Shown: positions 1-64,000 of the stretch, in pieces
How the letters are laid out: the number at the start of each line of letters is the position of its first letter
Position numbering within the stretch: position 1 is the stretch's first letter
DNA from: Coriobacteriia bacterium
Lineage (GTDB): Bacteria; Actinomycetota; Coriobacteriia; Anaerosomatales; SLCP01
Assembly: GCA_007121015.1 (NCBI GenBank)
Contig: SKMN01000025.1
Span: 1-64,000, forward strand
Length of the DNA: 64,000 nucleotides
Direction of reading: 5' to 3'
The notes under the pieces: model-generated
Seen by the model: only the letters and a program-made list of their open reading frames with translations
Told to the model about the DNA's origin: nothing
The model's database searches: none
Translations under genes and position numbers: made by a program

Positions 1-58
1 GGGCGTTCATCACCGGCCCCGCGGGGAAATAGGGGGTGGCGCGAACTGCTGGAGTTGG

Positions 59-64
59 TACAAT
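59..64 (+). promoter_or_regulatory. Possible -10 box for tRNA-Val
   Basis: TACAAT lies 30 nt before the first base of the tRNA and matches a vegetative -10 element. No good -35 hexamer is seen 16 to 18 nt upstream, so this is a weak call from one hexamer. Confidence 0.35.
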
Positions 65-94
65 GTCCGTCGCCGCTGCATTCCAGGCGGTCAT

Positions 95-169
95 GGGCGA
101 TTAGCTCAGGGGGAGAGCACTTCCTTGACACGGAAGGGGTCGCAAGTTCAAATCTTGCATCGCCCACCA
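95..169 (+). tRNA. tRNA-Val (GAC)
   Basis: This is a complete cloverleaf. The acceptor arm GGGCGAT pairs with ATCGCCC, the D-arm is TTAGCTCAG, the anticodon stem CTTCC/GGAAG encloses the loop TTGACAC with anticodon GAC, and the T-arm contains GTTCAAATC. The 3' CCA is encoded. GAC reads GUC and GUU valine codons. Confidence 0.95.
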
Positions 170-179
170 TGTGAATAAC

Positions 180-207
180 GAGGCCCCGGCGAGGTCGCCG
201 GGGCCTC
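180..207 (+). terminator. Hairpin terminator after tRNA-Val
   Basis: A perfect 12-bp stem GAGGCCCCGGCG/CGCCGGGGCCTC closes a 4-nt loop (AGGT) just after the tRNA. It is followed by TTGCGT rather than a long T run, as is common in high-GC genomes. Confidence 0.75.
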
Positions 208-358
208 TTGCGTCCCCGCTCGCGGTCGATAACCTGCTGATGTGGCATGCGTGAATGCTGACGGCAAGCATGGTCGTACTCCTGGCGACCTCACTGTTGC
301 GACCGGAGCCGGCAGGGGTACCCTACTAGAGAGACGTTCCCTCATCGAAAGAGGTCGC

Positions 359-2065
359 ATGAGCGCATCCCGTTGGATGTCACTGTTGGTGGCGGTGGTG
401 CTTCTCTCGGGCATACCGGTAGCACCGCGTGCAGAGGCAGCCACTTCCTGGCCGTCCGGGACCCATAGGGTCTCCCTCGGCGTGGAGCGTCTGGCGGGTG
501 CGGACCGCTACGAGACATCCGTCACGATCGCGCGGAAGTCCTTCCCGGCGTGGTCGGGGGTAGACCACGTCATCGTCGCCTCCGGCGAGGACCGCGCGAT
601 GGCCGACCCGCTGGCCGCCGCGAGTCTGTGCTGGGCCTATGACGCGCCCCTCCTGCTGGTGGGCCCGTTCGGAGTGCCCCCGTCGGTCCGCACCGCACTC
701 GGTGAGATGCGGTCGGTGAACGGTACCGTCACGGTGACCGTCGTCGGGGGACCGGTCGCGGTTCCCTCGACGACGGTGTCGCAACTGCAAGGCATCGTCG
801 GGCACGAGAACGTCCAGCAGCCGTGGACGGGCGGAGACCGTTACACCACTGCGGCGGGAGTCGCGGCACTCGCCTCACAGGTCGCTTCGGAGACGGGACG
901 AGCGGTCCCTGCGCGTGCGATAGTCGCCAACGGTACCGATGCGGCCGGGTTCGCGGATGCTCTAGCGGCATCGGCGGTCTCCGCAGCGACAGGGATACCG
1001 ATACTCCTCGTGGAGCGCGACCGGGTTCCGGCAGCGACACGCTCGGCTCTGGATGTGGCACCGCCCGGCGACGTGCTCGTCGTTGGAGGGACTGCTGTCG
1101 TCTCGCAGACCGCGTACGGCGGAGTCGGTGCGAGCGAGCGGTGGGCGGGGGGTGACCGTCACGGGACAGCCGCTGTCATCGCCGCAGGCGCGCGTGCCCG
1201 CGGATGGTTGACCGCAGCGACTGCGGGCATGGCCTCCTCGGCTCCCGATGCTCTGACCGGTGCGACCTACATGGGCCGTGTAGGCGGCCCGATGCTCTAC
1301 GTGGCGCCCACGACCGTCCGCTATGCCACAGCCGACTACCTTCACCGGACGAGGGGCGTCATCACCAGTGCCGTGTTGTTCGGCGGGAGCGCGGTTCTCA
1401 CCGAGGGGCTCGTGCGAGAGCTGAGAGGCTCGCCTACCGCACCTCACATCGTCGCACCCACTGCGGGCGCGATGGTCGCCAAACGGGCGCGTCTTGCTGT
1501 CACGGCGGGCGTGAACACGACCGAGCTGAGGGTCTTCGTGGGCGGGACCCTCGTCGCCAGCCGGCAAGCGACGTCGTACGCGACCGTCGATTTCGGCCTC
1601 CTGCCCACACCGGCTCCGGGGACCACATACCGCATCGTAGCGCGCAACGTCGAGGGCGGGGAGACCGCGGTGACGCGCGGGCAGCCTCGGCACACCTATC
1701 CCGCGCCCACGTCGATCGTGGTCGACAAGTCGGACTTCCGGCTCTACTTCTTCAAAGACGACGTGTTCGTGAAGAGCTACCCGGTCGCGATCGGGCGGAC
1801 GAACGCCGAGACGCCGGTCGCGATCTGGCGGATCGATTCGAAGTACTACACGAGTCCGACAAGCGTCTACGGGCCGAGGAAGATGCGGATGTATCGTAAG
1901 GTCGGCTCGCGCTACGTGTACACGGCGTACAATATCCACGGGACGAATCAGCCGTCCTCTATCGGCACGAAAGCCTCGGCCGGGTGTATTCGGCTCTACA
2001 ACGCAGACATCCTCGACCTATTCCCGCGCGTCCCGCTCGGGACCATCGTCCAGACGCGGGAGTGA
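359..2065 (+). CDS. Exported CWB2-repeat L,D-transpeptidase (YkuD domain)
   Basis: This is a predicted secreted peptidoglycan cross-linking enzyme tethered to the wall by its own binding domain. I start it at ATG 359 (568 aa), behind AAAGAGG, because residues 1-27 then form a clean signal peptide ending in an Ala-rich cleavage site; the ORF track start is 39 codons too early. Three cell-wall-binding repeat 2 units follow near residues 44, 156 and 260, each opening with a GADRY or GGDRY/H-type motif. An Ig-like linker covers about 370-445. The C-terminal YkuD domain (about 450-567) has the catalytic signature HGT...SAGCIRL, with Cys as nucleophile. CWB2 is known from Firmicutes and Coriobacteriia as a non-covalent anchor to wall polymers. 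Fusion to YkuD suggests localised 3-3 cross-linking or protein attachment. Confidence 0.88.
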   Translation: MSASRWMSLLVAVVLLSGIPVAPRAEAATSWPSGTHRVSLGVERLAGADRYETSVTIARKSFPAWSGVDHVIVASGEDRAMADPLAAASLCWAYDAPLLLVGPFGVPPSVRTALGEMRSVNGTVTVTVVGGPVAVPSTTVSQLQGIVGHENVQQPWTGGDRYTTAAGVAALASQVASETGRAVPARAIVANGTDAAGFADALAASAVSAATGIPILLVERDRVPAATRSALDVAPPGDVLVVGGTAVVSQTAYGGVGASERWAGGDRHGTAAVIAAGARARGWLTAATAGMASSAPDALTGATYMGRVGGPMLYVAPTTVRYATADYLHRTRGVITSAVLFGGSAVLTEGLVRELRGSPTAPHIVAPTAGAMVAKRARLAVTAGVNTTELRVFVGGTLVASRQATSYATVDFGLLPTPAPGTTYRIVARNVEGGETAVTRGQPRHTYPAPTSIVVDKSDFRLYFFKDDVFVKSYPVAIGRTNAETPVAIWRIDSKYYTSPTSVYGPRKMRMYRKVGSRYVYTAYNIHGTNQPSSIGTKASAGCIRLYNADILDLFPRVPLGTIVQTRE

Positions 2066-2141
2066 TGAGACGTCTGGCACGAGCCCACGTGAACGACGCG
2101 CGTCCGTTCGCTGCTATCGATGACAGAAAGGATCGATACCC

Positions 2142-2486
2142 ATGACGATGCGGATCTCGCGAACCCGCTGCTTGACGACAGTGCTTCTGGCGTTTGTGCT
2201 CGTGGCCCTGCTGGCAGGGTGCGGGGCCGAGGAGCCCGACACGATAGCCCCCGAGCCGCCTGCGGTCGAGAACGAAGGCGAAGCCACGACGCCCATGCCC
2301 GACGCCGATGCCGCACAGGCGCTCGTCGAGACGAAGTGTTCCGGCTGCCACGAGCTCGGGCGGGTCTGGGCTGCGGACCACGATCGCGCCGGGTGGGAAT
2401 CGACCGTTGCGAGGATGGAGGCGAACGGCCTTCAGATCACCGCCGAGGAGCGCGAGATCATCATCGACTACCTCGCCCAGGACTGA
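2142..2486 (+). CDS. Monohaem c-type cytochrome lipoprotein
   Basis: The 114-residue protein has a lipoprotein signal with lipobox LLAGC (Cys27), so it is expected to be lipid-anchored outside the membrane. A Pro/Glu-rich spacer leads to one haem-c motif, CSGCH at residues 66-70, followed by a compact helical segment containing RME and the ending IIDYLAQD, typical of small cytochrome c domains. The Met near residue 93 is a plausible sixth ligand. The ATG follows AAAGGA. The 3' end overlaps the convergent lipid kinase by 19 nt. It is probably an electron carrier at the outer face, and the electron partner is not evident from its neighbours. Confidence 0.8.
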   Translation: MTMRISRTRCLTTVLLAFVLVALLAGCGAEEPDTIAPEPPAVENEGEATTPMPDADAAQALVETKCSGCHELGRVWAADHDRAGWESTVARMEANGLQITAEEREIIIDYLAQD

Positions 2487-3394
2487 CGGCCGAGCGCGAG
2501 CGAGCCTTCGGGCACGATCATCCGAGCTGCTCCTGGCAACGATCGTGCGACCAAGGGGGTCGTGGCGTCGACCACCTCGCCGTCGTATTGGATCCGCAGT
2601 GGCGGATCCGCGTCGATACGTACGTAACGCGCTGTGTGGACCTCGAGTCCTGCCGAGCGCTCCGGGTTGTCGATGAACCGGTCGAGGAACGCGCCCCACA
2701 CCGCAGGGATCAACTCGGGCACGTTCTTGGTACGCAAGACGACGACCTCGAACAGCCCGTCACCCGGGTCGCTCGAACGGGTCAGCGCGAGGTCGAATTG
2801 GACACGGACCACATTCATGACGAGGACCGCCATACCCTCACTGATGACGGTCCGGTCGTCGAGTTCCAGGGTGAACTTCGAGACGGTGGGGGTGAGGTGC
2901 TGCAAGGCGCCCACGAGGTAGGAGAGCGGGCCGAGGGCCGACTTGTAGCGCTGGGCCGTCGCCATGATATCGGCGTCGTAGCCGGCGCCTGCAGCGACGA
3001 TGAAGCCGACGGGAGACGCGACGTCGCCGAACGTCAGCTCGCCGAGGTCGATGTCGCGGGTCAGCCCTTCGAGCGTGACCGCAGCCAGTTCGAGAGGGTC
3101 CGACGGGATGTTGAGGTTGAGCGCGAGGAGGTTCGCGGTTCCGGCCGGATACGAGAGGATAGGGAGTTTGCGATGGGCGAGTGTGTGACATACCGACGAC
3201 ACCGTGCCGTCGCCTCCCGCCGCGACGACACGGTCGAACGAGTCGGCGTCCCGGAGCAGGTGGTCGAGCTTCGCTCCGAGGCCGAGAAAGCGCATCGTGA
3301 CCTCGGCTCCCGAACGTCCGAGCGCGCGGACGTAATCGTACAGGCCGGCATCGCCCTGTCCGGACCGCAGGTTCACGATCATGAGTATCCGCAT
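2468..3394 (-). CDS. Diacylglycerol kinase-family lipid kinase (YegS/BmrU-like)
   Basis: This predicted cytosolic ATP-dependent lipid kinase of 308 aa starts at ATG 3394, behind GAGGAGG, rather than at the upstream ORF-track start. The N-terminal DAGK catalytic domain begins IVNLRSGQG and carries the nucleotide-binding motif GGDGTVSS and the PAGTANLLALN loop. The C-terminal beta-sandwich domain completes the fold. The family phosphorylates diacylglycerol or related lipids and feeds phospholipid recycling, but the substrate cannot be read from sequence. A second family member lies at about 37 kb. The gene is convergent with the cytochrome lipoprotein gene. Confidence 0.85.
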   Translation of the reverse strand: MRILMIVNLRSGQGDAGLYDYVRALGRSGAEVTMRFLGLGAKLDHLLRDADSFDRVVAAGGDGTVSSVCHTLAHRKLPILSYPAGTANLLALNLNIPSDPLELAAVTLEGLTRDIDLGELTFGDVASPVGFIVAAGAGYDADIMATAQRYKSALGPLSYLVGALQHLTPTVSKFTLELDDRTVISEGMAVLVMNVVRVQFDLALTRSSDPGDGLFEVVVLRTKNVPELIPAVWGAFLDRFIDNPERSAGLEVHTARYVRIDADPPLRIQYDGEVVDATTPLVARSLPGAARMIVPEGSLALGRQSWAR

Positions 3395-3527
3395 CAGACC
3401 TCCTCGGGCGGTCGCATGTGTGGACGGGCGAACAGGATCGCACCGCACCTGCAGGTGAAAGCCTCCGGATGCGCTATGGTGTCACCGGTACGTTGTATTG
3501 TTGCACGAACGAGGAGTGGGGTGAGAA

Positions 3528-4700
3528 ATGTACGTACGCGATAATGAGGGATTGCGTGGACTCATCGAGGCGATGAGTGCTTCGCCGTTCGTCGCGCTCG
3601 ACACGGAGTTCATGCGCGAGCGTACGTATTACGCCCGGCTCTGCCTCGTACAGGTCTCGACCGACGACGTCCAGGCCATCATCGACCCGCTCGCCATAGA
3701 GGACCTGTCCCCGCTTCTCGAGTTCTTGTGCGACACGAAGGTGACCAAGGTGTTGCATGCCGGCTCCCAGGACCTCGAGATCTTCTGGAGGCTCGGGGGA
3801 CGCGTCCCCGCACCGGTGTTCGATACTCAGGTCGCCGCCACGCTGGCAGGGTTCCCTACGCAGGTGGGATACGGAGCGCTCGTTCACGAGATCGTAGGAG
3901 TCAAGCTGGACAAGTCCGATACGTTCACCGACTGGTCGCGCAGGCCACTCTCGGGAACCCAGATAGAGTACGCTCTCAACGATGTACGCCACCTGCCTAC
4001 GATCTACCACGAGCTTCGCGAGCGGCTCGAGTCGGAGGGGCGGCTCGCGTGGCTCGAGCCGGACTTCGACGCGATGGCGGACCCGGCGACCTACGATGTG
4101 GTGCCCGAGGAGCAGTTTCGCCGCCTGAAGCGCATCTCGTCGCTGACCCCACGGCAACTCGGCATCTTGATGTGCGTGGTCGCGTGGCGCGAGCGGGAGG
4201 CGAGGCGTCGCGACATACCAAGGCGGTGGATACTCGGCGACGAAAGCATCGTCGAGGTGGCGAGGCGTGCCCCCCGTGATGTCCATGAGCTCGGTGCGAT
4301 ACGCGGCGTCACCGACAAGCTCGCGAAGGGTTCGTACAGCGGCCTACTCGACGCCGTCGTCCGCGGACTCGAACTCGACGAAGAGGAGTTGCCCACGATC
4401 GAGCGCCGCCGCCGTCGACCGCTCGATGTCGATGGGGCGGTCGACTTGATGGCCGCCCTCGTGCGTCTCCGGTCCAAGGAACACAATATCGCCACGCCGC
4501 TCCTCGCTTCGCGGGACGAGCTGCGACATCTCGCGGGCGGGGAGAGGGACGACAGCGCGCTCCTCAAGAGCTGGCGTCGCTCGATCGTGGGCGAGGAACT
4601 GCTCGAACTGCTCGACGGGCGTCTCACGATGCGCCTCGAAGACGGTCGGCTCGTCGTCGACGAGTGCGGTGACGGCCCCACGGGAGATTCGTCGGGGTAG
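3528..4700 (+). CDS. rnd: Ribonuclease D
   Basis: The 390-residue protein is a 3'-5' exoribonuclease of the DEDDy family, involved in trimming tRNA and other stable RNA precursors. Exo I is seen as DTEFMRE near residue 25, Exo II in HAGSQDLEIF, and Exo III with the Tyr-x3-Asp pattern in YALNDVRHL. An HRDC nucleic-acid-binding domain follows the catalytic domain (about 210-290), and a further helical region continues to the C-terminus as in full-length RNase D. The ATG is preceded by GAGGAG. It is transcribed divergently from the lipid kinase. Confidence 0.93.
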   Translation: MYVRDNEGLRGLIEAMSASPFVALDTEFMRERTYYARLCLVQVSTDDVQAIIDPLAIEDLSPLLEFLCDTKVTKVLHAGSQDLEIFWRLGGRVPAPVFDTQVAATLAGFPTQVGYGALVHEIVGVKLDKSDTFTDWSRRPLSGTQIEYALNDVRHLPTIYHELRERLESEGRLAWLEPDFDAMADPATYDVVPEEQFRRLKRISSLTPRQLGILMCVVAWREREARRRDIPRRWILGDESIVEVARRAPRDVHELGAIRGVTDKLAKGSYSGLLDAVVRGLELDEEELPTIERRRRRPLDVDGAVDLMAALVRLRSKEHNIATPLLASRDELRHLAGGERDDSALLKSWRRSIVGEELLELLDGRLTMRLEDGRLVVDECGDGPTGDSSG

Positions 4701-4776
4701 ATACTGGCAGAAGGTTTGCACTCAGTAGTACACACGGTCGTCATACTCGTAGTTGACACTTCGGAGGTCCACTTAC

Positions 4777-5445
4777 ATGTTCGGTTCGTATCTCTACATA
4801 CTCCTCATCGCAGTGGCGCTCGGCGCACTTACGCAATGGTACGTGAACTCCTCGTTCACGCGACAGTCGAAGGTTCCGCTTGCGACCGGCCTCACCGGCG
4901 CACAGGTAGCCCGCAACATGCTCGATGGCGAAGGCCTGCATGACGTGGGCATCGAGCGTGTCGCCGGACGTCTTTCCGACCATTACGACCCGCGTGCCCG
5001 TGTGCTGCGACTCTCGCCAGACGTCCACGACGGCAGCAGTGTCGCGGCGGCCGGCGTCGCCGCACACGAGGCTGGCCACGCCGTCCAGCACGCTCGGTCG
5101 TTCGCTCCGGCACAGTTGCGGCAACTGCTGGTGCCTGCAGCGAACATCGGCTCCCAGGCTGCGTTCCCGCTGATCATCCTCGGTGCGGTCATGGGCGCCA
5201 CCGGCCTCATGAGCCTCGGCGTCCTGCTGTTCGCTGGCGCGGTAGCCTTCCAGCTCGTCACGCTGCCCGTGGAGTTCGACGCGTCGCGGCGGGCCCTCGG
5301 CGCGCTCACCATCGGCAACACCCTCCCCGGCGAACAGGTCCGAGGTGCCCGCACCGTGCTCACGGCCGCTGCCCTCACCTATATCGCCGCAACGCTCGTC
5401 TCCGTCCTGCAGCTGCTCTACTTCCTCGGCTTGTCCCGGCGCTGA
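4777..5445 (+). CDS. YugP-like membrane zinc metallopeptidase
   Basis: This 222-aa integral membrane protein has an N-terminal transmembrane segment (FGSYLYILLIAVALGAL), a soluble loop with the HEXXH zinc motif HEAGH near residue 98, and two further hydrophobic segments. The layout matches the YugP/COG2738 family of putative neutral zinc metallopeptidases. I start it at ATG 4777 with CGGAGG 9 nt upstream; the ORF-track start would place the Shine-Dalgarno inside the gene. The substrate is unknown for this family. The downstream gene is xseA in the same direction. Confidence 0.85.
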   Translation: MFGSYLYILLIAVALGALTQWYVNSSFTRQSKVPLATGLTGAQVARNMLDGEGLHDVGIERVAGRLSDHYDPRARVLRLSPDVHDGSSVAAAGVAAHEAGHAVQHARSFAPAQLRQLLVPAANIGSQAAFPLIILGAVMGATGLMSLGVLLFAGAVAFQLVTLPVEFDASRRALGALTIGNTLPGEQVRGARTVLTAAALTYIAATLVSVLQLLYFLGLSRR

Positions 5446-5533
5446 TGCCATCGGTCGTCAGACCCGCCTGGTAGGATCGGTCCGTGCCGCCGAGGAGGGC
5501 ACGTCGTCGTCGAGGACATCGGGGGGTATAGGG

Positions 5534-6802
5534 GTGGACCGCGAACGGGCCGTCAGCGTCAGCGAGGCGATGGCAGCGGCCAAGCGCGCGCTGGAGAAGA
5601 TCACCCTCACCGTCGTGGGTGAGGTGTCTGAGTTCAGTGACAAGCCCGGCTACCGCGCGGCCTACTTCACCGTGGCGGATCGCGATGCGTCGATGAGCTG
5701 CCTCATGTGGCGGGACGCGTACCTCGCGTCCGGCGTGACGCTGCGCTGTGGGATGCTCGTGGAGATGACGGGCCAGTTCTCGGCGTACGCGCCGAAAGGC
5801 CGCATGCAGTTCGTTGTCCGTAGGCTCGCGCTTGCCGGCGAGGGCAAGCTACGTCTCCAGGTCGCCGAGACGGCCCGTCGCCTCGAGGCCGAGGGACTGC
5901 TTCGGGATGATCGCAAGCGCTCGCTGCCCGAGTACCCGATGCGCATCGGTGTCGTGACCTCCCCGAGAGGCAAGGCGGTCCACGACGTGATCCGGACGCT
6001 GGCGCGGCGCTATCCGGTCGCCGAGGTGCTCGTGGCCGGCGTCACGGTAGAGGGGACCGACGCCGTCCCTGCGATCCTCGAAGGCTTGACCGCTGTGGCA
6101 CAGGCGAGGGCCGACGTCGTGCTGCTCGTGCGAGGAGGCGGCTCCTACGAGGACCTCATGCCCTTCAACGACGAACGGCTGGCGCGAGCTATCGCCGCAT
6201 CCCCGGTTCCCGTGGTGTCCGGCATAGGCCACGAGCCCGACACGACGATCACGGACTTCGTTGCAGACGTGCGCGCGTCCACGCCCACCGCTGCGGCAGA
6301 AGCATCGACCCCGGCGGTGTCTGAGCTGGCCGGGCGGCTCGAGAAGCTCTCCCGGCTGCTCGGTCGCGCACTCGAACACCGCGTGCGCAACGCGGAGCAC
6401 CGAGTGCGGCTCCTCTCCACGCGACCGCTCTTCTGTGAGCCCGACACGCTGCTCGGACAGGCGGGTCAGGCGGTCGACAACGCGGCACGCGCCTTGGGCA
6501 GGGCCATCCCCGTCGGTCTTGCTCGCGATGCGGCGCGGCTGAGCTACGCCGAGGAAGGGCTGATGCGGGCAGGACCCCGGATCGTCGAGCGTCCGGCGGA
6601 TGCCATCGCCCGGCTTGCGGGCCGGCTGAACGACCTTTCCCCGCTTGCCATACTCGGCCGAGGATACGCGGTCTGTTTCGCCGCTGACGGCTCTACGGTC
6701 GTGCGCTCCGTGAGTGAGGTATCGGTTGGCGAAGTGGTCGAGGTGCGCGTGCACGACGGACGTTTGGGATGTATCGTTGAGAGGATCGAGGAAGGGCGAT
6801 GA
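5534..6802 (+). CDS. xseA: Exodeoxyribonuclease VII large subunit
   Basis: This is the catalytic large subunit of exonuclease VII, which degrades single-stranded DNA to oligonucleotides. It has an N-terminal OB-fold (about 15-110: ITLTVVGEVSEF), the conserved VVTSPRGKAVHDV stretch, RGGGSYEDLMPFND and SGIGHEPDTTI, followed by a helical coiled region, all as in the family. The start is GTG 5534 after a G-rich Shine-Dalgarno-like run, giving 422 aa; the 63 upstream codons in the ORF track are low-complexity Ser/Pro and not family-like. It overlaps xseB by ATGA, so the subunits are translationally coupled. Confidence 0.92.
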   Translation: MDRERAVSVSEAMAAAKRALEKITLTVVGEVSEFSDKPGYRAAYFTVADRDASMSCLMWRDAYLASGVTLRCGMLVEMTGQFSAYAPKGRMQFVVRRLALAGEGKLRLQVAETARRLEAEGLLRDDRKRSLPEYPMRIGVVTSPRGKAVHDVIRTLARRYPVAEVLVAGVTVEGTDAVPAILEGLTAVAQARADVVLLVRGGGSYEDLMPFNDERLARAIAASPVPVVSGIGHEPDTTITDFVADVRASTPTAAAEASTPAVSELAGRLEKLSRLLGRALEHRVRNAEHRVRLLSTRPLFCEPDTLLGQAGQAVDNAARALGRAIPVGLARDAARLSYAEEGLMRAGPRIVERPADAIARLAGRLNDLSPLAILGRGYAVCFAADGSTVVRSVSEVSVGEVVEVRVHDGRLGCIVERIEEGR

Positions 6803-7041
6803 TCATGGAGGCTGCGTCGCGTCCCTCTCCGGAGGAGATGGCGTTCGGTGAGGCGTTGAGCGAACTCGAGGCTATCGTGGCGTCACTCGAGGGAGGTCAG
6901 CTCGAACTGGAGGAGAGTCTTGCGCGCTACGAGCGGGGCGTGGCGCTGCTCAGAGCGTTACAGGCCAAACTTGCCGACGCACAGCAGAAGGTCACCACGC
7001 TCATCGGGGAACTCGAGACCGAATCTGCGGACGACGCATGA
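6799..7041 (+). CDS. xseB: Exodeoxyribonuclease VII small subunit
   Basis: The 80-residue protein carries the family core FGEALSELEAIVASLEGG followed by LEESLARYERGVALL, a helical hairpin that packs on XseA. It overlaps xseA (ATGA at 6799-6802) and its stop lies within the 5' flank of the next gene. The size and order xseA-xseB are canonical. Confidence 0.93.
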   Translation: MIMEAASRPSPEEMAFGEALSELEAIVASLEGGQLELEESLARYERGVALLRALQAKLADAQQKVTTLIGELETESADDA

Positions 7042-7079
7042 CCTGCGCGCCCGCGGGCGCACGGAGGAAGGGGAGAATC

Positions 7080-7430
7080 GTGGAAGAGTGCCTGTTCTGC
7101 CGTATCGCGAGCGGGGAGATATCCGCGAACATCGTGTACGAAGATGACGGGGTCGTCGCGTTCGACGACATCTCGCCGCAGGCGCCCGTCCACACGCTCG
7201 TGATCCCGCGTACGCACTACGACAACATGTCCGACGGCGTCTCGCCGGAGGCGATGGCCGAGGTGTTCGGCGTGGTGCCCGAGGTCGCCCGTCTGAAGGG
7301 TGTCGACGAGAGTGGCTACCGCGTGATAGTCAACAACGGGCCCGATGCGAACCAGACCGTCGGGCACCTGCACGTCCACATCATCGGCGGGTCGGCCATG
7401 TCTCACGGCATGGTTCAGATGGAGCGCTGA
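7080..7430 (+). CDS. HIT family nucleotide hydrolase/transferase (HINT-like)
   Basis: This is a 116-residue HINT-type histidine triad protein, likely a purine nucleoside phosphoramidase. It has the N-terminal CLFCRI zinc-type motif, FDDISPQAPVH, and the catalytic triad GHLHVHIIGG near the C-terminus. GTG 7080 is chosen because GGAGGAAGGGGAG sits immediately upstream and the protein then matches the usual HINT length; the upstream ATG at 7038 adds a non-conserved basic stretch. The stop overlaps the next start as TGATG. Confidence 0.9.
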   Translation: MEECLFCRIASGEISANIVYEDDGVVAFDDISPQAPVHTLVIPRTHYDNMSDGVSPEAMAEVFGVVPEVARLKGVDESGYRVIVNNGPDANQTVGHLHVHIIGGSAMSHGMVQMER

Positions 7431-8281
7431 TGAGTGCCGCTAAGGCGCCGGTAGCGGTGGTGACCGACTCCACCGCTGACCTGCCTCTCGACATCAAGGA
7501 TCGGTACGGTATCTCGGCGGTGCCACTCAACGTCATGATCGATGGTCGCACGTGGCTCGACGGGCAACTCTCGCAGCAGGAGTTCTTCGAGCGCATGCAT
7601 CGTGCGGCACGCCTCCCGACCACGTCTCAGCCCTCGGTAGGAGCCTTTGTCGACGAGTACGCCGAGGCACTCGAGCGCGCTGACCACGTCGTCTCGATCC
7701 ACATCTCGAACGAGCTTTCAGGGACGATAGACTCTGCGCGCCAGGCAGCAGAGCGGTTCGCGGGCTCAGTGACCGTCTTCGACTCCCGCAACCTCTCGTG
7801 GGGTCTCGGTTTCCAGGTCATCGAAGCAGCGAAGCGCGCTCTGGAGGGCGAGACGGTGGAGAGCGTGATCGAGGCTGCCGCGCACGCTCGCGACCGGGTC
7901 CAGATGCTCGTCGGCCTCGATTCACTCGACAACCTTGTAAAGGGCGGACGCGTGGGGCGTGTCGCCGGGTTCGTCGGCGGCATGCTCAATCTGAAGGTCA
8001 CGCTGACCGTCGAGGACGGGTCGTTCTCCCCGGTCTCCCGTGTCAGAGGCACAAAGGCCGCGCTTGCCCACACGGTCGACTGGGTAGAGGATCACCTCGG
8101 AGACGCGAAGCGAGCCGCGTTCTGTGTCTTGCACGCCATGGCGCCCGATCGCGCTGCACGGCTCGAAGAGCTCGTCCGCGAGAGGTTCGAGGTGTCCGAG
8201 CTGCACGTCGTCGAGACCGGTGCCGTGATCGCGACCCATACAGGCGTCGGATGGGCGGTCGCGTTCCTGCCGGAGGAGTGA
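7430..8281 (+). CDS. DegV family fatty-acid-binding protein
   Basis: This 283-aa DegV protein opens with VVTDSTADLPLD and contains TSQPSVGAF, ISNELSGTI and the second-domain glycine-rich GRVGRVAGFVGG segment. DegV proteins bind a single fatty acid, and in many Gram-positive bacteria they (FakB) present it to the kinase FakA for activation. No fakA is seen in this window. Translation is coupled to the HIT gene by a one-base overlap. Confidence 0.9.
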   Translation: MSAAKAPVAVVTDSTADLPLDIKDRYGISAVPLNVMIDGRTWLDGQLSQQEFFERMHRAARLPTTSQPSVGAFVDEYAEALERADHVVSIHISNELSGTIDSARQAAERFAGSVTVFDSRNLSWGLGFQVIEAAKRALEGETVESVIEAAAHARDRVQMLVGLDSLDNLVKGGRVGRVAGFVGGMLNLKVTLTVEDGSFSPVSRVRGTKAALAHTVDWVEDHLGDAKRAAFCVLHAMAPDRAARLEELVRERFEVSELHVVETGAVIATHTGVGWAVAFLPEE

Positions 8282-8287
8282 GGCGGG

Positions 8288-9847
8288 GTGGGTGACACCG
8301 TTTCGGTCACGTTCCTTCCTTCCGGGATCGTCGCAGATGTCGCCCCCGGCTCGACGGTGCTCGAGGCCGCAGTCGCCGCGAGGACGTCCCTGCCTGCGCC
8401 ATGTGGCGGGCGAGGCAGGTGCGGACGGTGTGCGGTCAGGGTCGTCGAAGGATCGCTTGCTCCGCCGGACGAACATGAACTCGCGGCATTGGCGAGGGTG
8501 CGCGCGAGTCACGCACCGGTCCGCCTTGCGTGTCGCGCGTGCATCGAGGCGCCTGTCGTGGTGCAGTTGCTGGGCCGGACAGCCGCGACCCACGCCACCG
8601 GGGGACCCCCTGGGGGAGCACGTGCGCTCGCGGCAGCGGTAGACCTCGGGACGACCACCGTGGCCGTGCGCTTGCTCGATGTGACGTCAGGTATGGTCGT
8701 CGCCGAGTCGGTGGTGTCGAACGGCCAGGTCAACTGGGGTTCGGATGTCCTCTCCCGTATCACGGCGGCCCTCGAAGGGCACGGACCCGAGCTGAGTGAC
8801 GCGGCTCTCGACTCGATCACCGAGGCCCTCTCTGCCGCCACGGAGGCAGTCGGGCCCGATGGGTCCCCCGTGAAGCGTGTCGTCATCGCAGCGAATCCGG
8901 CGATGGCATCGCTCCTTACCGGAGCCGAGGTCGCCGGACTTGCTTCTCATCCGTTCTCGTCGGCACTCCATGCGGTCGATACCGCGGTCCTGGCCCGCTC
9001 GCTCGGCGTCGATTCGGTGCTGGTGGTGCCGCCGGTCGCTGCTTTCGTAGGTGGCGACCTCGTCGCCGGACTCCTGTCGGTCGGTCTGGCCGAGGGAGCC
9101 GATGGGGTCCTGTACGTCGATATCGGGACGAACGCCGAGGTGGCGTTCGCGCTGTCGGACCGGATACTCGTCTCGTCGGCTCCCGCGGGACCAGCGTTCG
9201 AAGGCTGGGGGATCGCGTGCGGCGGGACTGCAGGCGAGGGCGGCGTGAAGCGCGTCGACATCGACCGAGGCGAGCCAATGCTCCTCTATGACGGTCCCGC
9301 CCCCACCCACCTCACGGGCTCAGGGCTCCTGTCCGCCATCGCCGCGCTCCGCGCATCCGGTCAGGTCGATGCCGGGGGTTTGCTTTCCGAGGACGGCCCC
9401 CTCGCGCGCAGGATATTCGACAGCGACGGTGTGCGCGCCGTCTCGCTCGGAAGAGAGCCAGGCGATCGCTCACTCTTCCTCACGCAGCTCGATATCCGCG
9501 CCTTCCAGTCCGCGAAGGCTGCGGTCGCCTCGGCGGTCAGGTCGGTCGTGTCCGATTCGCAGACGGATGTCGCGCCCTCGCGGGCGATCGTGTCGGGAGC
9601 GTTCGGCGGGGCGATCGACACCGACCACCTCGTGGCCCTCGGGGTACTCCCGCGTGATGTCGAGGGCCGGATCGAGGTAGTGGCGGACGCGGTCCTGTCC
9701 GGGGCGAGCGACATGGCGTTCGATGCGGGACTCGTCAAAGATGCACATCGGCTCGTCGCTCGTGCCCATCACGTCGACCTTGCAGCGTCCGAGGGCTTCT
9801 CCGTGGGATTCGTCGAGGCGCTAGCACTCGAGCCATTCACTCTGTGA
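8288..9847 (+). CDS. RACo-like ASKHA protein with N-terminal 2Fe-2S ferredoxin domain (DUF4445)
   Basis: The 519-aa protein has an N-terminal ferredoxin domain with ligands in CGGRGRCGRC and a later Cys (CRAC), then a linker, then an ASKHA ATPase-fold region starting DLGTTTVAVRLLD with phosphate loops such as DIGTNAEVA. This is the architecture of RACo, the reductive activator that uses ATP to return Co(II) corrinoid proteins to the active Co(I) state in methyl transfer. GTG 8288 is the start, after AGGCGGG. No corrinoid protein or methyltransferase gene is visible nearby, so its client is unknown here. Confidence 0.85.
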   Translation: MGDTVSVTFLPSGIVADVAPGSTVLEAAVAARTSLPAPCGGRGRCGRCAVRVVEGSLAPPDEHELAALARVRASHAPVRLACRACIEAPVVVQLLGRTAATHATGGPPGGARALAAAVDLGTTTVAVRLLDVTSGMVVAESVVSNGQVNWGSDVLSRITAALEGHGPELSDAALDSITEALSAATEAVGPDGSPVKRVVIAANPAMASLLTGAEVAGLASHPFSSALHAVDTAVLARSLGVDSVLVVPPVAAFVGGDLVAGLLSVGLAEGADGVLYVDIGTNAEVAFALSDRILVSSAPAGPAFEGWGIACGGTAGEGGVKRVDIDRGEPMLLYDGPAPTHLTGSGLLSAIAALRASGQVDAGGLLSEDGPLARRIFDSDGVRAVSLGREPGDRSLFLTQLDIRAFQSAKAAVASAVRSVVSDSQTDVAPSRAIVSGAFGGAIDTDHLVALGVLPRDVEGRIEVVADAVLSGASDMAFDAGLVKDAHRLVARAHHVDLAASEGFSVGFVEALALEPFTL

Positions 9848-9946
9848 TCGCGCCTGTCATGTGTGAGGCGCTGTGTCGCAGACCGGCGGGCGTGGGATCA
9901 CAGACGCCGTTATGGCGGAACTCTCGAAACGATATCCCGGAAAGGC

Positions 9947-9976
9947 GAAGATCCCGGCCTTCGGGCCGGGATCTTC
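9947..9976 (+). terminator. Rho-independent-type terminator after the RACo-like gene
   Basis: A perfect 13-bp stem GAAGATCCCGGCC/GGCCGGGATCTTC with a stable TTCG tetraloop is followed by a T/C-rich tail (TCATTCC). It probably ends the xseA to RACo-like transcription unit. Confidence 0.8.
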
Positions 9977-10162
9977 TCATTCCTTCCCCTGCTTACCCCT
10001 GAGTCTCATGCGGGAGTTCGCGTCGGCTGCCTGGGTGCCGTACGCACATCGGGATGCCGGTCGCCGATGCCCGCCTCTTGTTGCCTTTCGGATTCCCCGA
10101 AAGGCGTTCGCTGGGAAGGGAAGCTGTTCTCTGAGAGGTAATCTACCCAATTTCGGAACAGG

Positions 10163-10180
10163 TTGCAACATTTGTTACAA
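10163..10180. promoter_or_regulatory. Palindromic operator candidate upstream of acs
   Basis: TTGCAACA-TT-TGTTACAA is a two-fold symmetric 18-mer with one mismatched base pair, in an AT-rich island inside GC-rich DNA, about 250 nt before acs. Its size and symmetry fit a homodimeric helix-turn-helix regulator. It is not a canonical FNR or CRP site. Confidence 0.4.
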
Positions 10181-10429
10181 GGATTCTTTCGCGTGTGCCC
10201 GGCAACGCGGCCGATCCGGCTCGCCGTTGCGCCGTCCACCGAGTCGTTGGCGCCGTCCACCTGATACGCCGGGGTGCGCCGTACCTGCGAACAGCTACCA
10301 TCGTGTGACACGCGCGACTCTGTAGCGACGAGTTCGCGTGTATGCGTGAAGGGGGCCGACCGGCATATGGAATCGATCCCGCCGGCAGGGTCAATGTCCG
10401 GATCGACCAGGGACTAAGGAGGCCAGGTT

Positions 10430-12424
10430 ATGACTGATGAGTCTACCTCGATCGAATCGACGATGAAGGAGCTGCGCGTCGTGGAGCCCGCAGACTGGGT
10501 CCGCGAGAAGGCGCACATCAAGTCGCTGGACGAGTACGAGGAAATGTATCAGCGTTCCGTCGACGACCCGGAAGGGTTCTGGGCCGAGATGGCCGAGGAG
10601 TACCTCCACTGGCACAAGAAGTGGGACAAGGTCGTCGATTGGGAGTTCGACACCCCCCGTGTCGAGTGGTTCAAGGGCGGCAAGACGAACGTCGCATACA
10701 ACTGCATCGATCGCCACCTCACGACCTGGCGCAGGAACAAGGCTGCTCTGATCTGGGAGTCGGACGAGGGCCGTTCGAAGATCTATACCTACCAGTCGCT
10801 CTACTACAAGGTGTGCCGCTTCGCGAACGTCCTCAAGAAGCACGGCGTCAAGAAGGGCGACCGGGTTGCCATCTATCTGCCGATGATCCCCGAGCTCCCG
10901 ATCGTCATGCTCGCGTGTGCCCGCATCGGCGCGATCCACTCCGTGGTGTTCGGCGGCTTCTCCGCACAGGCGCTCCGCGACCGCATCCAGGACTGTGAAG
11001 CGAAGCTTCTCGTCACCGCCGATGAAGGCATCCGCGGTGGGCGCGTCGTCCCGCTCAAAGCGATGGCCGACGAAGCTCTCCTCGAGTGCCCGTCCATCGA
11101 CTCGGTCATCGTCGTGTCGCGTGCTCAGACGCGCGTGGACATGGAGCCCGAGCGCGACTACTGGTATCACGAGGAGGTCCGTGCCGACGACATCTCGAGC
11201 CACTGCGATATCGAGTGGGTCGACGCGGAAGACCCTCTGTTCATCCTTTACACTTCGGGCTCGACCGGCAAGCCCAAGGGTGTCCTTCATACCACCGCTG
11301 GTTACCTCCTCTTCGCGACGATGACGTTCAAGTACACGTTCGACTATCACGACGACGACGTCTTCTTCTGCACTGCAGACATCGGATGGGTCACCGGACA
11401 CAGCTACGTCGTGTATGGCCCGCTCTCCCTCGGTGCGACCTCGCTCATGTTCGAGGGCGTCCCGACGTACCCGGATGCGGGACGGTTCTGGGCGATCGTC
11501 GACAAGCACGGCGTCAACCAGTTCTACACCGCTCCCACCGCGATCCGCGCCCTCATGAAACTTGGCGAGGAGTGGCCCGCTAAGTACGACCTGTCGACCC
11601 TCAGGGTGCTTGGCACCGTCGGCGAGCCGATCAACCCCGAGGCGTGGATGTGGTACTACCGCATCGTCGGCCGCGAGCGGATACCGATCGTCGATACCTA
11701 CTGGCAGACGGAGACCGGCGGCCACATCATCACGAACCTCGCCGGTGCCACTCCGATGAAGCCGGGCTCCGCGACGCGTCCGTTCTTCGGGATCCAGCCC
11801 GTCGTGCTCAATGAGGACCAGACCGAGACCGAGGTAGGGTCCGGTGGCCGCCTCTGCATCAAGTACCCGTGGCCCGGCATGCTTCGCGGCACGTGGGGTG
11901 ATCCGGAGAACGCGCTCATCAAGGGTGTCTACTTCACGACGTTCCCCGGCCACTACTTCACCGGTGACGGTGCCCGCAAGGACGAGGACGGCTACTACTG
12001 GCTCCTCGGCCGTGTGGACGACGTCATCAACGTATCCGGTCACCGCATGGGGACCGCGGAGGTGGAGAGCGCGCTCGTAAGCCAAGCGTCAGTGGCAGAG
12101 GCCGCGGTCGTCGGCTATCCGCACGAGATCAAGGGCGAGGGCATATACGCCTACGTCATCCTCAAAGGTGGCGTCGATGTCGACGAGGCCGACCTGCGCA
12201 AGCAGCTCGTCGGACACGTGCGGCAGGAGATCGGTCCGATTGCGAGCCCCGACTTCATCCACTTCGTGCCCGAGCTGCCCAAGACGCGTTCCGGCAAGAT
12301 CATGCGACGCATCCTGCGCAAGATCGCGGCTGGCGAGAAAGACATGGAGGCGTTCGGCGACATCTCCACGCTCGCCGACCCGTCGATCGTCCGCACGATC
12401 CTCGACACTCGTCCGAGCGATTAG
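10430..12424 (+). CDS. acs: Acetyl-CoA synthetase (AMP-forming)
   Basis: The 664-aa adenylate-forming enzyme converts acetate, ATP and CoA to acetyl-CoA, AMP and pyrophosphate in the cytoplasm. The P-loop-like A3 motif is [20 protein letters not shown] follows; the hinge and A8 region is seen in [18 protein letters not shown]; and the C-terminal [11 protein letters not shown] contains the catalytic lysine that is acetylated for control in many bacteria. Length is typical. The ATG follows CTAAGGAGG. It is monocistronic between two hairpins. It may assimilate acetate or run in an acetate-producing direction. Confidence 0.96.
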
Positions 12425-12450
12425 GCACGCTGGCGTCTACCAGCACTGAC

Positions 12451-12493
12451 GCCGGACCCCGGAGTTCCTCGGTGAGGAGCCCCGGGGTCCGGC
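12451..12493 (+). terminator. Hairpin terminator after acs
   Basis: A perfect 12-bp stem GCCGGACCCCGG/CCGGGGTCCGGC with a larger loop that itself contains CTC/GAG pairing lies 26 nt after the acs stop. There is no long T tail. Confidence 0.7.
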
Positions 12494-12593
12494 TCGTGCG
12501 AGCCCGGAGACGTTGCGTCGCAGAGTGTCGGTTCGTGGTAGACTTTCGTGCGACTTTCTGTGTGATCAGTGATAAGAAAGGACGAACCCCTTT

Positions 12594-13661
12594 ATGGCCT
12601 TCAACGACCTCTTCTTGCGTGCCGCTCGCCTCGAGCCGACGGAACGGACCCCCGTTTGGATGATGAGGCAGGCAGGCCGCTACATGGCCGAGTATCGCGC
12701 GATCCGTGAGAGGTACGGCTTCCTCGAGATGTGTCGTACGCCGGAACTTGCCGTCGAGGTCACGCTCCAGCCGGTCGACCTCATCGGCGTGGACGCTGCG
12801 ATCCTCTTCTCCGACATCCTCGTCTCGTTCCCGGGCATGGGCCTCGATCTCGAGTTCGCCAAGGGCGAAGGACCGGTCATCCACAACCCGATACGGACCG
12901 TCGAGGATGTGGAGAAGTTGCACGTGGCCGACGCGTACGAAGCGACCGGGTTCGTGATGGAGGCCATCTCGATCCTTCGCAGGGAACTCGAGAACAAGGT
13001 CCCGCTCATCGGTTTCGCCGGAGCGCCGTTCACGCTCGCAAGCTACGCGATCGAAGGGCATGGCACGCGCGATTACGAGTACACCAAGGCTCTCATGTGG
13101 GGAGAGCCCGCCGCGTGGGACACGCTGATGACCAAGTTCAGCGACACGACGATCGCGTACTTGAAAGCCCAGATCGACGCCGGTGCGCAGGTCGTGCAGC
13201 TCTTCGACAGCTGGATCGGGTATGTCGCGCCGCGGGACTACGAGCGCTACGTGCTTCCGCACACCACGCGCGTCCTCGCCGAGGTCAAGGCACACGGCGA
13301 TGCGGTCACACCCGAGGGCGTTCCGGTCATACACTTCCCCAACGGTGCCACGTCCATGCTCGACCTTGCACAGCAGGCGGGTGGCGACATCATCGGCGTC
13401 GACTGGCGCATCGATATGCGCAAGGCGGTCGAGCTCATCGACCCGGCCTTCGGCATCCAGGGCAACATCGATCCGGTCGGACTGTTCGCGCCTGACGAGG
13501 AGCTCGAGCGCATGGTCGTTGAGATCCTCGAGGCTGTGGGCACGAGGCCGGGTCACATCTTCAACCTCGGCCACGGCATCCACAAGACGAGCGATCCGGA
13601 GAAGGCCAAGAAGATGATCCAGTACGTGCACGAGCACTCCGATCGCATCCGGGGTGGGTGA
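12594..13661 (+). CDS. hemE: Uroporphyrinogen decarboxylase
   Basis: The 355-aa enzyme decarboxylates uroporphyrinogen III to coproporphyrinogen III. It begins with the family signature PVWMMRQAGRYMAEYR near residue 20 and has the conserved ILFSDILV segment, with Asp as the catalytic residue, and GFAGAPFTLASY. Length is standard. It is the first gene of hemE-hemH-hemY; the stop overlaps the hemH start (ATGA). Confidence 0.95.
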   Translation: MAFNDLFLRAARLEPTERTPVWMMRQAGRYMAEYRAIRERYGFLEMCRTPELAVEVTLQPVDLIGVDAAILFSDILVSFPGMGLDLEFAKGEGPVIHNPIRTVEDVEKLHVADAYEATGFVMEAISILRRELENKVPLIGFAGAPFTLASYAIEGHGTRDYEYTKALMWGEPAAWDTLMTKFSDTTIAYLKAQIDAGAQVVQLFDSWIGYVAPRDYERYVLPHTTRVLAEVKAHGDAVTPEGVPVIHFPNGATSMLDLAQQAGGDIIGVDWRIDMRKAVELIDPAFGIQGNIDPVGLFAPDEELERMVVEILEAVGTRPGHIFNLGHGIHKTSDPEKAKKMIQYVHEHSDRIRGG

Positions 13662-14755
13662 TGACGATGGGCGGAAACGGCAACGGGCAGGGGAGCATGT
13701 CGACCGGATCAGGCGGACACCAGCCGAAGGCACCAGACGAGCCGGTGAGCATCGAGTCCGCGACCGGGGACGCTGCTCGACCAACGACAGCTGTCCTGCT
13801 CATCGGCTACGGCGGCCCGGATTGTCTCGATTCGATCGAGCCGTTCTTGCGTCGCCTGATGGGCAGGGAGCCGACACCGGAGGTCCTAGAAGAGGTCCGG
13901 CGACGGTACCTTACGATCGGCGGTTGTTCGCCGATGTTGCCCTTGGCACACGAGCTCGCCGCCGGCATCGAGCGTCGCCTCATGGAGAAGGAACTCCCGG
14001 TGCCGGTAACGTTCGGGATGCGGTACTCGCAGCCGTTCATCGGCGACGTGTTGCGCGGGATGTATGCGGCGGGTATCCGCAAGGTGGTCACGGTACAGCT
14101 TTCGCCGTACGAGTCGGAGATATCGACAGCCGCAGCGCGTGAGGCGGTCGCCGAGGTGCTCCCCGAGCTGCCCGACATGGAGGTCGTGCGTGCGGACCTC
14201 CTCCACACGCTGCCGGCGTTCGCGGGGCTTCTCACCGCGGGGGCGGCGACCGCTATCTACGAGATCAAGGACCTCGATCCGAAACTCATGATCTTCACGG
14301 CGCACAGTCTGCCGGTGTCCGATGTCGAGAAGGACGATTCGTACGTCGCTCAGCTGCGTGAAGTGCTCGACCGTGTTGTCATGGGCTTGCAGATGGGCGA
14401 GGGACACGACCTCGACGGAAGCGATCCGTCGCTGCCGGGTATCCAGGCTTACGGGAACCTCGGCGAACCGCAGCCATGGGTGTTCGCGTACCAGTCCAAA
14501 GGGCGGAAGCCGGGAGCGTGGCTCGGGCCTGACCTCGACGACGTGATCGACGCCGCCATCGAGGGTGGCTACGCCGGCGTTGCGCTGTGTCCGATCGGTT
14601 TCGCGGTCGAGAACATGGAGACGAAGTACGATCTCGACGTCGTCGCTGCTGACCGGTTGCTCCAGCACGACATCGAGTGCATCCGGGCTGATCTGCCCAA
14701 TGCCGAGCCGCTCATGGTCGAGGCGATCGCTGATATGGTCGAGAGTCTGCTGTAG
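13658..14755 (+). CDS. hemH: Ferrochelatase (probably coproporphyrin ferrochelatase)
   Basis: The 365-aa protein inserts ferrous iron into a porphyrin ring. Family features are LIGYGGPDCLDSIEPFLRR, the YLTIGGCSPM region, TAHSLPVSD with the catalytic His, and PIGFAVENMETKYD. An extra N-terminal stretch of about 40 Gly/Ser/Pro-rich residues precedes the domain and may be partly untranslated; downstream GTG or ATG starts cannot be excluded. In Actinobacteria and Firmicutes this enzyme normally acts on coproporphyrin III, consistent with the adjacent oxidase gene. Translation is coupled to hemE by ATGA. Confidence 0.92.
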   Translation: MMTMGGNGNGQGSMSTGSGGHQPKAPDEPVSIESATGDAARPTTAVLLIGYGGPDCLDSIEPFLRRLMGREPTPEVLEEVRRRYLTIGGCSPMLPLAHELAAGIERRLMEKELPVPVTFGMRYSQPFIGDVLRGMYAAGIRKVVTVQLSPYESEISTAAAREAVAEVLPELPDMEVVRADLLHTLPAFAGLLTAGAATAIYEIKDLDPKLMIFTAHSLPVSDVEKDDSYVAQLREVLDRVVMGLQMGEGHDLDGSDPSLPGIQAYGNLGEPQPWVFAYQSKGRKPGAWLGPDLDDVIDAAIEGGYAGVALCPIGFAVENMETKYDLDVVAADRLLQHDIECIRADLPNAEPLMVEAIADMVESLL

Positions 14756-14770
14756 GCGATCTCGTATACG

Positions 14771-14808
14771 GACGGGATCGGGTCACGGGGACGGGATCGG
14801 GCCACGCG
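14771..14808 (+). repeat. Two tandem 19-bp repeats between hemH and hemY
   Basis: GACGGGATCGGGTCACGGG is followed at once by GACGGGATCGGGCCACGCG, 17 of 19 bases identical. It sits in the short hemH-hemY gap and has no evident function. Confidence 0.6.
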
Positions 14809-14839
14809 TGGTCCGGTATCAGACGCAAGGAGCGTGCGC

Positions 14840-16333
14840 ATGAAGCACATAATCGTCATCGGGGGAGGCGCTGCGGGTCTAGGCGCTGCGTTCAAGGTGA
14901 AGCGGGCAGCCGATGAAGGTCACGACGTGACCTTCACGCTCGTGGAGAAGGACCCGCGCCTCGGCGGCAAGATCGCCTCGGACATGGTGCCGGATCCCGA
15001 AGGAGCTGGCGATTTCATCGTCGATGGCGGTCCGGACTGTTTCCTCACCGAGAAGCCGGGCGTCCACCGGATCGCCAAGCTACTCGACATCTTCGACGAG
15101 GAACTGCCCACCGATGACTCGCGCAAGCGGACCCACATCCTGTCCCGCGGAGGACTCCACGACCTTCCCGACGGCGTGATGATGTTCGCGCCGACCAAGT
15201 TCGTCCCGTTCGTGACCACTGGGCTGTTCTCGTGGCCAGGCAAGATACGTATGGGTATGGACCTGTTCATCCCCAAGAAGAAGTGGCCCGAGGGCGAACG
15301 CATCGACGAGACGCTCGAGAGTTTCGTGACGCGCAGAATGGGTCGGGAGTGCCTCGACCGGCTTGCCGAGCCGCTCGTGGGCGGCGTCCACGCGTCCGAC
15401 CCCGCGAAGATGAGCCTGGCCGCGACGTTCCCGCGCCTGCTCGACATGGAGCAGACGTACGGGGGCATGATCAAGGGCTTCCTCGCCGCGCGCAAGAAGG
15501 TCGAGGAGATGCGCAAGAAGTATCCGCCCAATCCGGGCGCCAAGCCACGTACCTTCTTCACCTCGTTCGATTCGGGTATGCAACGCCTGACCGACGCGAT
15601 GGCCGACGCAGCGGGTCGTGACCGCATGCGCACCGGTGTAGCGGTGAGCGCTATCGAGCGCGACGGCAAGCGATGGGTCGTCACGCTCGAGGACGGCGAG
15701 CGTATCGAGGGCGACGGCGTCGTTGTCGCGACCGAATGCTGGGCGGCCGCACCGCTCATGCGTTCCGTCGACACTGCGATCGCTGATGCGCTCGAGGGCA
15801 TCGAGTCGTCTTCATCGGCCACTATCTCGCTCGCCTTCAAGGAGGACGAAGTCGGCATCGACATGGATGCGTTCGGTCTGCTCTGCCCGGTCATCGAGAA
15901 ACGGAAGATGATGGCAGCCACGTTCTCCTCGACGAAGTGGCCGGGGCGTGCACCTACCGGTCGCGTCCTTATGCGCGGCTTCGTGGGCGGCCCTCACAAC
16001 CAGGCCATCATGGAAGAGAGCGACGAACGTCTCGTGGAGATCGTACTCTCCGAGATGCGCGACATCCTCGGCGTGAAAGGCGATCCGCTGTTCAGCCGCG
16101 TTTACCGGTGGCACCTCGGCATGCCGCAGTACACGATCGGTCATCTCGACAGGGTCGAGACGATGGAGTCGCGCGCACGCGAGATCCCGGGCCTGTGGCT
16201 CGGCGGAGGGTCGTACCGGGGCGTCGGCATCCCCAACTGCATCGAGGGTGGCGAGGCCGGCGTGAGCAAGATCCTGGGCGAGTGGGGGATCGAGCTGGCC
16301 GAGGACTCCGTCGAGCAGAAGCGCTACTACTAG
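14840..16333 (+). CDS. hemY: Coproporphyrinogen/protoporphyrinogen oxidase (HemY/CgoX family)
   Basis: This 497-aa FAD flavoprotein of the amine-oxidase superfamily opens with the dinucleotide-binding loop IIVIGGGAAGLGAAF, and the usual glutamate ends the second strand (VEKDPRLGGK). The C-terminal FAD loop is WLGGGSYRGVGIPNCIEGG. It oxidises coproporphyrinogen III, or protoporphyrinogen IX, to the porphyrin. The start is ATG 14840, 7 nt after AAGGAG; an in-frame GTG 6 nt upstream is less well spaced. It is probably co-transcribed with hemE and hemH. The family classically uses O2, which is notable in an apparently anaerobic genome. Confidence 0.9.
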   Translation: MKHIIVIGGGAAGLGAAFKVKRAADEGHDVTFTLVEKDPRLGGKIASDMVPDPEGAGDFIVDGGPDCFLTEKPGVHRIAKLLDIFDEELPTDDSRKRTHILSRGGLHDLPDGVMMFAPTKFVPFVTTGLFSWPGKIRMGMDLFIPKKKWPEGERIDETLESFVTRRMGRECLDRLAEPLVGGVHASDPAKMSLAATFPRLLDMEQTYGGMIKGFLAARKKVEEMRKKYPPNPGAKPRTFFTSFDSGMQRLTDAMADAAGRDRMRTGVAVSAIERDGKRWVVTLEDGERIEGDGVVVATECWAAAPLMRSVDTAIADALEGIESSSSATISLAFKEDEVGIDMDAFGLLCPVIEKRKMMAATFSSTKWPGRAPTGRVLMRGFVGGPHNQAIMEESDERLVEIVLSEMRDILGVKGDPLFSRVYRWHLGMPQYTIGHLDRVETMESRAREIPGLWLGGGSYRGVGIPNCIEGGEAGVSKILGEWGIELAEDSVEQKRYY

Positions 16334-16362
16334 GGGCCTGAGCGTTCCGAGCAGACCGCGGG

Positions 16363-17169
16363 CTACCCGGTCGCGGCTACTATCTCGGCGATGAGGGAGT
16401 GGAGCGTGGGGTTGGCGGTGATGATGCCGGTCGAGGTGACCGACCACTCCTCGCCGTCGATGCCGGTCACGTGCGCTCCTGCCTCGCGACAGATGACCAC
16501 GCCCGCCGCGGTGTCCCACGGCTTGAGCCCGAACTCCCAGAAGCCGTCGGCCCGGCCGGTGGCGACGTGCGTGCAGTCGATGGCGGCGGAGCCGTCGCGC
16601 CGGATACCGTGTACCGGGGCGCGCAGGAACGCCGTGAGCGCGGAGATCTGCCGGTCGAGCAGGGCGCCGCGGTCGTAGGGGAACCCGGTGACGAGCAGCG
16701 CCTCGTCGAGCCGTGGAGCGTCGGTGCAGTGGACCAGCTCGCCGTCACGCTGGGTGCCGAGCCCTGTCGCGGCGGCGATGGTCTCTGCGAGTGGGACGTT
16801 GGCTACCGCACCCGCGACGGGTACGCCATCGCGTAGCAGCGCCACGGAGACGGAGTACGCCGGAAAGCCGTGCACGAACGAGGTCGTGCCGTCGAGAGGG
16901 TCGACGCACCACACCTCCGGGTCGGTGAGCGAGCCGCGTGCGGCGCCGGTGATGTCGTGGACCTCCTCCTCTTCGATCACGAGGCGAGCGCCCGGGTCGC
17001 GGGCGACGATGGCCTCCCACACCGCGACGCCGGCGGCGATGTCGGTCTCGGTCACGAGGTCGGTCGCCGAGGACTTCGCGCGGATCCGGCCGGTCGAGCC
17101 CTCGGCGGAGCGCACCCGCGCGGCCCCGGCCTCGGCGGCTGCTGTCGCTGCGGCCAGTTCTTCGTGCAT
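16363..17169 (-). CDS. Inositol monophosphatase family protein
   Basis: The 268-aa metal-dependent sugar/inositol phosphatase has the motif-1 glutamates in VIEEEEV, motif 2 as WCVDPLDGTTSFVHG (metal ligands Asp-x-x-Asp) and motif 3 near GLKPWDTAAG. It could act on inositol-1-phosphate, fructose-1,6-bisphosphate or PAP; the sequence does not decide. The gene is convergent with hemY, with a 29-nt gap, and follows the hydrogenase protease gene on the same strand. Confidence 0.88.
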   Translation of the reverse strand: MHEELAAATAAAEAGAARVRSAEGSTGRIRAKSSATDLVTETDIAAGVAVWEAIVARDPGARLVIEEEEVHDITGAARGSLTDPEVWCVDPLDGTTSFVHGFPAYSVSVALLRDGVPVAGAVANVPLAETIAAATGLGTQRDGELVHCTDAPRLDEALLVTGFPYDRGALLDRQISALTAFLRAPVHGIRRDGSAAIDCTHVATGRADGFWEFGLKPWDTAAGVVICREAGAHVTGIDGEEWSVTSTGIITANPTLHSLIAEIVAATG

Positions 17170-17205
17170 CGGAAACCCCCCTCGGACGGCATGGTCGGGG
17201 TGCGT

Positions 17206-17754
17206 CTACCTGCCGGGCATCTCGTTCTTGGTACGGATCGCCTCGATTATGGCGGCGCCCTCGGTGCTCTCGGTGCGCGGCGTCGCGGAGACACCGTGCT
17301 CGCCGAGCACTGTGAACACCGCATCGACGGCGAGTGGGAGCGCGGCCTCGACCTCGGGGGTGAGTTCGGTGACCCACTGCTCCATACTGCCGACCTGTAT
17401 CCCGATACACTCGGCCTCCGGACGGATGCCCGTGAACTCGGCCGCCTGTAGCACATCCACGAAGCGGATGTCGTGCAGTGAGTGCATGATCTGGTTGGGA
17501 GCGAGATCGTCCGGGGCGAGCTGCATCACGGTCCCCGGCGGATGCCCGGTGCGATCGATCGCGTCGACCACGATGACGAGGTCGACGCCACGGAACATGT
17601 TGAGGATGCCCAGCCCCATGGTCCCCGCGTCGACGACCTCGACGCTGTCGGGGAAGTCGAAGCCCGACATGAGGGCCTCGGCCACGCGTACCCCCACTCC
17701 CTCGTCGGTCATGAGCGGGTTCCCGATGCCGAGGATCAAGATACGCTTCGCCAC
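17206..17754 (-). CDS. Hydrogenase maturation endopeptidase (HyaD/HybD/HycI family)
   Basis: The 182-aa protein cleaves the C-terminal tail of a [NiFe] large subunit after nickel insertion. It has the N-terminal signature ILGIGNPLMTDEGVGVRV with the nickel-sensing Glu/Asp, VVDAGTMGLG, and IVVDAID, then HSLHDI with the second metal-binding His. The start is GTG 17754 with GGAGAG upstream. Its likely client is the minus-strand large subunit about 2 kb upstream, which has a 20-residue tail; the HydA large subunit at 45 kb has no tail to remove. Confidence 0.9.
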   Translation of the reverse strand: MAKRILILGIGNPLMTDEGVGVRVAEALMSGFDFPDSVEVVDAGTMGLGILNMFRGVDLVIVVDAIDRTGHPPGTVMQLAPDDLAPNQIMHSLHDIRFVDVLQAAEFTGIRPEAECIGIQVGSMEQWVTELTPEVEAALPLAVDAVFTVLGEHGVSATPRTESTEGAAIIEAIRTKNEMPGR

Positions 17755-17816
17755 GAGCAGACTCTCCGTTCGTCGTCGGTCACGTCGACCACTCTAGCGC
17801 AGTGCTATGGAGTCGC

Positions 17817-19139
17817 CTATCCCGCGGCGCGAAGCGTCGTCGGAGATTCGCACATCTCGCCTTCGAGCAGGAGCATCCGCTCGTTCAGGGGGAGCGCTTC
17901 CCGTGCCTTGTCGCGCAGATCGTTGGAGGTGGCAAGCGTCTCGCGCATGATCACCATGAGTAGATAGCGACCTTTCTCGGTCAGCGTCACGAAGCGTCCG
18001 TCTTCGTGGGCGATGCCCCCGACCGCCCGCATGAAGGCGAGCTCGGCAGCGAGCGCGCGCTCGGCGGGCACACCGAAGTCACGCGCGAAGCGCTCCTTGT
18101 CGAGCCGCAGCCCGAACAGGTCGGTGACGAACCGGTAGCGGTGACGGGCGGTCGTGGAGTACGGGCGGCCCACCTTGGCGATGGACATGCGTCCCGCCGA
18201 GATGGCTCTGGCGTACTCGGCGAGCGAGAACGTGTTGCCGTACATCCGGCCGTCGAGGAAGGAGAGCGCCCCCGAGCCGACACCGACGTATTCGCCGAAA
18301 TCGACGATGTACTCGTCGATCATCGCATCGACGTCACGGGAGTAGGTCCACGCAGAGGTCGGCACGAACTCATCGGAAAGTTCTTCTGCGATGCGATGGT
18401 AGTAGTGCGCCTCACGGGTGAAATCTATGCGCCCGATGGCGCGGGCTAGCTCGGCGCGTGTCTGTGGTGACGCCATGAGAGGGTAGAAGGTCGTCTGGTT
18501 CGCCCCGCTCTTCTTGAGCATAGCGATGTCGCGCAAGAGGGTCGGCTCGGTCTGCGACGGGAAGTTGAAGATCATGTCCACGTTGAGGGAGTGGAACCCA
18601 CCGGCGACCGAACGGATGCGCGCGAGCGCCTCGGTGCCGCTGCCGTACTTCTCGTAGCGGTCCATCTGACGCAGGAGGGTGTCGTCGAAACTCTGCACGC
18701 CGACGGAGAGTCGTTGCACGCGCTCGGCAAGGGCCGACACCAGGTCAGGTCCGAGGTGGTTCGGGCTCGTCTCGCACGAGACCTCCTCGATCGAGAACAG
18801 TTCGCGGGCGAGGTCGATCGTGGCGCACAGTTCGTCGAGGAGCACGGTTGGCGTGCCGCCTCCGATGTAGAGCGAGGGGAAGTCGTATCCGAGGTCGGCG
18901 ACCATCCGCATCTCGCGCCGCAGGTGACCGAAGTACTCGCGGGCACGGTCCTCGCGGTAGAGGAACCGGTTGAACGAGCAGTAGAGACAGAGACGCTCGC
19001 AGAACGGAACGTGTGCGTAGAGCACGTACTGCCTGCTGGAGAGCGGGCCAGGAAGGCGCGTGATGTCGGTCGGCGACTGCTCGAGGTATCGCTTGTTGAG
19101 GACGCGGAGCGCCGCTGTGATGACGCGCTCGGAGAACAA
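17817..19139 (-). CDS. HemN/HemW-family radical SAM protein
   Basis: The 440-aa protein of the coproporphyrinogen III oxidase-like family binds a radical SAM [4Fe-4S] cluster through HVPFCERLCLYCSF (Cys-x3-Cys-x2-Cys), with the glycine motif YIGGGTP and the SVGVQSFDD segment. A C-terminal HemN-type domain follows. True HemN, the haem chaperone HemW and haem-degrading HutW/ChuW-type enzymes all share this pattern; the residues after the last Cys (SFNRF) do not match classical HemN (typically CGC), so the reaction is open. The start codon appears to be TTG. It lies between the hydrogenase cytochrome b gene and the hydrogenase protease gene, suggesting a haem or hydrogenase-related role. Confidence 0.8.
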   Translation of the reverse strand: MFSERVITAALRVLNKRYLEQSPTDITRLPGPLSSRQYVLYAHVPFCERLCLYCSFNRFLYREDRAREYFGHLRREMRMVADLGYDFPSLYIGGGTPTVLLDELCATIDLARELFSIEEVSCETSPNHLGPDLVSALAERVQRLSVGVQSFDDTLLRQMDRYEKYGSGTEALARIRSVAGGFHSLNVDMIFNFPSQTEPTLLRDIAMLKKSGANQTTFYPLMASPQTRAELARAIGRIDFTREAHYYHRIAEELSDEFVPTSAWTYSRDVDAMIDEYIVDFGEYVGVGSGALSFLDGRMYGNTFSLAEYARAISAGRMSIAKVGRPYSTTARHRYRFVTDLFGLRLDKERFARDFGVPAERALAAELAFMRAVGGIAHEDGRFVTLTEKGRYLLMVIMRETLATSNDLRDKAREALPLNERMLLLEGEMCESPTTLRAAG

Positions 19140-19203
19140 CGTATGGCCTCGCTTTCACACGCAGATCGTGAGTGCGGCCGTGCACTCGACACCGTCGGGA
19201 AGT

Positions 19204-19234
19204 ACGAGGCCCCGGGGCACGCCCGGGGCCTCGT
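19204..19234 (-). terminator. Hairpin between hydrogenase cytochrome b and the radical SAM gene
   Basis: A perfect 13-bp stem ACGAGGCCCCGGG/CCCGGGGCCTCGT with a 5-nt loop lies just after the cytochrome b stop on the minus strand. It probably ends, or attenuates, the hydrogenase operon. Confidence 0.65.
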
Positions 19235-19266
19235 GACGTTCACCTATCTTAACGCAAATCCGGTGC

Positions 19267-19944
19267 CTAGTGGCCCTTGCCGCCGACCACTCTGCCCTCG
19301 GCGTCGAACTGAAGGCCTTCCGTTTCCTCCCACTTGAAGATCAGCTTGGAGGGATCGGTTCCTTCGATGTTCGCCAGGTAGATGTGGATCGCCGTGAACA
19401 AGATGAATCCCCACATGATGTAGTAGTGGATGATCCTCATGGCCATCGGTCCTCCGACGGCGTCGGTGCCGGCGATCAAGAAGCCCCAGTCCATCGTCGG
19501 TCCCCAGATGGCGAAGCCGGTGTAGGCTGCCGCCAACGTGAGAGGGATGGTGAACAGGTAGGCTATCTTCTGCAATACGCCGTACTTGGCGCCGATCGGA
19601 TGCTCCTTTTTGAGGAACAGGTAGTACTTGAGCCATGGCCACATCTGGCCACGGTTGAGCTTCTGCGGCAGCCAGTTCTTGATGTCCGTGTCGACCTCAC
19701 GCGTCCCGAGTCTCGTCGCAGACTTCACGGTGAAGGCTCCGATGATGCGGACCGCAAGGTTGATCAGGAGAACGAACATGAAGAAGAAGTGCATGCCGCG
19801 CATGACGCTCATGAGGCCCGGAAGGAACGGGTAGTGGATGTAGAAGCCCGAGATCGTGAGCGCCACGATCGATACGAGGTTGATCCAGTGCGTCATCACG
19901 AAGATGAACGGATGTGCTTCCCGATAATGTGCCGGATGAGCCAT
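19267..19944 (-). CDS. hyaC: Ni/Fe-hydrogenase b-type cytochrome subunit
   Basis: This 225-aa membrane protein of the HyaC/HupC family passes electrons from the hydrogenase to the quinone pool. About four hydrophobic segments are visible, with histidines suited to bis-haem ligation in THWINLV, MHFFFMF and the last helix (RIIHYYIMW...AIHIYL). Its ATG lies 2 nt after the TAG that ends the extended large subunit, which supports the readthrough model for that gene. Size and gene order (small, large, cytochrome b) are canonical for membrane-bound group 1 uptake hydrogenases. Confidence 0.92.
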   Translation of the reverse strand: MAHPAHYREAHPFIFVMTHWINLVSIVALTISGFYIHYPFLPGLMSVMRGMHFFFMFVLLINLAVRIIGAFTVKSATRLGTREVDTDIKNWLPQKLNRGQMWPWLKYYLFLKKEHPIGAKYGVLQKIAYLFTIPLTLAAAYTGFAIWGPTMDWGFLIAGTDAVGGPMAMRIIHYYIMWGFILFTAIHIYLANIEGTDPSKLIFKWEETEGLQFDAEGRVVGGKGH

Positions 19945-19946
19945 CT

Positions 19947-21593
19947 CTACCTCACCCCCATCGGCTTCGTGTAGACGGTGGCTTCCTTGCCGGTCTTGGG
20001 TTCAAACACGTGAACCCCGCACCCGATTCAAGGATCGAAGCTGCGAGCTACACGGCATGCCTCGAGCGGGCGCTCGACGTCGATCACCGGCGTGCCGACG
20101 AGCGCCTCTTCCATGGGCCCGCGGATGCCTTCCGCGTCACGGGACGAGACGTTCCACGTCGACGGGGTGACCACCTGGTACCGGGCGATCTTGCCGCTCT
20201 GGATATCGATCCAGTGGCCGAGTGCGCCGCGTGGAGCCTCCCACAGGCCCGCGCCCGCGCCTTGATCGACGGAGTGCGGCTGGAAGTAGCTCGAGTCACC
20301 ACCGGCAACAGCTTCGATGAGCTCGTTGCACCACTCGAGCGACCAGTCGGCAACGACCTTGGTCTCGAGGTTGCGGGCAGCGATCCGCCCGAGGAGCGAG
20401 ACGAGGACCTCCGGTCGCCCTGCGGCGCCGAGGGCCGCGAGCGCGCCGTCGACGATCTCCTGGACCGGCTGTACGCCGCGCAGGTATGAGACGAGCATGC
20501 GGGAGAGCGGACCGGCTTCGATCGACTCACCGTCGTAGCGCGGCGCCTTGTTCCAGGAATAGCGGTTGTCGGTGTTGTACTCGTCGAACATACCGTTGGT
20601 CTCTCCCTCGGACGGATGGAGTCCGGTAGGGGAGTCGTACCACGCGTGTTCGACGAACTCGACGACCTGTGCCGGATCGGGATCCTCGACGGTGAGGCCT
20701 CTGCCGGTCATGACGACGCCACCGGGCATGTACCGGTCGGTCATCTCCGGGGACTCGGTGTTGAACATACCCCACGACAGGAAGTTGCCGTGGCCTCCGC
20801 CGTACTCGAGAGCGCCCGCGTAGAACGGGGCGATCGCAAGCGTGTCGGGGATCATGGTGTTCGTGACCCAGTCGTTGAGCCTCATGAAGCGGAAGAGGAT
20901 ATCGTCGAGCTTCTGCTCGGTGGGCACGAACGTCGTCCCACCTGGGACGGAGGTCATGAAGTGCGGGAACTTGCCGCCTATGATCGCGATGATCTCGGCT
21001 GCGACGGCCTGCATCTCGAGCGCCTCGAGGTAATGGGCGACAGCGATGAGGTGCAGCTCTGCGGGCATGTCCTGGGCGTACGCGGGGTGGCCGAACCAGC
21101 CGTTGGTGAAGATCGACAGCTGTCCGCCGTCTACGAACGTCTGCAGGCGCTGGGCCACCGCCCCGAAGTCGGAGACTCCGGTCCCTGCGGCTTGCGCGAG
21201 CGCGTAGGTGTCGGCGATATCGGCCTCGAGCGCTTTGACCGGATCCACGTAATCGAGCGCGGCGAGCGCGTAGAACCACAGGATATGGCTGTGGATGTAC
21301 TGGGCCGCCTCGATGAGGTTGCGGATGATCCGGGCGTTGTTGGGAATGGTGATCCCGAGTGCATCTTCGGTGGACATGGTCGACGCGTGTCCGTGCGATA
21401 CCGGACAGACGCCGCAGATGCGCTGCGAGACATAGAACGCATCCGAGGGACGGCGATCGAGCAGGATGGTCTCCATGCCACGATACAGTCCGCCGGAGAC
21501 CCATGCGTCGGTGACGACGCCATCGTTGACCTCGACCTCGACACGCAGGTGTCCTTCGATTCGAGTCAACGGATCTACAACCGCGCGAGCCAC
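19947..21593 (-). CDS. hyaB: [NiFeSe] hydrogenase large subunit (selenocysteine at internal TGA 20028-20030)
   Basis: This is the catalytic large subunit of a group 1 uptake hydrogenase. It has the L1 motif RIEGHL, and the N-terminal Ni ligands Cys60 and Cys63 in RICGVCPVSHG. The ORF track stops at TGA after RSFDP. Reading that TGA as selenocysteine gives DP-U-IGCGVH, the exact C-terminal nickel motif (Sec522, Cys525, His528), followed by 20 residues and a TAG two bases before hyaC. Total length is 548 residues. The tail after His528 would be removed by a maturation protease. A SECIS-like hairpin follows the TGA. The start is GTG, overlapping the small-subunit stop by one base. A point mutation or sequencing error of TGC/TGT to TGA is the alternative, but the hairpin and the small-subunit cysteine argue for Sec. 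Confidence 0.88.
19998..20017 (-). promoter_or_regulatory. SECIS-like hairpin downstream of the in-frame TGA
   Basis: On the coding strand GGGTTCA-CGTGTT-TGAACCC forms a perfect 7-bp stem with a 6-nt loop. It begins 10 nt after the TGA and places the loop 18-23 nt downstream, within the range reported for bacterial SECIS elements, and the loop has a G in its second position as those elements require. It lies inside coding sequence, as bacterial SECIS elements do, and would recruit SelB. Confidence 0.75.
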
Positions 21594-22759
21594 TACTCAC
21601 CGCCTCCCTTCTTCATCCGCTTCTTGTCGCGCTCTTTCATCTCCTCGTAGGGAGCCCCGCCGCTCGTGCGGCCGGTCGCCTTCATGCCGACAGCATGGAC
21701 CGCAAGACCTGCGGCGGCGATACCCGCGACGACACCCGCGATGGTGTTGGGTTGCGTGTTGCCCACTTCGGGCAGCGGCAGGTCGCGGTGCCTGTTGAGG
21801 AACGGCGCTCCGACATCGACCCAGTCGAGACTCCCACACCCGATGCACGGCGACCCGGCCTCGACACACCAGCTGGCCCGACGGTTCCAGCGAACGATCG
21901 GGCAGTTGGTGTAGGTCTGGGGGCCCTTGCAGCCGACCGGGTAGAGACAGTATCCGAGCGCTTCTTGTTCGGTGCCGAACTCGTACACGAAGTTGCCGTT
22001 CTCGAAGTGGCCTCTCCTCGGACAGTTGTCGTGGATCGTCTGGCCGAAGATGTACTTGGGACGACCGTGACGATCGAGCTTGTCGAGGATCGCACCGGTC
22101 TCGAGAGTGCCGAGCAGCAGGACGTCGACGAGGATCGCGACGACCCACTCCGGATTGACCGGGCACGTAGGCAGGTTCACCACGGGCGTGTCGATGCCCT
22201 TCTCTTGCAGGTACATCGAGACGCCGGTCGCGTCGGCAGGGTTCGGACGGGCCATGACGAACCCGCCGTCGACGGCGCATGAGCCTACCGCGACGATGGC
22301 GGCGGCGTTAGGAGCGGCATGCTCGAGTTCCTCGAGCCCGGTGATCCCGCCGATCCGTAGGGCATTCCCGTCGAATCCCTTCATGACGGAACCTTCGTAG
22401 ATCAGGATGTAGCCCGGCTCCTCGAACACCGCCTCGGCGGCTGCGAGGGCGTCTTCGCCCTGCGCCATCGAGAGGGTCTCGATGAAGTCGAGCGACAGGA
22501 TCTCGAGTACGATCGTGGCGACGTCGGGCGAGTCTGCTTGCGCGATCGCTTCCGTGCAGCCGGTGCACGCGCCACCGTTGAGCCATATCGCGGGCTTGAG
22601 TCGAGCACCCCTGTTCACTGCGGCAGCGATCTGTGGAACGTACGCCTCGGACAGGCCGAGGAGCGCTGCGATCGAGCCGCAATACGCGAGGAAATCGCGA
22701 CGCGACACGCCTCTCGCTGCGAGTAGGTCGTATATCGCGTCGTGGTCCTCATGCGCCAT
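21593..22759 (-). CDS. hyaA: [NiFeSe]/[NiFe] hydrogenase small subunit, Tat-exported and membrane-anchored
   Basis: The 388-aa small subunit carries three Fe-S clusters that conduct electrons from the active site to cytochrome b. A twin-arginine signal (SRRDFLAYCG) lies at about residues 19-28, the proximal cluster ligands include CTGC and GSCAVDGG, and the distal set starts at IHDNCPRR. The C-terminal hydrophobic segment (IAGVVAGIAAAGLAVHAVG) anchors it. In the medial-cluster region it reads SWCVEAGSPCIGC: Cys298 occupies the site that is Pro in standard [NiFe] enzymes, predicting [4Fe-4S] instead of [3Fe-4S], as in NiFeSe hydrogenases. The start is ATG 22759 with AAGGAGGTG upstream; the ORF-track start is 41 codons too long. 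Confidence 0.93.
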   Translation of the reverse strand: MAHEDHDAIYDLLAARGVSRRDFLAYCGSIAALLGLSEAYVPQIAAAVNRGARLKPAIWLNGGACTGCTEAIAQADSPDVATIVLEILSLDFIETLSMAQGEDALAAAEAVFEEPGYILIYEGSVMKGFDGNALRIGGITGLEELEHAAPNAAAIVAVGSCAVDGGFVMARPNPADATGVSMYLQEKGIDTPVVNLPTCPVNPEWVVAILVDVLLLGTLETGAILDKLDRHGRPKYIFGQTIHDNCPRRGHFENGNFVYEFGTEQEALGYCLYPVGCKGPQTYTNCPIVRWNRRASWCVEAGSPCIGCGSLDWVDVGAPFLNRHRDLPLPEVGNTQPNTIAGVVAGIAAAGLAVHAVGMKATGRTSGGAPYEEMKERDKKRMKKGGGE

Positions 22760-23257
22760 GCCATACACCTCCTTGTACGGGTCGGGAACGTATCTCACTG
22801 TGGTGAAGGGTTGCCGCGAGCATGCGCCGTGCGGCGACCCACTACAGCGGCAGGCAGCACCCCCTTCCCTCGTGCAGCGCACGACTGTCCCTTGCGAGCG
22901 TCACTGGATCGAGACATCCGGCAGGCACGGCGGACGAGACGTTTGAAGACCGACCTGGAACGGCAGCGTGTCGCGGAAGTGCCGCGACGGCGTGGGGGTA
23001 GCTAAAGCTCACGCAGCGCACTCGGGCACCGAACTGCATCAAATGCTACCGCCTTCCCCGAAACAGGCTCACACTCCCCAGAATGGGTATGGACAGCGTG
23101 ATGTCCCTACCTGTGCTCGCATCTCCGCATACGCAAGGACCGGTGCGAATGAGCGCGACACGAGTATTCTACGCCTAATCGTGCGGCGTGCGCCACAAGG
23201 GGATAATGATGCTAATATGCGATAAGGAAGTGGGAGCGCCGCAGGAGGTGCAAGTCG
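22760..23257. other. 498-bp divergent intergenic region (hydrogenase promoter region)
   Basis: It separates the minus-strand hydrogenase operon from the plus-strand small genes and must hold both promoters. I see a small inverted repeat TCGCGG-AAGTG-CCGCGA (22971-22987), the AT-rich stretch GGATAATGATGCTAATATGCG (23203-23223) that could supply a plus-strand -10, and good ribosome sites at both ends. No ORF inside it has family features. Confidence 0.5.
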
Positions 23258-23473
23258 ATGAGCGAAGATAAGCGTACCGAGGGGCGGGTCGATGAGGACG
23301 AGCGCGGATCTCTCAGGGATGCGCCGGTCACACAATCCCCCGCCAGCGATGGAGAGGCATTCCGCGAGAAGTGCCAGAAGGAGCGGGAGTCTCTCACGCC
23401 GCACGAGACGGCGGACTGCGCAGGCACCGACCTCGCCGAACTTTACGAGAACGAGGAGGACGGCGGTTCCTGA
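23258..23473 (+). CDS. Small acidic hydrophilic protein, unknown
   Basis: I do not recognise this 71-residue protein. It is strongly hydrophilic and acidic, has no membrane segment, and contains two cysteines (EKCQKE and ADCAGT). It is a credible gene because GCAGGAGGTG lies 8 nt before the ATG. It faces away from the hydrogenase operon and precedes the DUF2249 gene on the same strand. Confidence 0.55.
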   Translation: MSEDKRTEGRVDEDERGSLRDAPVTQSPASDGEAFREKCQKERESLTPHETADCAGTDLAELYENEEDGGS

Positions 23474-23554
23474 TCGCGCCCGAGCCGGACGACGCGCGAA
23501 CGTGCACACGACAGACAGGGACGTCCGCACGGATGGACTGATGGAGACGAGAGC

Positions 23555-23824
23555 ATGATCGTGAGCAAGAACAGCGTCGGCAACAAGGTCGTCATCGATG
23601 TCCGGGGATGCACCCCTGCACTCAGGAAGGATCTCGTCGTCGGCGTCGTCGACAAGCTCTTGGAACTCGATGCTCCGGACAGTGTGGTCGTCATCTGCGA
23701 ACATGAGCCAGTCGGGCTCGGCTACGGGATCGATCTGCGCAAGGAGACGCGCGGTAAGTTCGAGTATTTCTACGACCGTCGTATGGACGGTTCCTGGGTG
23801 GCCCTCATCAGGCGCAAGCACTGA
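23555..23824 (+). CDS. DUF2249 domain protein
   Basis: The 89-residue protein matches the DUF2249 pattern: VVIDVRGCTP near the N-terminus, a central helix, the EHEPVGLGYGI turn and the FEYFYDRR...SWVALIRR ending. The fold is related to TusA-like domains. Members are frequent near respiratory and nitric-oxide or haem-linked genes, and the function is not established. ATG 23555 overlaps the tail of an upstream purine-rich stretch (GGAGACGAGAGC) that can serve as a ribosome site. Confidence 0.8.
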   Translation: MIVSKNSVGNKVVIDVRGCTPALRKDLVVGVVDKLLELDAPDSVVVICEHEPVGLGYGIDLRKETRGKFEYFYDRRMDGSWVALIRRKH

Positions 23825-23846
23825 CCTACTCGATGCGGCAGCGTGG

Positions 23847-24554
23847 TCACCCGCGTGAGTCGGGAGCAAGCTGGGGGATGAGGCGCGCGAGCGATTCGAG
23901 GTCGCCTCGGTAGTCCGCCCTCGCGTCGGGATCGTCGCCGACGTAGAACGTGCTCATCCCGACATCCGCAGCCGCGAGATCGAGCATCCGGTCGTCTCCT
24001 ACCATCATGCAGTCGACAGGAGCGACGTCGAGTGCTGTCGCGGTCTGACGGAAGTAACCGGGCATAGGCTTGCACGCTTCCATGGTCTCGTAGCTCGTGA
24101 TGACGTCGAACTCGTCATCCTTCAGCCCAGCCCATCCCATCCGATGGACGACCGCCGCGCGCGGGAAGATAGGGTTAGTCGCCACGGCCACCCGCAGACC
24201 CGCCGTTCGTGCCGCGTCGACGGCAGCGCGCGCACCCGGTGCGGGTCCGTAGTCTTCACCGAGCTGTGGGAAACGCTCGTGGTAGAACCGGTCGAACACC
24301 TCGCGATGCTCTGCGAGATCCACACCGGTGACCTCAGCGAACTCCCGCTCGAAGACTTCCTGGTTCGTGCGGCCGGTGTGCTCCCGCATCATCGCGGCAG
24401 TGGCGGAGTGGACTGCGCGCAACGACTCGGAGGGGTGTGTCGAGGGGAGGACCTCGCCAAGTGCGTTGGAGAGGGCGGCGAAGTAGCGCTCGATGAACGA
24501 CGATAAGTCGATCGCGAGTAGCGTTCCATCGAGATCGAACAGGACTGCGCGCAT
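23847..24554 (-). CDS. HAD-superfamily phosphatase
   Basis: The 235-aa haloacid-dehalogenase hydrolase starts at ATG 24554, which puts the motif I nucleophile in FDLDGTLL at residues 6-13. Motif II lies in VAVATNP, motif III at the CKPMPG lysine, and motif IV as MVGDDRMLD. The alpha-helical cap between I and II is of the C1 type. The substrate is unknown. The 61 upstream codons in the ORF track run through the divergent promoter region and are not part of the protein. It is divergent from the large FAD/Fe-S gene. Confidence 0.88.
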   Translation of the reverse strand: MRAVLFDLDGTLLAIDLSSFIERYFAALSNALGEVLPSTHPSESLRAVHSATAAMMREHTGRTNQEVFEREFAEVTGVDLAEHREVFDRFYHERFPQLGEDYGPAPGARAAVDAARTAGLRVAVATNPIFPRAAVVHRMGWAGLKDDEFDVITSYETMEACKPMPGYFRQTATALDVAPVDCMMVGDDRMLDLAAADVGMSTFYVGDDPDARADYRGDLESLARLIPQLAPDSRG

Positions 24555-24646
24555 CTCACTCCGTTCACATCGGTCATCGACCGTCATCGTGGGTATCGCC
24601 GGTCCGAAGAATCGTAGCACGCACGTCCACCAGGGACCGGAGCGTG

Positions 24647-24675
24647 TTGACCGATAATACCCCACCAGGTATACT
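24647..24675 (+). promoter_or_regulatory. Sigma-70-type promoter for the FAD/Fe-S oxidoreductase
   Basis: TTGACC and TATACT are separated by exactly 17 nt, a near-consensus housekeeping promoter. The -10 and spacer are overlapped by a palindromic operator. Confidence 0.75.
24657..24672. promoter_or_regulatory. Operator site 1, ATACC-N6-GGTAT (CsoR/CstR-like)
   Basis: ATACCCCACCAGGTAT overlaps the spacer and -10 box. Together with site 2, whose reverse complement ATACCCCGTCAGGTAT differs at only two positions, it resembles the ATACCCC...GGTAT operators bound by CsoR/RcnR-family (DUF156) repressors. Confidence 0.65.
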
Positions 24676-24691
24676 TGGCACGTGCGACCGC

Positions 24692-24707
24692 ATACCTGAC
24701 GGGGTAT
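24692..24707. promoter_or_regulatory. Operator site 2, ATACC-N6-GGTAT, inverted copy
   Basis: ATACCTGACGGGGTAT lies 35 bp from site 1 centre to centre, downstream of the expected transcription start, in the opposite orientation. Its position fits a second repressor-binding site blocking elongation or open-complex formation. Confidence 0.65.
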
Positions 24708-24770
24708 AAGGCGGTGTCGTGCATAGCGAAGACCCACGCAAATCCCGGCGGACGGAAGGATCGTGCATCG

Positions 24771-27700
24771 ATGGCAGCGGTGAACGGACGGATCGAGGCC
24801 CGGCTCGGCGAGGCTTTTGGCGATAGGGCCAGGACAGACCGCGTCCAGCGGAAGATGTACTCCTTCGATATCGGCGCGATGCCCCGGCTCGTCAAGCCGT
24901 TCATGCCGACAGGCCTGGCAGGCGCCGTGGTCCGGCCGCAGAACGAGAGCGAGGTCGTGCGGCTCGTCCAGCTTGCGCAGGGAGAGGGCGTACCGGTGGT
25001 GCCTCGGGGGTGGGCCACTTCAGGCTACGGCGGCGTGCTCCCCGTAGAAGGCGCTATCGTCGCGGATATGTCAGGGATGCGTCGGGTGCTCTCCGTGGAT
25101 CGCAGGGCCTCGACCGTCACCGTGCAGGCCTCGGCTATCTGGGAGGAGATCGAGCGTGAGCTCAACAAGGACGGACTTGCGCTCAGGCTCTACCCGTCGT
25201 CTGCGCCCTCGTCCGGTGCTGCCGGCTGGCTCGCGCAAGGTGGCGCCGGCTTCGGGTCATACGAGTACGGCACGTTCAAGGAGAGCGTAGTCTCTGCACG
25301 CGTCGTCCTCCCCAGTGGGGAGGTCCGCGAGTTCATCGGCCAGGAACTTCAGGACTACATCGCCGACGCCGAGGGCATCACGGGGATAATCACCGAGCTG
25401 ACCTTCAAGATCCGCGTCCTCGAACCGGAGATCCACCGGGCCTTCGCCTTCCCCGACGCCGCCTCGCTCGGCGCGGCCCTGGCCGCGATATCGGCCGAGG
25501 AGGTCCAGCTGTGGTCGGTGACGTTCCTCAACCCGGAGTCGGTACGGCTCAAGAAGCAGCTTCCACACCGGCATGGGCACCCCTACGAGATGGAACATCC
25601 GCATGTCGACCCCGAGCTGCCCGAAGCTTTCATCGCGGTGATCGCGTATCCGGAGTCTCGGTACGGCGCGGTCCACGAGCCGCTCGAACGGATCGTCGGG
25701 GAGCATGGCGGTACGGACCTGGGTCCCGAAGTCGCCGAGCATGAGTGGGAGTTGCGCTTCTCGCCGATGAGGCTGAAGCGCATCGGCCCGTCGCTCGTCC
25801 CGACCGAGGTGGTCGTCCCGCTCGCCGAGTTGACCGCAGTGCTCGCCGAGATCGACGAGAAGATCGAGCAGCCGTTCATCCTCGAGGGCATGCACGCGAA
25901 GGGCGACCAGGTCGTGCTCCTCGGCTTCATCCCGCACGACGAGCGCTCTTTCGCCTTCAACGTGGCATTCGCACTGTCGCTCTCGGTCATCAAGATCGCC
26001 AAGACGCACGGTGGCTCGGCGTACTCGACGGGGGTGTACTTCCGTCGCGAGGCCGAGAGCGTGCTCGGGTCCGCGAAGGTCGCGGCGCTCAGAGCGTACA
26101 AGGCCCACGTCGATCCCAAGGGGATCATGAACCCCAAGAAGGTCCTCGGCAGAGGGCTCGTGGACGTGCTCATGGGAGGCGCGGCGGCGATGGAGCCGCT
26201 CGTGAGGCCTGTTGCGAACGCGGCCAAGCCGCCGGCGCGCGCCGTCGATCTCAAGGAGGTGCGCGGTATACCCGGCGAGGTGGCGTTCATGGCGTACGCG
26301 TGCGCCCGGTGCGGCTACTGCGTGCCGACGTGCGAACAGTACTCCGGCCGCGGTTGGGAGTCCCACTCGCCGAGGGGCAAGTACGCCTACCTGCGTGAGG
26401 TCATGGAGGGCCGGGAGAGGTTCGACCGCAGCGCGGTCGATACGTTCCTCGTGTGCACGACGTGCGAGGTGTGCAACACACGCTGCCAGTTGCAGCTGCC
26501 CATCGAGCACAACTGGATGGCGATGCGCGGCAAGCTCGTCCACGAGGAGAAGCTCGGCACGTTCCCGCCGTTCGAGATGATGGCGGCTTCGCTGCGGGGC
26601 GAGAACGATATCTGGGCCGGCAAGCGCGAGAACCGTGCGAACTGGGTGCCCGAGGACATCAAGCCGAAACTCAAAGAGGCTGGCGAGCTCATGTACTTCG
26701 CCGGATGCACCGCAAGCTACGTGGAGACGGACGTCGCTGAAGCGAGCATCCGCCTGCTCACCGATGCGGGATACGACATCTCCTACATGGGCACCGACGA
26801 GGCGTGCTGCGGCATCCCGATGAAGGTGGCCGGCAAGTGGGACGTGTTCGAGGCGATCTACGAGCACAACGTCGCCGAGGCCAAGAAGCGCGGAGCGAAG
26901 ACGATCGTGACCTCGTGCCCGGCGTGCGCGCTCGTGTGGAAGGAGCTCTACGCGAACCTTGCGGCCGAGCGCGGCGACGAATACGACATCGACGTCAAGC
27001 ACTACTCGGAACTGGTGAGCGAGGCGCTCGGCGACGGCCGGCTCGAGCTCGCCAACCCGATTGAAGGCCGCATCACGTTCCACGACTCGTGTCATGCCGG
27101 ACGTGCCCAGGGCCTCTACGAGCCCCCGCGAGAGATGCTCAAGGCGATCCCCGGAGTCGACTACGTGGAGATGGAGCACAACCGTGAAGAGGGCTTGTGC
27201 TGTGGATCGGTGTTGACGCTGGTAGGGGAGATGCCGGTGGCACCCGTGCTCGGCAAGCACCGTCTGCAAGAGGCGGTCGACGTGGGCGCCGAGACCGTCG
27301 TGGCGCTCTGCCCGTGCTGCCAGGTCCAGTTGCGTGACAGCAACATCAAGAACGACCTCGGACTGAAGATCGACGACCTCTCGCGGATCGTGGCCGAGGC
27401 CGCGGGCTACGAGATTCCCGAGACGACCGAGTACTCGATGTACATGTGGGGTTACTTCGAGAAGTTCATCGTCCTCATGCAGCCTGCGAACATGGCCGCG
27501 CTCATGGAGCGCGTGTTCCCGCAGATGATGGATGCGATGCCTCCTGGCATGAAGCCGATGATCCAGGCGATGAAGTACGTGCCCGGTGGCCTTGCGATGA
27601 TGGAGAAGATGCTGCCGAAGATGTTCCCGCTGCTCATCGACAGCATCATGGAGAAGGTCATGCCCGACATGATCGCGGCCGTCCAACAGCACGTCGGGCC

Positions 27701-27890
27701 GATGCCCGATGACATGGAAGAACTCATGCCCGAGCTGTTGCCCAAGACGATGGAATCCCTCATGCCGACGTACTTGCCGCAGCTCATACCCCACATCACT
27801 CCGGCGCTGATGCAGTACATCTGCGCTGCGATGTGGGGACGGTCGGGGTGCACGAGCTCGAGTAAGGGCCCCAGCCAGGCGGCTTCGTAG
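24771..27890 (+). CDS. Fused FAD-binding/Fe-S oxidoreductase (GlcD-GlcF or D-lactate dehydrogenase type) with Met/Pro-rich C-terminus
   Basis: The 1039-aa protein combines in one chain an FAD_binding_4 domain (about 45-185: VVPRGWATSGYGG), an FAD-oxidase C-terminal domain (about 225-470), two [4Fe-4S] ferredoxin motifs (CARCGYCVPTC near 511 and CTTCEVCNTRC near 562) and two CCG cysteine-rich domains (DEACCGIP near 680, EEGLCCGS near 809). Such enzymes oxidise 2-hydroxy acids such as lactate or glycolate and pass electrons to quinone or other carriers. From about 890 an unusual 150-residue tail repeats Met-Pro-rich helical blocks (KMLPKMFPLL, EELMPELLPKTM). The start is ATG 24771, after GGAAGGA. 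Expression is probably controlled by the two upstream operators. Confidence 0.85.
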   Translation: MAAVNGRIEARLGEAFGDRARTDRVQRKMYSFDIGAMPRLVKPFMPTGLAGAVVRPQNESEVVRLVQLAQGEGVPVVPRGWATSGYGGVLPVEGAIVADMSGMRRVLSVDRRASTVTVQASAIWEEIERELNKDGLALRLYPSSAPSSGAAGWLAQGGAGFGSYEYGTFKESVVSARVVLPSGEVREFIGQELQDYIADAEGITGIITELTFKIRVLEPEIHRAFAFPDAASLGAALAAISAEEVQLWSVTFLNPESVRLKKQLPHRHGHPYEMEHPHVDPELPEAFIAVIAYPESRYGAVHEPLERIVGEHGGTDLGPEVAEHEWELRFSPMRLKRIGPSLVPTEVVVPLAELTAVLAEIDEKIEQPFILEGMHAKGDQVVLLGFIPHDERSFAFNVAFALSLSVIKIAKTHGGSAYSTGVYFRREAESVLGSAKVAALRAYKAHVDPKGIMNPKKVLGRGLVDVLMGGAAAMEPLVRPVANAAKPPARAVDLKEVRGIPGEVAFMAYACARCGYCVPTCEQYSGRGWESHSPRGKYAYLREVMEGRERFDRSAVDTFLVCTTCEVCNTRCQLQLPIEHNWMAMRGKLVHEEKLGTFPPFEMMAASLRGENDIWAGKRENRANWVPEDIKPKLKEAGELMYFAGCTASYVETDVAEASIRLLTDAGYDISYMGTDEACCGIPMKVAGKWDVFEAIYEHNVAEAKKRGAKTIVTSCPACALVWKELYANLAAERGDEYDIDVKHYSELVSEALGDGRLELANPIEGRITFHDSCHAGRAQGLYEPPREMLKAIPGVDYVEMEHNREEGLCCGSVLTLVGEMPVAPVLGKHRLQEAVDVGAETVVALCPCCQVQLRDSNIKNDLGLKIDDLSRIVAEAAGYEIPETTEYSMYMWGYFEKFIVLMQPANMAALMERVFPQMMDAMPPGMKPMIQAMKYVPGGLAMMEKMLPKMFPLLIDSIMEKVMPDMIAAVQQHVGPMPDDMEELMPELLPKTMESLMPTYLPQLIPHITPALMQYICAAMWGRSGCTSSSKGPSQAAS

Positions 27891-27985
27891 CGCGCACGTT
27901 CGGTCCCCGGCGGTGGCGCGTTGCGCGCCGTTCGGGGTCCGAAGTGCGCATCAAGTCACACTCGGCGGACGCCGATAGAGTGGGT

Positions 27986-28684
27986 ATGGACACCACCGCA
28001 CCAGATACGTACGCGGCCGAGCGGCTCAGGTCGTTCCCGCTCTTCTCGGACCTCGGAGCGCAGGACCTCGGAGTGCTCGCCGCCATGGCGCAGTTCCGTC
28101 GCTACCCCAAAGGCGCCTTCATCACCGTGCAGGGTGAGGCCGTCAACCAGATGTACCTGCTCGTGTCCGGACGGGTGAAGATGTCGCTCGCGTCTCCGGA
28201 CGGCAAGGAGCTGGTCCTGGAGCACCTCGAAGCGCCGGCCCACTTCGGCGAGACCGCTCTCGTGGATGCCGAGCCGCTGAACGTCGATGTCATAGCGATG
28301 GCCGAGGTAGAGCTCTTCGTTATCGATGCGCGGGACCTCGCGTCGGCCATCCGGGTCCAGCCGAGGCTTGCTCTCTCATTGATCGGGACACTCTCACGCC
28401 GCTTGAAGACGATGGTGTCCCGGCTGGAAGACATGGCCTTCCACGATGCGACCCACCGTGTGATGAGGGTCGTTCTCAACGTCGCGACAGCGAGTTACGA
28501 GTCCCAGGGTGTACCGTTCGTGAAGGGGATGACCCACTACGACATCGCCACACTGGCGGGCACGTCGAGAGAGACCGCGAGCCGTGTCATCTCGGCTCTC
28601 GTCAAAGACGGTGTGCTCGCCACCAAGGGTCGGACCATAGTCGTGGACCTGATAGCGTTACGCGACCGCATAGGTTCGGGCTGA
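27986..28684 (+). CDS. Crp/Fnr-family transcriptional regulator
   Basis: This 232-aa regulator has an N-terminal cyclic-nucleotide-binding-type beta-roll (about 15-130) with FGETALVDAEP, a long dimer helix, and a C-terminal winged helix containing the recognition helix TSRETASRVIS. There is no N-terminal cysteine cluster, so it is not an oxygen-sensing FNR by sequence. ATG 27986 is preferred over the upstream GTG at 27944 because the added residues are not conserved; its ribosome site is weak (AGAGTGGG). It sits between redox genes and could regulate them. Confidence 0.87.
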   Translation: MDTTAPDTYAAERLRSFPLFSDLGAQDLGVLAAMAQFRRYPKGAFITVQGEAVNQMYLLVSGRVKMSLASPDGKELVLEHLEAPAHFGETALVDAEPLNVDVIAMAEVELFVIDARDLASAIRVQPRLALSLIGTLSRRLKTMVSRLEDMAFHDATHRVMRVVLNVATASYESQGVPFVKGMTHYDIATLAGTSRETASRVISALVKDGVLATKGRTIVVDLIALRDRIGSG

Positions 28685-28777
28685 GCCGCCCGGTCTCGAC
28701 GCGACCGGATCGAGTGCAGAGGCTTGCGCGTGTTGGGCATATACCTGGCAGTGTCGTCGATCCCGGGAGGACCCCCA

Positions 28778-29005
28778 ATGAAGGACTTCACGCCTGAGGA
28801 GCTTGGTACATACAACGGTAAGGACGGTCAGCCGGCATACGTCGCCTTCAAGGGCGTCGTATACGACGTGACCGAGAGTGCGATGTGGGGCGATGGCGAG
28901 CACGAGGCGATGCACGACGCCGGCACCGATCTCACCGCCGCGCACGACGACGCCCCGCACGACGAGTACATCGTCGACTTCCCTGAGGTAGGGAGGCTCG
29001 TGTGA
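28778..29005 (+). CDS. Cytochrome b5-like haem-binding domain protein
   Basis: The 75-residue protein has the shortened cytochrome b5-like/steroid-binding pattern: FTPEELGTYNGKDGQPAYVAFKG, VVYDVTES, and candidate haem-ligand histidines in GEHEAMHDAGTDLT. Length fits the prokaryotic single-domain family. The start is ATG 28778 behind GGGAGG. It follows the Crp/Fnr gene and is convergent with the RNA methyltransferase gene, with a 7-nt gap. Confidence 0.82.
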   Translation: MKDFTPEELGTYNGKDGQPAYVAFKGVVYDVTESAMWGDGEHEAMHDAGTDLTAAHDDAPHDEYIVDFPEVGRLV

Positions 29006-29012
29006 GCACGGC

Positions 29013-30314
29013 TTAACCGCGTTCGAGTACGGTTATCGTCTCGACGTGGAAGGTATGGGGGAACAAGTCGACCGGGGTCACGTGGCGTATCGCGTAGCCC
29101 CGGTCGACGAGTCTGCGGCAATCACGCGCAAGCGTCGCGGGGTCGCACGAGATGTAGGCGAGGGTACGCGCGTGCGTGCCGACGAGCGCATCGAGCGCGT
29201 CGGCGGTCAATCCCTGACGCGGAGGGTCCACTACTGCGTGATCGAACGCGCCTGCGGCGGGTAGCTCGCGTTCTGCGGCGCCGCCTATGATGTCGGCATC
29301 CAGGCGGGCCCGGCCCAGGTTGCGCCGAAGGTCCGCTATGGCGGCGCTCGACCCCTCGATGGCGACCACCTCGCCAGTGCGGTCCGCGAGGGGCAGCGTG
29401 AACGCCCCGACTCCTGCGTAGACGTCTGCGACCCGGTCTTCGGGACCGGGGTCGAGGGCTTCGAGTGCGATCTCGACGAGTCGCTCGGCAGTAGCAGTGT
29501 TCACCTGGAAGAACGATGGCGCGGAAACGCCGAACCCGAATCCTGCGAGTCGCTCCCGCCACGCGCCGGCACCCGATAGGACCTCGGTGCCCGCGATGGA
29601 GCGTCGCGCGTCGTTCCTGAGAAGCACGCGCACGACGCTGTTCGCCCCGACGGCGTCGGCAAGGGTGTTCGCGACGGCGTGTCGGGGAAACGCTCCCGGC
29701 GACGTCCACAGCGCGACCTGGAGGTCTGTGCCGCGAGCGGCGACACGGATGCCGACACGCTTGATGCCGAGGTCGCCGTGGCGCCCGCTCAGGTAGCGCA
29801 GCGCTCCGGTCAATGCTCGAGGGGCGGCGGCAGCGCGGTCGGGCAGCAGGAGGCACCGGTCTATCGGCACGATGTCGTGCGAGTCGAGACGGTGGAAGCC
29901 GAGCTCGAATCGGGGCGCCGAAGCATCGCCGACGAGTTCCACCTTGTTCCGGTAGCCGAACGTGTCCTTCGACGGGACGATCGGCCGCACCACGCCGGGT
30001 GCGATGTCGCCGATCCTCTCCAGCGCGTCGACGACGGCTTTGGCCTTGGCGGCGAGCTGTGTTCCGTACGAGACGTGCTGCCACTGGCAGCCGCCGCACG
30101 CGCCTACGTACGGACATGGCGGGTCGACACGGTCGGGCGAGGGTTCCTCGAGAGAGAACGTCCGCGCGCGCACCCAGCGGCCGTGGTCCTCGGTCTCCTG
30201 TACGACTACGAGGTCGCCGGGACAGCTCCCGGGCACGAACACGACGCGTCCGTCGGGGAGGTGTGCTACGCCGTCGCCACCGTAAGCGAGACTCTCTATG
30301 CGTACCGGAGGCAT
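29013..30314 (-). CDS. TrmA/RumA-family RNA (uracil-5-)-methyltransferase
   Basis: The 433-aa SAM-dependent enzyme forms 5-methyluridine in rRNA or tRNA. It has an N-terminal TRAM domain (ESLAYGGDGVAHLP), a [4Fe-4S] cluster motif (CPYVGACGGCQW), the SAM loop in DVYAGVGAFTLP, and the catalytic Cys in YISCDPATLARD. The start is ATG 30314 with AAGGAG 7 nt upstream; the 20 extra residues in the ORF track lie before that ribosome site. Target (U1939 or U747-type in 23S) is not resolvable. Confidence 0.92.
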   Translation of the reverse strand: MPPVRIESLAYGGDGVAHLPDGRVVFVPGSCPGDLVVVQETEDHGRWVRARTFSLEEPSPDRVDPPCPYVGACGGCQWQHVSYGTQLAAKAKAVVDALERIGDIAPGVVRPIVPSKDTFGYRNKVELVGDASAPRFELGFHRLDSHDIVPIDRCLLLPDRAAAAPRALTGALRYLSGRHGDLGIKRVGIRVAARGTDLQVALWTSPGAFPRHAVANTLADAVGANSVVRVLLRNDARRSIAGTEVLSGAGAWRERLAGFGFGVSAPSFFQVNTATAERLVEIALEALDPGPEDRVADVYAGVGAFTLPLADRTGEVVAIEGSSAAIADLRRNLGRARLDADIIGGAAERELPAAGAFDHAVVDPPRQGLTADALDALVGTHARTLAYISCDPATLARDCRRLVDRGYAIRHVTPVDLFPHTFHVETITVLERG

Positions 30315-30491
30315 CGGCCTGCTCCTTGCGGGACGGAACGGGGGGCGGTAACGCCGTGAGCATGGTAGCATCAATGCGGAGGGGGCGTGCGTTCTTCAGG
30401 GCGAGGCGCGACATGCCGATAACGGATAGTGTCGGTTGACGCCGCTACCAGGCCCTCTCGGCCTATCAACAGTAAGAGGAGGATCCGGCGA

Positions 30492-32273
30492 ATGGCAGCC
30501 AACAGGGTTCTTATCGTCCACGATGACGCCGGGTTCGTCGACGAGGTCCGCGACGCGCTCGCTGCCCACACCGCAGACGTCGAGATCGTCAGCGCACTCT
30601 CGGGTCCACGAGCTCTTGGGCTCGTCTCTTCCCATCGGCCGACAGCTATCGTCGTCGATGCCGATCTCGAGGGCATGGACGGCTTCGCGCTGACGGAACA
30701 GCTCAAGTCCGACGACGCCAGTTCGGGGATCCCGGTCGTCATAGTCACACTCGATCCGAGCGAGTCTTCCGCGCTTCGCGCGCGTCAGGTCGGTGCTGCT
30801 GCGCACCTGCCCGCGACAGCGCCGCACGACATGCTTGCGTCGAAGCTCGCCGAGTTGCTCGGCCAGTCCGGTACCGGTGCCGCTGCACCGGCCGGTGCAG
30901 CGGCCAGCGCAGCACCGGGTCAGGGCGCACGCGAGACGGTTGCCGCACCGATGGGTGCAGTGGATGCCGAATCCGCAGGTGGAGCGCTGAGAGATATCGA
31001 CGTCCCCGCCGTCGAGCTGCCTCCGCAGCCCGCTCCCTCCCGGGTGGCACCCGCCGGTCCAACCGGGGATGCGGGAAGCCCACCTCAGGCGGCGCCGACC
31101 GCAGGCGCCCCGGTCGGGACTCGTCCAGCGCCTCCGGGTACCGGCGCTCCGGGAACGGGTGCCGGCCCGAGCGCCTCAGGGATGGCTCCTCCATCGGCGA
31201 GCGACGCTCCCAACATCGACGACCTGCTGCGGCTCATGATCGACCGTGGCGGCTCGGACCTCCACATCTCGGTCGGCAGCCCGCCGGGTCTGCGTCTGCG
31301 CGGCGAGATCGTGCCTGTCGAGAACACGAAGGTGCTCGGGCCGCGCGACACCGCCGAGATGATCCTCTCGCTCCTTTCCGAGGACCAGCGGCGCAAGTTC
31401 GAGACCGAGCTCGAACTCGATTTCGCCTACACCATCCCGGGAGTCTCCCGCTTCCGCGCGAACGTCTTCCAGCAGCGCAACTCTCTCGGTGCGGTCTTTC
31501 GCGTCATCCCGATCCGTATTCCGACGATCCAAGAACTCGGGCTGCCGAAAGTCTGCCGGTATCTCGCAGAACGTCCGCGCGGACTCGTGCTCGTGACCGG
31601 GCCGACCGGCTCGGGTAAGTCGACCACCCTCGCCGCGATGATCGACCACATCAACGAGAACCGCTCGTTACATATCATCACGCTCGAAGACCCCATCGAG
31701 TTCATGCACAAGAACAAGAAAGCCTATGTGAACCAACGGGAGGTCGGCGAGGACACCCGCTCGTTCGCCGCGGCGCTCAAGAGGGTGTTGCGTCAGGACC
31801 CCGACGTCATCCTCGTGGGAGAGATGCGCGACCTCGAGACCATCTCCGCGGCGATCACGGCTGCCGAGACCGGCCACCTCGTTCTCGCGACCCTGCACAC
31901 CACGGGTGGCCCGGCGACGGTCGACCGGATCATCGATGTCTTCCCGCCCCACCAGCAACAACAGGTGAGGATGCAGCTCTCGGGCACTCTCGAGGGCGTT
32001 CTGTCGCAGGTCTTGCTCCGCTCCACCGACGGCAAGACGCGGACGCTCGCCATGGAGATAATGCTCGGTATACCCGCGATCTCGAACCTGATCCGCGAGG
32101 GCAAGACGCACCAGATGCCCACTATCATCCAGGGCGGTGCCTCCCTCGGCATGCAGACGCTCGACCAGCACCTCAAGAACCTGCTGCAGGCGGGCAGGAT
32201 CACGTTCGAAGAGGCCGTCAGTAAGGCTCAGAACCCCCGCGAGCTCGCTCAGATGGTGGGTCGCAAGCTCTAG
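30492..32273 (+). CDS. Receiver domain-PilT ATPase fusion
   Basis: The 593-aa protein has a response-regulator receiver-like domain at residues 4-118 (VLIVHDD; phosphoacceptor Asp in IVVDADLEGMDG), an Ala/Pro/Gly-rich linker of about 120 residues, then a complete PilT retraction ATPase (about 245-593). PilT features are Walker A GPTGSGKST near 369, QDPDVILVGEMRD near 433, and AISNLIREGK near 529, a one-residue variant of the AIRNLIRE signature. The receiver lacks the usual Lys-Pro after the fifth strand (HLPATAP), so phosphorylation switching is doubtful. The start is ATG 30492 behind GAGGAGG. No other pilus gene is in the window. Confidence 0.9.
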   Translation: MAANRVLIVHDDAGFVDEVRDALAAHTADVEIVSALSGPRALGLVSSHRPTAIVVDADLEGMDGFALTEQLKSDDASSGIPVVIVTLDPSESSALRARQVGAAAHLPATAPHDMLASKLAELLGQSGTGAAAPAGAAASAAPGQGARETVAAPMGAVDAESAGGALRDIDVPAVELPPQPAPSRVAPAGPTGDAGSPPQAAPTAGAPVGTRPAPPGTGAPGTGAGPSASGMAPPSASDAPNIDDLLRLMIDRGGSDLHISVGSPPGLRLRGEIVPVENTKVLGPRDTAEMILSLLSEDQRRKFETELELDFAYTIPGVSRFRANVFQQRNSLGAVFRVIPIRIPTIQELGLPKVCRYLAERPRGLVLVTGPTGSGKSTTLAAMIDHINENRSLHIITLEDPIEFMHKNKKAYVNQREVGEDTRSFAAALKRVLRQDPDVILVGEMRDLETISAAITAAETGHLVLATLHTTGGPATVDRIIDVFPPHQQQQVRMQLSGTLEGVLSQVLLRSTDGKTRTLAMEIMLGIPAISNLIREGKTHQMPTIIQGGASLGMQTLDQHLKNLLQAGRITFEEAVSKAQNPRELAQMVGRKL

Positions 32274-32335
32274 TCTCACCTGTTCGGGTAGAAACGGTGC
32301 AAGCAGGTGTCGACGCGCGGGACGGAGGGCGTCTG

Positions 32336-32785
32336 ATGGACGCTGTCACAGCACGGTGGGCGGGAAACCGACAGTTCGTGGCATGGGACCAGGCCGGTCA
32401 TGGCGTGGTGATGGATGCGAGCCCTCACTACAAGGGCGAGGGCACCGGCGTCCGCCCGATCGAGATGGTCCTGTACGGACTCGCGGGATGTACGGCGATG
32501 GACGTCGTGTCCGTCCTGGAGAAGAAACGCCAGGATCTCCGCGGCCTCGAGGTGCGCGTGACCGGCGTCCAGCGCGACGACTTCCCGAAGCACTACGAGC
32601 GCATCGAGGTGCACTACGTCGTCACCGGCGACGGCGTGAGCGAAGAAGCGGTGCACAGAGCGATAGAGCTGTCAGAGGACAAGTACTGCTCGGTCAAGGG
32701 CATCTTCGGGCCGCAGGTCGAGGTAACGAGTTCGTTCGAGGTCCTCGACACCCACGCGGACATCCCGGAAGGGGTCCACGAGTGA
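32336..32785 (+). CDS. OsmC family protein
   Basis: The 149-aa protein of the OsmC/Ohr superfamily carries the two conserved redox cysteines in GLAGCTAMDV and DKYCSVKG, and the GVRPIEM segment. Members reduce organic hydroperoxides with thiols or act in other thiol chemistry; this one belongs to the YhfA-like branch rather than clear Ohr, and the substrate is uncertain. ATG 32336 follows CGGAGGG. Confidence 0.87.
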   Translation: MDAVTARWAGNRQFVAWDQAGHGVVMDASPHYKGEGTGVRPIEMVLYGLAGCTAMDVVSVLEKKRQDLRGLEVRVTGVQRDDFPKHYERIEVHYVVTGDGVSEEAVHRAIELSEDKYCSVKGIFGPQVEVTSSFEVLDTHADIPEGVHE

Positions 32786-32806
32786 CCGACCGACACGGCG
32801 AGGAGC

Positions 32807-33523
32807 GTGTCCTTGAGTGATGTCGTCCTGCTTCCCGTTTTCAACGAGGAGGCGACCGTCGGTGAGGTGCTCGACTCGGTGCGCCGCTACTTCGACGGCG
32901 ACATACTCGTTGTCGACGACGGCTCCACCGACGGGACCGTCGACGTGCTCGCCGCGCGTCGCGACGTGTCGGTCATCACCCATCCGGAGAACCTAGGATA
33001 CGGCCGGGCACTCGCCGAGGGGTTCTCCGTCGCCCGGGTTCGCGGCGCCCGCCGGGTGATCACCATGGACTGCGACGGCCAGCACGAGCCCGCGCACATC
33101 CCGGAGTTCCTCAGGACGCTCGATCGCGGTCACGACATCGTCTCCGGGAGCAGGTACCTGCCCGAGAGCATCGCTGTGGGCACGGCTCCCGCCGAGAGAC
33201 GTGAGGTGAACGCCCGGGTGACCGCCGAGATCAACCGCGTGACCGGGTGGGCGATCACCGACTCGTTCTGCGGGTTCAAAGCGTACCGGACCGCAGCGCT
33301 CGAAGGGATGGTGCTTACCGAGCCCGGGTATGCGATGCCGCTCGAGTTGTGGGCAAAGGCGTACCGCGGGGGGCTCGCCATCACCGAGCTGCCGATCGAG
33401 CGGATATACTGCGACCACGACCGGTCGTTCGGCGAGGCGCTCGACGATCCCGAGCGGCGGTTCGCGTACTACATGCAGGTGTGGCATTCGGCGCTCGGCG
33501 AGGGAGAGGTCCAGGGGGCGTGA
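32807..33523 (+). CDS. Family 2 glycosyltransferase (dolichyl-phosphate mannosyltransferase-like)
   Basis: The 238-aa GT-A enzyme has the nucleotide-sugar-binding start LLPVFNEEATVGEVL, the VVDDGSTDGT motif, the DxD-type site in TMDCDGQHEP, and the acceptor-loop residues GFKAYRTAAL. It lacks the membrane domain found in polyprenyl-phosphate GTs and so is likely cytoplasmic or peripheral. GTG 32807 is the ORF start, but the GAGGAG ribosome site is better spaced for TTG 32813. Its stop overlaps the start of the deacetylase gene. Confidence 0.87.
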   Translation: MSLSDVVLLPVFNEEATVGEVLDSVRRYFDGDILVVDDGSTDGTVDVLAARRDVSVITHPENLGYGRALAEGFSVARVRGARRVITMDCDGQHEPAHIPEFLRTLDRGHDIVSGSRYLPESIAVGTAPAERREVNARVTAEINRVTGWAITDSFCGFKAYRTAALEGMVLTEPGYAMPLELWAKAYRGGLAITELPIERIYCDHDRSFGEALDDPERRFAYYMQVWHSALGEGEVQGA

Positions 33524-34212
33524 GCAGTGGAGTGGACATCGTCTGCGTGGGGGCGCACCCCGATGACGTGGAGATCGGCATGGGCGGTACGGTCGCCGTG
33601 ATGGTCGCCGAGGGGCTCTCGGTCGCGATCGTCGATCTCACCGACGGGGAGCCGACCCCGGCGGGCACCCGCGAGATCCGGATGGCCGAGGCCGCCGAGG
33701 CGGCGGACATCCTCGGCGTCGCCGCGCGCCGGACGCTCACCCTGCCCAACCGCACGCTCTTCGACTCGGTCGAAGCGCGCACCGAACTCGCCGAGGTGTT
33801 CAGGGAGTTGCGGCCACGCACCGTGTTCGCGCCCTATCCCGTCGACGCGCACCCCGACCACGTCGCTGCCGCCGCGATCGTCGACGGCGCGCGTTTCTAC
33901 GCGAAGTTCACGAAGACCGAGATGCGAGGGGAGCCTCACTACCCCGCGCGTCTCTACCGGTACATGGCCGTGCACCTGCATCTCGTCCGGGAACCGTCGT
34001 TCGTGGTCGACGTTTCGGGACACCTGTCCGTGAAGCTCGCGGCGCTGACGGCGTACCGGTCCCAGTTCTCGGCCGACCCGGGTAGCAGCGGGCTCGTCGA
34101 GACGATGGACGACGTCGCCCGTTCGTGGGGCCGCAGCATCGGCGTCGAGGCGGGGGAGCCGTTCTTCGCCGAGGAGCCCGTCGGCATCGCCTCTATCGCT
34201 CGGCTGGTGTAG
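33520..34212 (+). CDS. PIG-L family deacetylase (BshB-like)
   Basis: The 230-aa zinc-dependent N-acetylglucosamine-type deacetylase opens with the signature VGAHPDDVEIGMGGT, has LTLPNRTL and the second metal motif PVDAHPDHVAAA. The length and motifs fit BshB1-type enzymes, which remove acetate from GlcNAc-malate in bacillithiol synthesis, though mycothiol and LPS-type homologues are close. The start is GTG 33520, coupled to the glycosyltransferase stop by GTGA; the 91 upstream codons in the ORF track are an overlapping shadow. The next gene resembles the cysteine ligase BshC. Confidence 0.87.
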   Translation: MSSGVDIVCVGAHPDDVEIGMGGTVAVMVAEGLSVAIVDLTDGEPTPAGTREIRMAEAAEAADILGVAARRTLTLPNRTLFDSVEARTELAEVFRELRPRTVFAPYPVDAHPDHVAAAAIVDGARFYAKFTKTEMRGEPHYPARLYRYMAVHLHLVREPSFVVDVSGHLSVKLAALTAYRSQFSADPGSSGLVETMDDVARSWGRSIGVEAGEPFFAEEPVGIASIARLV

Positions 34213-34224
34213 GGAGGCTGGCCG

Positions 34225-35796
34225 GTGCCTGGCCCAAGGATCACCGTCCCGGAGGGTCACGGCGAGGTCGTGTCGCACCCGCCGCTCGACCAGTGGGCCG
34301 ACCGTGCCCGCGAGAACGCCGCTGCCGTGCGATCGTGGGACTTCTGCGTCGCTGGACGCCCTGTCGGAGACGTGCGGCGCGCATGTCGTGCCGAGTCGCT
34401 GCGACTCGCTTGCGACTACACGTCCAGCCTCGGACTCGCGCCGACCGCGCCGACCGAAGATGACGCGCCTGTCATCGTCACCGGTCACCAGCCGGAGCTG
34501 TTCCATCCCGGCATCTGGGCGAAGTACTTCATGGTGCAGCGGGTGTGCGAGGAGGTGGACGGACATGGCATCGGCCTCGTGGTCGACAGCGAGGTCTTCG
34601 GCTCGGTGTCGGCGGCCGTGCCGTGTGACGCGGGGCAGGTCGGGCGGTGCGTCATCCGGCTAGCCGGCGGCGACGGAGAGACGTGCTACGGGCGCGCGCC
34701 CGCGCCCGATCCGCGCGCTGTGGAAGCGTTCTGCGAGGCCGCGGCGGCGGCCATCGGACCGCTGAACGCGCCTGCTCTCGAACGTAACCTGGACGGGTTC
34801 TGCGAGGCGCTCCGGATCGCGTCCGCCGTGGGCGGCGACGTCGCGCGCCTCGTCACAGGGGCACGTAGGCGTTACGAGGGGGCCCTCACCGACTACCGCG
34901 ACTTGTCCGTGCTGCAGCTTGCCGAGACCGCTTCGTACCGCGCGTTCGTCGCCGACATCATCGGCGCGTCCCGTCGATTCGCCGAATGCTACAACGGCGA
35001 GCTCGCATCGTACCGCGCTGCGCGTTCGGTGCGCTCCGACGCGCAGCCGTTCCCCGATCTCGGTGTCACCGCCGACGCCACGGAACTGCCGTTCTGGCTC
35101 ATCGGCAAGGAAGGCACGCGCGCACGTCCGTTCGTACGCGAGGAGCCCGGGGGGATGTCCCTTTCGGCCGGAGAGGTGACCGAACGTATTCCCGCCGACC
35201 CGGCCGCACTCGTCGAGCAACTCGCCGGCGCGCGCGTCGTCCTCGCTCCGCGCGCCCTGACCCTCACGCTGTTCGCACGGACGTTCCTCGCGGACCTGTT
35301 CGTCCACGGCGTGGGCGGCTCCCGGTACGATGAGGTGACCGAGGGTGTCGCTCGCGCCTTCTGGGGGATCGACCTGCCGCCGTTCGCCGCGGTGTCTCTC
35401 ACGATGCAGCCGCCGCTCGACGCGCTACCGGTGAGCGCCGAGGATGTGGCAGAGCTCGACCGGACGCTGAAGCGGCTCGAGCACAACCCCGATGAGTTCC
35501 TCGATGATGTCGAGTTCGCCGATGCCGGCCAGGAGGCGATCGCCCGCGGACTGGCGGCCACCAAGAGCGACCTCGTTGGGGAGATACAGCGAGAGGGAGC
35601 GGATCGCAAGGAGCTCGGCATGCGGATCAGGGACATCAACGCCAAGCTCGCGGAGGTCGTCGAACCCGTCGCGGCCGAGGTCGAATCAGAGCGCAGGCAC
35701 CTCGTCTCGCAGCTCGAGACCTCCGCCGTCCTTACCGACAGGCGATACCCGCTGTGCTTCTGGAGTCCCGAGGAGGTCGCCGACAAGCTTCGGTGA
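34225..35796 (+). CDS. BshC-like protein (putative cysteine-adding enzyme of low-molecular-weight thiol synthesis)
   Basis: The 523-aa protein resembles the BshC family in overall length, in the N-terminal VTGHQPELFHPGIWAKYF stretch (compare the VTGQQ motif region of BshC), and in a C-terminal predicted coiled coil (DRTLKRL... to ESERRHLVSQLET). Its placement right after a PIG-L deacetylase supports a BshB-BshC pair. The match is partial and the gene is divergent, so the product, perhaps a cysteinyl-glucosamine thiol, is inference. GTG 34225 follows AGGGAGG. The downstream gene is a ferredoxin with its own ribosome site. Confidence 0.6.
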   Translation: MPGPRITVPEGHGEVVSHPPLDQWADRARENAAAVRSWDFCVAGRPVGDVRRACRAESLRLACDYTSSLGLAPTAPTEDDAPVIVTGHQPELFHPGIWAKYFMVQRVCEEVDGHGIGLVVDSEVFGSVSAAVPCDAGQVGRCVIRLAGGDGETCYGRAPAPDPRAVEAFCEAAAAAIGPLNAPALERNLDGFCEALRIASAVGGDVARLVTGARRRYEGALTDYRDLSVLQLAETASYRAFVADIIGASRRFAECYNGELASYRAARSVRSDAQPFPDLGVTADATELPFWLIGKEGTRARPFVREEPGGMSLSAGEVTERIPADPAALVEQLAGARVVLAPRALTLTLFARTFLADLFVHGVGGSRYDEVTEGVARAFWGIDLPPFAAVSLTMQPPLDALPVSAEDVAELDRTLKRLEHNPDEFLDDVEFADAGQEAIARGLAATKSDLVGEIQREGADRKELGMRIRDINAKLAEVVEPVAAEVESERRHLVSQLETSAVLTDRRYPLCFWSPEEVADKLR

Positions 35797-35863
35797 ACCC
35801 CTGCGTGTTATCATACTCCGACGTTTTGGAGTCACGTCCGTTTCGGAGAAAGGACATCCGGCT

Positions 35864-36037
35864 ATGGCTCTCCCCGTCGTCGACAAGGACCTGTGCACCG
35901 CATGCGGCATCTGCGTGGACGAATGTCCGCAGAGCTGCTACGACCTCGAGGACGTCGCCGTCCTGGCTCGTCCCGCAGACTGTACCGAGTGTGGCATCTG
36001 CGTGGACGTCTGCCCGAGCGAAGCGATCTCGATGTAG
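35864..36037 (+). CDS. 2[4Fe-4S] ferredoxin
   Basis: The 57-residue clostridial-type ferredoxin has two cluster motifs, CTACGICVDECP and CTECGICVDVCP, the second with the usual trailing Pro. It is a low-potential cytosolic electron carrier and a plausible partner for Rnf. The start is ATG 35864 with GGAGAAAGGA upstream; the long ORF-track frame before it overlaps the BshC-like gene in another frame. A strong terminator follows. Confidence 0.92.
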   Translation: MALPVVDKDLCTACGICVDECPQSCYDLEDVAVLARPADCTECGICVDVCPSEAISM

Positions 36038-36057
36038 TTTCGGCACAGTGACCGAGT

Positions 36058-36086
36058 GCAGGGGTCGGCCTCGGGCCGGCCCCTGC
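36058..36086 (+). terminator. Terminator after the ferredoxin gene
   Basis: A 13-bp stem GCAGGGGTCGGCC/GGCCGGCCCCTGC (one T-G wobble) with a 3-nt loop lies 20 nt after the stop. It is followed by GCCGTTTCC. It lies between convergent genes and may act both ways. Confidence 0.75.
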
Positions 36087-36131
36087 GCCGTTTCCGGCGA
36101 GTGGGTCTTCCGGCGCTCACCCCCGCGTCGG

Positions 36132-36887
36132 TCAACCGCGCGGACCCATGCGGTCCTCGACGTAGAGCCTCGGCTCTTCACCGCGGAGCAAGCCCACGAA
36201 CCGCCGGTGATGGCGCAGGTACACGAGGCCGCCTAGGATGAAGACGAACACCACGTCGGGCTGGCCGGTGACGAGTGCATAGACCGGGAGCACGATCGTC
36301 GCGGCGACCTGTCCGGCCATCATGTAGCGCGTGACCGCGATGACGAGCAGACCGACGACGAGCACGATGAGGAAGTAGCGCCAATCGTAGGCGAGCAGCG
36401 CCCCGCCTCCCGTCGCCAGCCCCTTGCCTCCGAGCACGCGCTTCTTGGTGAGGCTCAGCCACAGCGAGTAGTTGTGCCCGATGACCGAGCCGAGCACGAC
36501 CGCTCGCGGGCCGATGAAGGCGGCGCCCGCCGCCGAGGCGGCCGAACCACTCCATGCGGCGCCTCCGGCCGGCAGCATGGGATCGACGAGCATGGCGGGT
36601 ATCGTCGTGGCAGCCAGCGTCGGCAGGAATCCTTTCAGTGCGTCGGCGAGCATCGCGACGGTGAACCACACCCACGAACCGGTGGTCCGCCTCACGTTCA
36701 TGGCACCCACGTTGCCGGTCCCATGTTCGGTGATGTCCTCGCCGGTGAGCGCGCGCACGATGATGTAGGAGAAGGGGATCGAGCCGATCAGGTAGGCGCC
36801 GAGGAACATGGCCGCGATCGGCCACAAGAGGTCGAGGAGGCGCTCCGACCCGGCTGCGGCGAGGAGGGATGCGAACGACGCGCTCAC
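36132..36887 (-). CDS. plsY: Glycerol-3-phosphate acyltransferase PlsY
   Basis: This integral membrane enzyme uses acyl-phosphate to acylate glycerol-3-phosphate, the first step of phospholipid synthesis. The three PlsY motifs are present in order: GSIPFSYIIVR, HGTGNVGAMNVRRTTG, and GHNYSLWLS...GGKGLATGGG. At 251 aa it is longer than the usual ~200, with an Ala/Gly-rich insert between motifs 2 and 3. The start is GTG 36887, overlapping the lipid kinase stop (GTGA), so the two are translationally coupled. Multiple hydrophobic segments are visible. Confidence 0.88.
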   Translation of the reverse strand: MSASFASLLAAAGSERLLDLLWPIAAMFLGAYLIGSIPFSYIIVRALTGEDITEHGTGNVGAMNVRRTTGSWVWFTVAMLADALKGFLPTLAATTIPAMLVDPMLPAGGAAWSGSAASAAGAAFIGPRAVVLGSVIGHNYSLWLSLTKKRVLGGKGLATGGGALLAYDWRYFLIVLVVGLLVIAVTRYMMAGQVAATIVLPVYALVTGQPDVVFVFILGGLVYLRHHRRFVGLLRGEEPRLYVEDRMGPRG

Positions 36888-37795
36888 GAGGACCACCTCT
36901 CCGGCACGATGACTTCCACACCGAGCGGCTCGATGTGTACGTCGTAGACGGTCGTGACCATGACCTCGCCGTCCGCCTGTGCCTCTATCGGCGATTCGGA
37001 TTCGAGTCGCAGTGATGTCCGGTGCGACAAGGATACCGGACGCATCCACGTGTGACGGCCGAAGACCACGAAGGGCAGGCGCCACAGGGCTCCCGCAAGC
37101 CCGACCCGGTCGATGATGCATACGTCGAAGACGCCGTCATCGCCCACCGAGGAAGGGGTGATCTTGAATCCGCCCCCGTACGTGGGACCGTTGGTGATCG
37201 CGACGAGGAGGAGCTCCCGCTCCAAGGTGGGGCCTCCGTCGAGCGACAGCCTGACGCGGTGTGCGTGGAACTGGCGGAAGAGGACGTACATGAGGGCCCT
37301 GAAGTAGAGCGGAAGGCCCGACCAACCGGTGGTCGACTTGATCTCGGCGGCACGCGCCGTCACGCGGGCATCCAGTCCGATGGCGAGCGAGTTGGCGAAG
37401 TACACGCCGTTCACCACTCCGACATCCATCCGCGTCCGGCGACCACAGAGTATCTCGCGAACGGCGCTCGTAAGGTCGGTGGAGATGCCGAGAGTGCGCC
37501 GGTAGTCGTTGCCGGACCCCGTTGGCAGGACGGCGAGCACCGGCCGGTCCTCGGCGGACAGACGCATGATGCCGTTGAGGACCTCGTGGACCGTGCCGTC
37601 ACCGCCCACGGCGACGACCATGTCGTACGATCCGGCTTCGGCCGCCAGTTCTGTAGCGTGACCTGGTCGTTCGGTGAGGACGAGCGAGTAGTCGAGGTGA
37701 TCGTCGATGAGCGAGACGACGAGCGGCACGAGACGTTCGCTGACGCCGTGGCGCGCCGTCGGGTTGACGATGACGAGAGTGCGCCCGTCCACCAC
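36884..37795 (-). CDS. Diacylglycerol kinase-family lipid kinase
   Basis: The 303-aa DagK/YegS-type kinase has IVNPTARHG, the GGDGTVHEVLNG nucleotide motif, LPTGSGNDYRR and a C-terminal domain with DGDGxx-like residues (SVGDDGVFDV). Coupling to PlsY suggests conversion of diacylglycerol back to phosphatidic acid. The start is uncertain: adjacent in-frame GTGs at 37795 and 37792 follow GGGAAGGG, while the ORF-track GTG at 37834 lacks a ribosome site. It is a second lipid kinase in the window, only distantly similar to the one at 2.5 kb. Confidence 0.86.
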   Translation of the reverse strand: MVDGRTLVIVNPTARHGVSERLVPLVVSLIDDHLDYSLVLTERPGHATELAAEAGSYDMVVAVGGDGTVHEVLNGIMRLSAEDRPVLAVLPTGSGNDYRRTLGISTDLTSAVREILCGRRTRMDVGVVNGVYFANSLAIGLDARVTARAAEIKSTTGWSGLPLYFRALMYVLFRQFHAHRVRLSLDGGPTLERELLLVAITNGPTYGGGFKITPSSVGDDGVFDVCIIDRVGLAGALWRLPFVVFGRHTWMRPVSLSHRTSLRLESESPIEAQADGEVMVTTVYDVHIEPLGVEVIVPERWSS

Positions 37796-37882
37796 GTTCC
37801 CTTCCCGCGAACAGGAACGGGCGTGCTGGTTCACCGCCCGCTCGGTGTGCTAGAGTTCGATACCGCGCCGCGTTCGGCGACT

Positions 37883-37958
37883 GCCCTCGTAGCTCAGTGG
37901 ATAGAGCGTCTGCCTCCGGAGCAGGAAGTCACAGGTTCGAATCCTGTCGAGGGCACCA
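37883..37958 (+). tRNA. tRNA-Arg (CCG)
   Basis: The cloverleaf is complete: acceptor GCCCTCG/CGAGGGC, D-arm AGCTCAGTGGATAGAGC, anticodon loop CTCCGGA with anticodon CCG, T-arm ACAGGTTCGAATCCTGT, encoded CCA. It reads the CGG arginine codon. It is transcribed away from the divergent lipid kinase gene. Confidence 0.95.
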
Positions 37959-37994
37959 CTCACTCTCTTGCGGCCCGACCGGTGTCGAGCCGTA

Positions 37995-38036
37995 GCGATG
38001 CCGGGACGCAGGGCAACCCCCGCGTCCCGGCATCGC
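37995..38036. terminator. Bidirectional terminator between tRNA-Arg and the EF-G paralogue
   Basis: A perfect 15-bp inverted repeat GCGATGCCGGGACGC/GCGTCCCGGCATCGC with a 12-nt loop lies between the convergent tRNA and EF-G-like genes and ends 2 nt before the latter's stop codon, so it can end both transcripts. Confidence 0.8.
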
Positions 38037-38038
38037 GA

Positions 38039-40105
38039 TTACGACGACTCTTTCTCCGCTTTCGCCTGTTCGATGACCTTAGGCGCAAGGTCCCCGGGGA
38101 CCTGCTCGTACCCTTCGATCGCGATCGAATAGGTGCCCGTGCCGCTCGTGATCGAGCGCAGGTGCGGCGAGTAGTGGAGGACCTCGGCGTAGGGGACCTG
38201 CGCGTGGATGCGCTGTCCTCCGTCGGAGGTGTCCATGCCGAGGATCCGGCCACGCATGGAGCTGATGTCGCCCATGACCGCTCCGGCGTACTCGTCCGGG
38301 ACGTCGATCTCGAGCGTGGCGATCGGCTCCAGCAGCACTGGATCGGCCTTCTCGGTCGCCGCGCGGAACGCGATCCGGGCCGCGGTCTTGAACGCGATCT
38401 CCGAGCTGTCGACCGAGTGGTACGAGCCGTCGTAGACCGCCACCTTGACGTCGACCACGGGATACCCGGCCAGCACGCCTTGGGCCATCGTCTCCTGGAC
38501 ACCCTTGTCGACCGCGGGGATGAACTGCCGAGGGATCCGTCCGCCGACGATCTCGTCGGCGAACTCGTAACCCTTGCCAGGGTTGGGCTCGATGCGCAGC
38601 CAGCAGTCGCCGAACTGGCCCGAACCGCCCGTCTGCTTCTTGTGTCTCCCCTGCGCCTCTGCGGTCTTGCGGATCGTCTCGCGGTAGGGGATGCGCAGGT
38701 CGATCGTCTCCGCCTCGGCGTGGTAACGGTCCCGCAGACGTGAGATCGCGATATCGATCTGGACGTCCCCGAGACCGCCGAGCACCGTCTGGTTGGTCTC
38801 CTCGTCTCGAGTGAGACGGAGCGTGGGCTCCTCTTCGACCAGCTTGTTCAGTGCGACGCCGAGCTTGTCCTCGTCGGCCTTGGTCTTCGCCTGGATGGCG
38901 ACGGGGTAGAGAGGCTCGGGGAACGGCATAGGGGAGAAGGTGATGGAACCGTCGGCGGAGAGCGTGTCGCCGGTGAGCGTCTCGCCCAGCTTCGAGAGAA
39001 CGGCGATGTCGCCGGCGGGCGCTCCGTCGACGTCGCTCGTCTCTTTGCCCACCATCGTGAGCACATGACCGACGCGCTCCTTCTTGCCGGTACGGCTGTT
39101 GACCAGCTCGGTGTTGGGGGTGAGCGTGCCCGACACCACCTTCACCAGGCTGAGCCGGCCGACGTACGGGTCGGAGACGGTCTTGAACACGAATGCGGAC
39201 ACGTCGCCGTCTGTCGTGATCTCCTGTCCGCCGCCGTCGGCCGTGGGGATCGGACCGTGCGTGGTGGGCTCGGGGAAGAACGAGACGATCTCGTCGAGCA
39301 GGTCTTCGACGCCCTGCAACTTCGTCGCTGACGTGATGAAGGTGGGGATGAAGATGCCCTGCGCGATCGCCTTGTCGAGCAGGACCTCGAGCTCCTCTTG
39401 GGAGAGCGGCTCGCCTTCGAGCAGGTACTTCTCCATGAGGTCGTCGTCGGCCTCCGCGACCAGCTCGGTGAGCTTGTCCCGCGCCTTCTCCGCTGCCGAG
39501 GTGAACTCCTCGGGGATGTCGCCGACCTCCTCATGGTCACCTTCGTGGTGGTACGCCTTCATGCGGATGACGTCGATGACGCCCCGGAACGAGGCCTCTG
39601 CGCCCATCGGCACCTGGACTGCCCCGATGCGGTGACCGTAGCGCTCCTCGAGTGCGGCCATCGTGGCGTCGAAATCCGCGTTCTCCTTGTCGAGACGGTT
39701 GATGAGGATGGCGCGGGCGACCCCCATCTCGCCGGCGAGCTTCCAGAGCCGGTCGGTCTGGACCTGTGGGCCCGACACGGCGTCGACCACGAACAGCGCC
39801 ATCTCTGCAGCGGCGAGTCCTGCGATCGCGTCACCGATGAAATCGGCATAACCCGGTGTGTCGATGACGTTGATCTTGACGCTCTTGTGGTTCACGGGAG
39901 CAAGCGCGAGGTTCACGGAGTTCTTGCGCTTGATCTCCTCGGGGTCCCAGTCGAGGTTCGAATGACCTTCGTCGACACTGCCGAGGCGGCTCGTGGCGCC
40001 GGCCACGTGGAGCATGGCCTCGGCCAGTGACGTCTTACCTGCTCCGCCGTGTCCGACGAGCACGACGTTACGGACCTTGTCGGTGGTAGGCGCTCCCAAG
40101 TGCAT
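38039..40105 (-). CDS. Elongation factor G-like GTPase (EF-G2 paralogue)
   Basis: The 688-aa translational GTPase has all EF-G domains: G1 in GHGGAGKTSL, G3 as DTPGYADF, G4 as NRLDKENAD, a domain IV with GGRIPRQFIPAVDKG, and domain V RILGMD. The G1 loop differs from canonical EF-G (AHIDAGKTT), so it belongs to the EF-G2/EF-G-like group rather than the housekeeping translocase; that group's role is poorly defined. The first ATG (40105) is only 2 nt from AAGGAGG, so TTG 40099, 8 nt from it, is the more likely start, giving MGAPTTDK. The upstream region is shared with the divergent cyclophilin gene. Confidence 0.88.
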   Translation of the reverse strand: MHLGAPTTDKVRNVVLVGHGGAGKTSLAEAMLHVAGATSRLGSVDEGHSNLDWDPEEIKRKNSVNLALAPVNHKSVKINVIDTPGYADFIGDAIAGLAAAEMALFVVDAVSGPQVQTDRLWKLAGEMGVARAILINRLDKENADFDATMAALEERYGHRIGAVQVPMGAEASFRGVIDVIRMKAYHHEGDHEEVGDIPEEFTSAAEKARDKLTELVAEADDDLMEKYLLEGEPLSQEELEVLLDKAIAQGIFIPTFITSATKLQGVEDLLDEIVSFFPEPTTHGPIPTADGGGQEITTDGDVSAFVFKTVSDPYVGRLSLVKVVSGTLTPNTELVNSRTGKKERVGHVLTMVGKETSDVDGAPAGDIAVLSKLGETLTGDTLSADGSITFSPMPFPEPLYPVAIQAKTKADEDKLGVALNKLVEEEPTLRLTRDEETNQTVLGGLGDVQIDIAISRLRDRYHAEAETIDLRIPYRETIRKTAEAQGRHKKQTGGSGQFGDCWLRIEPNPGKGYEFADEIVGGRIPRQFIPAVDKGVQETMAQGVLAGYPVVDVKVAVYDGSYHSVDSSEIAFKTAARIAFRAATEKADPVLLEPIATLEIDVPDEYAGAVMGDISSMRGRILGMDTSDGGQRIHAQVPYAEVLHYSPHLRSITSGTGTYSIAIEGYEQVPGDLAPKVIEQAKAEKESS

Positions 40106-40223
40106 CTCCTCCTTGATCGGTCGCGTCGCGGAACGAGAACCCTGGTGCCATCACCGTGCATGGTGCGCACGGGTGCATCCCGTCCAGACAGCATACTCCT
40201 TTCTCGCTTCTCGGCCACCCTGA

Positions 40224-40229
40224 TAGAAT
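40224..40229 (+). promoter_or_regulatory. Possible -10 box for the cyclophilin gene
   Basis: TAGAAT lies 68 nt before the chosen start in an AT-richer patch of the divergent spacer. The -35 position is poor, so support is limited to the hexamer. Confidence 0.35.
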
Positions 40230-40296
40230 GATAAACCGTGTTCGGGATCGTTCCCGGCACGCGCCCGCGATCGCACTGGGAAGGACGTCACGTACG

Positions 40297-40950
40297 ATGC
40301 GTATCTCACGTACCACGGTGTCATCACTCGTTCTCTCCGCCGTACTGCTCTCGGCGGTACTGCTCGTCCAGGGATGTTCGGCCGCCGAGCGGTCTGTTCC
40401 CCCGCCCACCACGCCGGCCGAGTCCAAGTCAGGTATCGAGCCCGTTCCGCCCACGCCCGAGGAGGAAGCTTTGTACACGCCCGAGTACGAGCCCACTGGT
40501 GACGAAGTAGCCGTCATCACGACGCCCAAGGGCGTCATCAAGTTCGAGTTCTACTTCGAAGATGCACCCAACCACGTGGCTGCGTTCATCGAGCGTGCCG
40601 ATGAGGGCTTCTACGACGGCACCAAGTTCCACCGGGTCGAGCCCGGGTTCGTCATCCAGGGCGGCGATCCGCTGTCCCGCACCGACGACCCCATGGTCGG
40701 CACGGGTGGCCCCGGATACCGTCTGGCTGCCGAGTTCAACGACCGTCAACACCTCGAAGGCACGGTGGCGATGGCGCGCTCCGCCGACCCGAACTCGGCG
40801 GGTTCACAGTTCTACATCTGCCTCGGGCCGCAGCCGCGCCTCGACGGCGAGTACACCGTGTTCGGCCAGGTGGTCGAGGGCCTCGACGTCGTGAAATCGA
40901 TCGCTGTCGGGGATGTCATGGAGAGCGTACGCATAGAGCACGGCGAGTAG
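40297..40950 (+). CDS. Cyclophilin-type peptidyl-prolyl isomerase lipoprotein
   Basis: The 217-aa protein has a signal peptide with lipobox LVQGC (Cys about residue 27), an acidic Pro-rich linker and a cyclophilin domain from about residue 60. The active-site region reads [14 protein letters not shown], followed by [20 protein letters not shown]. It should assist folding of exported proteins outside the membrane. The start is ATG 40297; AAGGA is 11 nt upstream. The TPR gene follows after 11 nt. Confidence 0.9.
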
Positions 40951-40961
40951 GGCACGGCGAC

Positions 40962-42290
40962 GTGGACGAGGTCCGTTTCCAGGAAGGCAAAGAGGCGTAC
41001 GCCGCCAAAGACTATCGTGCCGCGGTCAAGGCGTTCATCGCTGCGGCCGACGAACACGATGAGGGCAGTGGCGCCGCGTTCCACATGGCCGGTAATGCGC
41101 TGGTCAGGTTGCGGCGGTACGCCGACGCGGTGACCGTCTATCGCCACGCGCTCGCCGACGAAAGCTACGACAAGCACTCGGCGGTCCAGGTCAACCTCGG
41201 CATGGCGTACACCTCTCTCGGCGAGTACGCCGAGGCGGTCGCCGCCTACGAGGCCGCGATCGAAGACCCCGACTACGCCGGGGTCCACCGGGCTTTGCAG
41301 GGCAAGGCCGGAGCGCTCTGCGAGATGGGCGACATCGAGCAGGCGGCCCTGGCGTACCGTCAGGCGGCCCTGGATTCGGACAACCCCGATCCCGGGAAAG
41401 CACTCAACAACCTCGGCCTGTGCTTCATGGCGATGAAGCGCCCGGGGGACGCCATAGAGGCGTACCGTGCCGCGCTCGGGTTCGACTCCTACGCCGGCCG
41501 GGGCAAGGCGCTCGCGAACCTCGGCCTCGCCTACCATGCGCTCGGTCGCTACGAGGAAGCCAAGAAGGCGTTCGACAAAGCAGTGGGGCTCCACGGACAC
41601 GCTCTTTCTGCGGCGGCAGCGAACGCGCTCGCGGAGAGCGAACGCGCGCTGGAGCCGGGGCGCCGCGAGACGATCGAGGGCTGGAGCACCGGCGAGATGC
41701 CGCCGGTCATCGACGAGCCGATCGTGACTCCTGCAGACCTCGGCGACACGGGCGAGTTCATGGCGGTGGGCACCGGAGGCGTCGTCCCCCCGAGCCAAGA
41801 CGAGGTCTCGGCCTTCTTCAGCATGACCGACGAGGAGATGAAGGAGCGCGACCGAGAGGCGCGCCGCGCCGAGCGCATCGTACGCCGTTCCGAGCGTAAC
41901 CCGTGGGCGCTCGTTGGAGGGGTCGTGCTCGTGATCGTCGTACTCGCCGGCGCGTTCGCCGGCGCGTTCGCGGCCGGTCTCGGGTATCCCACGCAGCGGA
42001 TGACGGTGGAGGGCATGCTTGCGGCACGGGCCGAGGGCAGACCGGTGGCGAGGTATTGGGTGGCGGTGCCGACCGCCGACGTCGATCGCGAGATGGCCAA
42101 GCTCCCGCCGATGCAGGAGTTCACCATCGACGAGATCGAACGGTCTCCTCGCACGTCGCGCGTGGCCGTCACGGTGACACCGGAGAGCGGGGCACCCCTC
42201 CACTACGAGATCACGCTGGCCCGCGAGGGCGTGGGCTGGAGAGTGACGGGAGTGGAGAACGACTGGAGATCGACCGGCGGAGGCTCGTAG
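40962..42290 (+). CDS. TPR-repeat protein with one transmembrane segment
   Basis: The 442-aa protein has an N-terminal array of at least five tetratricopeptide-type helix pairs (residues about 1-225; for example AVTVYRHALADESY, AVAAYEAAIEDPDY, GKALNNLGLCFMAMKRPGDAIEAY), a charged linker, one hydrophobic helix near 312-338 (ALVGGVVLVIVVLAGAFAGAF) and a C-terminal ~100-residue domain with no recognised family. Topology is likely cytosolic TPR with the tail outside. GTG 40962 has only a weak ribosome site, and coupling to the cyclophilin gene is likely. Partners are unknown. Confidence 0.78.
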   Translation: MDEVRFQEGKEAYAAKDYRAAVKAFIAAADEHDEGSGAAFHMAGNALVRLRRYADAVTVYRHALADESYDKHSAVQVNLGMAYTSLGEYAEAVAAYEAAIEDPDYAGVHRALQGKAGALCEMGDIEQAALAYRQAALDSDNPDPGKALNNLGLCFMAMKRPGDAIEAYRAALGFDSYAGRGKALANLGLAYHALGRYEEAKKAFDKAVGLHGHALSAAAANALAESERALEPGRRETIEGWSTGEMPPVIDEPIVTPADLGDTGEFMAVGTGGVVPPSQDEVSAFFSMTDEEMKERDREARRAERIVRRSERNPWALVGGVVLVIVVLAGAFAGAFAAGLGYPTQRMTVEGMLAARAEGRPVARYWVAVPTADVDREMAKLPPMQEFTIDEIERSPRTSRVAVTVTPESGAPLHYEITLAREGVGWRVTGVENDWRSTGGGS

Positions 42291-42350
42291 CCTCACCCGC
42301 CGTTGTCCGAGATACTGTCCGGAGCATCGCACACGATCGAAAGGATACAC

Positions 42351-42755
42351 GTGGAGCAGAGTACATACATCATGATCAAGCCGGATGCCGTCGCGCGCGG
42401 GCTCATCGCGCCGATCATCTCGCGCTTCGAGGCCACAGGTCTTTGCATCGACCGTCTCGAACTCGGGATGGTCACCCGCGAACAGGCCGAAGCCAACTAC
42501 GCGGAGCATGAGGGCAAGCCGTTCTACGAGAGTCTCATCGCCTACATCACCTCGGGTCCTGTCGTGAAGATGGTGCTGTCCGGGCCCGAAGCCGTCCTCG
42601 TCTGCCGCAAGCTCATGGGTGCTACCAACCCGCTGGATGCGGCGCCCGGTACGATACGAGGAGATTTCGGCCTGACTATGGAGGCGAACATAGTCCACGG
42701 TTCGGATTCTCCCGAGTCGGCGAAGCGGGAGATCGAGATCTTCTTCGGCGGATAG
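42351..42755 (+). CDS. ndk: Nucleoside diphosphate kinase
   Basis: The 134-aa enzyme transfers the gamma phosphate between nucleoside triphosphates and diphosphates through a phospho-histidine. It opens with YIMIKPDAVARGLI and has the catalytic His in ANIVHGSDS. The length matches the compact bacterial family. The start is GTG 42351, with AAAGGA 5 nt upstream; the upstream ORF-track start is not conserved. A hairpin follows. Confidence 0.95.
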   Translation: MEQSTYIMIKPDAVARGLIAPIISRFEATGLCIDRLELGMVTREQAEANYAEHEGKPFYESLIAYITSGPVVKMVLSGPEAVLVCRKLMGATNPLDAAPGTIRGDFGLTMEANIVHGSDSPESAKREIEIFFGG

Positions 42756-42764
42756 CGCGCACAC

Positions 42765-42790
42765 GGGCCGGTACGAAGACGTACCGGCCC
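42765..42790 (+). terminator. Hairpin after ndk
   Basis: A perfect 10-bp stem GGGCCGGTAC/GTACCGGCCC with a 6-nt loop lies 10 nt after the ndk stop and separates ndk from the hydrogenase operon. No T-run follows. Confidence 0.65.
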
Positions 42791-42858
42791 GACAGCTAGA
42801 TGGACCGGCGCGCCTGGCGCCGGAACCTGGATGCCGTGCCGGCGGTAAGGGGTTGCTC

Positions 42859-43884
42859 ATGTTCTTCAGGATCATGGAGAAGGACCGGATCGGCGACCTG
42901 GTCGCGGGTCTGTCGACGGAATATGAGGTGATCGGTCCGGTAGCCAAGGGTCACAGCTTCACCTTCGCTACCATCGACGACGCAGACCAGTTGAGGCTCG
43001 ACTACGACACGACCATCCTGCCGCCGAAGAAGCTGTTCTTCCCGCCCGAGGACCAGATGATGAGGTTTCGGGTCGTCGACAACGAGGTGCTCGACGACGA
43101 CGTGTTCGCCGGACCGCGTGTCGTGATCGGTCTCCATCCGTGCGACATCAACGCGTTGCTCCTCATGGATAACGTCTTCCTCGGCGAGTACGAGGATCCC
43201 TACTACAAGGCGCGCCGGGATTCGACGCTGCTCATCGGCTTGTCGTGCGAACCGTCCGACACGTGTTTCTGCAACGCGTGGAACACCGATGAGGCCCACT
43301 GGGGTTTCGACCTCTTCCTGACCGACCTCGGTGACGCCTATTTCGTCTCGGTACGCTCGGCCAAGGGTGCTGAGCTGCTCGACCGCAGCGTCGAGACCCG
43401 TGTCGCCGCACACGACGACACCGTGCGCTTCCAGGAGCGGACGCGGGCCTTCAAGCGCTCCTTCCCCGAGCGCCTCGATACCGACCAGCTTCCGGTCCTG
43501 CTCGACGCGAAGTTCGACGACCCGCTGTGGGACGAACTCGGGGAGCGATGTCTTTCATGTGGCGCATGCTCGATGGTGTGCCCGACGTGCTACTGCTTCG
43601 ACGTCCGCGACGACCTGGCGCCCGATCAGCGCACCGGTGTGCGCACCCGGCGCTGGGACTCGTGCCAGTTCAGCGAGTTCGCGGCGGTCGCCCACGGCGA
43701 GAACTTCCGCGCCTCGCGGGGTTCCCGGGTCAAGTACCGCTACTACCACAAGCAGTGGGGATACCTATCCAAGTTCGAGCGCGTTCTGTGCGTCGGGTGC
43801 GGACGGTGTGCACGGGCGTGTCTCGCCGGCATCACCCCTCGCGACGTCGTGGCCGCGCTGGTCGAAGGTGAGGAGATACGATGA
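42859..43884 (+). CDS. hydB: Group 3b-type hydrogenase Fe-S subunit beta (HydB-like)
   Basis: The 341-aa iron-sulfur protein corresponds to the beta subunit of cytosolic NAD(P)-linked sulfhydrogenases. It has two C-terminal [4Fe-4S] motifs, CLSCGACSMVCPTCYC (about 228-243) and CVGCGRCARAC, and the family stretch GLHPCDINALLLMD. It passes electrons between the hydrogenase module and the flavin subunit encoded next. ATG 42859 is 6 nt after AAGGGG; the ORF-track TTG is 2 codons earlier. It overlaps hydG by ATGA. Confidence 0.88.
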   Translation: MFFRIMEKDRIGDLVAGLSTEYEVIGPVAKGHSFTFATIDDADQLRLDYDTTILPPKKLFFPPEDQMMRFRVVDNEVLDDDVFAGPRVVIGLHPCDINALLLMDNVFLGEYEDPYYKARRDSTLLIGLSCEPSDTCFCNAWNTDEAHWGFDLFLTDLGDAYFVSVRSAKGAELLDRSVETRVAAHDDTVRFQERTRAFKRSFPERLDTDQLPVLLDAKFDDPLWDELGERCLSCGACSMVCPTCYCFDVRDDLAPDQRTGVRTRRWDSCQFSEFAAVAHGENFRASRGSRVKYRYYHKQWGYLSKFERVLCVGCGRCARACLAGITPRDVVAALVEGEEIR

Positions 43885-44738
43885 GCGCGTCGCAGACGTA
43901 CCGCGAGCTCGCGCACAACCCCTACCGTCCGTGGCCAGCCCGGATCACCTCGATCATCGACCTGACCGAGAAGGAGAAGCTCTTCGAGATCCGCCTCATC
44001 GACGACCGGGTGCGGGAGGCGTTCGACTTTCACTCCGGACAGTTCGTCGAGGTCTCGATCTTCGGGGTGGGGGAGGCGCCGATATCGATCTCCTCGGCCC
44101 CGAGCAAGCAAGGCTTCGTCGAGCTGTGCGTGCGGAAGACCGGTGACGTGACGCGCGTGCTGCACGAGAAGCAGTGCGGTGACATCATCGGCATCCGCGG
44201 ACCGTTCGGGAGGGGGTTCCCTTTCGAGGAGATGCGCGGGCACGACATCTTGCTCGTGGCCGGCGGGCTCGGCATCGCGCCGCTCAAGAGCCTCATCAAC
44301 CACATCCACGACGACCGTCACGAGTTCGGTAAGGTCACCATCTTGTATGGTGCGAAGAACCCCTCCGAGATCCTCTTCCGCCAGCAGTTCGAGATGTGGA
44401 AGCACCGGGAGGACTTCGATCTCGTGATGACCGTGGACGAACCGGACGACACGTGGAAGTTCGAGGTCGGGCGCGTCACCAAGCTCTTCGAGACGGTCGA
44501 CGTCGATCCCGCAGTCACGTACGGGGCGATCTGCGGCCCGCCGGTCATGTATCGGTTCGTCATCGACGAGATGCGCAAGAAGGGCGTCAACGTCGATCGC
44601 ATCTACGTGAGCTTCGAGCGCCGCATGAAGTGCGGCATCGGCAAGTGCGGCCACTGCGGCGTCGGACACCAGTACGCGTGCATCGACGGCCCGGTGTTCA
44701 ACTACTGGGAAGCCATGAACCTCCGGGAGGCGATCTAG
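43881..44738 (+). CDS. hydG: Group 3b-type hydrogenase diaphorase subunit gamma (HydG-like)
   Basis: The 285-aa FAD/NAD(P)-binding reductase of the ferredoxin-NADP reductase superfamily has the FAD site around APISISSAPSK, the pyridine-nucleotide loop VAGGLGIAPLKSL, and a C-terminal [2Fe-2S] motif KCGIGKCGHCGVG...C. It is the site of NAD(P)H exchange in the four-subunit hydrogenase. This gene is unrelated to the HydG maturase of [FeFe] enzymes. Its stop abuts hydD directly. Confidence 0.88.
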   Translation: MSASQTYRELAHNPYRPWPARITSIIDLTEKEKLFEIRLIDDRVREAFDFHSGQFVEVSIFGVGEAPISISSAPSKQGFVELCVRKTGDVTRVLHEKQCGDIIGIRGPFGRGFPFEEMRGHDILLVAGGLGIAPLKSLINHIHDDRHEFGKVTILYGAKNPSEILFRQQFEMWKHREDFDLVMTVDEPDDTWKFEVGRVTKLFETVDVDPAVTYGAICGPPVMYRFVIDEMRKKGVNVDRIYVSFERRMKCGIGKCGHCGVGHQYACIDGPVFNYWEAMNLREAI

Positions 44739-45488
44739 ATGGCGCCGCGTGTCGTGGTCGTAGGCCTGGCGAGCGATTTCGGTTGTCAGGTGCAGATGAC
44801 CAATATCGAGGACCACCTGCTCGACGTCCTCGGCGTGATCGACCTCGCGTACTGGCAGCTCGCGTCCTCCGGGCACATGCCGGAAGATTACGATGTCGCG
44901 ATCGTCGAAGGGGCTGTGACCATCGAGGAGCACGTGCGGACGCTGGAGCGTCTGAGGCGGACCGCCTCAGCGGTGATCGCGATCGGCTCGTGCGCCGTCA
45001 CCGGCGGTATTCCAGCTCTCGCGAGCGCGGGAGACCTCGAGGCCCGGTACGGCTGCGTGTACGGAGCCGAGGGGGCTGCGGTCGCGTGCGGGCGCATCTC
45101 GCCGAAGCCGGTGCACGCCGTCATCGACGTCGACTACCGGGTCCCGGGGTGTCCCATCGACACCGACGAGTTTGTCCGCGTACTCTCGCGGGCGCTCCTC
45201 GGCCTGGCAGACCGCATCGACGACGAGCCCCTGTGCGCCGTCTGCAAGATGAAGGAGAACGTATGCTTCTTCGAGCGCGACGAGGTCTGCCTCGGCCCGA
45301 TCACGCGGAGCGGGTGCGGCGCGCGCTGTGTGGGGTTCGGTAGGCCGTGCACCGCGTGCCGGGGGCTCTCGCCCGAGGCGAACGTCGACTCGCTCGCCGA
45401 ACTCCTCGGGGAGCGCGGAGTGGCTCGCGCCGACCTCGAACACAGGATCTCTCTCTACAACACCATCGAGGAGGTACCAGGCCGATGA
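44739..45488 (+). CDS. hydD: Group 3b-type hydrogenase small subunit delta (HydD-like), with Asp replacing a cluster Cys
   Basis: The 249-aa small subunit matches the HydD family by VAIVEGAVTIEEHVRTL, IAIGSCAVTGG, VPGCPID, and the C-terminal cluster region CAVCKMKENVCFF...GCGARCVGFGRPCTACRG. In the N-terminal proximal-cluster motif, family members such as Pyrococcus furiosus HydD have (as I recall) LTSCYGCQ; here it reads LASDFGCQ, so the first Cys is Asp13 and only Cys16 remains. The remaining proximal ligands are present. The cluster may therefore be Asp-ligated. The start follows the hydG stop without a gap. Confidence 0.88.
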   Translation: MAPRVVVVGLASDFGCQVQMTNIEDHLLDVLGVIDLAYWQLASSGHMPEDYDVAIVEGAVTIEEHVRTLERLRRTASAVIAIGSCAVTGGIPALASAGDLEARYGCVYGAEGAAVACGRISPKPVHAVIDVDYRVPGCPIDTDEFVRVLSRALLGLADRIDDEPLCAVCKMKENVCFFERDEVCLGPITRSGCGARCVGFGRPCTACRGLSPEANVDSLAELLGERGVARADLEHRISLYNTIEEVPGR

Positions 45489-46750
45489 GCACTACGCTGA
45501 CGGTCGAGCACGTCGCACGCATCGAGGGCCACGGGACGATCACGGTCGGCGTTTCCGACGGGAAGGTCCGCGCGATCGGTATGGACGTGGTCGAGCCTGC
45601 CCGGTTCTTCGAATCGATGGTCGCCGGTAGGCGTATCGATGAGGTCCCGCTCGTCACGAGCCGCATCTGCGGCATCTGCTCTCCCAATCATGCGATCACC
45701 GCGATCAAGGCACTCGAGGCCGCCCTTGGTGTGGAGGTGAACGAGCGCACGGTGTTGCTGCGTAAGCTGCTCGTCTACGGGTCGTACCTGCAGAACCACG
45801 CGACGCACCTCTACCTCTTCGCCGCGCCGGACTACGTCAACCTGCCGAGCGTGTTCCCGCTCGCCGAGACGCACCCCGACATCGTCGAGCGGGCGCTGCG
45901 CATCAAGAAGTTCGGCAACGAGCTGACGACGCTCGTGGGCGGTCGGCCGGTGCACCCGGTGACCGCGGTCATCGGCGGGTTCACGAGCGAGCCGTCCGAG
46001 GCCCGCCTGGAGGCGTTCGCCATCGCGCTCGGCGACATCATCGAGGACGCGGTCGCCACGGCCGAGTTGTTCGCGGCGTTCACCGAGTACGAGTACGAGA
46101 CCGCCGGCGAGATGCTGGCACTGCGCGACGATACCGATTACGGCATCTATGACGGCGATATAGCCTCGCTCGACGCCGGATGGAGGCGACCGGTGTCCGA
46201 GTACCGCTCGGTCATCGAGGAGACCGTCGTGGGTCACAGCAACGCGAAGCACTCGACGGTCGGCGGCAGGACGTTCATGGTGGGCGCCCTGCCCCGGGTG
46301 AACCTCTCGGCCGACCTGCTCATGCCGCGGGCACGAGCAGCGCTCGACGCCGCGGGCCTTACACCGCCGTCGCGTAACACGTTCATGAACAACGTCTGTC
46401 AGGCGATCGAGTTGGTCGATGCCGCCGAGCGCTGTCGCGACTACATCGAGCGGCTCCTGCGCGAAGGCGGGTCGGCACAGGTCGCACCGTTCGCCGTCGC
46501 CGGGGGCGCCGGTGCGGGAGCGACGGAGGCGCCGAGGGGGACCCTCTACCACAGCTACGAGGTCGATGGTGACGGTATCGTCCGTGCCGCCGACATCATC
46601 ACCCCGACCGCCCAGAACCTCGCGAACCTCGAGGCCGACATGAGAAGGTTCGCTCCGACCGTGGTCGACCTGCCGCAACCCGAGTTCCTGGCCGCGATCG
46701 AGCGTCTCGTGCGCGCGTACGACCCATGTTTGTCGTGCTCGGTGCACTGA
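45485..46750 (+). CDS. hydA: Group 3b-type [NiFe] hydrogenase large subunit alpha (HydA-like), lacking a C-terminal tail
   Basis: The 421-aa catalytic subunit has L1 (VARIEGHGTI), the N-terminal Ni ligands in TSRICGICSPNHA, and the C-terminal ligands in YDPCLSCSVH. The last residue is His421 of that motif, so nothing remains for a maturation protease to cut; homologues usually carry a short tail. The start is ATG 45485 behind GAGGAGGT, overlapping the hydD stop (ATGA); the ORF-track start is 46 codons too early. It is the last gene of hydBGDA and is followed after 85 nt by rnfC. Confidence 0.9.
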   Translation: MSTTLTVEHVARIEGHGTITVGVSDGKVRAIGMDVVEPARFFESMVAGRRIDEVPLVTSRICGICSPNHAITAIKALEAALGVEVNERTVLLRKLLVYGSYLQNHATHLYLFAAPDYVNLPSVFPLAETHPDIVERALRIKKFGNELTTLVGGRPVHPVTAVIGGFTSEPSEARLEAFAIALGDIIEDAVATAELFAAFTEYEYETAGEMLALRDDTDYGIYDGDIASLDAGWRRPVSEYRSVIEETVVGHSNAKHSTVGGRTFMVGALPRVNLSADLLMPRARAALDAAGLTPPSRNTFMNNVCQAIELVDAAERCRDYIERLLREGGSAQVAPFAVAGGAGAGATEAPRGTLYHSYEVDGDGIVRAADIITPTAQNLANLEADMRRFAPTVVDLPQPEFLAAIERLVRAYDPCLSCSVH

Positions 46751-46786
46751 GAAGCGCCCTGGAGACAGGAATCGGGCTCCGCTTCT
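46750..46786 (+). terminator. Weak hairpin between hydA and rnfC
   Basis: AGAAGCG and CGCTTCT can pair around a partly paired CCC/GGG interior. With no T-run it may be an attenuator rather than a terminator, leaving rnf partly co-transcribed with hyd. Confidence 0.3.
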
Positions 46787-46835
46787 AGAACCCATACGTC
46801 ATCGCGGTACGCCGTCGACCTGGAGGGCACGCCTG

Positions 46836-48134
46836 GTGTCTCCTCGCCGGTTCAGGGGCGGTATCCATCCGCCCGACCACAAAGAAAAGACAAGAGGGGG
46901 CTCATCGGCGCGGATCGGCGTTCCGGAGCGGATCGTGCTGCCGATGGTCCAACACCTCGGTACGCCGTGCGTTCCTGCCGTCGAGGCCGGTGACGTCGTC
47001 GAGCGCGGCCAAGTCGTCGGTCGTGCCGAAGCGATGGTCAGCGCCCCGATCCACTCCCCGGTCGCAGGGACGGTCATCGCCGTCACCGAGACGCTGACGG
47101 CGACGGGCGCGCGCGTCCCTGCCGTGGAGATCGCCCCCGAAGCGGAACAGGACTGGGACCGGTTCGTCCCCCTCGAGGACGCGGAGGTCGTGCATACCGT
47201 TCGGGCGGCAGGCATCGTCGGTCTCGGCGGAGCGGCGTTCCCCTCGGCGGTCAAGCTCACGCCGCCACAAGACATGCCGGTCTCGACGGTGATCCTCAAC
47301 GGGTGCGAGTGCGAGCCGTACCTGACGTGCGATCACCGGACGATGCTCGAGCGCCCGGGGAGGGTTGTCGCGGGGGGACGGATCATCGCCGAGGCCGTCG
47401 GCGCGTCACGGACGGTGATCGGCATCGAGGCCAACAAGTTCGACGCCGTCGACACCATGCGGTCGGCTGCGGGCGGATCGGCCGAGGTATGCGTCCTGCC
47501 GGCGCACTACCCGCAGGGCGCCGAGAAGCAACTCATCAGGTCCGTCCTCGGTATCGAAGTACCGCACGGCAAGCTGCCGGCGGCGACCGGGGCACTCGTG
47601 CACAACGTCTCGACGGCCGCTGCCATCGCGGACGCGGTCGAGGACCGGCGACCGCTCATGGAGCGTGTCATGACGGTGACCGGCCACGTCGCCCGTCCCG
47701 GGAACTACCTCGTGCCGATAGGGACGCTCGTTTCGGACGTCCTTGCGGCGGCGGGCGGGACCGTCGGCGAGGTCGCGCGGGTGATAGTGGGAGGACCGAT
47801 GACAGGGATGCCGCTCGCGGGGCTCGACGTACCTGTCGTGAAGGCGACCGGTGGGATCGTCGTGTTCGCTCAGGGTGAGGTCGCACCCGCGGTCCTCGGC
47901 GACCAGCCCTGCATCCGGTGCGCACGCTGTGTGGCGGCGTGCCCGATGTGGCTCGAGCCTTACGTGATAGGCATCCATGCGAACCGTCGCGACTGGGACG
48001 CGACCGAGCGGTACCACGCGATCGACTGCATCGAGTGCGGCTGTTGCAGCTACGTGTGCCCGACCAGCCGTCCGCTCGTGCAGCTCATCAGGCGGGCGAA
48101 GCATATGCTGATGGAGAGGGGCTCGAAGCTGTGA
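46836..48134 (+). CDS. rnfC: Rnf complex subunit C
   Basis: This 432-aa peripheral NADH-binding subunit of the ion-translocating ferredoxin:NAD+ oxidoreductase has the N-terminal RnfC barrel (FRGGIHPPDHK), a nucleotide/FMN region GIVGLGGAAFPS and NGCECEPYLTCDHR, and two C-terminal [4Fe-4S] motifs, CIRCARCVAACP and CIECGCCSYVCP. GTG 46836 lies 8 nt after TGGAGGG. It is the first of six contiguous rnf genes in the order C-D-G-E-A-B, and its stop overlaps rnfD (GTGA). Confidence 0.93.
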   Translation: MSPRRFRGGIHPPDHKEKTRGGSSARIGVPERIVLPMVQHLGTPCVPAVEAGDVVERGQVVGRAEAMVSAPIHSPVAGTVIAVTETLTATGARVPAVEIAPEAEQDWDRFVPLEDAEVVHTVRAAGIVGLGGAAFPSAVKLTPPQDMPVSTVILNGCECEPYLTCDHRTMLERPGRVVAGGRIIAEAVGASRTVIGIEANKFDAVDTMRSAAGGSAEVCVLPAHYPQGAEKQLIRSVLGIEVPHGKLPAATGALVHNVSTAAAIADAVEDRRPLMERVMTVTGHVARPGNYLVPIGTLVSDVLAAAGGTVGEVARVIVGGPMTGMPLAGLDVPVVKATGGIVVFAQGEVAPAVLGDQPCIRCARCVAACPMWLEPYVIGIHANRRDWDATERYHAIDCIECGCCSYVCPTSRPLVQLIRRAKHMLMERGSKL

Positions 48135-49141
48135 GCGAGACGGCCCCGACGTCGCTGCCGTGGGTCGCCGCGGCACCCCACATCGCGTCGAAGCGCAGCT
48201 GCAGGGGCATCATGCTCTGGGTCGTCGTCGCGCTGCTCCCGACGACCGGGTGGGCGGTATGGAACATGGGGTCGGTCGCCGCCTGGCTCCTCGCGACATG
48301 CATCGGCTCGGCGATGGGCACCGAGTGGCTGTGGAACCGCATCGCCCGCCGTCCGCAGACCCTGGGCGATGGCAGCGCGCTCGTCACCGGCCTGCTGCTC
48401 GCGCTCACTCTTCCGCCCCGCACGCCGCTGTGGATGGCTGTTGCCGGCGGTATCGTCGCGATAGCGCTCGCGAAGATGCTCTTCGGCGGATTGGGGTGGA
48501 ACCTCTTCAACCCGGCGCTCGTGGGGCGCGCGTTCATCTCCATCTCGTGGATCGGCGTGCTCGCCGGCGTGCGTCCGTTCCCGGGGGGCTGGTACAACGC
48601 ACTGGACGTTCCGGGCACCGGCGACCTCGACGCGATCACCGGTGCCACCCGGCTCGCTATCGCAGCGGCGGATCGGGCGGCCGACGGTGCATACGGTGTC
48701 GACCTCACGCACTACTACGCTCCACTGTTCTTCAGGAACCTCGAGGGCTCTCTCGGGGAGGTGTCGGCCGCGCTCCTGTTGTTCGGCGGCGCGCTCCTCA
48801 TAGTCAAGGGCATCATCGATTGGCGCATCCCGGTCGGCTATGTCGGCACTGTGGCGGTGCTCTCGTGGGCGTTCGGGTCCGACCCGGTGTTCAACGTCCT
48901 GGCCGGCGGACTGTTGCTCGGCGCGTTCTTCATGGCTACCGATTACGTCACCTCGCCGATGACCCCGCTCGGCCGCCTGCTGTTCGGGTGCGGGTGCGGC
49001 CTGTTCAACGTCGTGGGCCGGTTCTACGGTCCGATGCCGGAGTCCACGACCTTCGCGATCCTGTTCATGAACGGCCTCGTGCCGCTCATCGACCGCTGGT
49101 TGAGTCCTCGAACGTACGGATGGGGGCGCGGCGATGCGTAG
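48131..49141 (+). CDS. rnfD: Rnf complex subunit D
   Basis: The 336-aa membrane subunit has many hydrophobic helices. The flavinylation region reads AITGATRLAIA, with the Thr that receives covalent FMN in the family. The NPALVGRAFISISW segment is conserved. The start is GTG 48131, coupled to rnfC by GTGA. The ORF track opens the frame 71 codons too early, inside rnfC. It overlaps rnfG by 8 nt. Confidence 0.93.
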   Translation: MSETAPTSLPWVAAAPHIASKRSCRGIMLWVVVALLPTTGWAVWNMGSVAAWLLATCIGSAMGTEWLWNRIARRPQTLGDGSALVTGLLLALTLPPRTPLWMAVAGGIVAIALAKMLFGGLGWNLFNPALVGRAFISISWIGVLAGVRPFPGGWYNALDVPGTGDLDAITGATRLAIAAADRAADGAYGVDLTHYYAPLFFRNLEGSLGEVSAALLLFGGALLIVKGIIDWRIPVGYVGTVAVLSWAFGSDPVFNVLAGGLLLGAFFMATDYVTSPMTPLGRLLFGCGCGLFNVVGRFYGPMPESTTFAILFMNGLVPLIDRWLSPRTYGWGRGDA

Positions 49142-49736
49142 GGCCGAGTCGACGCCGCTCAACATGGTGACCGCCGTACTCGTGACATGCGCCGTCGCGG
49201 CGACCTCGCTCACGCTCACCTACGAGGTCACCCGCGAGCGGATCCTCGCTCAAGAGCGTGCGGCGGAGGAACGGGCGTTGCGCGCGGTGATACCAGCGGG
49301 CGAGGAGTTCGAGATCGTGCCCGACGTGCTCGACGAGGCACGTGAGGCGGCAGGCGACACGCCGGTCGGCGCCGTCTACCGCGTCACGGGGGTCGACGGC
49401 ACCTTCATCGGGTGGGGTGTGCGGGCTGCACCGCGCGGATACGCCGGTCCTATCCAGCTGGTTGTGGGATTGGATAGAGCCGGGATAGTGTCAGGTGTCA
49501 GTATCATCACGATGAACGAGACTCCGGGCCTCGGCACGAAGATCGTGACCGAAGAAGGATGGATCGAGCAGTTCGTCGGCTGGGACGGGTCCGACATCGC
49601 GGCTTCGGCCCGCGATTTCGACGCGATCGCTGGTGCGACCAAGTCGGCGGTGGGGGTCCGTGAAGGCGTCGTCGCGGCCGGGCGGGTGTACGAGGACGTT
49701 CTCATGTCCGAGATGGGGGAGGTGGATGTGCCGTGA
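49134..49736 (+). CDS. rnfG: Rnf complex subunit G
   Basis: The 200-aa protein has one N-terminal transmembrane helix and an exported FMN-binding domain. The flavin attachment motif is DAIAGATKSAVG near residue 165, and GPIQLVVGLD and NETPGLGTKI are family stretches. It relays electrons on the outer face of the Rnf complex. The start overlaps rnfD, and the stop overlaps rnfE (GTGA). Confidence 0.93.
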   Translation: MRRAESTPLNMVTAVLVTCAVAATSLTLTYEVTRERILAQERAAEERALRAVIPAGEEFEIVPDVLDEAREAAGDTPVGAVYRVTGVDGTFIGWGVRAAPRGYAGPIQLVVGLDRAGIVSGVSIITMNETPGLGTKIVTEEGWIEQFVGWDGSDIAASARDFDAIAGATKSAVGVREGVVAAGRVYEDVLMSEMGEVDVP

Positions 49737-50392
49737 GAGAGTGGATAGCCGTCTTCAAGCGCGGGATCGCCATCGACAATCCGCTCACCGTGCTGATGAT
49801 CGGGCTCTGCGCGACGCTCGCGGTCTCGACCAAGGTCGAAGGCGCGCTCTTCATGGGCCTCGCCGTCATCTTCGTCCTCGGCATGTCGAGCGTGATCGTC
49901 TCGTCCATCCGACACCTCGTGCCCGAGAAGGTGCGCATCCCCGTGTTCATCGTCATCATCGCGTCGTTCGTGACCATCGTCGACCTGACGATGAAGGCGT
50001 TCGTTCCCGACGTCTACGACTTCCTCGGCGTGTGGATCCCGCTCATCGTGGTCAACTGCATGATCCTCGGTCGGGCCGAGGCGTTCTCGTACCACAACCC
50101 GGTCCGTCTCGCCGTGGCCGACGGGCTCGGGATGGGGAGCGGGTTCGCGATCGTCATCGTCGTACTCGCGTTCATCCGCGAGCTCTTCGGCAGTGGCGAG
50201 ATCGTCTTCCTTGGCGCGAACCTGCTCAGCCTCCCCGACGGCTACCCGGCTCCGGGCATCCTCGTGCTCTTTCCCGGCGCGTTCATCGTGTTCGGGTTCA
50301 TCGTCGCGCTCACCGCCTGGTACAACCGGCGGACCACCGGTCGCACGGTCGAGACATCGGCCCACTGCACGATCGAGGAAGGGGGGCGCTAG
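49733..50392 (+). CDS. rnfE: Rnf complex subunit E
   Basis: The 219-aa integral membrane protein has six expected helices and the family stretches NPLTVLMIGLCATLAVS, VNCMILGRAEAF and REL(F)GSGE. It pairs with RnfA around a membrane [2Fe-2S] site bound by conserved Cys residues, which are present here in GLCATL and NCMILG. The start is GTG 49733, coupled to rnfG. Confidence 0.93.
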   Translation: MREWIAVFKRGIAIDNPLTVLMIGLCATLAVSTKVEGALFMGLAVIFVLGMSSVIVSSIRHLVPEKVRIPVFIVIIASFVTIVDLTMKAFVPDVYDFLGVWIPLIVVNCMILGRAEAFSYHNPVRLAVADGLGMGSGFAIVIVVLAFIRELFGSGEIVFLGANLLSLPDGYPAPGILVLFPGAFIVFGFIVALTAWYNRRTTGRTVETSAHCTIEEGGR

Positions 50393-50394
50393 CC

Positions 50395-51015
50395 GTGGAG
50401 ACGCTCCAGCACTTCGCGCTCCTGCTCGTGGGTGGCGCGCTCGTGAACAACATCCTGCTCACCCGCTTCATCGGCCTCTGTCCGTTCTTCGGTGTCTCCG
50501 GGGCGATGGAGACGAGCGTAGGGATGGCCGGGGCGGTGGTGTTCGTCATGACGCTGGCCACCACGGCCACGTGGGTCTTCTGGAACGTCCTGCTCGAGCC
50601 GCTCGGTGTAGGAGAGTTCCTCTACATTCCCGCGTTCATCCTCGTGATCGCGGCACTCGTCCAGTTCGTCGAGATGTACCTGCGTAAGTCGAGTCCGGCG
50701 CTCTACCGTTCGCTCGGCATCTTCCTGCCGCTCATCACCACCAACTGCGCCGTGCTCGCTACGGCGACGGAGTCGGTGCGTCCCGGGTTCTTCATGATGG
50801 GGATCGACTACGGTTTCGGGTTCGGGGAGGCGCTCGTCTACACGATCGGTGTGGCGATCGGCTTCGGGATAGCGCTCATCAGTTTCGCGGCCCTACGCGA
50901 GAGGCTCGAGGTGGCACCCGTGCCAGAGGCGATGAAGGGCATACCGATGGCGTTCATCACCGCCGGACTCCTCTCCTTCGGGTACGTGGGGCTCGGCGGG
51001 TTGTTCGGATTGTGA
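50395..51015 (+). CDS. rnfA: Rnf complex subunit A
   Basis: The 206-aa integral membrane protein is homologous to RnfE. It has NNILLTRFIGLCPFFGVS and ITTNCAVLA, the paired cysteine sites of the intramembrane cluster, and the ending GLLSFGYVGL. GTG 50395 lies 2 nt after the rnfE stop, with GAGGAAGGGGGG upstream. The ORF-track start 254 codons earlier is inside rnfE in another frame and is wrong. Confidence 0.93.
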   Translation: METLQHFALLLVGGALVNNILLTRFIGLCPFFGVSGAMETSVGMAGAVVFVMTLATTATWVFWNVLLEPLGVGEFLYIPAFILVIAALVQFVEMYLRKSSPALYRSLGIFLPLITTNCAVLATATESVRPGFFMMGIDYGFGFGEALVYTIGVAIGFGIALISFAALRERLEVAPVPEAMKGIPMAFITAGLLSFGYVGLGGLFGL

Positions 51016-51028
51016 GAGGAGCTGCGGC

Positions 51029-51937
51029 GTGGATCTTCTGCTCATCGTGAAAGCAGCTGTGGCGCTCGGTGCGATCGGGCTGATTGCGTCGGCCCTGCTC
51101 GCGGCTGCGTCGCGGAGGTTCCACGTCGAGGCCGACCCTCGCGTCGAGCGGGTATTGAGCGTGCTTCCCGGGGCGAACTGCGGTGCGTGCGGTAATCCAT
51201 CATGTTTCTCGGCAGCCGAGGCGCTCGCCGAGGGCACGATGGAGGTGACCGGGTGCACGGCAGGTGGCCAGCGCGTTGCAGACGCGGTGGCCGATGTGCT
51301 GGGAGTCGAGAAGTGCGAGATCGCCGCAGTGGTCTCTCTCAGGCATTGTGGCGCCGGCTCCTCTGCGAAACGGCGGTACGAGTACAGCGGGATACTCTCG
51401 TGTGCTGCCGTGTCACGCCTGGCCGGCGGCGATCTGGAGTGTCCGGCAGGTTGCTTCGGTTATGGCGACTGCGTCGCGTCGTGCCCGTTCGATGCGATCT
51501 CCCTCGACGAGCGCGGGTTGCCCGTGATCGACCTCGGCCTGTGCACGGGGTGTGAAGCGTGCGTGAAGGCGTGTCCGCGCGGGCACATCCACCTGCTCGA
51601 GATGGTTCCCGAGGACGCTCCGATCGCCGTTCGCTGCAACTCGCACGACCGCCCCAAGATCCGCAAGGCCTACTGTCCGGTGTGCTGCATCGCGTGCAAG
51701 AAGTGCGAGAAGGCATGCCCGTCCGACGCCATCCACGTCATCGACCTGCTCGCCGTAGTCGACTACGAGCGGTGCACCGGGTGCGGTGCGTGCGTCGCGG
51801 TGTGTCCGCAGCAGTGTATCGACCTGCACGGGAGGGCTCTCGCAGAGCCATCGCACGAGCTCGACGGCGCGGGTGCGCAGGCGCCGGAGTTCGAGCCCGG
51901 GGAGCCCGGTGCATCCGACGGCGGTGGTCGCTCGTGA
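51029..51937 (+). CDS. rnfB: Rnf complex subunit B
   Basis: This 302-aa ferredoxin-oxidising subunit has one N-terminal transmembrane helix, a [4Fe-4S] motif of the GANCGACGNPSCF type, and further clusters in CPAGCFGYGDCVASCP, CTGCEACVKACP, CPVCCIACKKCEKACP and CTGCGACVAVCP. It accepts electrons from reduced ferredoxin; the ferredoxin gene at 35.9 kb is a candidate donor. GTG 51029 follows GAGAGGAG. The stop is coupled to the next gene by GTGA. Confidence 0.93.
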   Translation: MDLLLIVKAAVALGAIGLIASALLAAASRRFHVEADPRVERVLSVLPGANCGACGNPSCFSAAEALAEGTMEVTGCTAGGQRVADAVADVLGVEKCEIAAVVSLRHCGAGSSAKRRYEYSGILSCAAVSRLAGGDLECPAGCFGYGDCVASCPFDAISLDERGLPVIDLGLCTGCEACVKACPRGHIHLLEMVPEDAPIAVRCNSHDRPKIRKAYCPVCCIACKKCEKACPSDAIHVIDLLAVVDYERCTGCGACVAVCPQQCIDLHGRALAEPSHELDGAGAQAPEFEPGEPGASDGGGRS

Positions 51938-52293
51938 CACGGGGTGACCACGCGATCGTCGCGCTCGTTGTGGCTCTTGCGCTCGTGGTGGTGCCCGTGA
52001 CGATCGGGGCTTCGGTGCGATCGCCCGCAGAGGCGGTGCTCACCGGACCCGCAGGATCGAACAGCGTGCCTCTCGACGTACCCGCCACGTACGCGGTCGA
52101 AGGCCGGGGCGGGGTCGTGACGGTCCGTGTCGCCGACGGTCGTGCGTGGATCGCGCATGCTGAGTGTCCAGACGGACTGTGTGTCCGCTTCGGCGCCGCC
52201 GCACCCGGGCGTCCCGTCGTGTGCGCGCCTAACGGCGTAGCGGTCTCGGTGCAGGCCGGAGAGCGGGGTGCGCTCGATGCCCGCACGCGCTGA
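51934..52293 (+). CDS. NusG domain II-type exported protein
   Basis: The 119-aa protein has an N-terminal signal/anchor helix (AIVALVVALALVVVPVTIG) and a NusG-domain-II fold signature ECPDGLCVRFGAAAPGRPVVC with paired cysteines. In many anaerobic Gram-positives such genes stand beside Rnf, Gx transporter and ApbE genes, suggesting a role in Rnf or flavin maturation, which is unproven. The start is GTG 51934, coupled to rnfB. The ORF track starts it inside rnfB. Confidence 0.8.
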   Translation: MTRGDHAIVALVVALALVVVPVTIGASVRSPAEAVLTGPAGSNSVPLDVPATYAVEGRGGVVTVRVADGRAWIAHAECPDGLCVRFGAAAPGRPVVCAPNGVAVSVQAGERGALDARTR

Positions 52294-52807
52294 CACGACG
52301 TCGCTCGTGCAGACGGCACTCCTGCTCGCTGTCGCTTCGGTCATCGGCTACGTCGAGGCGGTGATGTGGCCGCCGCTTCCGGTACCCGGCCTCAAACTCG
52401 GTCTGGCCAACATCGCGGTCATCATCGCGCTGGTGTCGCTCGGCCCGGCCCGGGCGGCCGCCGTTTCTTTCGGCAGGGTGCTCGTCGTCGCCCTGGCGAG
52501 CGGTACCGTGGGAGGACCGGTCTTCGCGATGTCGCTGGCTGGCGCAGCTGCCTCGCTTGCGGTGATGGTCGCGCTGCGACGGTTCGGACCGCTGTTCTCC
52601 GTGGTCGGCTGGGCGGTGGCGGGATCGGCCGTCCACTGCCTCGCGCAACTCGGTGTCTCGGCGGTGTTCGTTGGAAGCACGGCACCTCTCGCGCTGGCGC
52701 CGCTCTCCCTCGGCCTGAGCCTTCCCTCCGGGCTTGTCATCGGATGTACCGCCCGTCTCCTGATCTCCCGCATACCCCGACCTGTCCTGTCGGCTGCTGG
52801 AAGGTAA
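52268..52807 (+). CDS. Gx transporter family protein (heptaprenyl diphosphate synthase component I-like)
   Basis: This 179-aa membrane protein of the COG4769 family has about five hydrophobic helices, with the conserved VPGLKLGLANIAVI segment and SGTVGGPVFAMSLAGA. Despite the historical name it resembles small-molecule transporter S components, and its common linkage to NusG-II and Rnf genes is repeated here. GTG 52268 is 4 nt from GGAGAG; ATG 52277 is an alternative. It overlaps the upstream gene by 26 nt. Confidence 0.8.
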   Translation: MRSMPARADTTSLVQTALLLAVASVIGYVEAVMWPPLPVPGLKLGLANIAVIIALVSLGPARAAAVSFGRVLVVALASGTVGGPVFAMSLAGAAASLAVMVALRRFGPLFSVVGWAVAGSAVHCLAQLGVSAVFVGSTAPLALAPLSLGLSLPSGLVIGCTARLLISRIPRPVLSAAGR

Positions 52808-52821
52808 GGAGGTGGGCGCCG

Positions 52822-53484
52822 ATGGCGCCTCGCCTGATGGGAAGCGAGCGTACCCCGCGTACGCTCGTTCTCTCCGGTCACCTGGAGTCTGTGTCCGACG
52901 CTGCGCTGCTCTCGATACTCATCGGGGAGGAGGGCGAGGAGCGTGGCCGAAGGCTGCTCGAAGCCTACCCGGTGCCGGATGCGCTCTGGAGAGCGAGCGC
53001 GGAAGACCTCACGTCGGTACCAGGGGTGGGCCCGGCCGGTGCCGCGCGCGTGCTCGCGTGCCTCGAGATGAGCAGGCGGGCCGCAGTGTGGCGTGGCGGG
53101 AGTCAGCGCAGCATCCAGACGCCAGAGGACGTCGTTGCCCTGTGCTGGCCGCAACTGCGCGGTGCCGAACGGGAACACTTCTGGTCACTCGCCCTCAACA
53201 CGAAGAACCGGCTCGTGCGCATGGTGGAGATCTCGGTCGGGAGCCTGAACGCGTCGATCGTACATCCGCGCGAGCTCTTCAAGGAGGCAGTGCGGTGCTC
53301 GGCGGCCTCGGTGGTGGTCGTGCACAATCATCCGAGCGGTGACCCGACACCGTCGGGAGCGGATATCCAGCTTACAAGGAGACTCGTCAGGGCGGGTGAC
53401 GTCCTCGGCATCGAAGTGCTCGACCACGTCATCATCGGCGATGGAGGAGAGCACGCGTCTCTGCGGGACCTCGGCCTCATGTGA
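52822..53484 (+). CDS. radC: RadC/MPN-family JAB1-type protein
   Basis: The 220-aa protein has an N-terminal helix-hairpin-helix region (LTSVPGVGPAGAARVLA) and a C-terminal JAMM-type metal site (HNHPSGDPTPS). RadC-like proteins were linked to DNA repair, but the function is unsettled. The start is ATG 52822 with AAGGAGGT 8 nt upstream; the ORF-track frame begins 152 codons too early. It stands directly before mreB, a common order in Gram-positives. Confidence 0.9.
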   Translation: MAPRLMGSERTPRTLVLSGHLESVSDAALLSILIGEEGEERGRRLLEAYPVPDALWRASAEDLTSVPGVGPAGAARVLACLEMSRRAAVWRGGSQRSIQTPEDVVALCWPQLRGAEREHFWSLALNTKNRLVRMVEISVGSLNASIVHPRELFKEAVRCSAASVVVVHNHPSGDPTPSGADIQLTRRLVRAGDVLGIEVLDHVIIGDGGEHASLRDLGLM

Positions 53485-53514
53485 GTGGCGCGCATCCGTC
53501 ACCGTCCCGACACC

Positions 53515-53542
53515 TGGTCACCATACGTCGCTGTGCTACACT
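53515..53542 (+). promoter_or_regulatory. Possible promoter for the mreB operon
   Basis: TGGTCA and TACACT are 16 nt apart, 51 nt before the mreB start. The -10 is good, and the -35 matches consensus at three or four positions. Confidence 0.4.
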
Positions 53543-53592
53543 CATCCGGTCCGGGAGCAGGGAGTTCGCGTGCGAAAGGAGCCGCACCGACC

Positions 53593-54633
53593 GTGTCGCT
53601 CATCGACATGTTCTTCAACTCGTGGGGCGGTGACATGGCCGTCGACCTCGGGACAGCGAATACACTCGTGTCCGTGCGTGGCAGAGGCATCGTGCTCATC
53701 GAGCCTTCGGTCGTCGCGGTGGAAAAGGACACGAAACGCGTGTTGGCCGTGGGCATCGAGGCCAAACGCATGTTGGGTCGTACCCCCGGCAGCATCGTCG
53801 CTATCCGTCCGCTCAAGGACGGCGTGATCGCGGACTTCGAGGTCACCGAGTCGATGCTTCGCTACTTCATCAGCAAGACGCGCGTGAAGCGTTACCCCTG
53901 GCAGCCTAAGCCTCGGGTCGTGGTCTGCGTGCCGAGCGGCGTGACCGAGGTCGAGAAGCGCGCCGTCTTCGAGGCGACGATGCAGGCGGGCGCGCGACAG
54001 GCGTACCTCATCGAGGAGCCGATGGCCGCAGCTATCGGGTCGGGCCTGCCGATCCAGGAGCCCACCGGCAACATGGTCGTCGACGTCGGCGGCGGGACCA
54101 CCGAGGTGGCGGTCATATCGCTCGGCGGCATCGTCGTGGCGCAGTCGATCAGGATAGCCGGCGACGAGTTCGACGAGGCGATCATCGGCCACGTCAAGCG
54201 GGCGTACAACGTACTCATCGGCGAGAGGACGGCCGAGGAGATCAAGTTCGAGATCGGCAGCGCGTGGCCGCTGCTCGAGGAGATCGATGTCGAGATACGC
54301 GGACGGGACCTCCTCACGGGCCTGCCGCGCACGGTCACGATGGAGTCCGAGGAGATCCGCGAGGCCCTCGAGGAGCCGATAGCCGCCATCGTAGCGGCCG
54401 TGAAGGGCACCCTCGAGCAGACACCGCCAGAACTGGCAAGCGACCTTATGGAGTACGGGATCGTGCTCACCGGCGGCGGGGCCTTGCTCAAGGGGCTCGA
54501 CGAGCGGATCAAGCACGAGACGGGTATGCCCGTGCACGTCTCGGAGAACGCGTTGACCAACGTGGTCGACGGGTCCGCGCAAGCCCTCGAGGAGATCGAC
54601 GCGCTCAAGAAGGTCCTCACTGGCTCACGGTAG
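53593..54633 (+). CDS. mreB: Rod-shape-determining protein MreB
   Basis: The 346-aa actin-like cytoskeletal ATPase guides lateral wall synthesis. Phosphate 1 is [11 protein letters not shown], phosphate 2 [13 protein letters not shown], and the adenosine motif [11 protein letters not shown]. The start is GTG 53593, with GGAG about 9-12 nt upstream; ATG 53608 (MFFNSWGG) is close to the usual family start and cannot be excluded. The first of mreB-mreC-mreD-PBP2-rodA in one direction. Confidence 0.95.
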
Positions 54634-54642
54634 GAACACACC

Positions 54643-55497
54643 ATGAGGTTCTCTCAGCGCGAGAAATCAGGCGGCGGCTGGGTGCTTGTCGCGCTCGTCA
54701 TCGTAGCGTTCCTGCTTACGACCCTTTACTACCGCGAGGGCGAGGCTGGACCGCTTCGCCAGGTCCGCAGTGTCGTCCACGGCGTGACGGCCCCAGTCGG
54801 CCGGGCGGGAGCGTTCCTCACGTCTCCTGTGAGAGCCGTCGGCGGTTGGTTGTCGGGGGTGACCGTCTCGCGCGCCGAGCTCGAAGCGCTCGAGGACCAG
54901 AATGCGACGCTGCGCCAGCGCATCGTCGAGCTCGAGGAAGCACGGCTCGAGAACGAGCGTCTCCGTGAACTCGTCGGGTTCGTCGAGGCGCGCGAATTCG
55001 ACGCGGTCGGAGCCCGCATCATCGCGCGACCGGTCAATGTGTGGGAAGCGGTCGTGACGATCGATGCCGGTACCGCCGACGGCATCGAGCCGGAGATGCC
55101 GGTGCTCACCGCACACGGGTTGCTCGGCAAAGTGACAGAGGTGTCGGAGCGATCGAGCAGGGTGAGACTCATCACGGACCAGCAGAGCGGCGTCGCCGCG
55201 ATGCTGCAATCGAGCAGGGCCGAGGGAGTGGTCACCGGCTCCATCGACGGAGAGCTGTCCATGGAGTTCGTGAGCAGGGAGGCGACCGTGACCGTCGGTG
55301 ACGCTGTCTTGAGTTCCGGACTCGGCGGCGTATATCCGCGCGGGCTGTTCATCGGCGAGGTCGCCCAAGTGCAACAGGCTGAGGCCGACCTTCATCCCGC
55401 GATACGCGTGCGCTCCAACGTCCGGTTGGCGTCCATCGAGGAGGTGCTCGTCCTTATCGGTGTCGTCGGCGAGGTCGAGGGAGGGGGTGGAGAGTGA
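54643..55497 (+). CDS. mreC: Cell shape-determining protein MreC
   Basis: The 284-aa protein has one N-terminal transmembrane helix (VLVALVIVAFLLTTLYY), a coiled coil at about 75-108 (LEALEDQNATLRQRIVELEEARLEN, in part), and the beta-rich MreC domain. It links MreB to the external synthesis machinery. It follows mreB by 9 nt and overlaps mreD (GTGA). Confidence 0.92.
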   Translation: MRFSQREKSGGGWVLVALVIVAFLLTTLYYREGEAGPLRQVRSVVHGVTAPVGRAGAFLTSPVRAVGGWLSGVTVSRAELEALEDQNATLRQRIVELEEARLENERLRELVGFVEAREFDAVGARIIARPVNVWEAVVTIDAGTADGIEPEMPVLTAHGLLGKVTEVSERSSRVRLITDQQSGVAAMLQSSRAEGVVTGSIDGELSMEFVSREATVTVGDAVLSSGLGGVYPRGLFIGEVAQVQQAEADLHPAIRVRSNVRLASIEEVLVLIGVVGEVEGGGGE

Positions 55498-56006
55498 GTC
55501 GTGTACTCCCGGCAGCGGGCTCACTGCTCGTAGCGCTCCTCTTGCACGTCGGGCTCGCGCCGTACATCGCCATCGGCGGGGTGTCGCCCAACATCTTGCT
55601 GGTCGTCGTGGTCACGCTCGGGCTCGCTCAGGGTCCGCGTGCCGGGATGTTCGCCGGCTTCGCTGGTGGCCTTCTCTTTGACCTCGTGGGCACGGCTCCC
55701 ATCGGCCCGGGCGCGCTCGTGTTCTGTCTTGCTGCCTACCTGGCGGGCTCGCTCAAGGAGAACACGTTCGCAGAAGGCTGGTCGGTGCCGCTCGTCGTCT
55801 TGTTCTTGGCCAGTGTGGTGGCGGAGACGGCATACGGGATCGCACTCGCTTTCCTCGGCGAAGGAGCGATGGGCTTCCTCGCGTTCCTCACGGTCGTCGT
55901 GCCGGGTGCGCTGTATAATGTGGCGACGGCGGTCGTGGTCTATCCATGGCTGGCCCGGTTCTTGCGTGACGAGCGCTCGATGACCATGTTCCGGCGCCTG
56001 TCGTAA
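55494..56006 (+). CDS. mreD: Rod-shape-determining protein MreD
   Basis: The 170-aa polytopic membrane protein of the MreD family has several hydrophobic helices and the characteristic GGLLFDLVGTAPIGPGALVF stretch. It starts at GTG 55494, overlapping mreC. It partners with MreC in the elongasome. Confidence 0.88.
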   Translation: MSRVLPAAGSLLVALLLHVGLAPYIAIGGVSPNILLVVVVTLGLAQGPRAGMFAGFAGGLLFDLVGTAPIGPGALVFCLAAYLAGSLKENTFAEGWSVPLVVLFLASVVAETAYGIALAFLGEGAMGFLAFLTVVVPGALYNVATAVVVYPWLARFLRDERSMTMFRRLS

Positions 56007-56060
56007 GACGGCGTCGGCCCCTCGCCGTCGTCACCTTCCGGGGGCTTCAGGGAGATTTCC

Positions 56061-57917
56061 ATGTCCACCTACCAGGAACGATTGAGACATCGCTACGCCG
56101 TGCTCGCGGCGGCGTTCCTTGTCGCGCTCGGCGTACTCTTCATCCGGTTGTGGAGCATGCAGGTCCTCTCGGGTGACGAGTTCGCGGCTGCCGCGGAGAA
56201 CAACCGGGTGCGAGAGATCGCGATCGAAGCCCCGCGCGGCCGGATCCTCGACCGCAACGGTGAGCCGCTTGTGACGAACCGCTCGACCCTCGGCGTCACG
56301 GTCCCTCCTACGGCGATGAACGACGAGGACCTCCTCTACCGGCTCTCCGTCGTGCTCGACATGCCCTACGATGACGTGGTCGAGCGTGTCTCCTCGGTCA
56401 GGGAGGCGCCGCTCAAGCCGCGTCTCGTCGCCGTCGACGTCCCGATGCGCGTCGTCGCCTATCTCGCGGAACACCAGACCGACTTTCCCGGGGTCGAGGT
56501 ATCCGTCGTCCCGGTGCGCGAGTACCCGCACGGCATGCTTGCGGCACACGTCCTCGGTTACACGGGCGAGATCTCCGAGGTACAGCTCGAGGAGACGGAC
56601 ATGGCCGACTACGCGTTCGGAGACATCGTCGGCAAGTCCGGAGCCGAGCGCCAGTACGAGTCGGTGCTGCAGGGCCTCAAGGGATACCAGCGCGTCGAGG
56701 TCGACGCGATGGGCTCGCCTCGCAGGGTCATCGACGAGGCCGAGCCGGTCGCCGGACGCGACATCATGCTGACGATCGACATCGACGTCCAGGCGGTGGC
56801 CGAGCAGGCGCTCGTCGACGCGCTCGCCGACGCGCGTGCCGACGAGTTCCCGAACGCACGGGCGGGCGCCGCGGTCGCGCTCGACGTGCGGACGGGCGAA
56901 GTGCTCGCGATGGCGAGTATGCCGACGTACGACCCGACCCTGTTCACCGGCGGTATCTCACAGGTCGAGTGGGACCGCCTCAATGCCAAGGACAGCGAGT
57001 ACCCGCTCAACAACCGTGCGATCCAGGCGGCGTATCCGCCTGCCTCCACGTTCAAGGTGGTGACTGCGCTTGCCGGACTCGAGCACGGTGTCACGTCGAC
57101 GGGCAGCTCGTACTATTGCACCGGCCTGTGGACCGGGATGGGCGAGGAGTGGGGCAAGCGGTGTTGGAACCGCCGCGGGCACGGCTCGATCGGTTTCACC
57201 GGCGGCATGGCCCACTCGTGCGACACCGTGTATTACGAGATCGGCCACGAGCTACACAAGCGTGGCAACGAGGAACTTCAGGCGTGGTCGCGCAGGTTCG
57301 GTCTTGGCTCCACGCTCGGGATCGACCTGCCGGGAGAGGTCGAGGGCAGGGTCCCCGACGCCGCGTGGAAGGCGGAGTTCAACCGCAACTACCCCGAGTA
57401 CCGTGCGTGGCTCCCAGGCGACACGGTCAACATCTCGATCGGCCAGGGCGACATGCTCACGACCCCGCTGCAGATGGCCGCCGCGTTCGCGGGGATAGGC
57501 AACGGCGGCGAGATCATGCGTCCGTACGTCCTGAAGGAGGTACTCGATTCGAAGGGCGAGTCGGTCCGCACGTCCGAGCCCGAGGTCGTCCAGGAGATCG
57601 GGGCCTCCGAGGCGAACCTGAGGGCGGTCCACGAGTCCCTCATCGCGGTCACCACGCAGGGCACCGGCGCGAGCGCGTTCCGGTCGTTCGGTGCGACCGT
57701 GGCCGGCAAGACGGGTACCGCCGAGGTCTACGGTCGTGACGACTACGCGTGGTTCACGGCATACGCTCCGGCCGAGGACCCCCGGTACGCGGTCGCCGTC
57801 GTCCTCGAACAGGGCGGTCACGGTGGTGCGATAGCCGGGCCCGCGGCCCGCTCCATCCTCGCCCGACTACTCGGCCTCCCGGTCGACCACATCACCGCCG
57901 AGGACAGGTCACGGTGA
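56061..57917 (+). CDS. mrdA: Penicillin-binding protein 2 (class B transpeptidase)
   Basis: This 618-aa class B PBP for cell elongation has one N-terminal transmembrane helix (about 14-35), the dimerisation/pedestal domain with RGRILDRNGEPLVTNR, and the transpeptidase domain with the active Ser in PPASTFKV, the SCD motif (HSCDTVYYE), and KTGTAEV. It is expected to work with the SEDS glycosyltransferase RodA encoded next. ATG 56061 follows AGGGAG. Confidence 0.95.
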   Translation: MSTYQERLRHRYAVLAAAFLVALGVLFIRLWSMQVLSGDEFAAAAENNRVREIAIEAPRGRILDRNGEPLVTNRSTLGVTVPPTAMNDEDLLYRLSVVLDMPYDDVVERVSSVREAPLKPRLVAVDVPMRVVAYLAEHQTDFPGVEVSVVPVREYPHGMLAAHVLGYTGEISEVQLEETDMADYAFGDIVGKSGAERQYESVLQGLKGYQRVEVDAMGSPRRVIDEAEPVAGRDIMLTIDIDVQAVAEQALVDALADARADEFPNARAGAAVALDVRTGEVLAMASMPTYDPTLFTGGISQVEWDRLNAKDSEYPLNNRAIQAAYPPASTFKVVTALAGLEHGVTSTGSSYYCTGLWTGMGEEWGKRCWNRRGHGSIGFTGGMAHSCDTVYYEIGHELHKRGNEELQAWSRRFGLGSTLGIDLPGEVEGRVPDAAWKAEFNRNYPEYRAWLPGDTVNISIGQGDMLTTPLQMAAAFAGIGNGGEIMRPYVLKEVLDSKGESVRTSEPEVVQEIGASEANLRAVHESLIAVTTQGTGASAFRSFGATVAGKTGTAEVYGRDDYAWFTAYAPAEDPRYAVAVVLEQGGHGGAIAGPAARSILARLLGLPVDHITAEDRSR

Positions 57918-57924
57918 TGCGACG

Positions 57925-59037
57925 GTGACGAGCCGCATCGACACGCTCCGCAAGTCGGTCAACACCCCACTCGTCGTCGTCGTGACGCTGCTCCTCGCGT
58001 ACGGCGCCCTCATGGTCCACTCCGCGACCTCGGGGTTCGGGTCGGGTACGGCGATGTTCATGCGACAGATGTTCGGCATCGCGATAGGCCTCGGGTTCCT
58101 TGCGGTCGCGTGGAAGATCGACTATCGCAAGTTCGACGACTGGCTCGGCCCGCTCGTCGCACTCAACGCGTTCCTTGTCATCTCGCCCCGCATCCCGGGC
58201 CTCGGCTCGCAGGTCTCCGGTGCGACGCGCTGGCTCGAGATCGGCGGTGTGTCGCTGTTCCAGCCCTCCGAGCCCGCGAAACTCCTCACGATCCTGATCA
58301 TGGCCATCGTCATCTCGCGCTTCAAGGGGAGGATCGAGCGCGGGCAGGACGTCGCGAAAGTGATGGCGTACCTCGCGCTCCCGTTCGGCCTCATCCTCCT
58401 GCAGCCCGACCTCGGGACGGGGCTCGTATTCATCGCGATCACCCTCGGCATGCTGCTCGTGGGAGGGATGAAGCCGCGCTTCTTCCTCATCATGGCGCTC
58501 GTTGCCGTCGTCGGCGTGGGCACGGTGATCCAACTGGATCTCATCAAGGACTACCAGCGCGACCGGCTACTCGTGTTCCTCGACCCCGAGCACGACACGC
58601 GTGGCGCGGGCTACAACCTGCACCAGTCGATGATCGCCATCGGCTCGGGTGGGCTGACCGGCAAGGGCCTCGGGCAGGGCACGCAGTCGAACCTCAACTT
58701 CCTGCCCGAGCGTCACACCGACTTCATCTTCTCGGTGCTCGGAGAGGAACTCGGCTTCGTCGGCGCGGTCGTGCTCCTTCTCTTGTACCTCGGACTCCTC
58801 GTGACCGCGCTCGAGATCGCGACTTCCGCCCGCGACCTGCTGCAGTCGCTCATCGCGGTAGGCCTCATCAGCATGTGGACGTTCCAGATCCTGCAGAACA
58901 TCGGCATGACCGTCGGCATCCTGCCGATCACGGGTCTTCCACTCCCGTTCATGAGTTTCGGATCCTCGTTCATGATCACGAATCTGGCCGGAACGGGTAT
59001 GCTCCTTTCCGTATGGGCCAGACGCCGAGCCGCCTAA
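57925..59037 (+). CDS. rodA: Peptidoglycan glycosyltransferase RodA (SEDS)
   Basis: The 370-aa polytopic SEDS protein polymerises lipid II. It has about ten hydrophobic helices, and the family stretches FQPSEPAKL, LLQPDLGTGLVF (with the catalytic-type Asp), FLPERHTDFIFSVLGEELGF and LPLPFMSFGSS. The start is GTG 57925, 7 nt after the PBP2 stop; a nearer ATG runs into a stop after three codons. It is the partner of the upstream PBP2. Confidence 0.94.
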   Translation: MTSRIDTLRKSVNTPLVVVVTLLLAYGALMVHSATSGFGSGTAMFMRQMFGIAIGLGFLAVAWKIDYRKFDDWLGPLVALNAFLVISPRIPGLGSQVSGATRWLEIGGVSLFQPSEPAKLLTILIMAIVISRFKGRIERGQDVAKVMAYLALPFGLILLQPDLGTGLVFIAITLGMLLVGGMKPRFFLIMALVAVVGVGTVIQLDLIKDYQRDRLLVFLDPEHDTRGAGYNLHQSMIAIGSGGLTGKGLGQGTQSNLNFLPERHTDFIFSVLGEELGFVGAVVLLLLYLGLLVTALEIATSARDLLQSLIAVGLISMWTFQILQNIGMTVGILPITGLPLPFMSFGSSFMITNLAGTGMLLSVWARRRAA

Positions 59038-59062
59038 GACCGATCGCCGAGGAGGGATATGT

Positions 59063-59959
59063 GTGGCCCTGCCAGTCAACGTGAGGGACATCGTACGCTC
59101 GAGCACCAAGATCCGCGAGGAGCGCGAGAAGCCGCTCCGCATCGCGATCATCATCGAGGCGAACGCGCCCGACGAGCTCATCGACGCGGTGAGGGATCGT
59201 TTCCGGCCGCAGACCGCCGGGGCCAAGCTCGGACTCGAGGTCGCCGAGCCGGGCGTGTCCATCGGCTTCCACGCGTCGACCGACGTGGTCATCGGCCTGG
59301 TGGGCACCGGTAGCGGCGGTCTTGCCGGGGTGCTCGCTGACGCGCGCGAGCAGGGGTTGCACACCGTTGCGGTCGGCGTGTCGCCGCGCCACATAGAGGT
59401 CGCTGAGCGTGTGGGCCACCCGTACGCCGATACCGTCGCGGCAATCGACCCCTTGACTGCCGTGGACGCCGAGCTCGCGTCGTGGCTCGTCGAGCGGCTG
59501 GCGGGGAAGCGACTCGCGCTCGCTCACAACTTCGCATTCATGCGCTCCGCGGTCGCCGAGGAGGCCATCAAGGCGACCGCCACGCAGAACGCGCTCGTCG
59601 GCGCCGTACTGTTCATCCCCGGCGCCGACATGCCGGTGATGACGCTCAACCAAGCCAAGATGCTGCTCCAGATCGCCGCCGCGTACGGCGAGCCTCTTGG
59701 TGCGGAGCGCGCTAAGGAGTTGCTCGCGGTCGTAGGCGGCGGATTCGCCCTCAGGGCCGTGGCCCGTCAGGCGCTCGGTTTCGTCCCCGGGTTCGGGTGG
59801 GCGATAAAGGGTGCTGTGGGCTACGCCGGGACACTCGCGATGGGTAAGGCAGCGGTCACCTACTTCGAGCAGGGCGGGGATTTCTCCAACATGGCCCGCA
59901 AAGCCGTCGAAGCAAGGGATGCCGCCGTGAGGCGTCTCAAGGACGCCCGTGCCTGCTGA
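59063..59959 (+). CDS. DUF697-domain protein
   Basis: The 298-aa protein has an N-terminal half that looks like an alpha/beta Rossmann domain, but it shows no P-loop GTPase motif. The C-terminal half matches DUF697/YcjF-type helical domains (AIKATATQNALVGAVLFIPGAD, AVARQALGFVPGFGWAIKG) that usually follow a GTPase domain and associate with membranes. Function is unknown. GTG 59063 follows GAGGAGGG. It overlaps the radical SAM gene by 11 nt, and it sits between the elongasome operon and the tRNA/RNA-linked genes. Confidence 0.75.
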   Translation: MALPVNVRDIVRSSTKIREEREKPLRIAIIIEANAPDELIDAVRDRFRPQTAGAKLGLEVAEPGVSIGFHASTDVVIGLVGTGSGGLAGVLADAREQGLHTVAVGVSPRHIEVAERVGHPYADTVAAIDPLTAVDAELASWLVERLAGKRLALAHNFAFMRSAVAEEAIKATATQNALVGAVLFIPGADMPVMTLNQAKMLLQIAAAYGEPLGAERAKELLAVVGGGFALRAVARQALGFVPGFGWAIKGAVGYAGTLAMGKAAVTYFEQGGDFSNMARKAVEARDAAVRRLKDARAC

Positions 59960-61817
59960 ATCGCCGGACGTAGCCTGGGAGCGACTCGAGGGTGTGCTCG
60001 CCAGGGTCGAGCGGCCGGCTCGCTATATCGACAGCGAGTGGGGAGCGATCCGAGGTCGTGACGGTGCCTACCGGGCGGCCCTTGCGTATCCCGACACCTA
60101 CGAGATCGGCCAGGCGAACCAAGCGCTGGCGATCCTCTACCAGCGCCTCAACGCCGAGGAGGGGTTCGCCGCCGAGCGCGTCTACGTGCCGTGGGTCGAC
60201 ATGGCGGCCGAGATGCGAAAGGAGCGGATCCCGCTCTTCTCGCTCGAATCCCTCGCGCCGATAGCCGGGTTCGACCTCCTCGGCATCACGCTTCCGTACG
60301 AACTCACCTACACCAACGTTCTCGAGCTGCTCGATCTGTGCGAGGTGCCTCTGCGAGCAGCAGAGCGCACGGACGACCACCCGCTCGTAGTGGGTGGCGG
60401 TCCGTGCGCGTACAACCCCGAGCCGATGGCCCCGTTCTTCGATGCGTTGCTCATCGGAGAGGGGGAGGAGGCGGTCCTCGATATCGTCCGGACGCACCGC
60501 GAGGCGCGCGAGGAGGGTCGCGAGCGGGCCGAGGTGCTCGAGCGGCTCGCGACGATACCGGGCGTCTACGTACCGTCCCTCTACGATGTCGTGTCGGACG
60601 GGGCGCCGATGAACGCGCGCCCGCCGGCCCCCGACACCGTCGTCAAACGTGCCGTCACCGACCTCGGCGAGTACCGCCCTCCGGTGTGTGGCGTGGTCCC
60701 GTACATGGACGTCGTGCACGACCGGGTCGCCATCGAGGTGCTCCGCGGGTGCACGAGAGGGTGCCGGTTCTGTCAGGCGGGAATGGTCTATCGCCCGGTG
60801 CGCGAGCGGGTGGCCGACGATATCGTGCGCGAAGTGATGGAGGGGCTCGCCTGCACCGGGTACGACGAGGTGTCGCTCACCTCGCTCTCGACCACCGACC
60901 ACAGCCAACTCGAGGAGGTCGTGCGCCGCCTGACGTCTCGTCTCGAGAGCACCGGCGTCTCCGTCTCGCTCCCGAGTCTGAGGGTCGACGCGTTCAGCGT
61001 GGGGATGGCGCGCCTGCTCGCCGCCGGAGGGAAACTGCCCGGCCTGACGCTCGCTCCCGAGGCCGGGACGCAACGGCTGCGCGACGTCATCAACAAGAAC
61101 GTGACCGAGGACGATCTCATCGACGCGGTCAGCCGTGCGTTCGCCGCGGGCTGGCGCCGGGTGAAGCTCTACTTCATGATCGGGCTGCCCACCGAGACCG
61201 ACGCCGACATCGTCGGCATCGGCGAGCTCGTCCGCGGCGTGCTGTCCGCCGCGCGCGAAGCAGCCGGCCCGGATCGCGGCTCGGTGCGCGTGGCCGTCTC
61301 GGTGTCGACGTTCGTGCCCAAGGCGCACACGCCGTTCCAGTGGCTCGGCCAGGCGCCGCTCGACGAGATCCTCCGTCGTCAACAGGTGCTTCGCGATGCG
61401 GTCCCGCGCAAGGGGGTGGACCTGTCGTGGCACGACGCGGACGTGTCGCTCCTGGAAGCAGCGATGGCCCGGGGAGGGCGCGAGGTCGCATCCGCCATCG
61501 AGGCGGCGTGGCGTTCGGGCGCGCGGTTCGATGCGTGGACCGAGCGGTTCGACCTGACGTTGTGGCGCGAGGCGTTCGCATCGGCCGGCCTCGACGCCTC
61601 CTCGATCGCTGAGCGTGAGTTCGGGGAGGAAGACGTCCTTCCGTGGGCCCATATCTCGTGCGGGGTCTCGCCCGATTACCTGTGGCGCGAATACGAGCGG
61701 GCCGTCTCGGCCACGCCGACCCCCGACTGCTCGTTCGACAGGTGCACCGGGTGCGAGGTCTGCCGCGCGCTCGGTATCGACCTTGTGGTGGGCGGTGAGC
61801 GCCGTGGCGCCCAATGA
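59949..61817 (+). CDS. TIGR03960-family B12-binding-like radical SAM protein
   Basis: The 622-aa protein has an N-terminal cobalamin-binding-like Rossmann region (ALAYPDTYEIGQANQALAILY), a radical SAM core with the cluster motif RGCTRGCRFCQAGMVYRP (Cys-x3-Cys-x2-Cys), and a C-terminal Cys cluster CTGCEVCRALG. The family (TIGR03960) is nearly always next to the TIGR03936/DUF2344 gene, as here, and close to RNase G and rplU, and its substrate is unknown. GTG 59949 is the start. Confidence 0.88.
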   Translation: MPAESPDVAWERLEGVLARVERPARYIDSEWGAIRGRDGAYRAALAYPDTYEIGQANQALAILYQRLNAEEGFAAERVYVPWVDMAAEMRKERIPLFSLESLAPIAGFDLLGITLPYELTYTNVLELLDLCEVPLRAAERTDDHPLVVGGGPCAYNPEPMAPFFDALLIGEGEEAVLDIVRTHREAREEGRERAEVLERLATIPGVYVPSLYDVVSDGAPMNARPPAPDTVVKRAVTDLGEYRPPVCGVVPYMDVVHDRVAIEVLRGCTRGCRFCQAGMVYRPVRERVADDIVREVMEGLACTGYDEVSLTSLSTTDHSQLEEVVRRLTSRLESTGVSVSLPSLRVDAFSVGMARLLAAGGKLPGLTLAPEAGTQRLRDVINKNVTEDDLIDAVSRAFAAGWRRVKLYFMIGLPTETDADIVGIGELVRGVLSAAREAAGPDRGSVRVAVSVSTFVPKAHTPFQWLGQAPLDEILRRQQVLRDAVPRKGVDLSWHDADVSLLEAAMARGGREVASAIEAAWRSGARFDAWTERFDLTLWREAFASAGLDASSIAEREFGEEDVLPWAHISCGVSPDYLWREYERAVSATPTPDCSFDRCTGCEVCRALGIDLVVGGERRGAQ

Positions 61818-62493
61818 GTTCCGGATGCGGGTGGCGTACCGCAAGACGGGCAGGGTCAGGTTCCTGTCGCACCTCGAGGTCATGAGGGCACTCGAGCGTT
61901 CCGTACGCCGCTCGGGGCTGCCGTACGCCGTCACACACGGATTCTCGCCGAGGATGAAGCTCGCCTTCGGGCCGGCGCTGCCGGTGGGCACCGCGGCGCT
62001 GCGCGAGCACTTCGACGTCTGGACGACACGCTACGTCCCGGCGGCCGAGGCGATGCGAGCGCTCGCGGACGCGACGCCGCCGGAGCTCGCCCCGCACGCG
62101 GTCGCGTACGTGGCGCACCGCGAACCCTCGCTTGGTGCGGCCGTGACGCTCGCCGAGTATGATGTGTACATGGAAGGGAAGGGGGTGACGGAAGAAGCGG
62201 TGCAAAGGGCGCTCGACACCGTGATCGGTAGCGGACGGCTCGACGTGGAGCACAAAGGAAAGCAGAAGGTTTTCGACCTTTCGCGCAGCCTCCCGAAGGA
62301 GGTGCGCGTGAGGCCGACGGGGTCTGGTGTCACCGCCACGGTGACGACGCGGATGGGCCAGGAAGGCTCGCTCAGGCCCGACATGCTCTGCACGGTCGCA
62401 CTCTCCCGCGCACGATGCGACGGCGCTGTCGTTCGCGTGACGCGCACGGACACCCTCATCGAAGAGGAGGAAGGTCCGCGCCGTCCTCTGTGA
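61804..62493 (+). CDS. TIGR03936/DUF2344 family protein
   Basis: The 229-aa protein starts at GTG 61804, inside the end of the radical SAM gene. It has the family opening MRVAYRKTGRVRFLSHLEVM, the FSPRMKLAFGPALPVG motif, and an alpha/beta fold related to RNA-modifying proteins. In other genomes it is fused to or adjacent to the TIGR03960 radical SAM protein, so the two probably act together. The ORF track begins the frame 63 codons too early. Confidence 0.88.
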   Translation: MAPNEFRMRVAYRKTGRVRFLSHLEVMRALERSVRRSGLPYAVTHGFSPRMKLAFGPALPVGTAALREHFDVWTTRYVPAAEAMRALADATPPELAPHAVAYVAHREPSLGAAVTLAEYDVYMEGKGVTEEAVQRALDTVIGSGRLDVEHKGKQKVFDLSRSLPKEVRVRPTGSGVTATVTTRMGQEGSLRPDMLCTVALSRARCDGAVVRVTRTDTLIEEEEGPRRPL

Positions 62494-62504
62494 CGGGAGT
62501 CGTG

Positions 62505-63995
62505 ATGGCAAAGCTCAGACGCGAGATGCTCGTCTCGCACGACGCACACGAGACACGCGTCGCGCTGCTCGAGGACGGGGAACTCGTCGAACTCTACGTC
62601 GAGCGCCCCAAGCGCTCGGTGGTCGGCAACGTCTACCTCGGCAAGGTCAGTGACGTCCTGCCCGGTATGCAGGCCGCGTTCGTGGACATCGGGCTGGAGA
62701 AGAACGCGTTCCTCTACGTCGACGAGGTGGTCAGCCTCGAGGGCGTCGAGGCCAGCGGCCGCCGTTCGATCGCAGACCTCCTCGTTCGGGGCGAGCAGGT
62801 CATGGTCCAGGTGCTCAAGGACCCGATGGGCACGAAGGGCGCACGGGTGACGACCGACATCACCCTGCCGGGACGCTTCATCGTGCTCATGCCGTTCTCG
62901 GCGTCGGTGGGCGTGTCGCGCAAGCTGTCCGAAGAGGAGCGCGACCGGCTCCACGCCATTATCGAGCCGATGGTCCCGGAGGGCATGGGGGCGATCGTGC
63001 GAACGGTGGCCGAAGGGGTGGCCGACGAGGAGATCCGAGCCGACCTCGAGTTCCTCATGCGCCTCTGGAAGCGTGTTGCCCATCAGGCAGAGGAAGGACT
63101 CGCCCCGGAGGTCATCTACACCGAGATGGACCTCGCTCTCCGCCTCGTGCGCGACGTGTTCTCGGCGGGGTTCGACCGGCTCGTCGTCGACGACAAGACG
63201 ACGCACGGTAAGATCGTGTCGTTCCTCAAGAAGACCTCCCCTGAACTCGTACGCCGGATCGTGCTCCATAAGGACCGCACGCCGCTCTTCGAGTCTTACG
63301 GCGTACTCGGCACCGTCGACTCGGCGATGCGGCGCACCGTCGAGTTGCCCTCAGGCGGCCACATCGTCATCGACCGGGCCGAAGCACTCACCGCCATAGA
63401 CGTGAACAGCGGGAGGTTCGTGGGGCGCAGGAACCTCGAGGACACCATCGTCAAGATCAACCTCGAAGCGGCCGAGGAGGTCGCCCGGCAGCTGAGGTTA
63501 CGCGACATCGGCGGCATCATCGTCATCGACTTCATCGATATGGACGAGCCCGCCAACCGCGCCGCCGTCACGAAGCGGCTCTCCGATGCGCTCGAGCGCG
63601 ATCGCACCAAGACGCGGGTCGGCGAGATCTCGAGGCTCGGACTCGTCGAGATGACGCGCAAGAACGTCACCGAGGGCTTGTTCGGGGTGCTCACCGACGT
63701 GTGCCCGTGCTGCGACGGGGAAGGTCGCGTGCTCTCTCCGATCACCCGGCGTACCTCGGTGGAGCGCACGATGCGAGAGATCCTCGACATCGCCAGGTCG
63801 AAGGCGTACCTGTTCGGGGTCAACCCGGAGACATACGCTCTGCTCATGGAGCCCGGGCGCAACACGGCCGCGGCGCTGAAGGCGCAGACCGGTAAGCACG
63901 TCGTCATCGTCCCGGAGCCGGAGTGCACCCCGCTCGAGGTACGCGTACTCATCGAGGGCGCGGCCGGGGTCCGGTGGCGCCCGCCGAAGGCGTGA
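62505..63995 (+). CDS. rng: Ribonuclease G/E family endoribonuclease
   Basis: The 496-aa endoribonuclease has an N-terminal S1 domain (VGNVYLGKVSDVLPGMQAAF), the RNase E/G catalytic site with AIDVNSGRFVG and IIVIDFIDMDEP, and a zinc-link-type CPCCDGEG motif. It lacks the long RNase E degradosome scaffold tail and so resembles RNase G. ATG 62505 (or GTG 62502) follows GGGAG. It probably matures rRNA and turns over mRNA. The gene is complete and ends 5 nt before the window edge. Confidence 0.93.
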   Translation: MAKLRREMLVSHDAHETRVALLEDGELVELYVERPKRSVVGNVYLGKVSDVLPGMQAAFVDIGLEKNAFLYVDEVVSLEGVEASGRRSIADLLVRGEQVMVQVLKDPMGTKGARVTTDITLPGRFIVLMPFSASVGVSRKLSEEERDRLHAIIEPMVPEGMGAIVRTVAEGVADEEIRADLEFLMRLWKRVAHQAEEGLAPEVIYTEMDLALRLVRDVFSAGFDRLVVDDKTTHGKIVSFLKKTSPELVRRIVLHKDRTPLFESYGVLGTVDSAMRRTVELPSGGHIVIDRAEALTAIDVNSGRFVGRRNLEDTIVKINLEAAEEVARQLRLRDIGGIIVIDFIDMDEPANRAAVTKRLSDALERDRTKTRVGEISRLGLVEMTRKNVTEGLFGVLTDVCPCCDGEGRVLSPITRRTSVERTMREILDIARSKAYLFGVNPETYALLMEPGRNTAAALKAQTGKHVVIVPEPECTPLEVRVLIEGAAGVRWRPPKA

Positions 63996-64000
63996 GATGT

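Follow-up and report, generated by a model that had tools for sequence, protein, structure and literature searches.

An aspartate substituting for the first cysteine of the proximal cluster recurs in group 3b-like [NiFe]-hydrogenases and is a probable iron ligand

How does a [NiFe]-hydrogenase hold its proximal iron–sulfur cluster when the first of the four ligating cysteines is replaced by an acid? The question is raised by a hydD gene (44739–45488, plus strand) in the window, a 64,000-nucleotide stretch of DNA from an anaerobic Coriobacteriia bacterium. Direct translation of codons 10–16 of this gene (44766–44786, plus strand) gives the proximal-cluster motif LASDFGC, in which codon 13 (GAT, 44775–44777, plus strand) encodes an aspartate at the position of the first proximal-cluster cysteine. 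HydD residues 10–17 thus read LASDFGCQ, and the aligned segment of the delta subunit of P. furiosus sulfhydrogenase I (SHI; 9nez) reads LTSCYGCQ. The second, third and fourth proximal ligands are present as Cys16 (44784–44786), Cys85 (44991–44993) and Cys138 (45150–45152), all on the plus strand, and the C-terminal two-cluster domain has its full set of eight cysteines. A preliminary description of the locus had noted the aspartate, the retention of the other three ligands and the P. furiosus motif; each of these points holds.

The gene is part of a tight, intact operon of group 3b type, as judged from open reading frames and domain models. On the plus strand, hydB (42853–43884) encodes the iron–sulfur (beta) subunit (Pfam Fer4_22 and the sulfhydrogenase HydB/ShyB models, E = 5.8e-80), hydG (43881–44738) the FAD/NAD-binding (gamma) subunit (NAD_binding_1, FAD_binding_6 and DHODB_Fe-S_bind; PRK08345/ShyC/HydG models), hydD the small (delta) subunit of 249 residues (Pfam Oxidored_q6; NCBIfam HydD, E = 1.6e-46) and hydA (45485–46750) the [NiFe] large (alpha) subunit of 421 residues (Pfam NiFeSe_Hases; HydA model, E = 1.8e-86). 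HydA carries the nickel-binding motifs RICGIC at residue 60 and DPCLSC at residue 413, which match RxCGxC and DPCxxC. In a sequence search, the best PDB match of HydD is the SHI delta subunit (9nez_A, E = 3.8e-43), and a comparison of its AlphaFold model with the PDB again returns 9nez_A as the best match (E = 2.6e-18, TM 0.82). The model comprises HydD alone, without metal or partner, and has a moderate mean pLDDT of 76; its fold agrees with the assignment, and it gives no cluster geometry.

The hydBGDA gene set with a Fer4_22 beta subunit and a FAD/NAD/DHODB-type gamma subunit is that of group 3b, and the small subunit has the group 3b features of being nearest to SHI delta and of carrying a C-terminal two-cluster domain. 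HydD scores 158.6 bits against the NCBIfam SHI/SHII equivalog cut-off of 500, which belongs to narrow, P. furiosus-type models and does not define group 3b. The cut-off of the group 3a FrhG model is not reached (62.8–65.8 bits against 245.5). The hallmark of group 1h, CxxD with Asp at the second ligand, is absent: HydD has DxxC, whereas HofK has CDGD. By HydDB class, a cultured OPB41 member has a 3b enzyme (PMC9686372). Gene set and sequence motifs support the assignment of HydD as small subunit to a group 3b-like, NAD(P)-linked [NiFe]-hydrogenase (sulfhydrogenase); the preliminary description had placed it there too, and the operon and the match to SHI delta agree with that placement. The exception is the four-Cys proximal cluster, which HydD lacks owing to Asp13. 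A single acid is found there in 57 of 312 group 3b-like relatives, and a four-Cys proximal cluster is therefore no strict hallmark of group 3b.

Among 60 related genomes surveyed, we scored the 31 close HydD relatives with a readable N-terminus, which come from many families of the same order. All 31 carry Asp13, encoded by GAC or GAT, and all keep the other three ligands, at identities of 54–87%. Judging from a published description (PMC9686372), the order is probably Anaerosomatales/OPB41. In the sister order, which belongs to the same class, the HydD orthologue (L051–L058) is 48–55% identical and reads LASCFGCQ. The gene order tpr-ndk-hydBGDA is common to both orders, which points to one orthologous locus in which Cys turned to Asp; the path from TGY to GAY takes two base changes. 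Fixed differences between the HydD proteins of the two orders are confined to sites 13, 46 and 51. Several genomes of the Asp13 order also encode a second HydD-like small subunit (L032–L041), 36–39% identical and mostly with the all-Cys motif ASCEGCQ.

A survey of homologues for Asp at this site had been proposed in the preliminary description; besides fixation within the order, it reveals independent origins elsewhere and a recurrent CxxD/E motif in group 3b. Across 312 distinct HydD sequences, an uneven sample in which the Asp13 order is represented deeply and whose counts are not natural frequencies, the four proximal ligands read CCCC in 255, DCCC in 37, CDCC in 19 and CECC in one, with no other combination. 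Variation is confined to the first two positions, is always to Asp or Glu, and never affects both in one HydD: the position of Cys16 is Cys in 292 sequences and otherwise Asp or Glu, and those of Cys85 and Cys138 are Cys in all 312. A scan of named genomes from many phyla gave 80 loci, of which 77 have both cysteines, two have Asp at the first position and one has Asp at the second. Both Asp-first loci of that scan belong to Thermoleophilia and are 87–94% identical to a Thermoleophilia-type locus of our survey (L093); the Asp-second locus belongs to candidate division FCPU426. Further surveys found Asp at the first position in five Thermoleophilia-type genomes whose site was read and, within the phylum sampled around Moorella, in a small class both of whose hydrogenase-bearing genomes carry it. 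Sampling of the phyla around Hermodarchaeota, a deltaproteobacterium, Moorella and FCPU426 yielded Asp at the second position, and one actinobacterial genome (L063, G186) has Glu there. The group 3b-like loci with CxxD/E, the arrangement also seen in FrhG and group 1h, are L063 (Glu), L147/L239, L280, L291, L295, L321–L325, L329, L333, L334, L336–L338, L344, L360, L361 and L365. In L093, an open reading frame resembling orotate phosphoribosyltransferase (1504–2058) lies between hydD and hydA.

To place these replacements on a phylogeny, we used a HydD tree of 76 rows from which both variable ligand columns were left out. Its well-supported branches cannot be reconciled with fewer than three changes for Asp at the first position or fewer than four for Asp at the second. 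A concatenated HydD and HydA tree requires three changes for the first position, as does the HydD tree. On the evidence of these sequence trees, Asp at the first position arose separately at least three times.

We consider it likely that in this cytoplasmic group 3b-type HydD the proximal [4Fe-4S] cluster is held by Cys16, Cys85, Cys138 and the carboxylate of Asp13, the latter having taken over from the first cysteine in the stem lineage of the order. Following that replacement, the Asp13 carboxylate would bind iron to give a 3Cys:1Asp cluster, which would remain a functional [4Fe-4S] cluster. The site changes only to carboxylates and only singly, while the other ligands and the HydA motifs stay constant, which argues that Asp13 still binds iron. 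Had the ligand role been lost, the site would be expected to drift to residues such as Ser, Ala or Gly; none of these is seen, a pattern that favours a carboxylate still serving as ligand over loss of the cluster. Asp13 is thus probably a working alternative way to hold the proximal cluster. The 3Cys:1Asp cluster, also favored by the preliminary description, is the best reading of the acid-only replacement pattern, with precedents in FrhG and group 1h. Its effect may be to tune the redox potential modestly, or to gate electrons passing between the NiFe site and HydG/NAD(P)H. In P. furiosus ferredoxin, the Asp-ligated cluster has a potential of about −350 mV and that of the D14C variant is −397 mV (PMC8097209); given this small shift, a modest rise in potential or a gating effect is a sober guess. 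A role of Asp13 in O2 tolerance is unsupported by the findings here. We found neither structure nor spectroscopy of any hydrogenase with Asp at the first position, nor a structural precedent for a carboxylate there.

The preliminary description had allowed that another cysteine might supply the fourth ligand. Within HydD, no compensating cysteine is fixed in the Asp clade; the only extra one to reach 30% is at alignment position 115 (9 of 30). The foremost candidate lies across the subunit interface, in HydA: Cys305 (NNVCQAIE; 46397–46399, plus strand) covaries with Asp13 and would, as the true ligand, leave Asp13 a spectator. It is present in 25 of 35 Asp-first partners (21 of 29 in the Asp13 order and all four from Thermoleophilia), in none of 241 partners of Cys-Cys enzymes and in none of 18 partners of CxxD enzymes. 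No other HydA residue is both absent from all 259 partners outside the Asp-first type and in the majority in two separate Asp-first lineages. However, the residue at 305 is Ala, Ser or Leu in the other 10 of the 35 Asp-first enzymes while Asp13 is unchanged throughout, so that Cys305 is no universal fourth ligand. No HydA change is common to all Asp-first lineages, Cys305 being found in two of the three, and a phylogenetic test of its association with Asp13, which had only three independent pairs and two gains to draw on, was not significant. We therefore regard ligation by Cys305 or another residue in place of Asp13 as quite improbable, although Cys305 could join in ligation in some members. 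A more elaborate version would be that group 3b repeatedly swapped one CxxC proximal ligand for a carboxylate and that, in Asp-first enzymes, HydA Cys305 is so near that it could serve as a second-choice ligand from across the interface, depending on redox state or O2, and so form a ligand-exchange switch at the cluster beside the NiFe site; this we rate as a long shot.

It is also conceivable, if unlikely, that Asp13 is no permanent ligand and that the proximal cluster is a [3Fe-4S] cluster, or a labile [4Fe-4S] cluster with water or hydroxide on the fourth iron, the two interconverting with redox state or O2. Only three cysteines remain, and the Asp-ligated irons of some ferredoxins are easily lost. 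Yet Ser, Ala, Gly and the like would then be expected at the site, where Asp and Glu alone occur, and Asp60 of FrhG shows clear ligand density. By the textbook count HydD is one ligand short, and the proximal cluster might have been lost or the enzyme be decaying, with Asp13 a product of drift. Against this, Asp13 is strictly conserved in relatives 54–87% identical, the other 11 cluster cysteines are fixed in the clade, and the operon and catalytic motifs are intact, the latter being unbroken in HydA of all Asp-type enzymes. The strict conservation in particular is a strong argument against decay, which we consider very unlikely. Chance is ruled out by the fact that every non-Cys residue at both CxxC positions of the 312 distinct homologues is Asp or Glu, despite the two-base distance from TGY. 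That codon 13 reflects an error of sequencing or assembly, for which we found no supporting point, has practically no probability: Asp is present in all 31 relatives from the order and also in two other lineages.

Directly downstream of hydA lies rnfCDGEAB (46836–51937), an arrangement shared by 9 of 13 other genomes of the order that were inspected. No rnf was found near hydBGDA in the remaining four (L226–L229) or in the sister order. A dependence of Asp13 on neighbouring rnf is rejected, as those four genomes also carry Asp13. The proximity of rnfCDGEAB to hydBGDA suggests the balancing of H2, NAD(P)H and ferredoxin from one gene cluster. The cluster beside the NiFe site strongly affects the bias and O2 tolerance of a hydrogenase. 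Proximal carboxylate ligation was known from single cases and at the second cysteine; here the carboxylate substitution appears as a recurrent, clade-fixed feature of a widespread NAD(P)-linked class, and also at a new ligand position. Sequence surveys that require four cysteines would misjudge such enzymes.

How does the proposed site compare with known systems? A search of the open literature, with most subscription papers outside its scope, found no report of an Asp ligand in group 3b at either position. This agrees with the preliminary description, which had overlooked a closer precedent in group 3a: FrhG of M. marburgensis, where Asp60 is a proximal ligand with clear cryo-EM density (PMC3591093, PMC3930138). 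FrhG (PDB 3zfs/4ci0) has a 3Cys:1Asp proximal cluster like that proposed for HydD, but its Asp takes the place of the second cysteine (SGCTGDAMSL) rather than the first, and its electron acceptor and subunits differ; in other FrhG chains (6qgr, 9r51) the cysteine is retained. For group 1h, to which the preliminary description had drawn a parallel, the proximal cluster is described as bound by one Asp in addition to three Cys (PMC8498564). The parallel holds for this ligand set, as seen in HofK (PDB 5aa5), but not for the position, because the Asp of HofK, a group 1 enzyme, replaces the second cysteine (LGCDGDSVS). The Asp positions in both FrhG and HofK were taken from the PDB chain sequences. 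P. furiosus ferredoxin has in Asp14 a natural Asp ligand to a [4Fe-4S] cluster, although it is a small ferredoxin and no hydrogenase. P. furiosus soluble hydrogenase I (group 3b, PDB 9nez/9e15) shares the four-subunit HydBGDA plan and the C-terminal two-cluster domain, but has an all-Cys proximal motif. The sister-order HydD is encoded at the same tpr-ndk-hydBGDA locus and is Cys-type; with such natural sisters, the role of Asp13 as a ligand can be tested by a one-residue swap in either direction.
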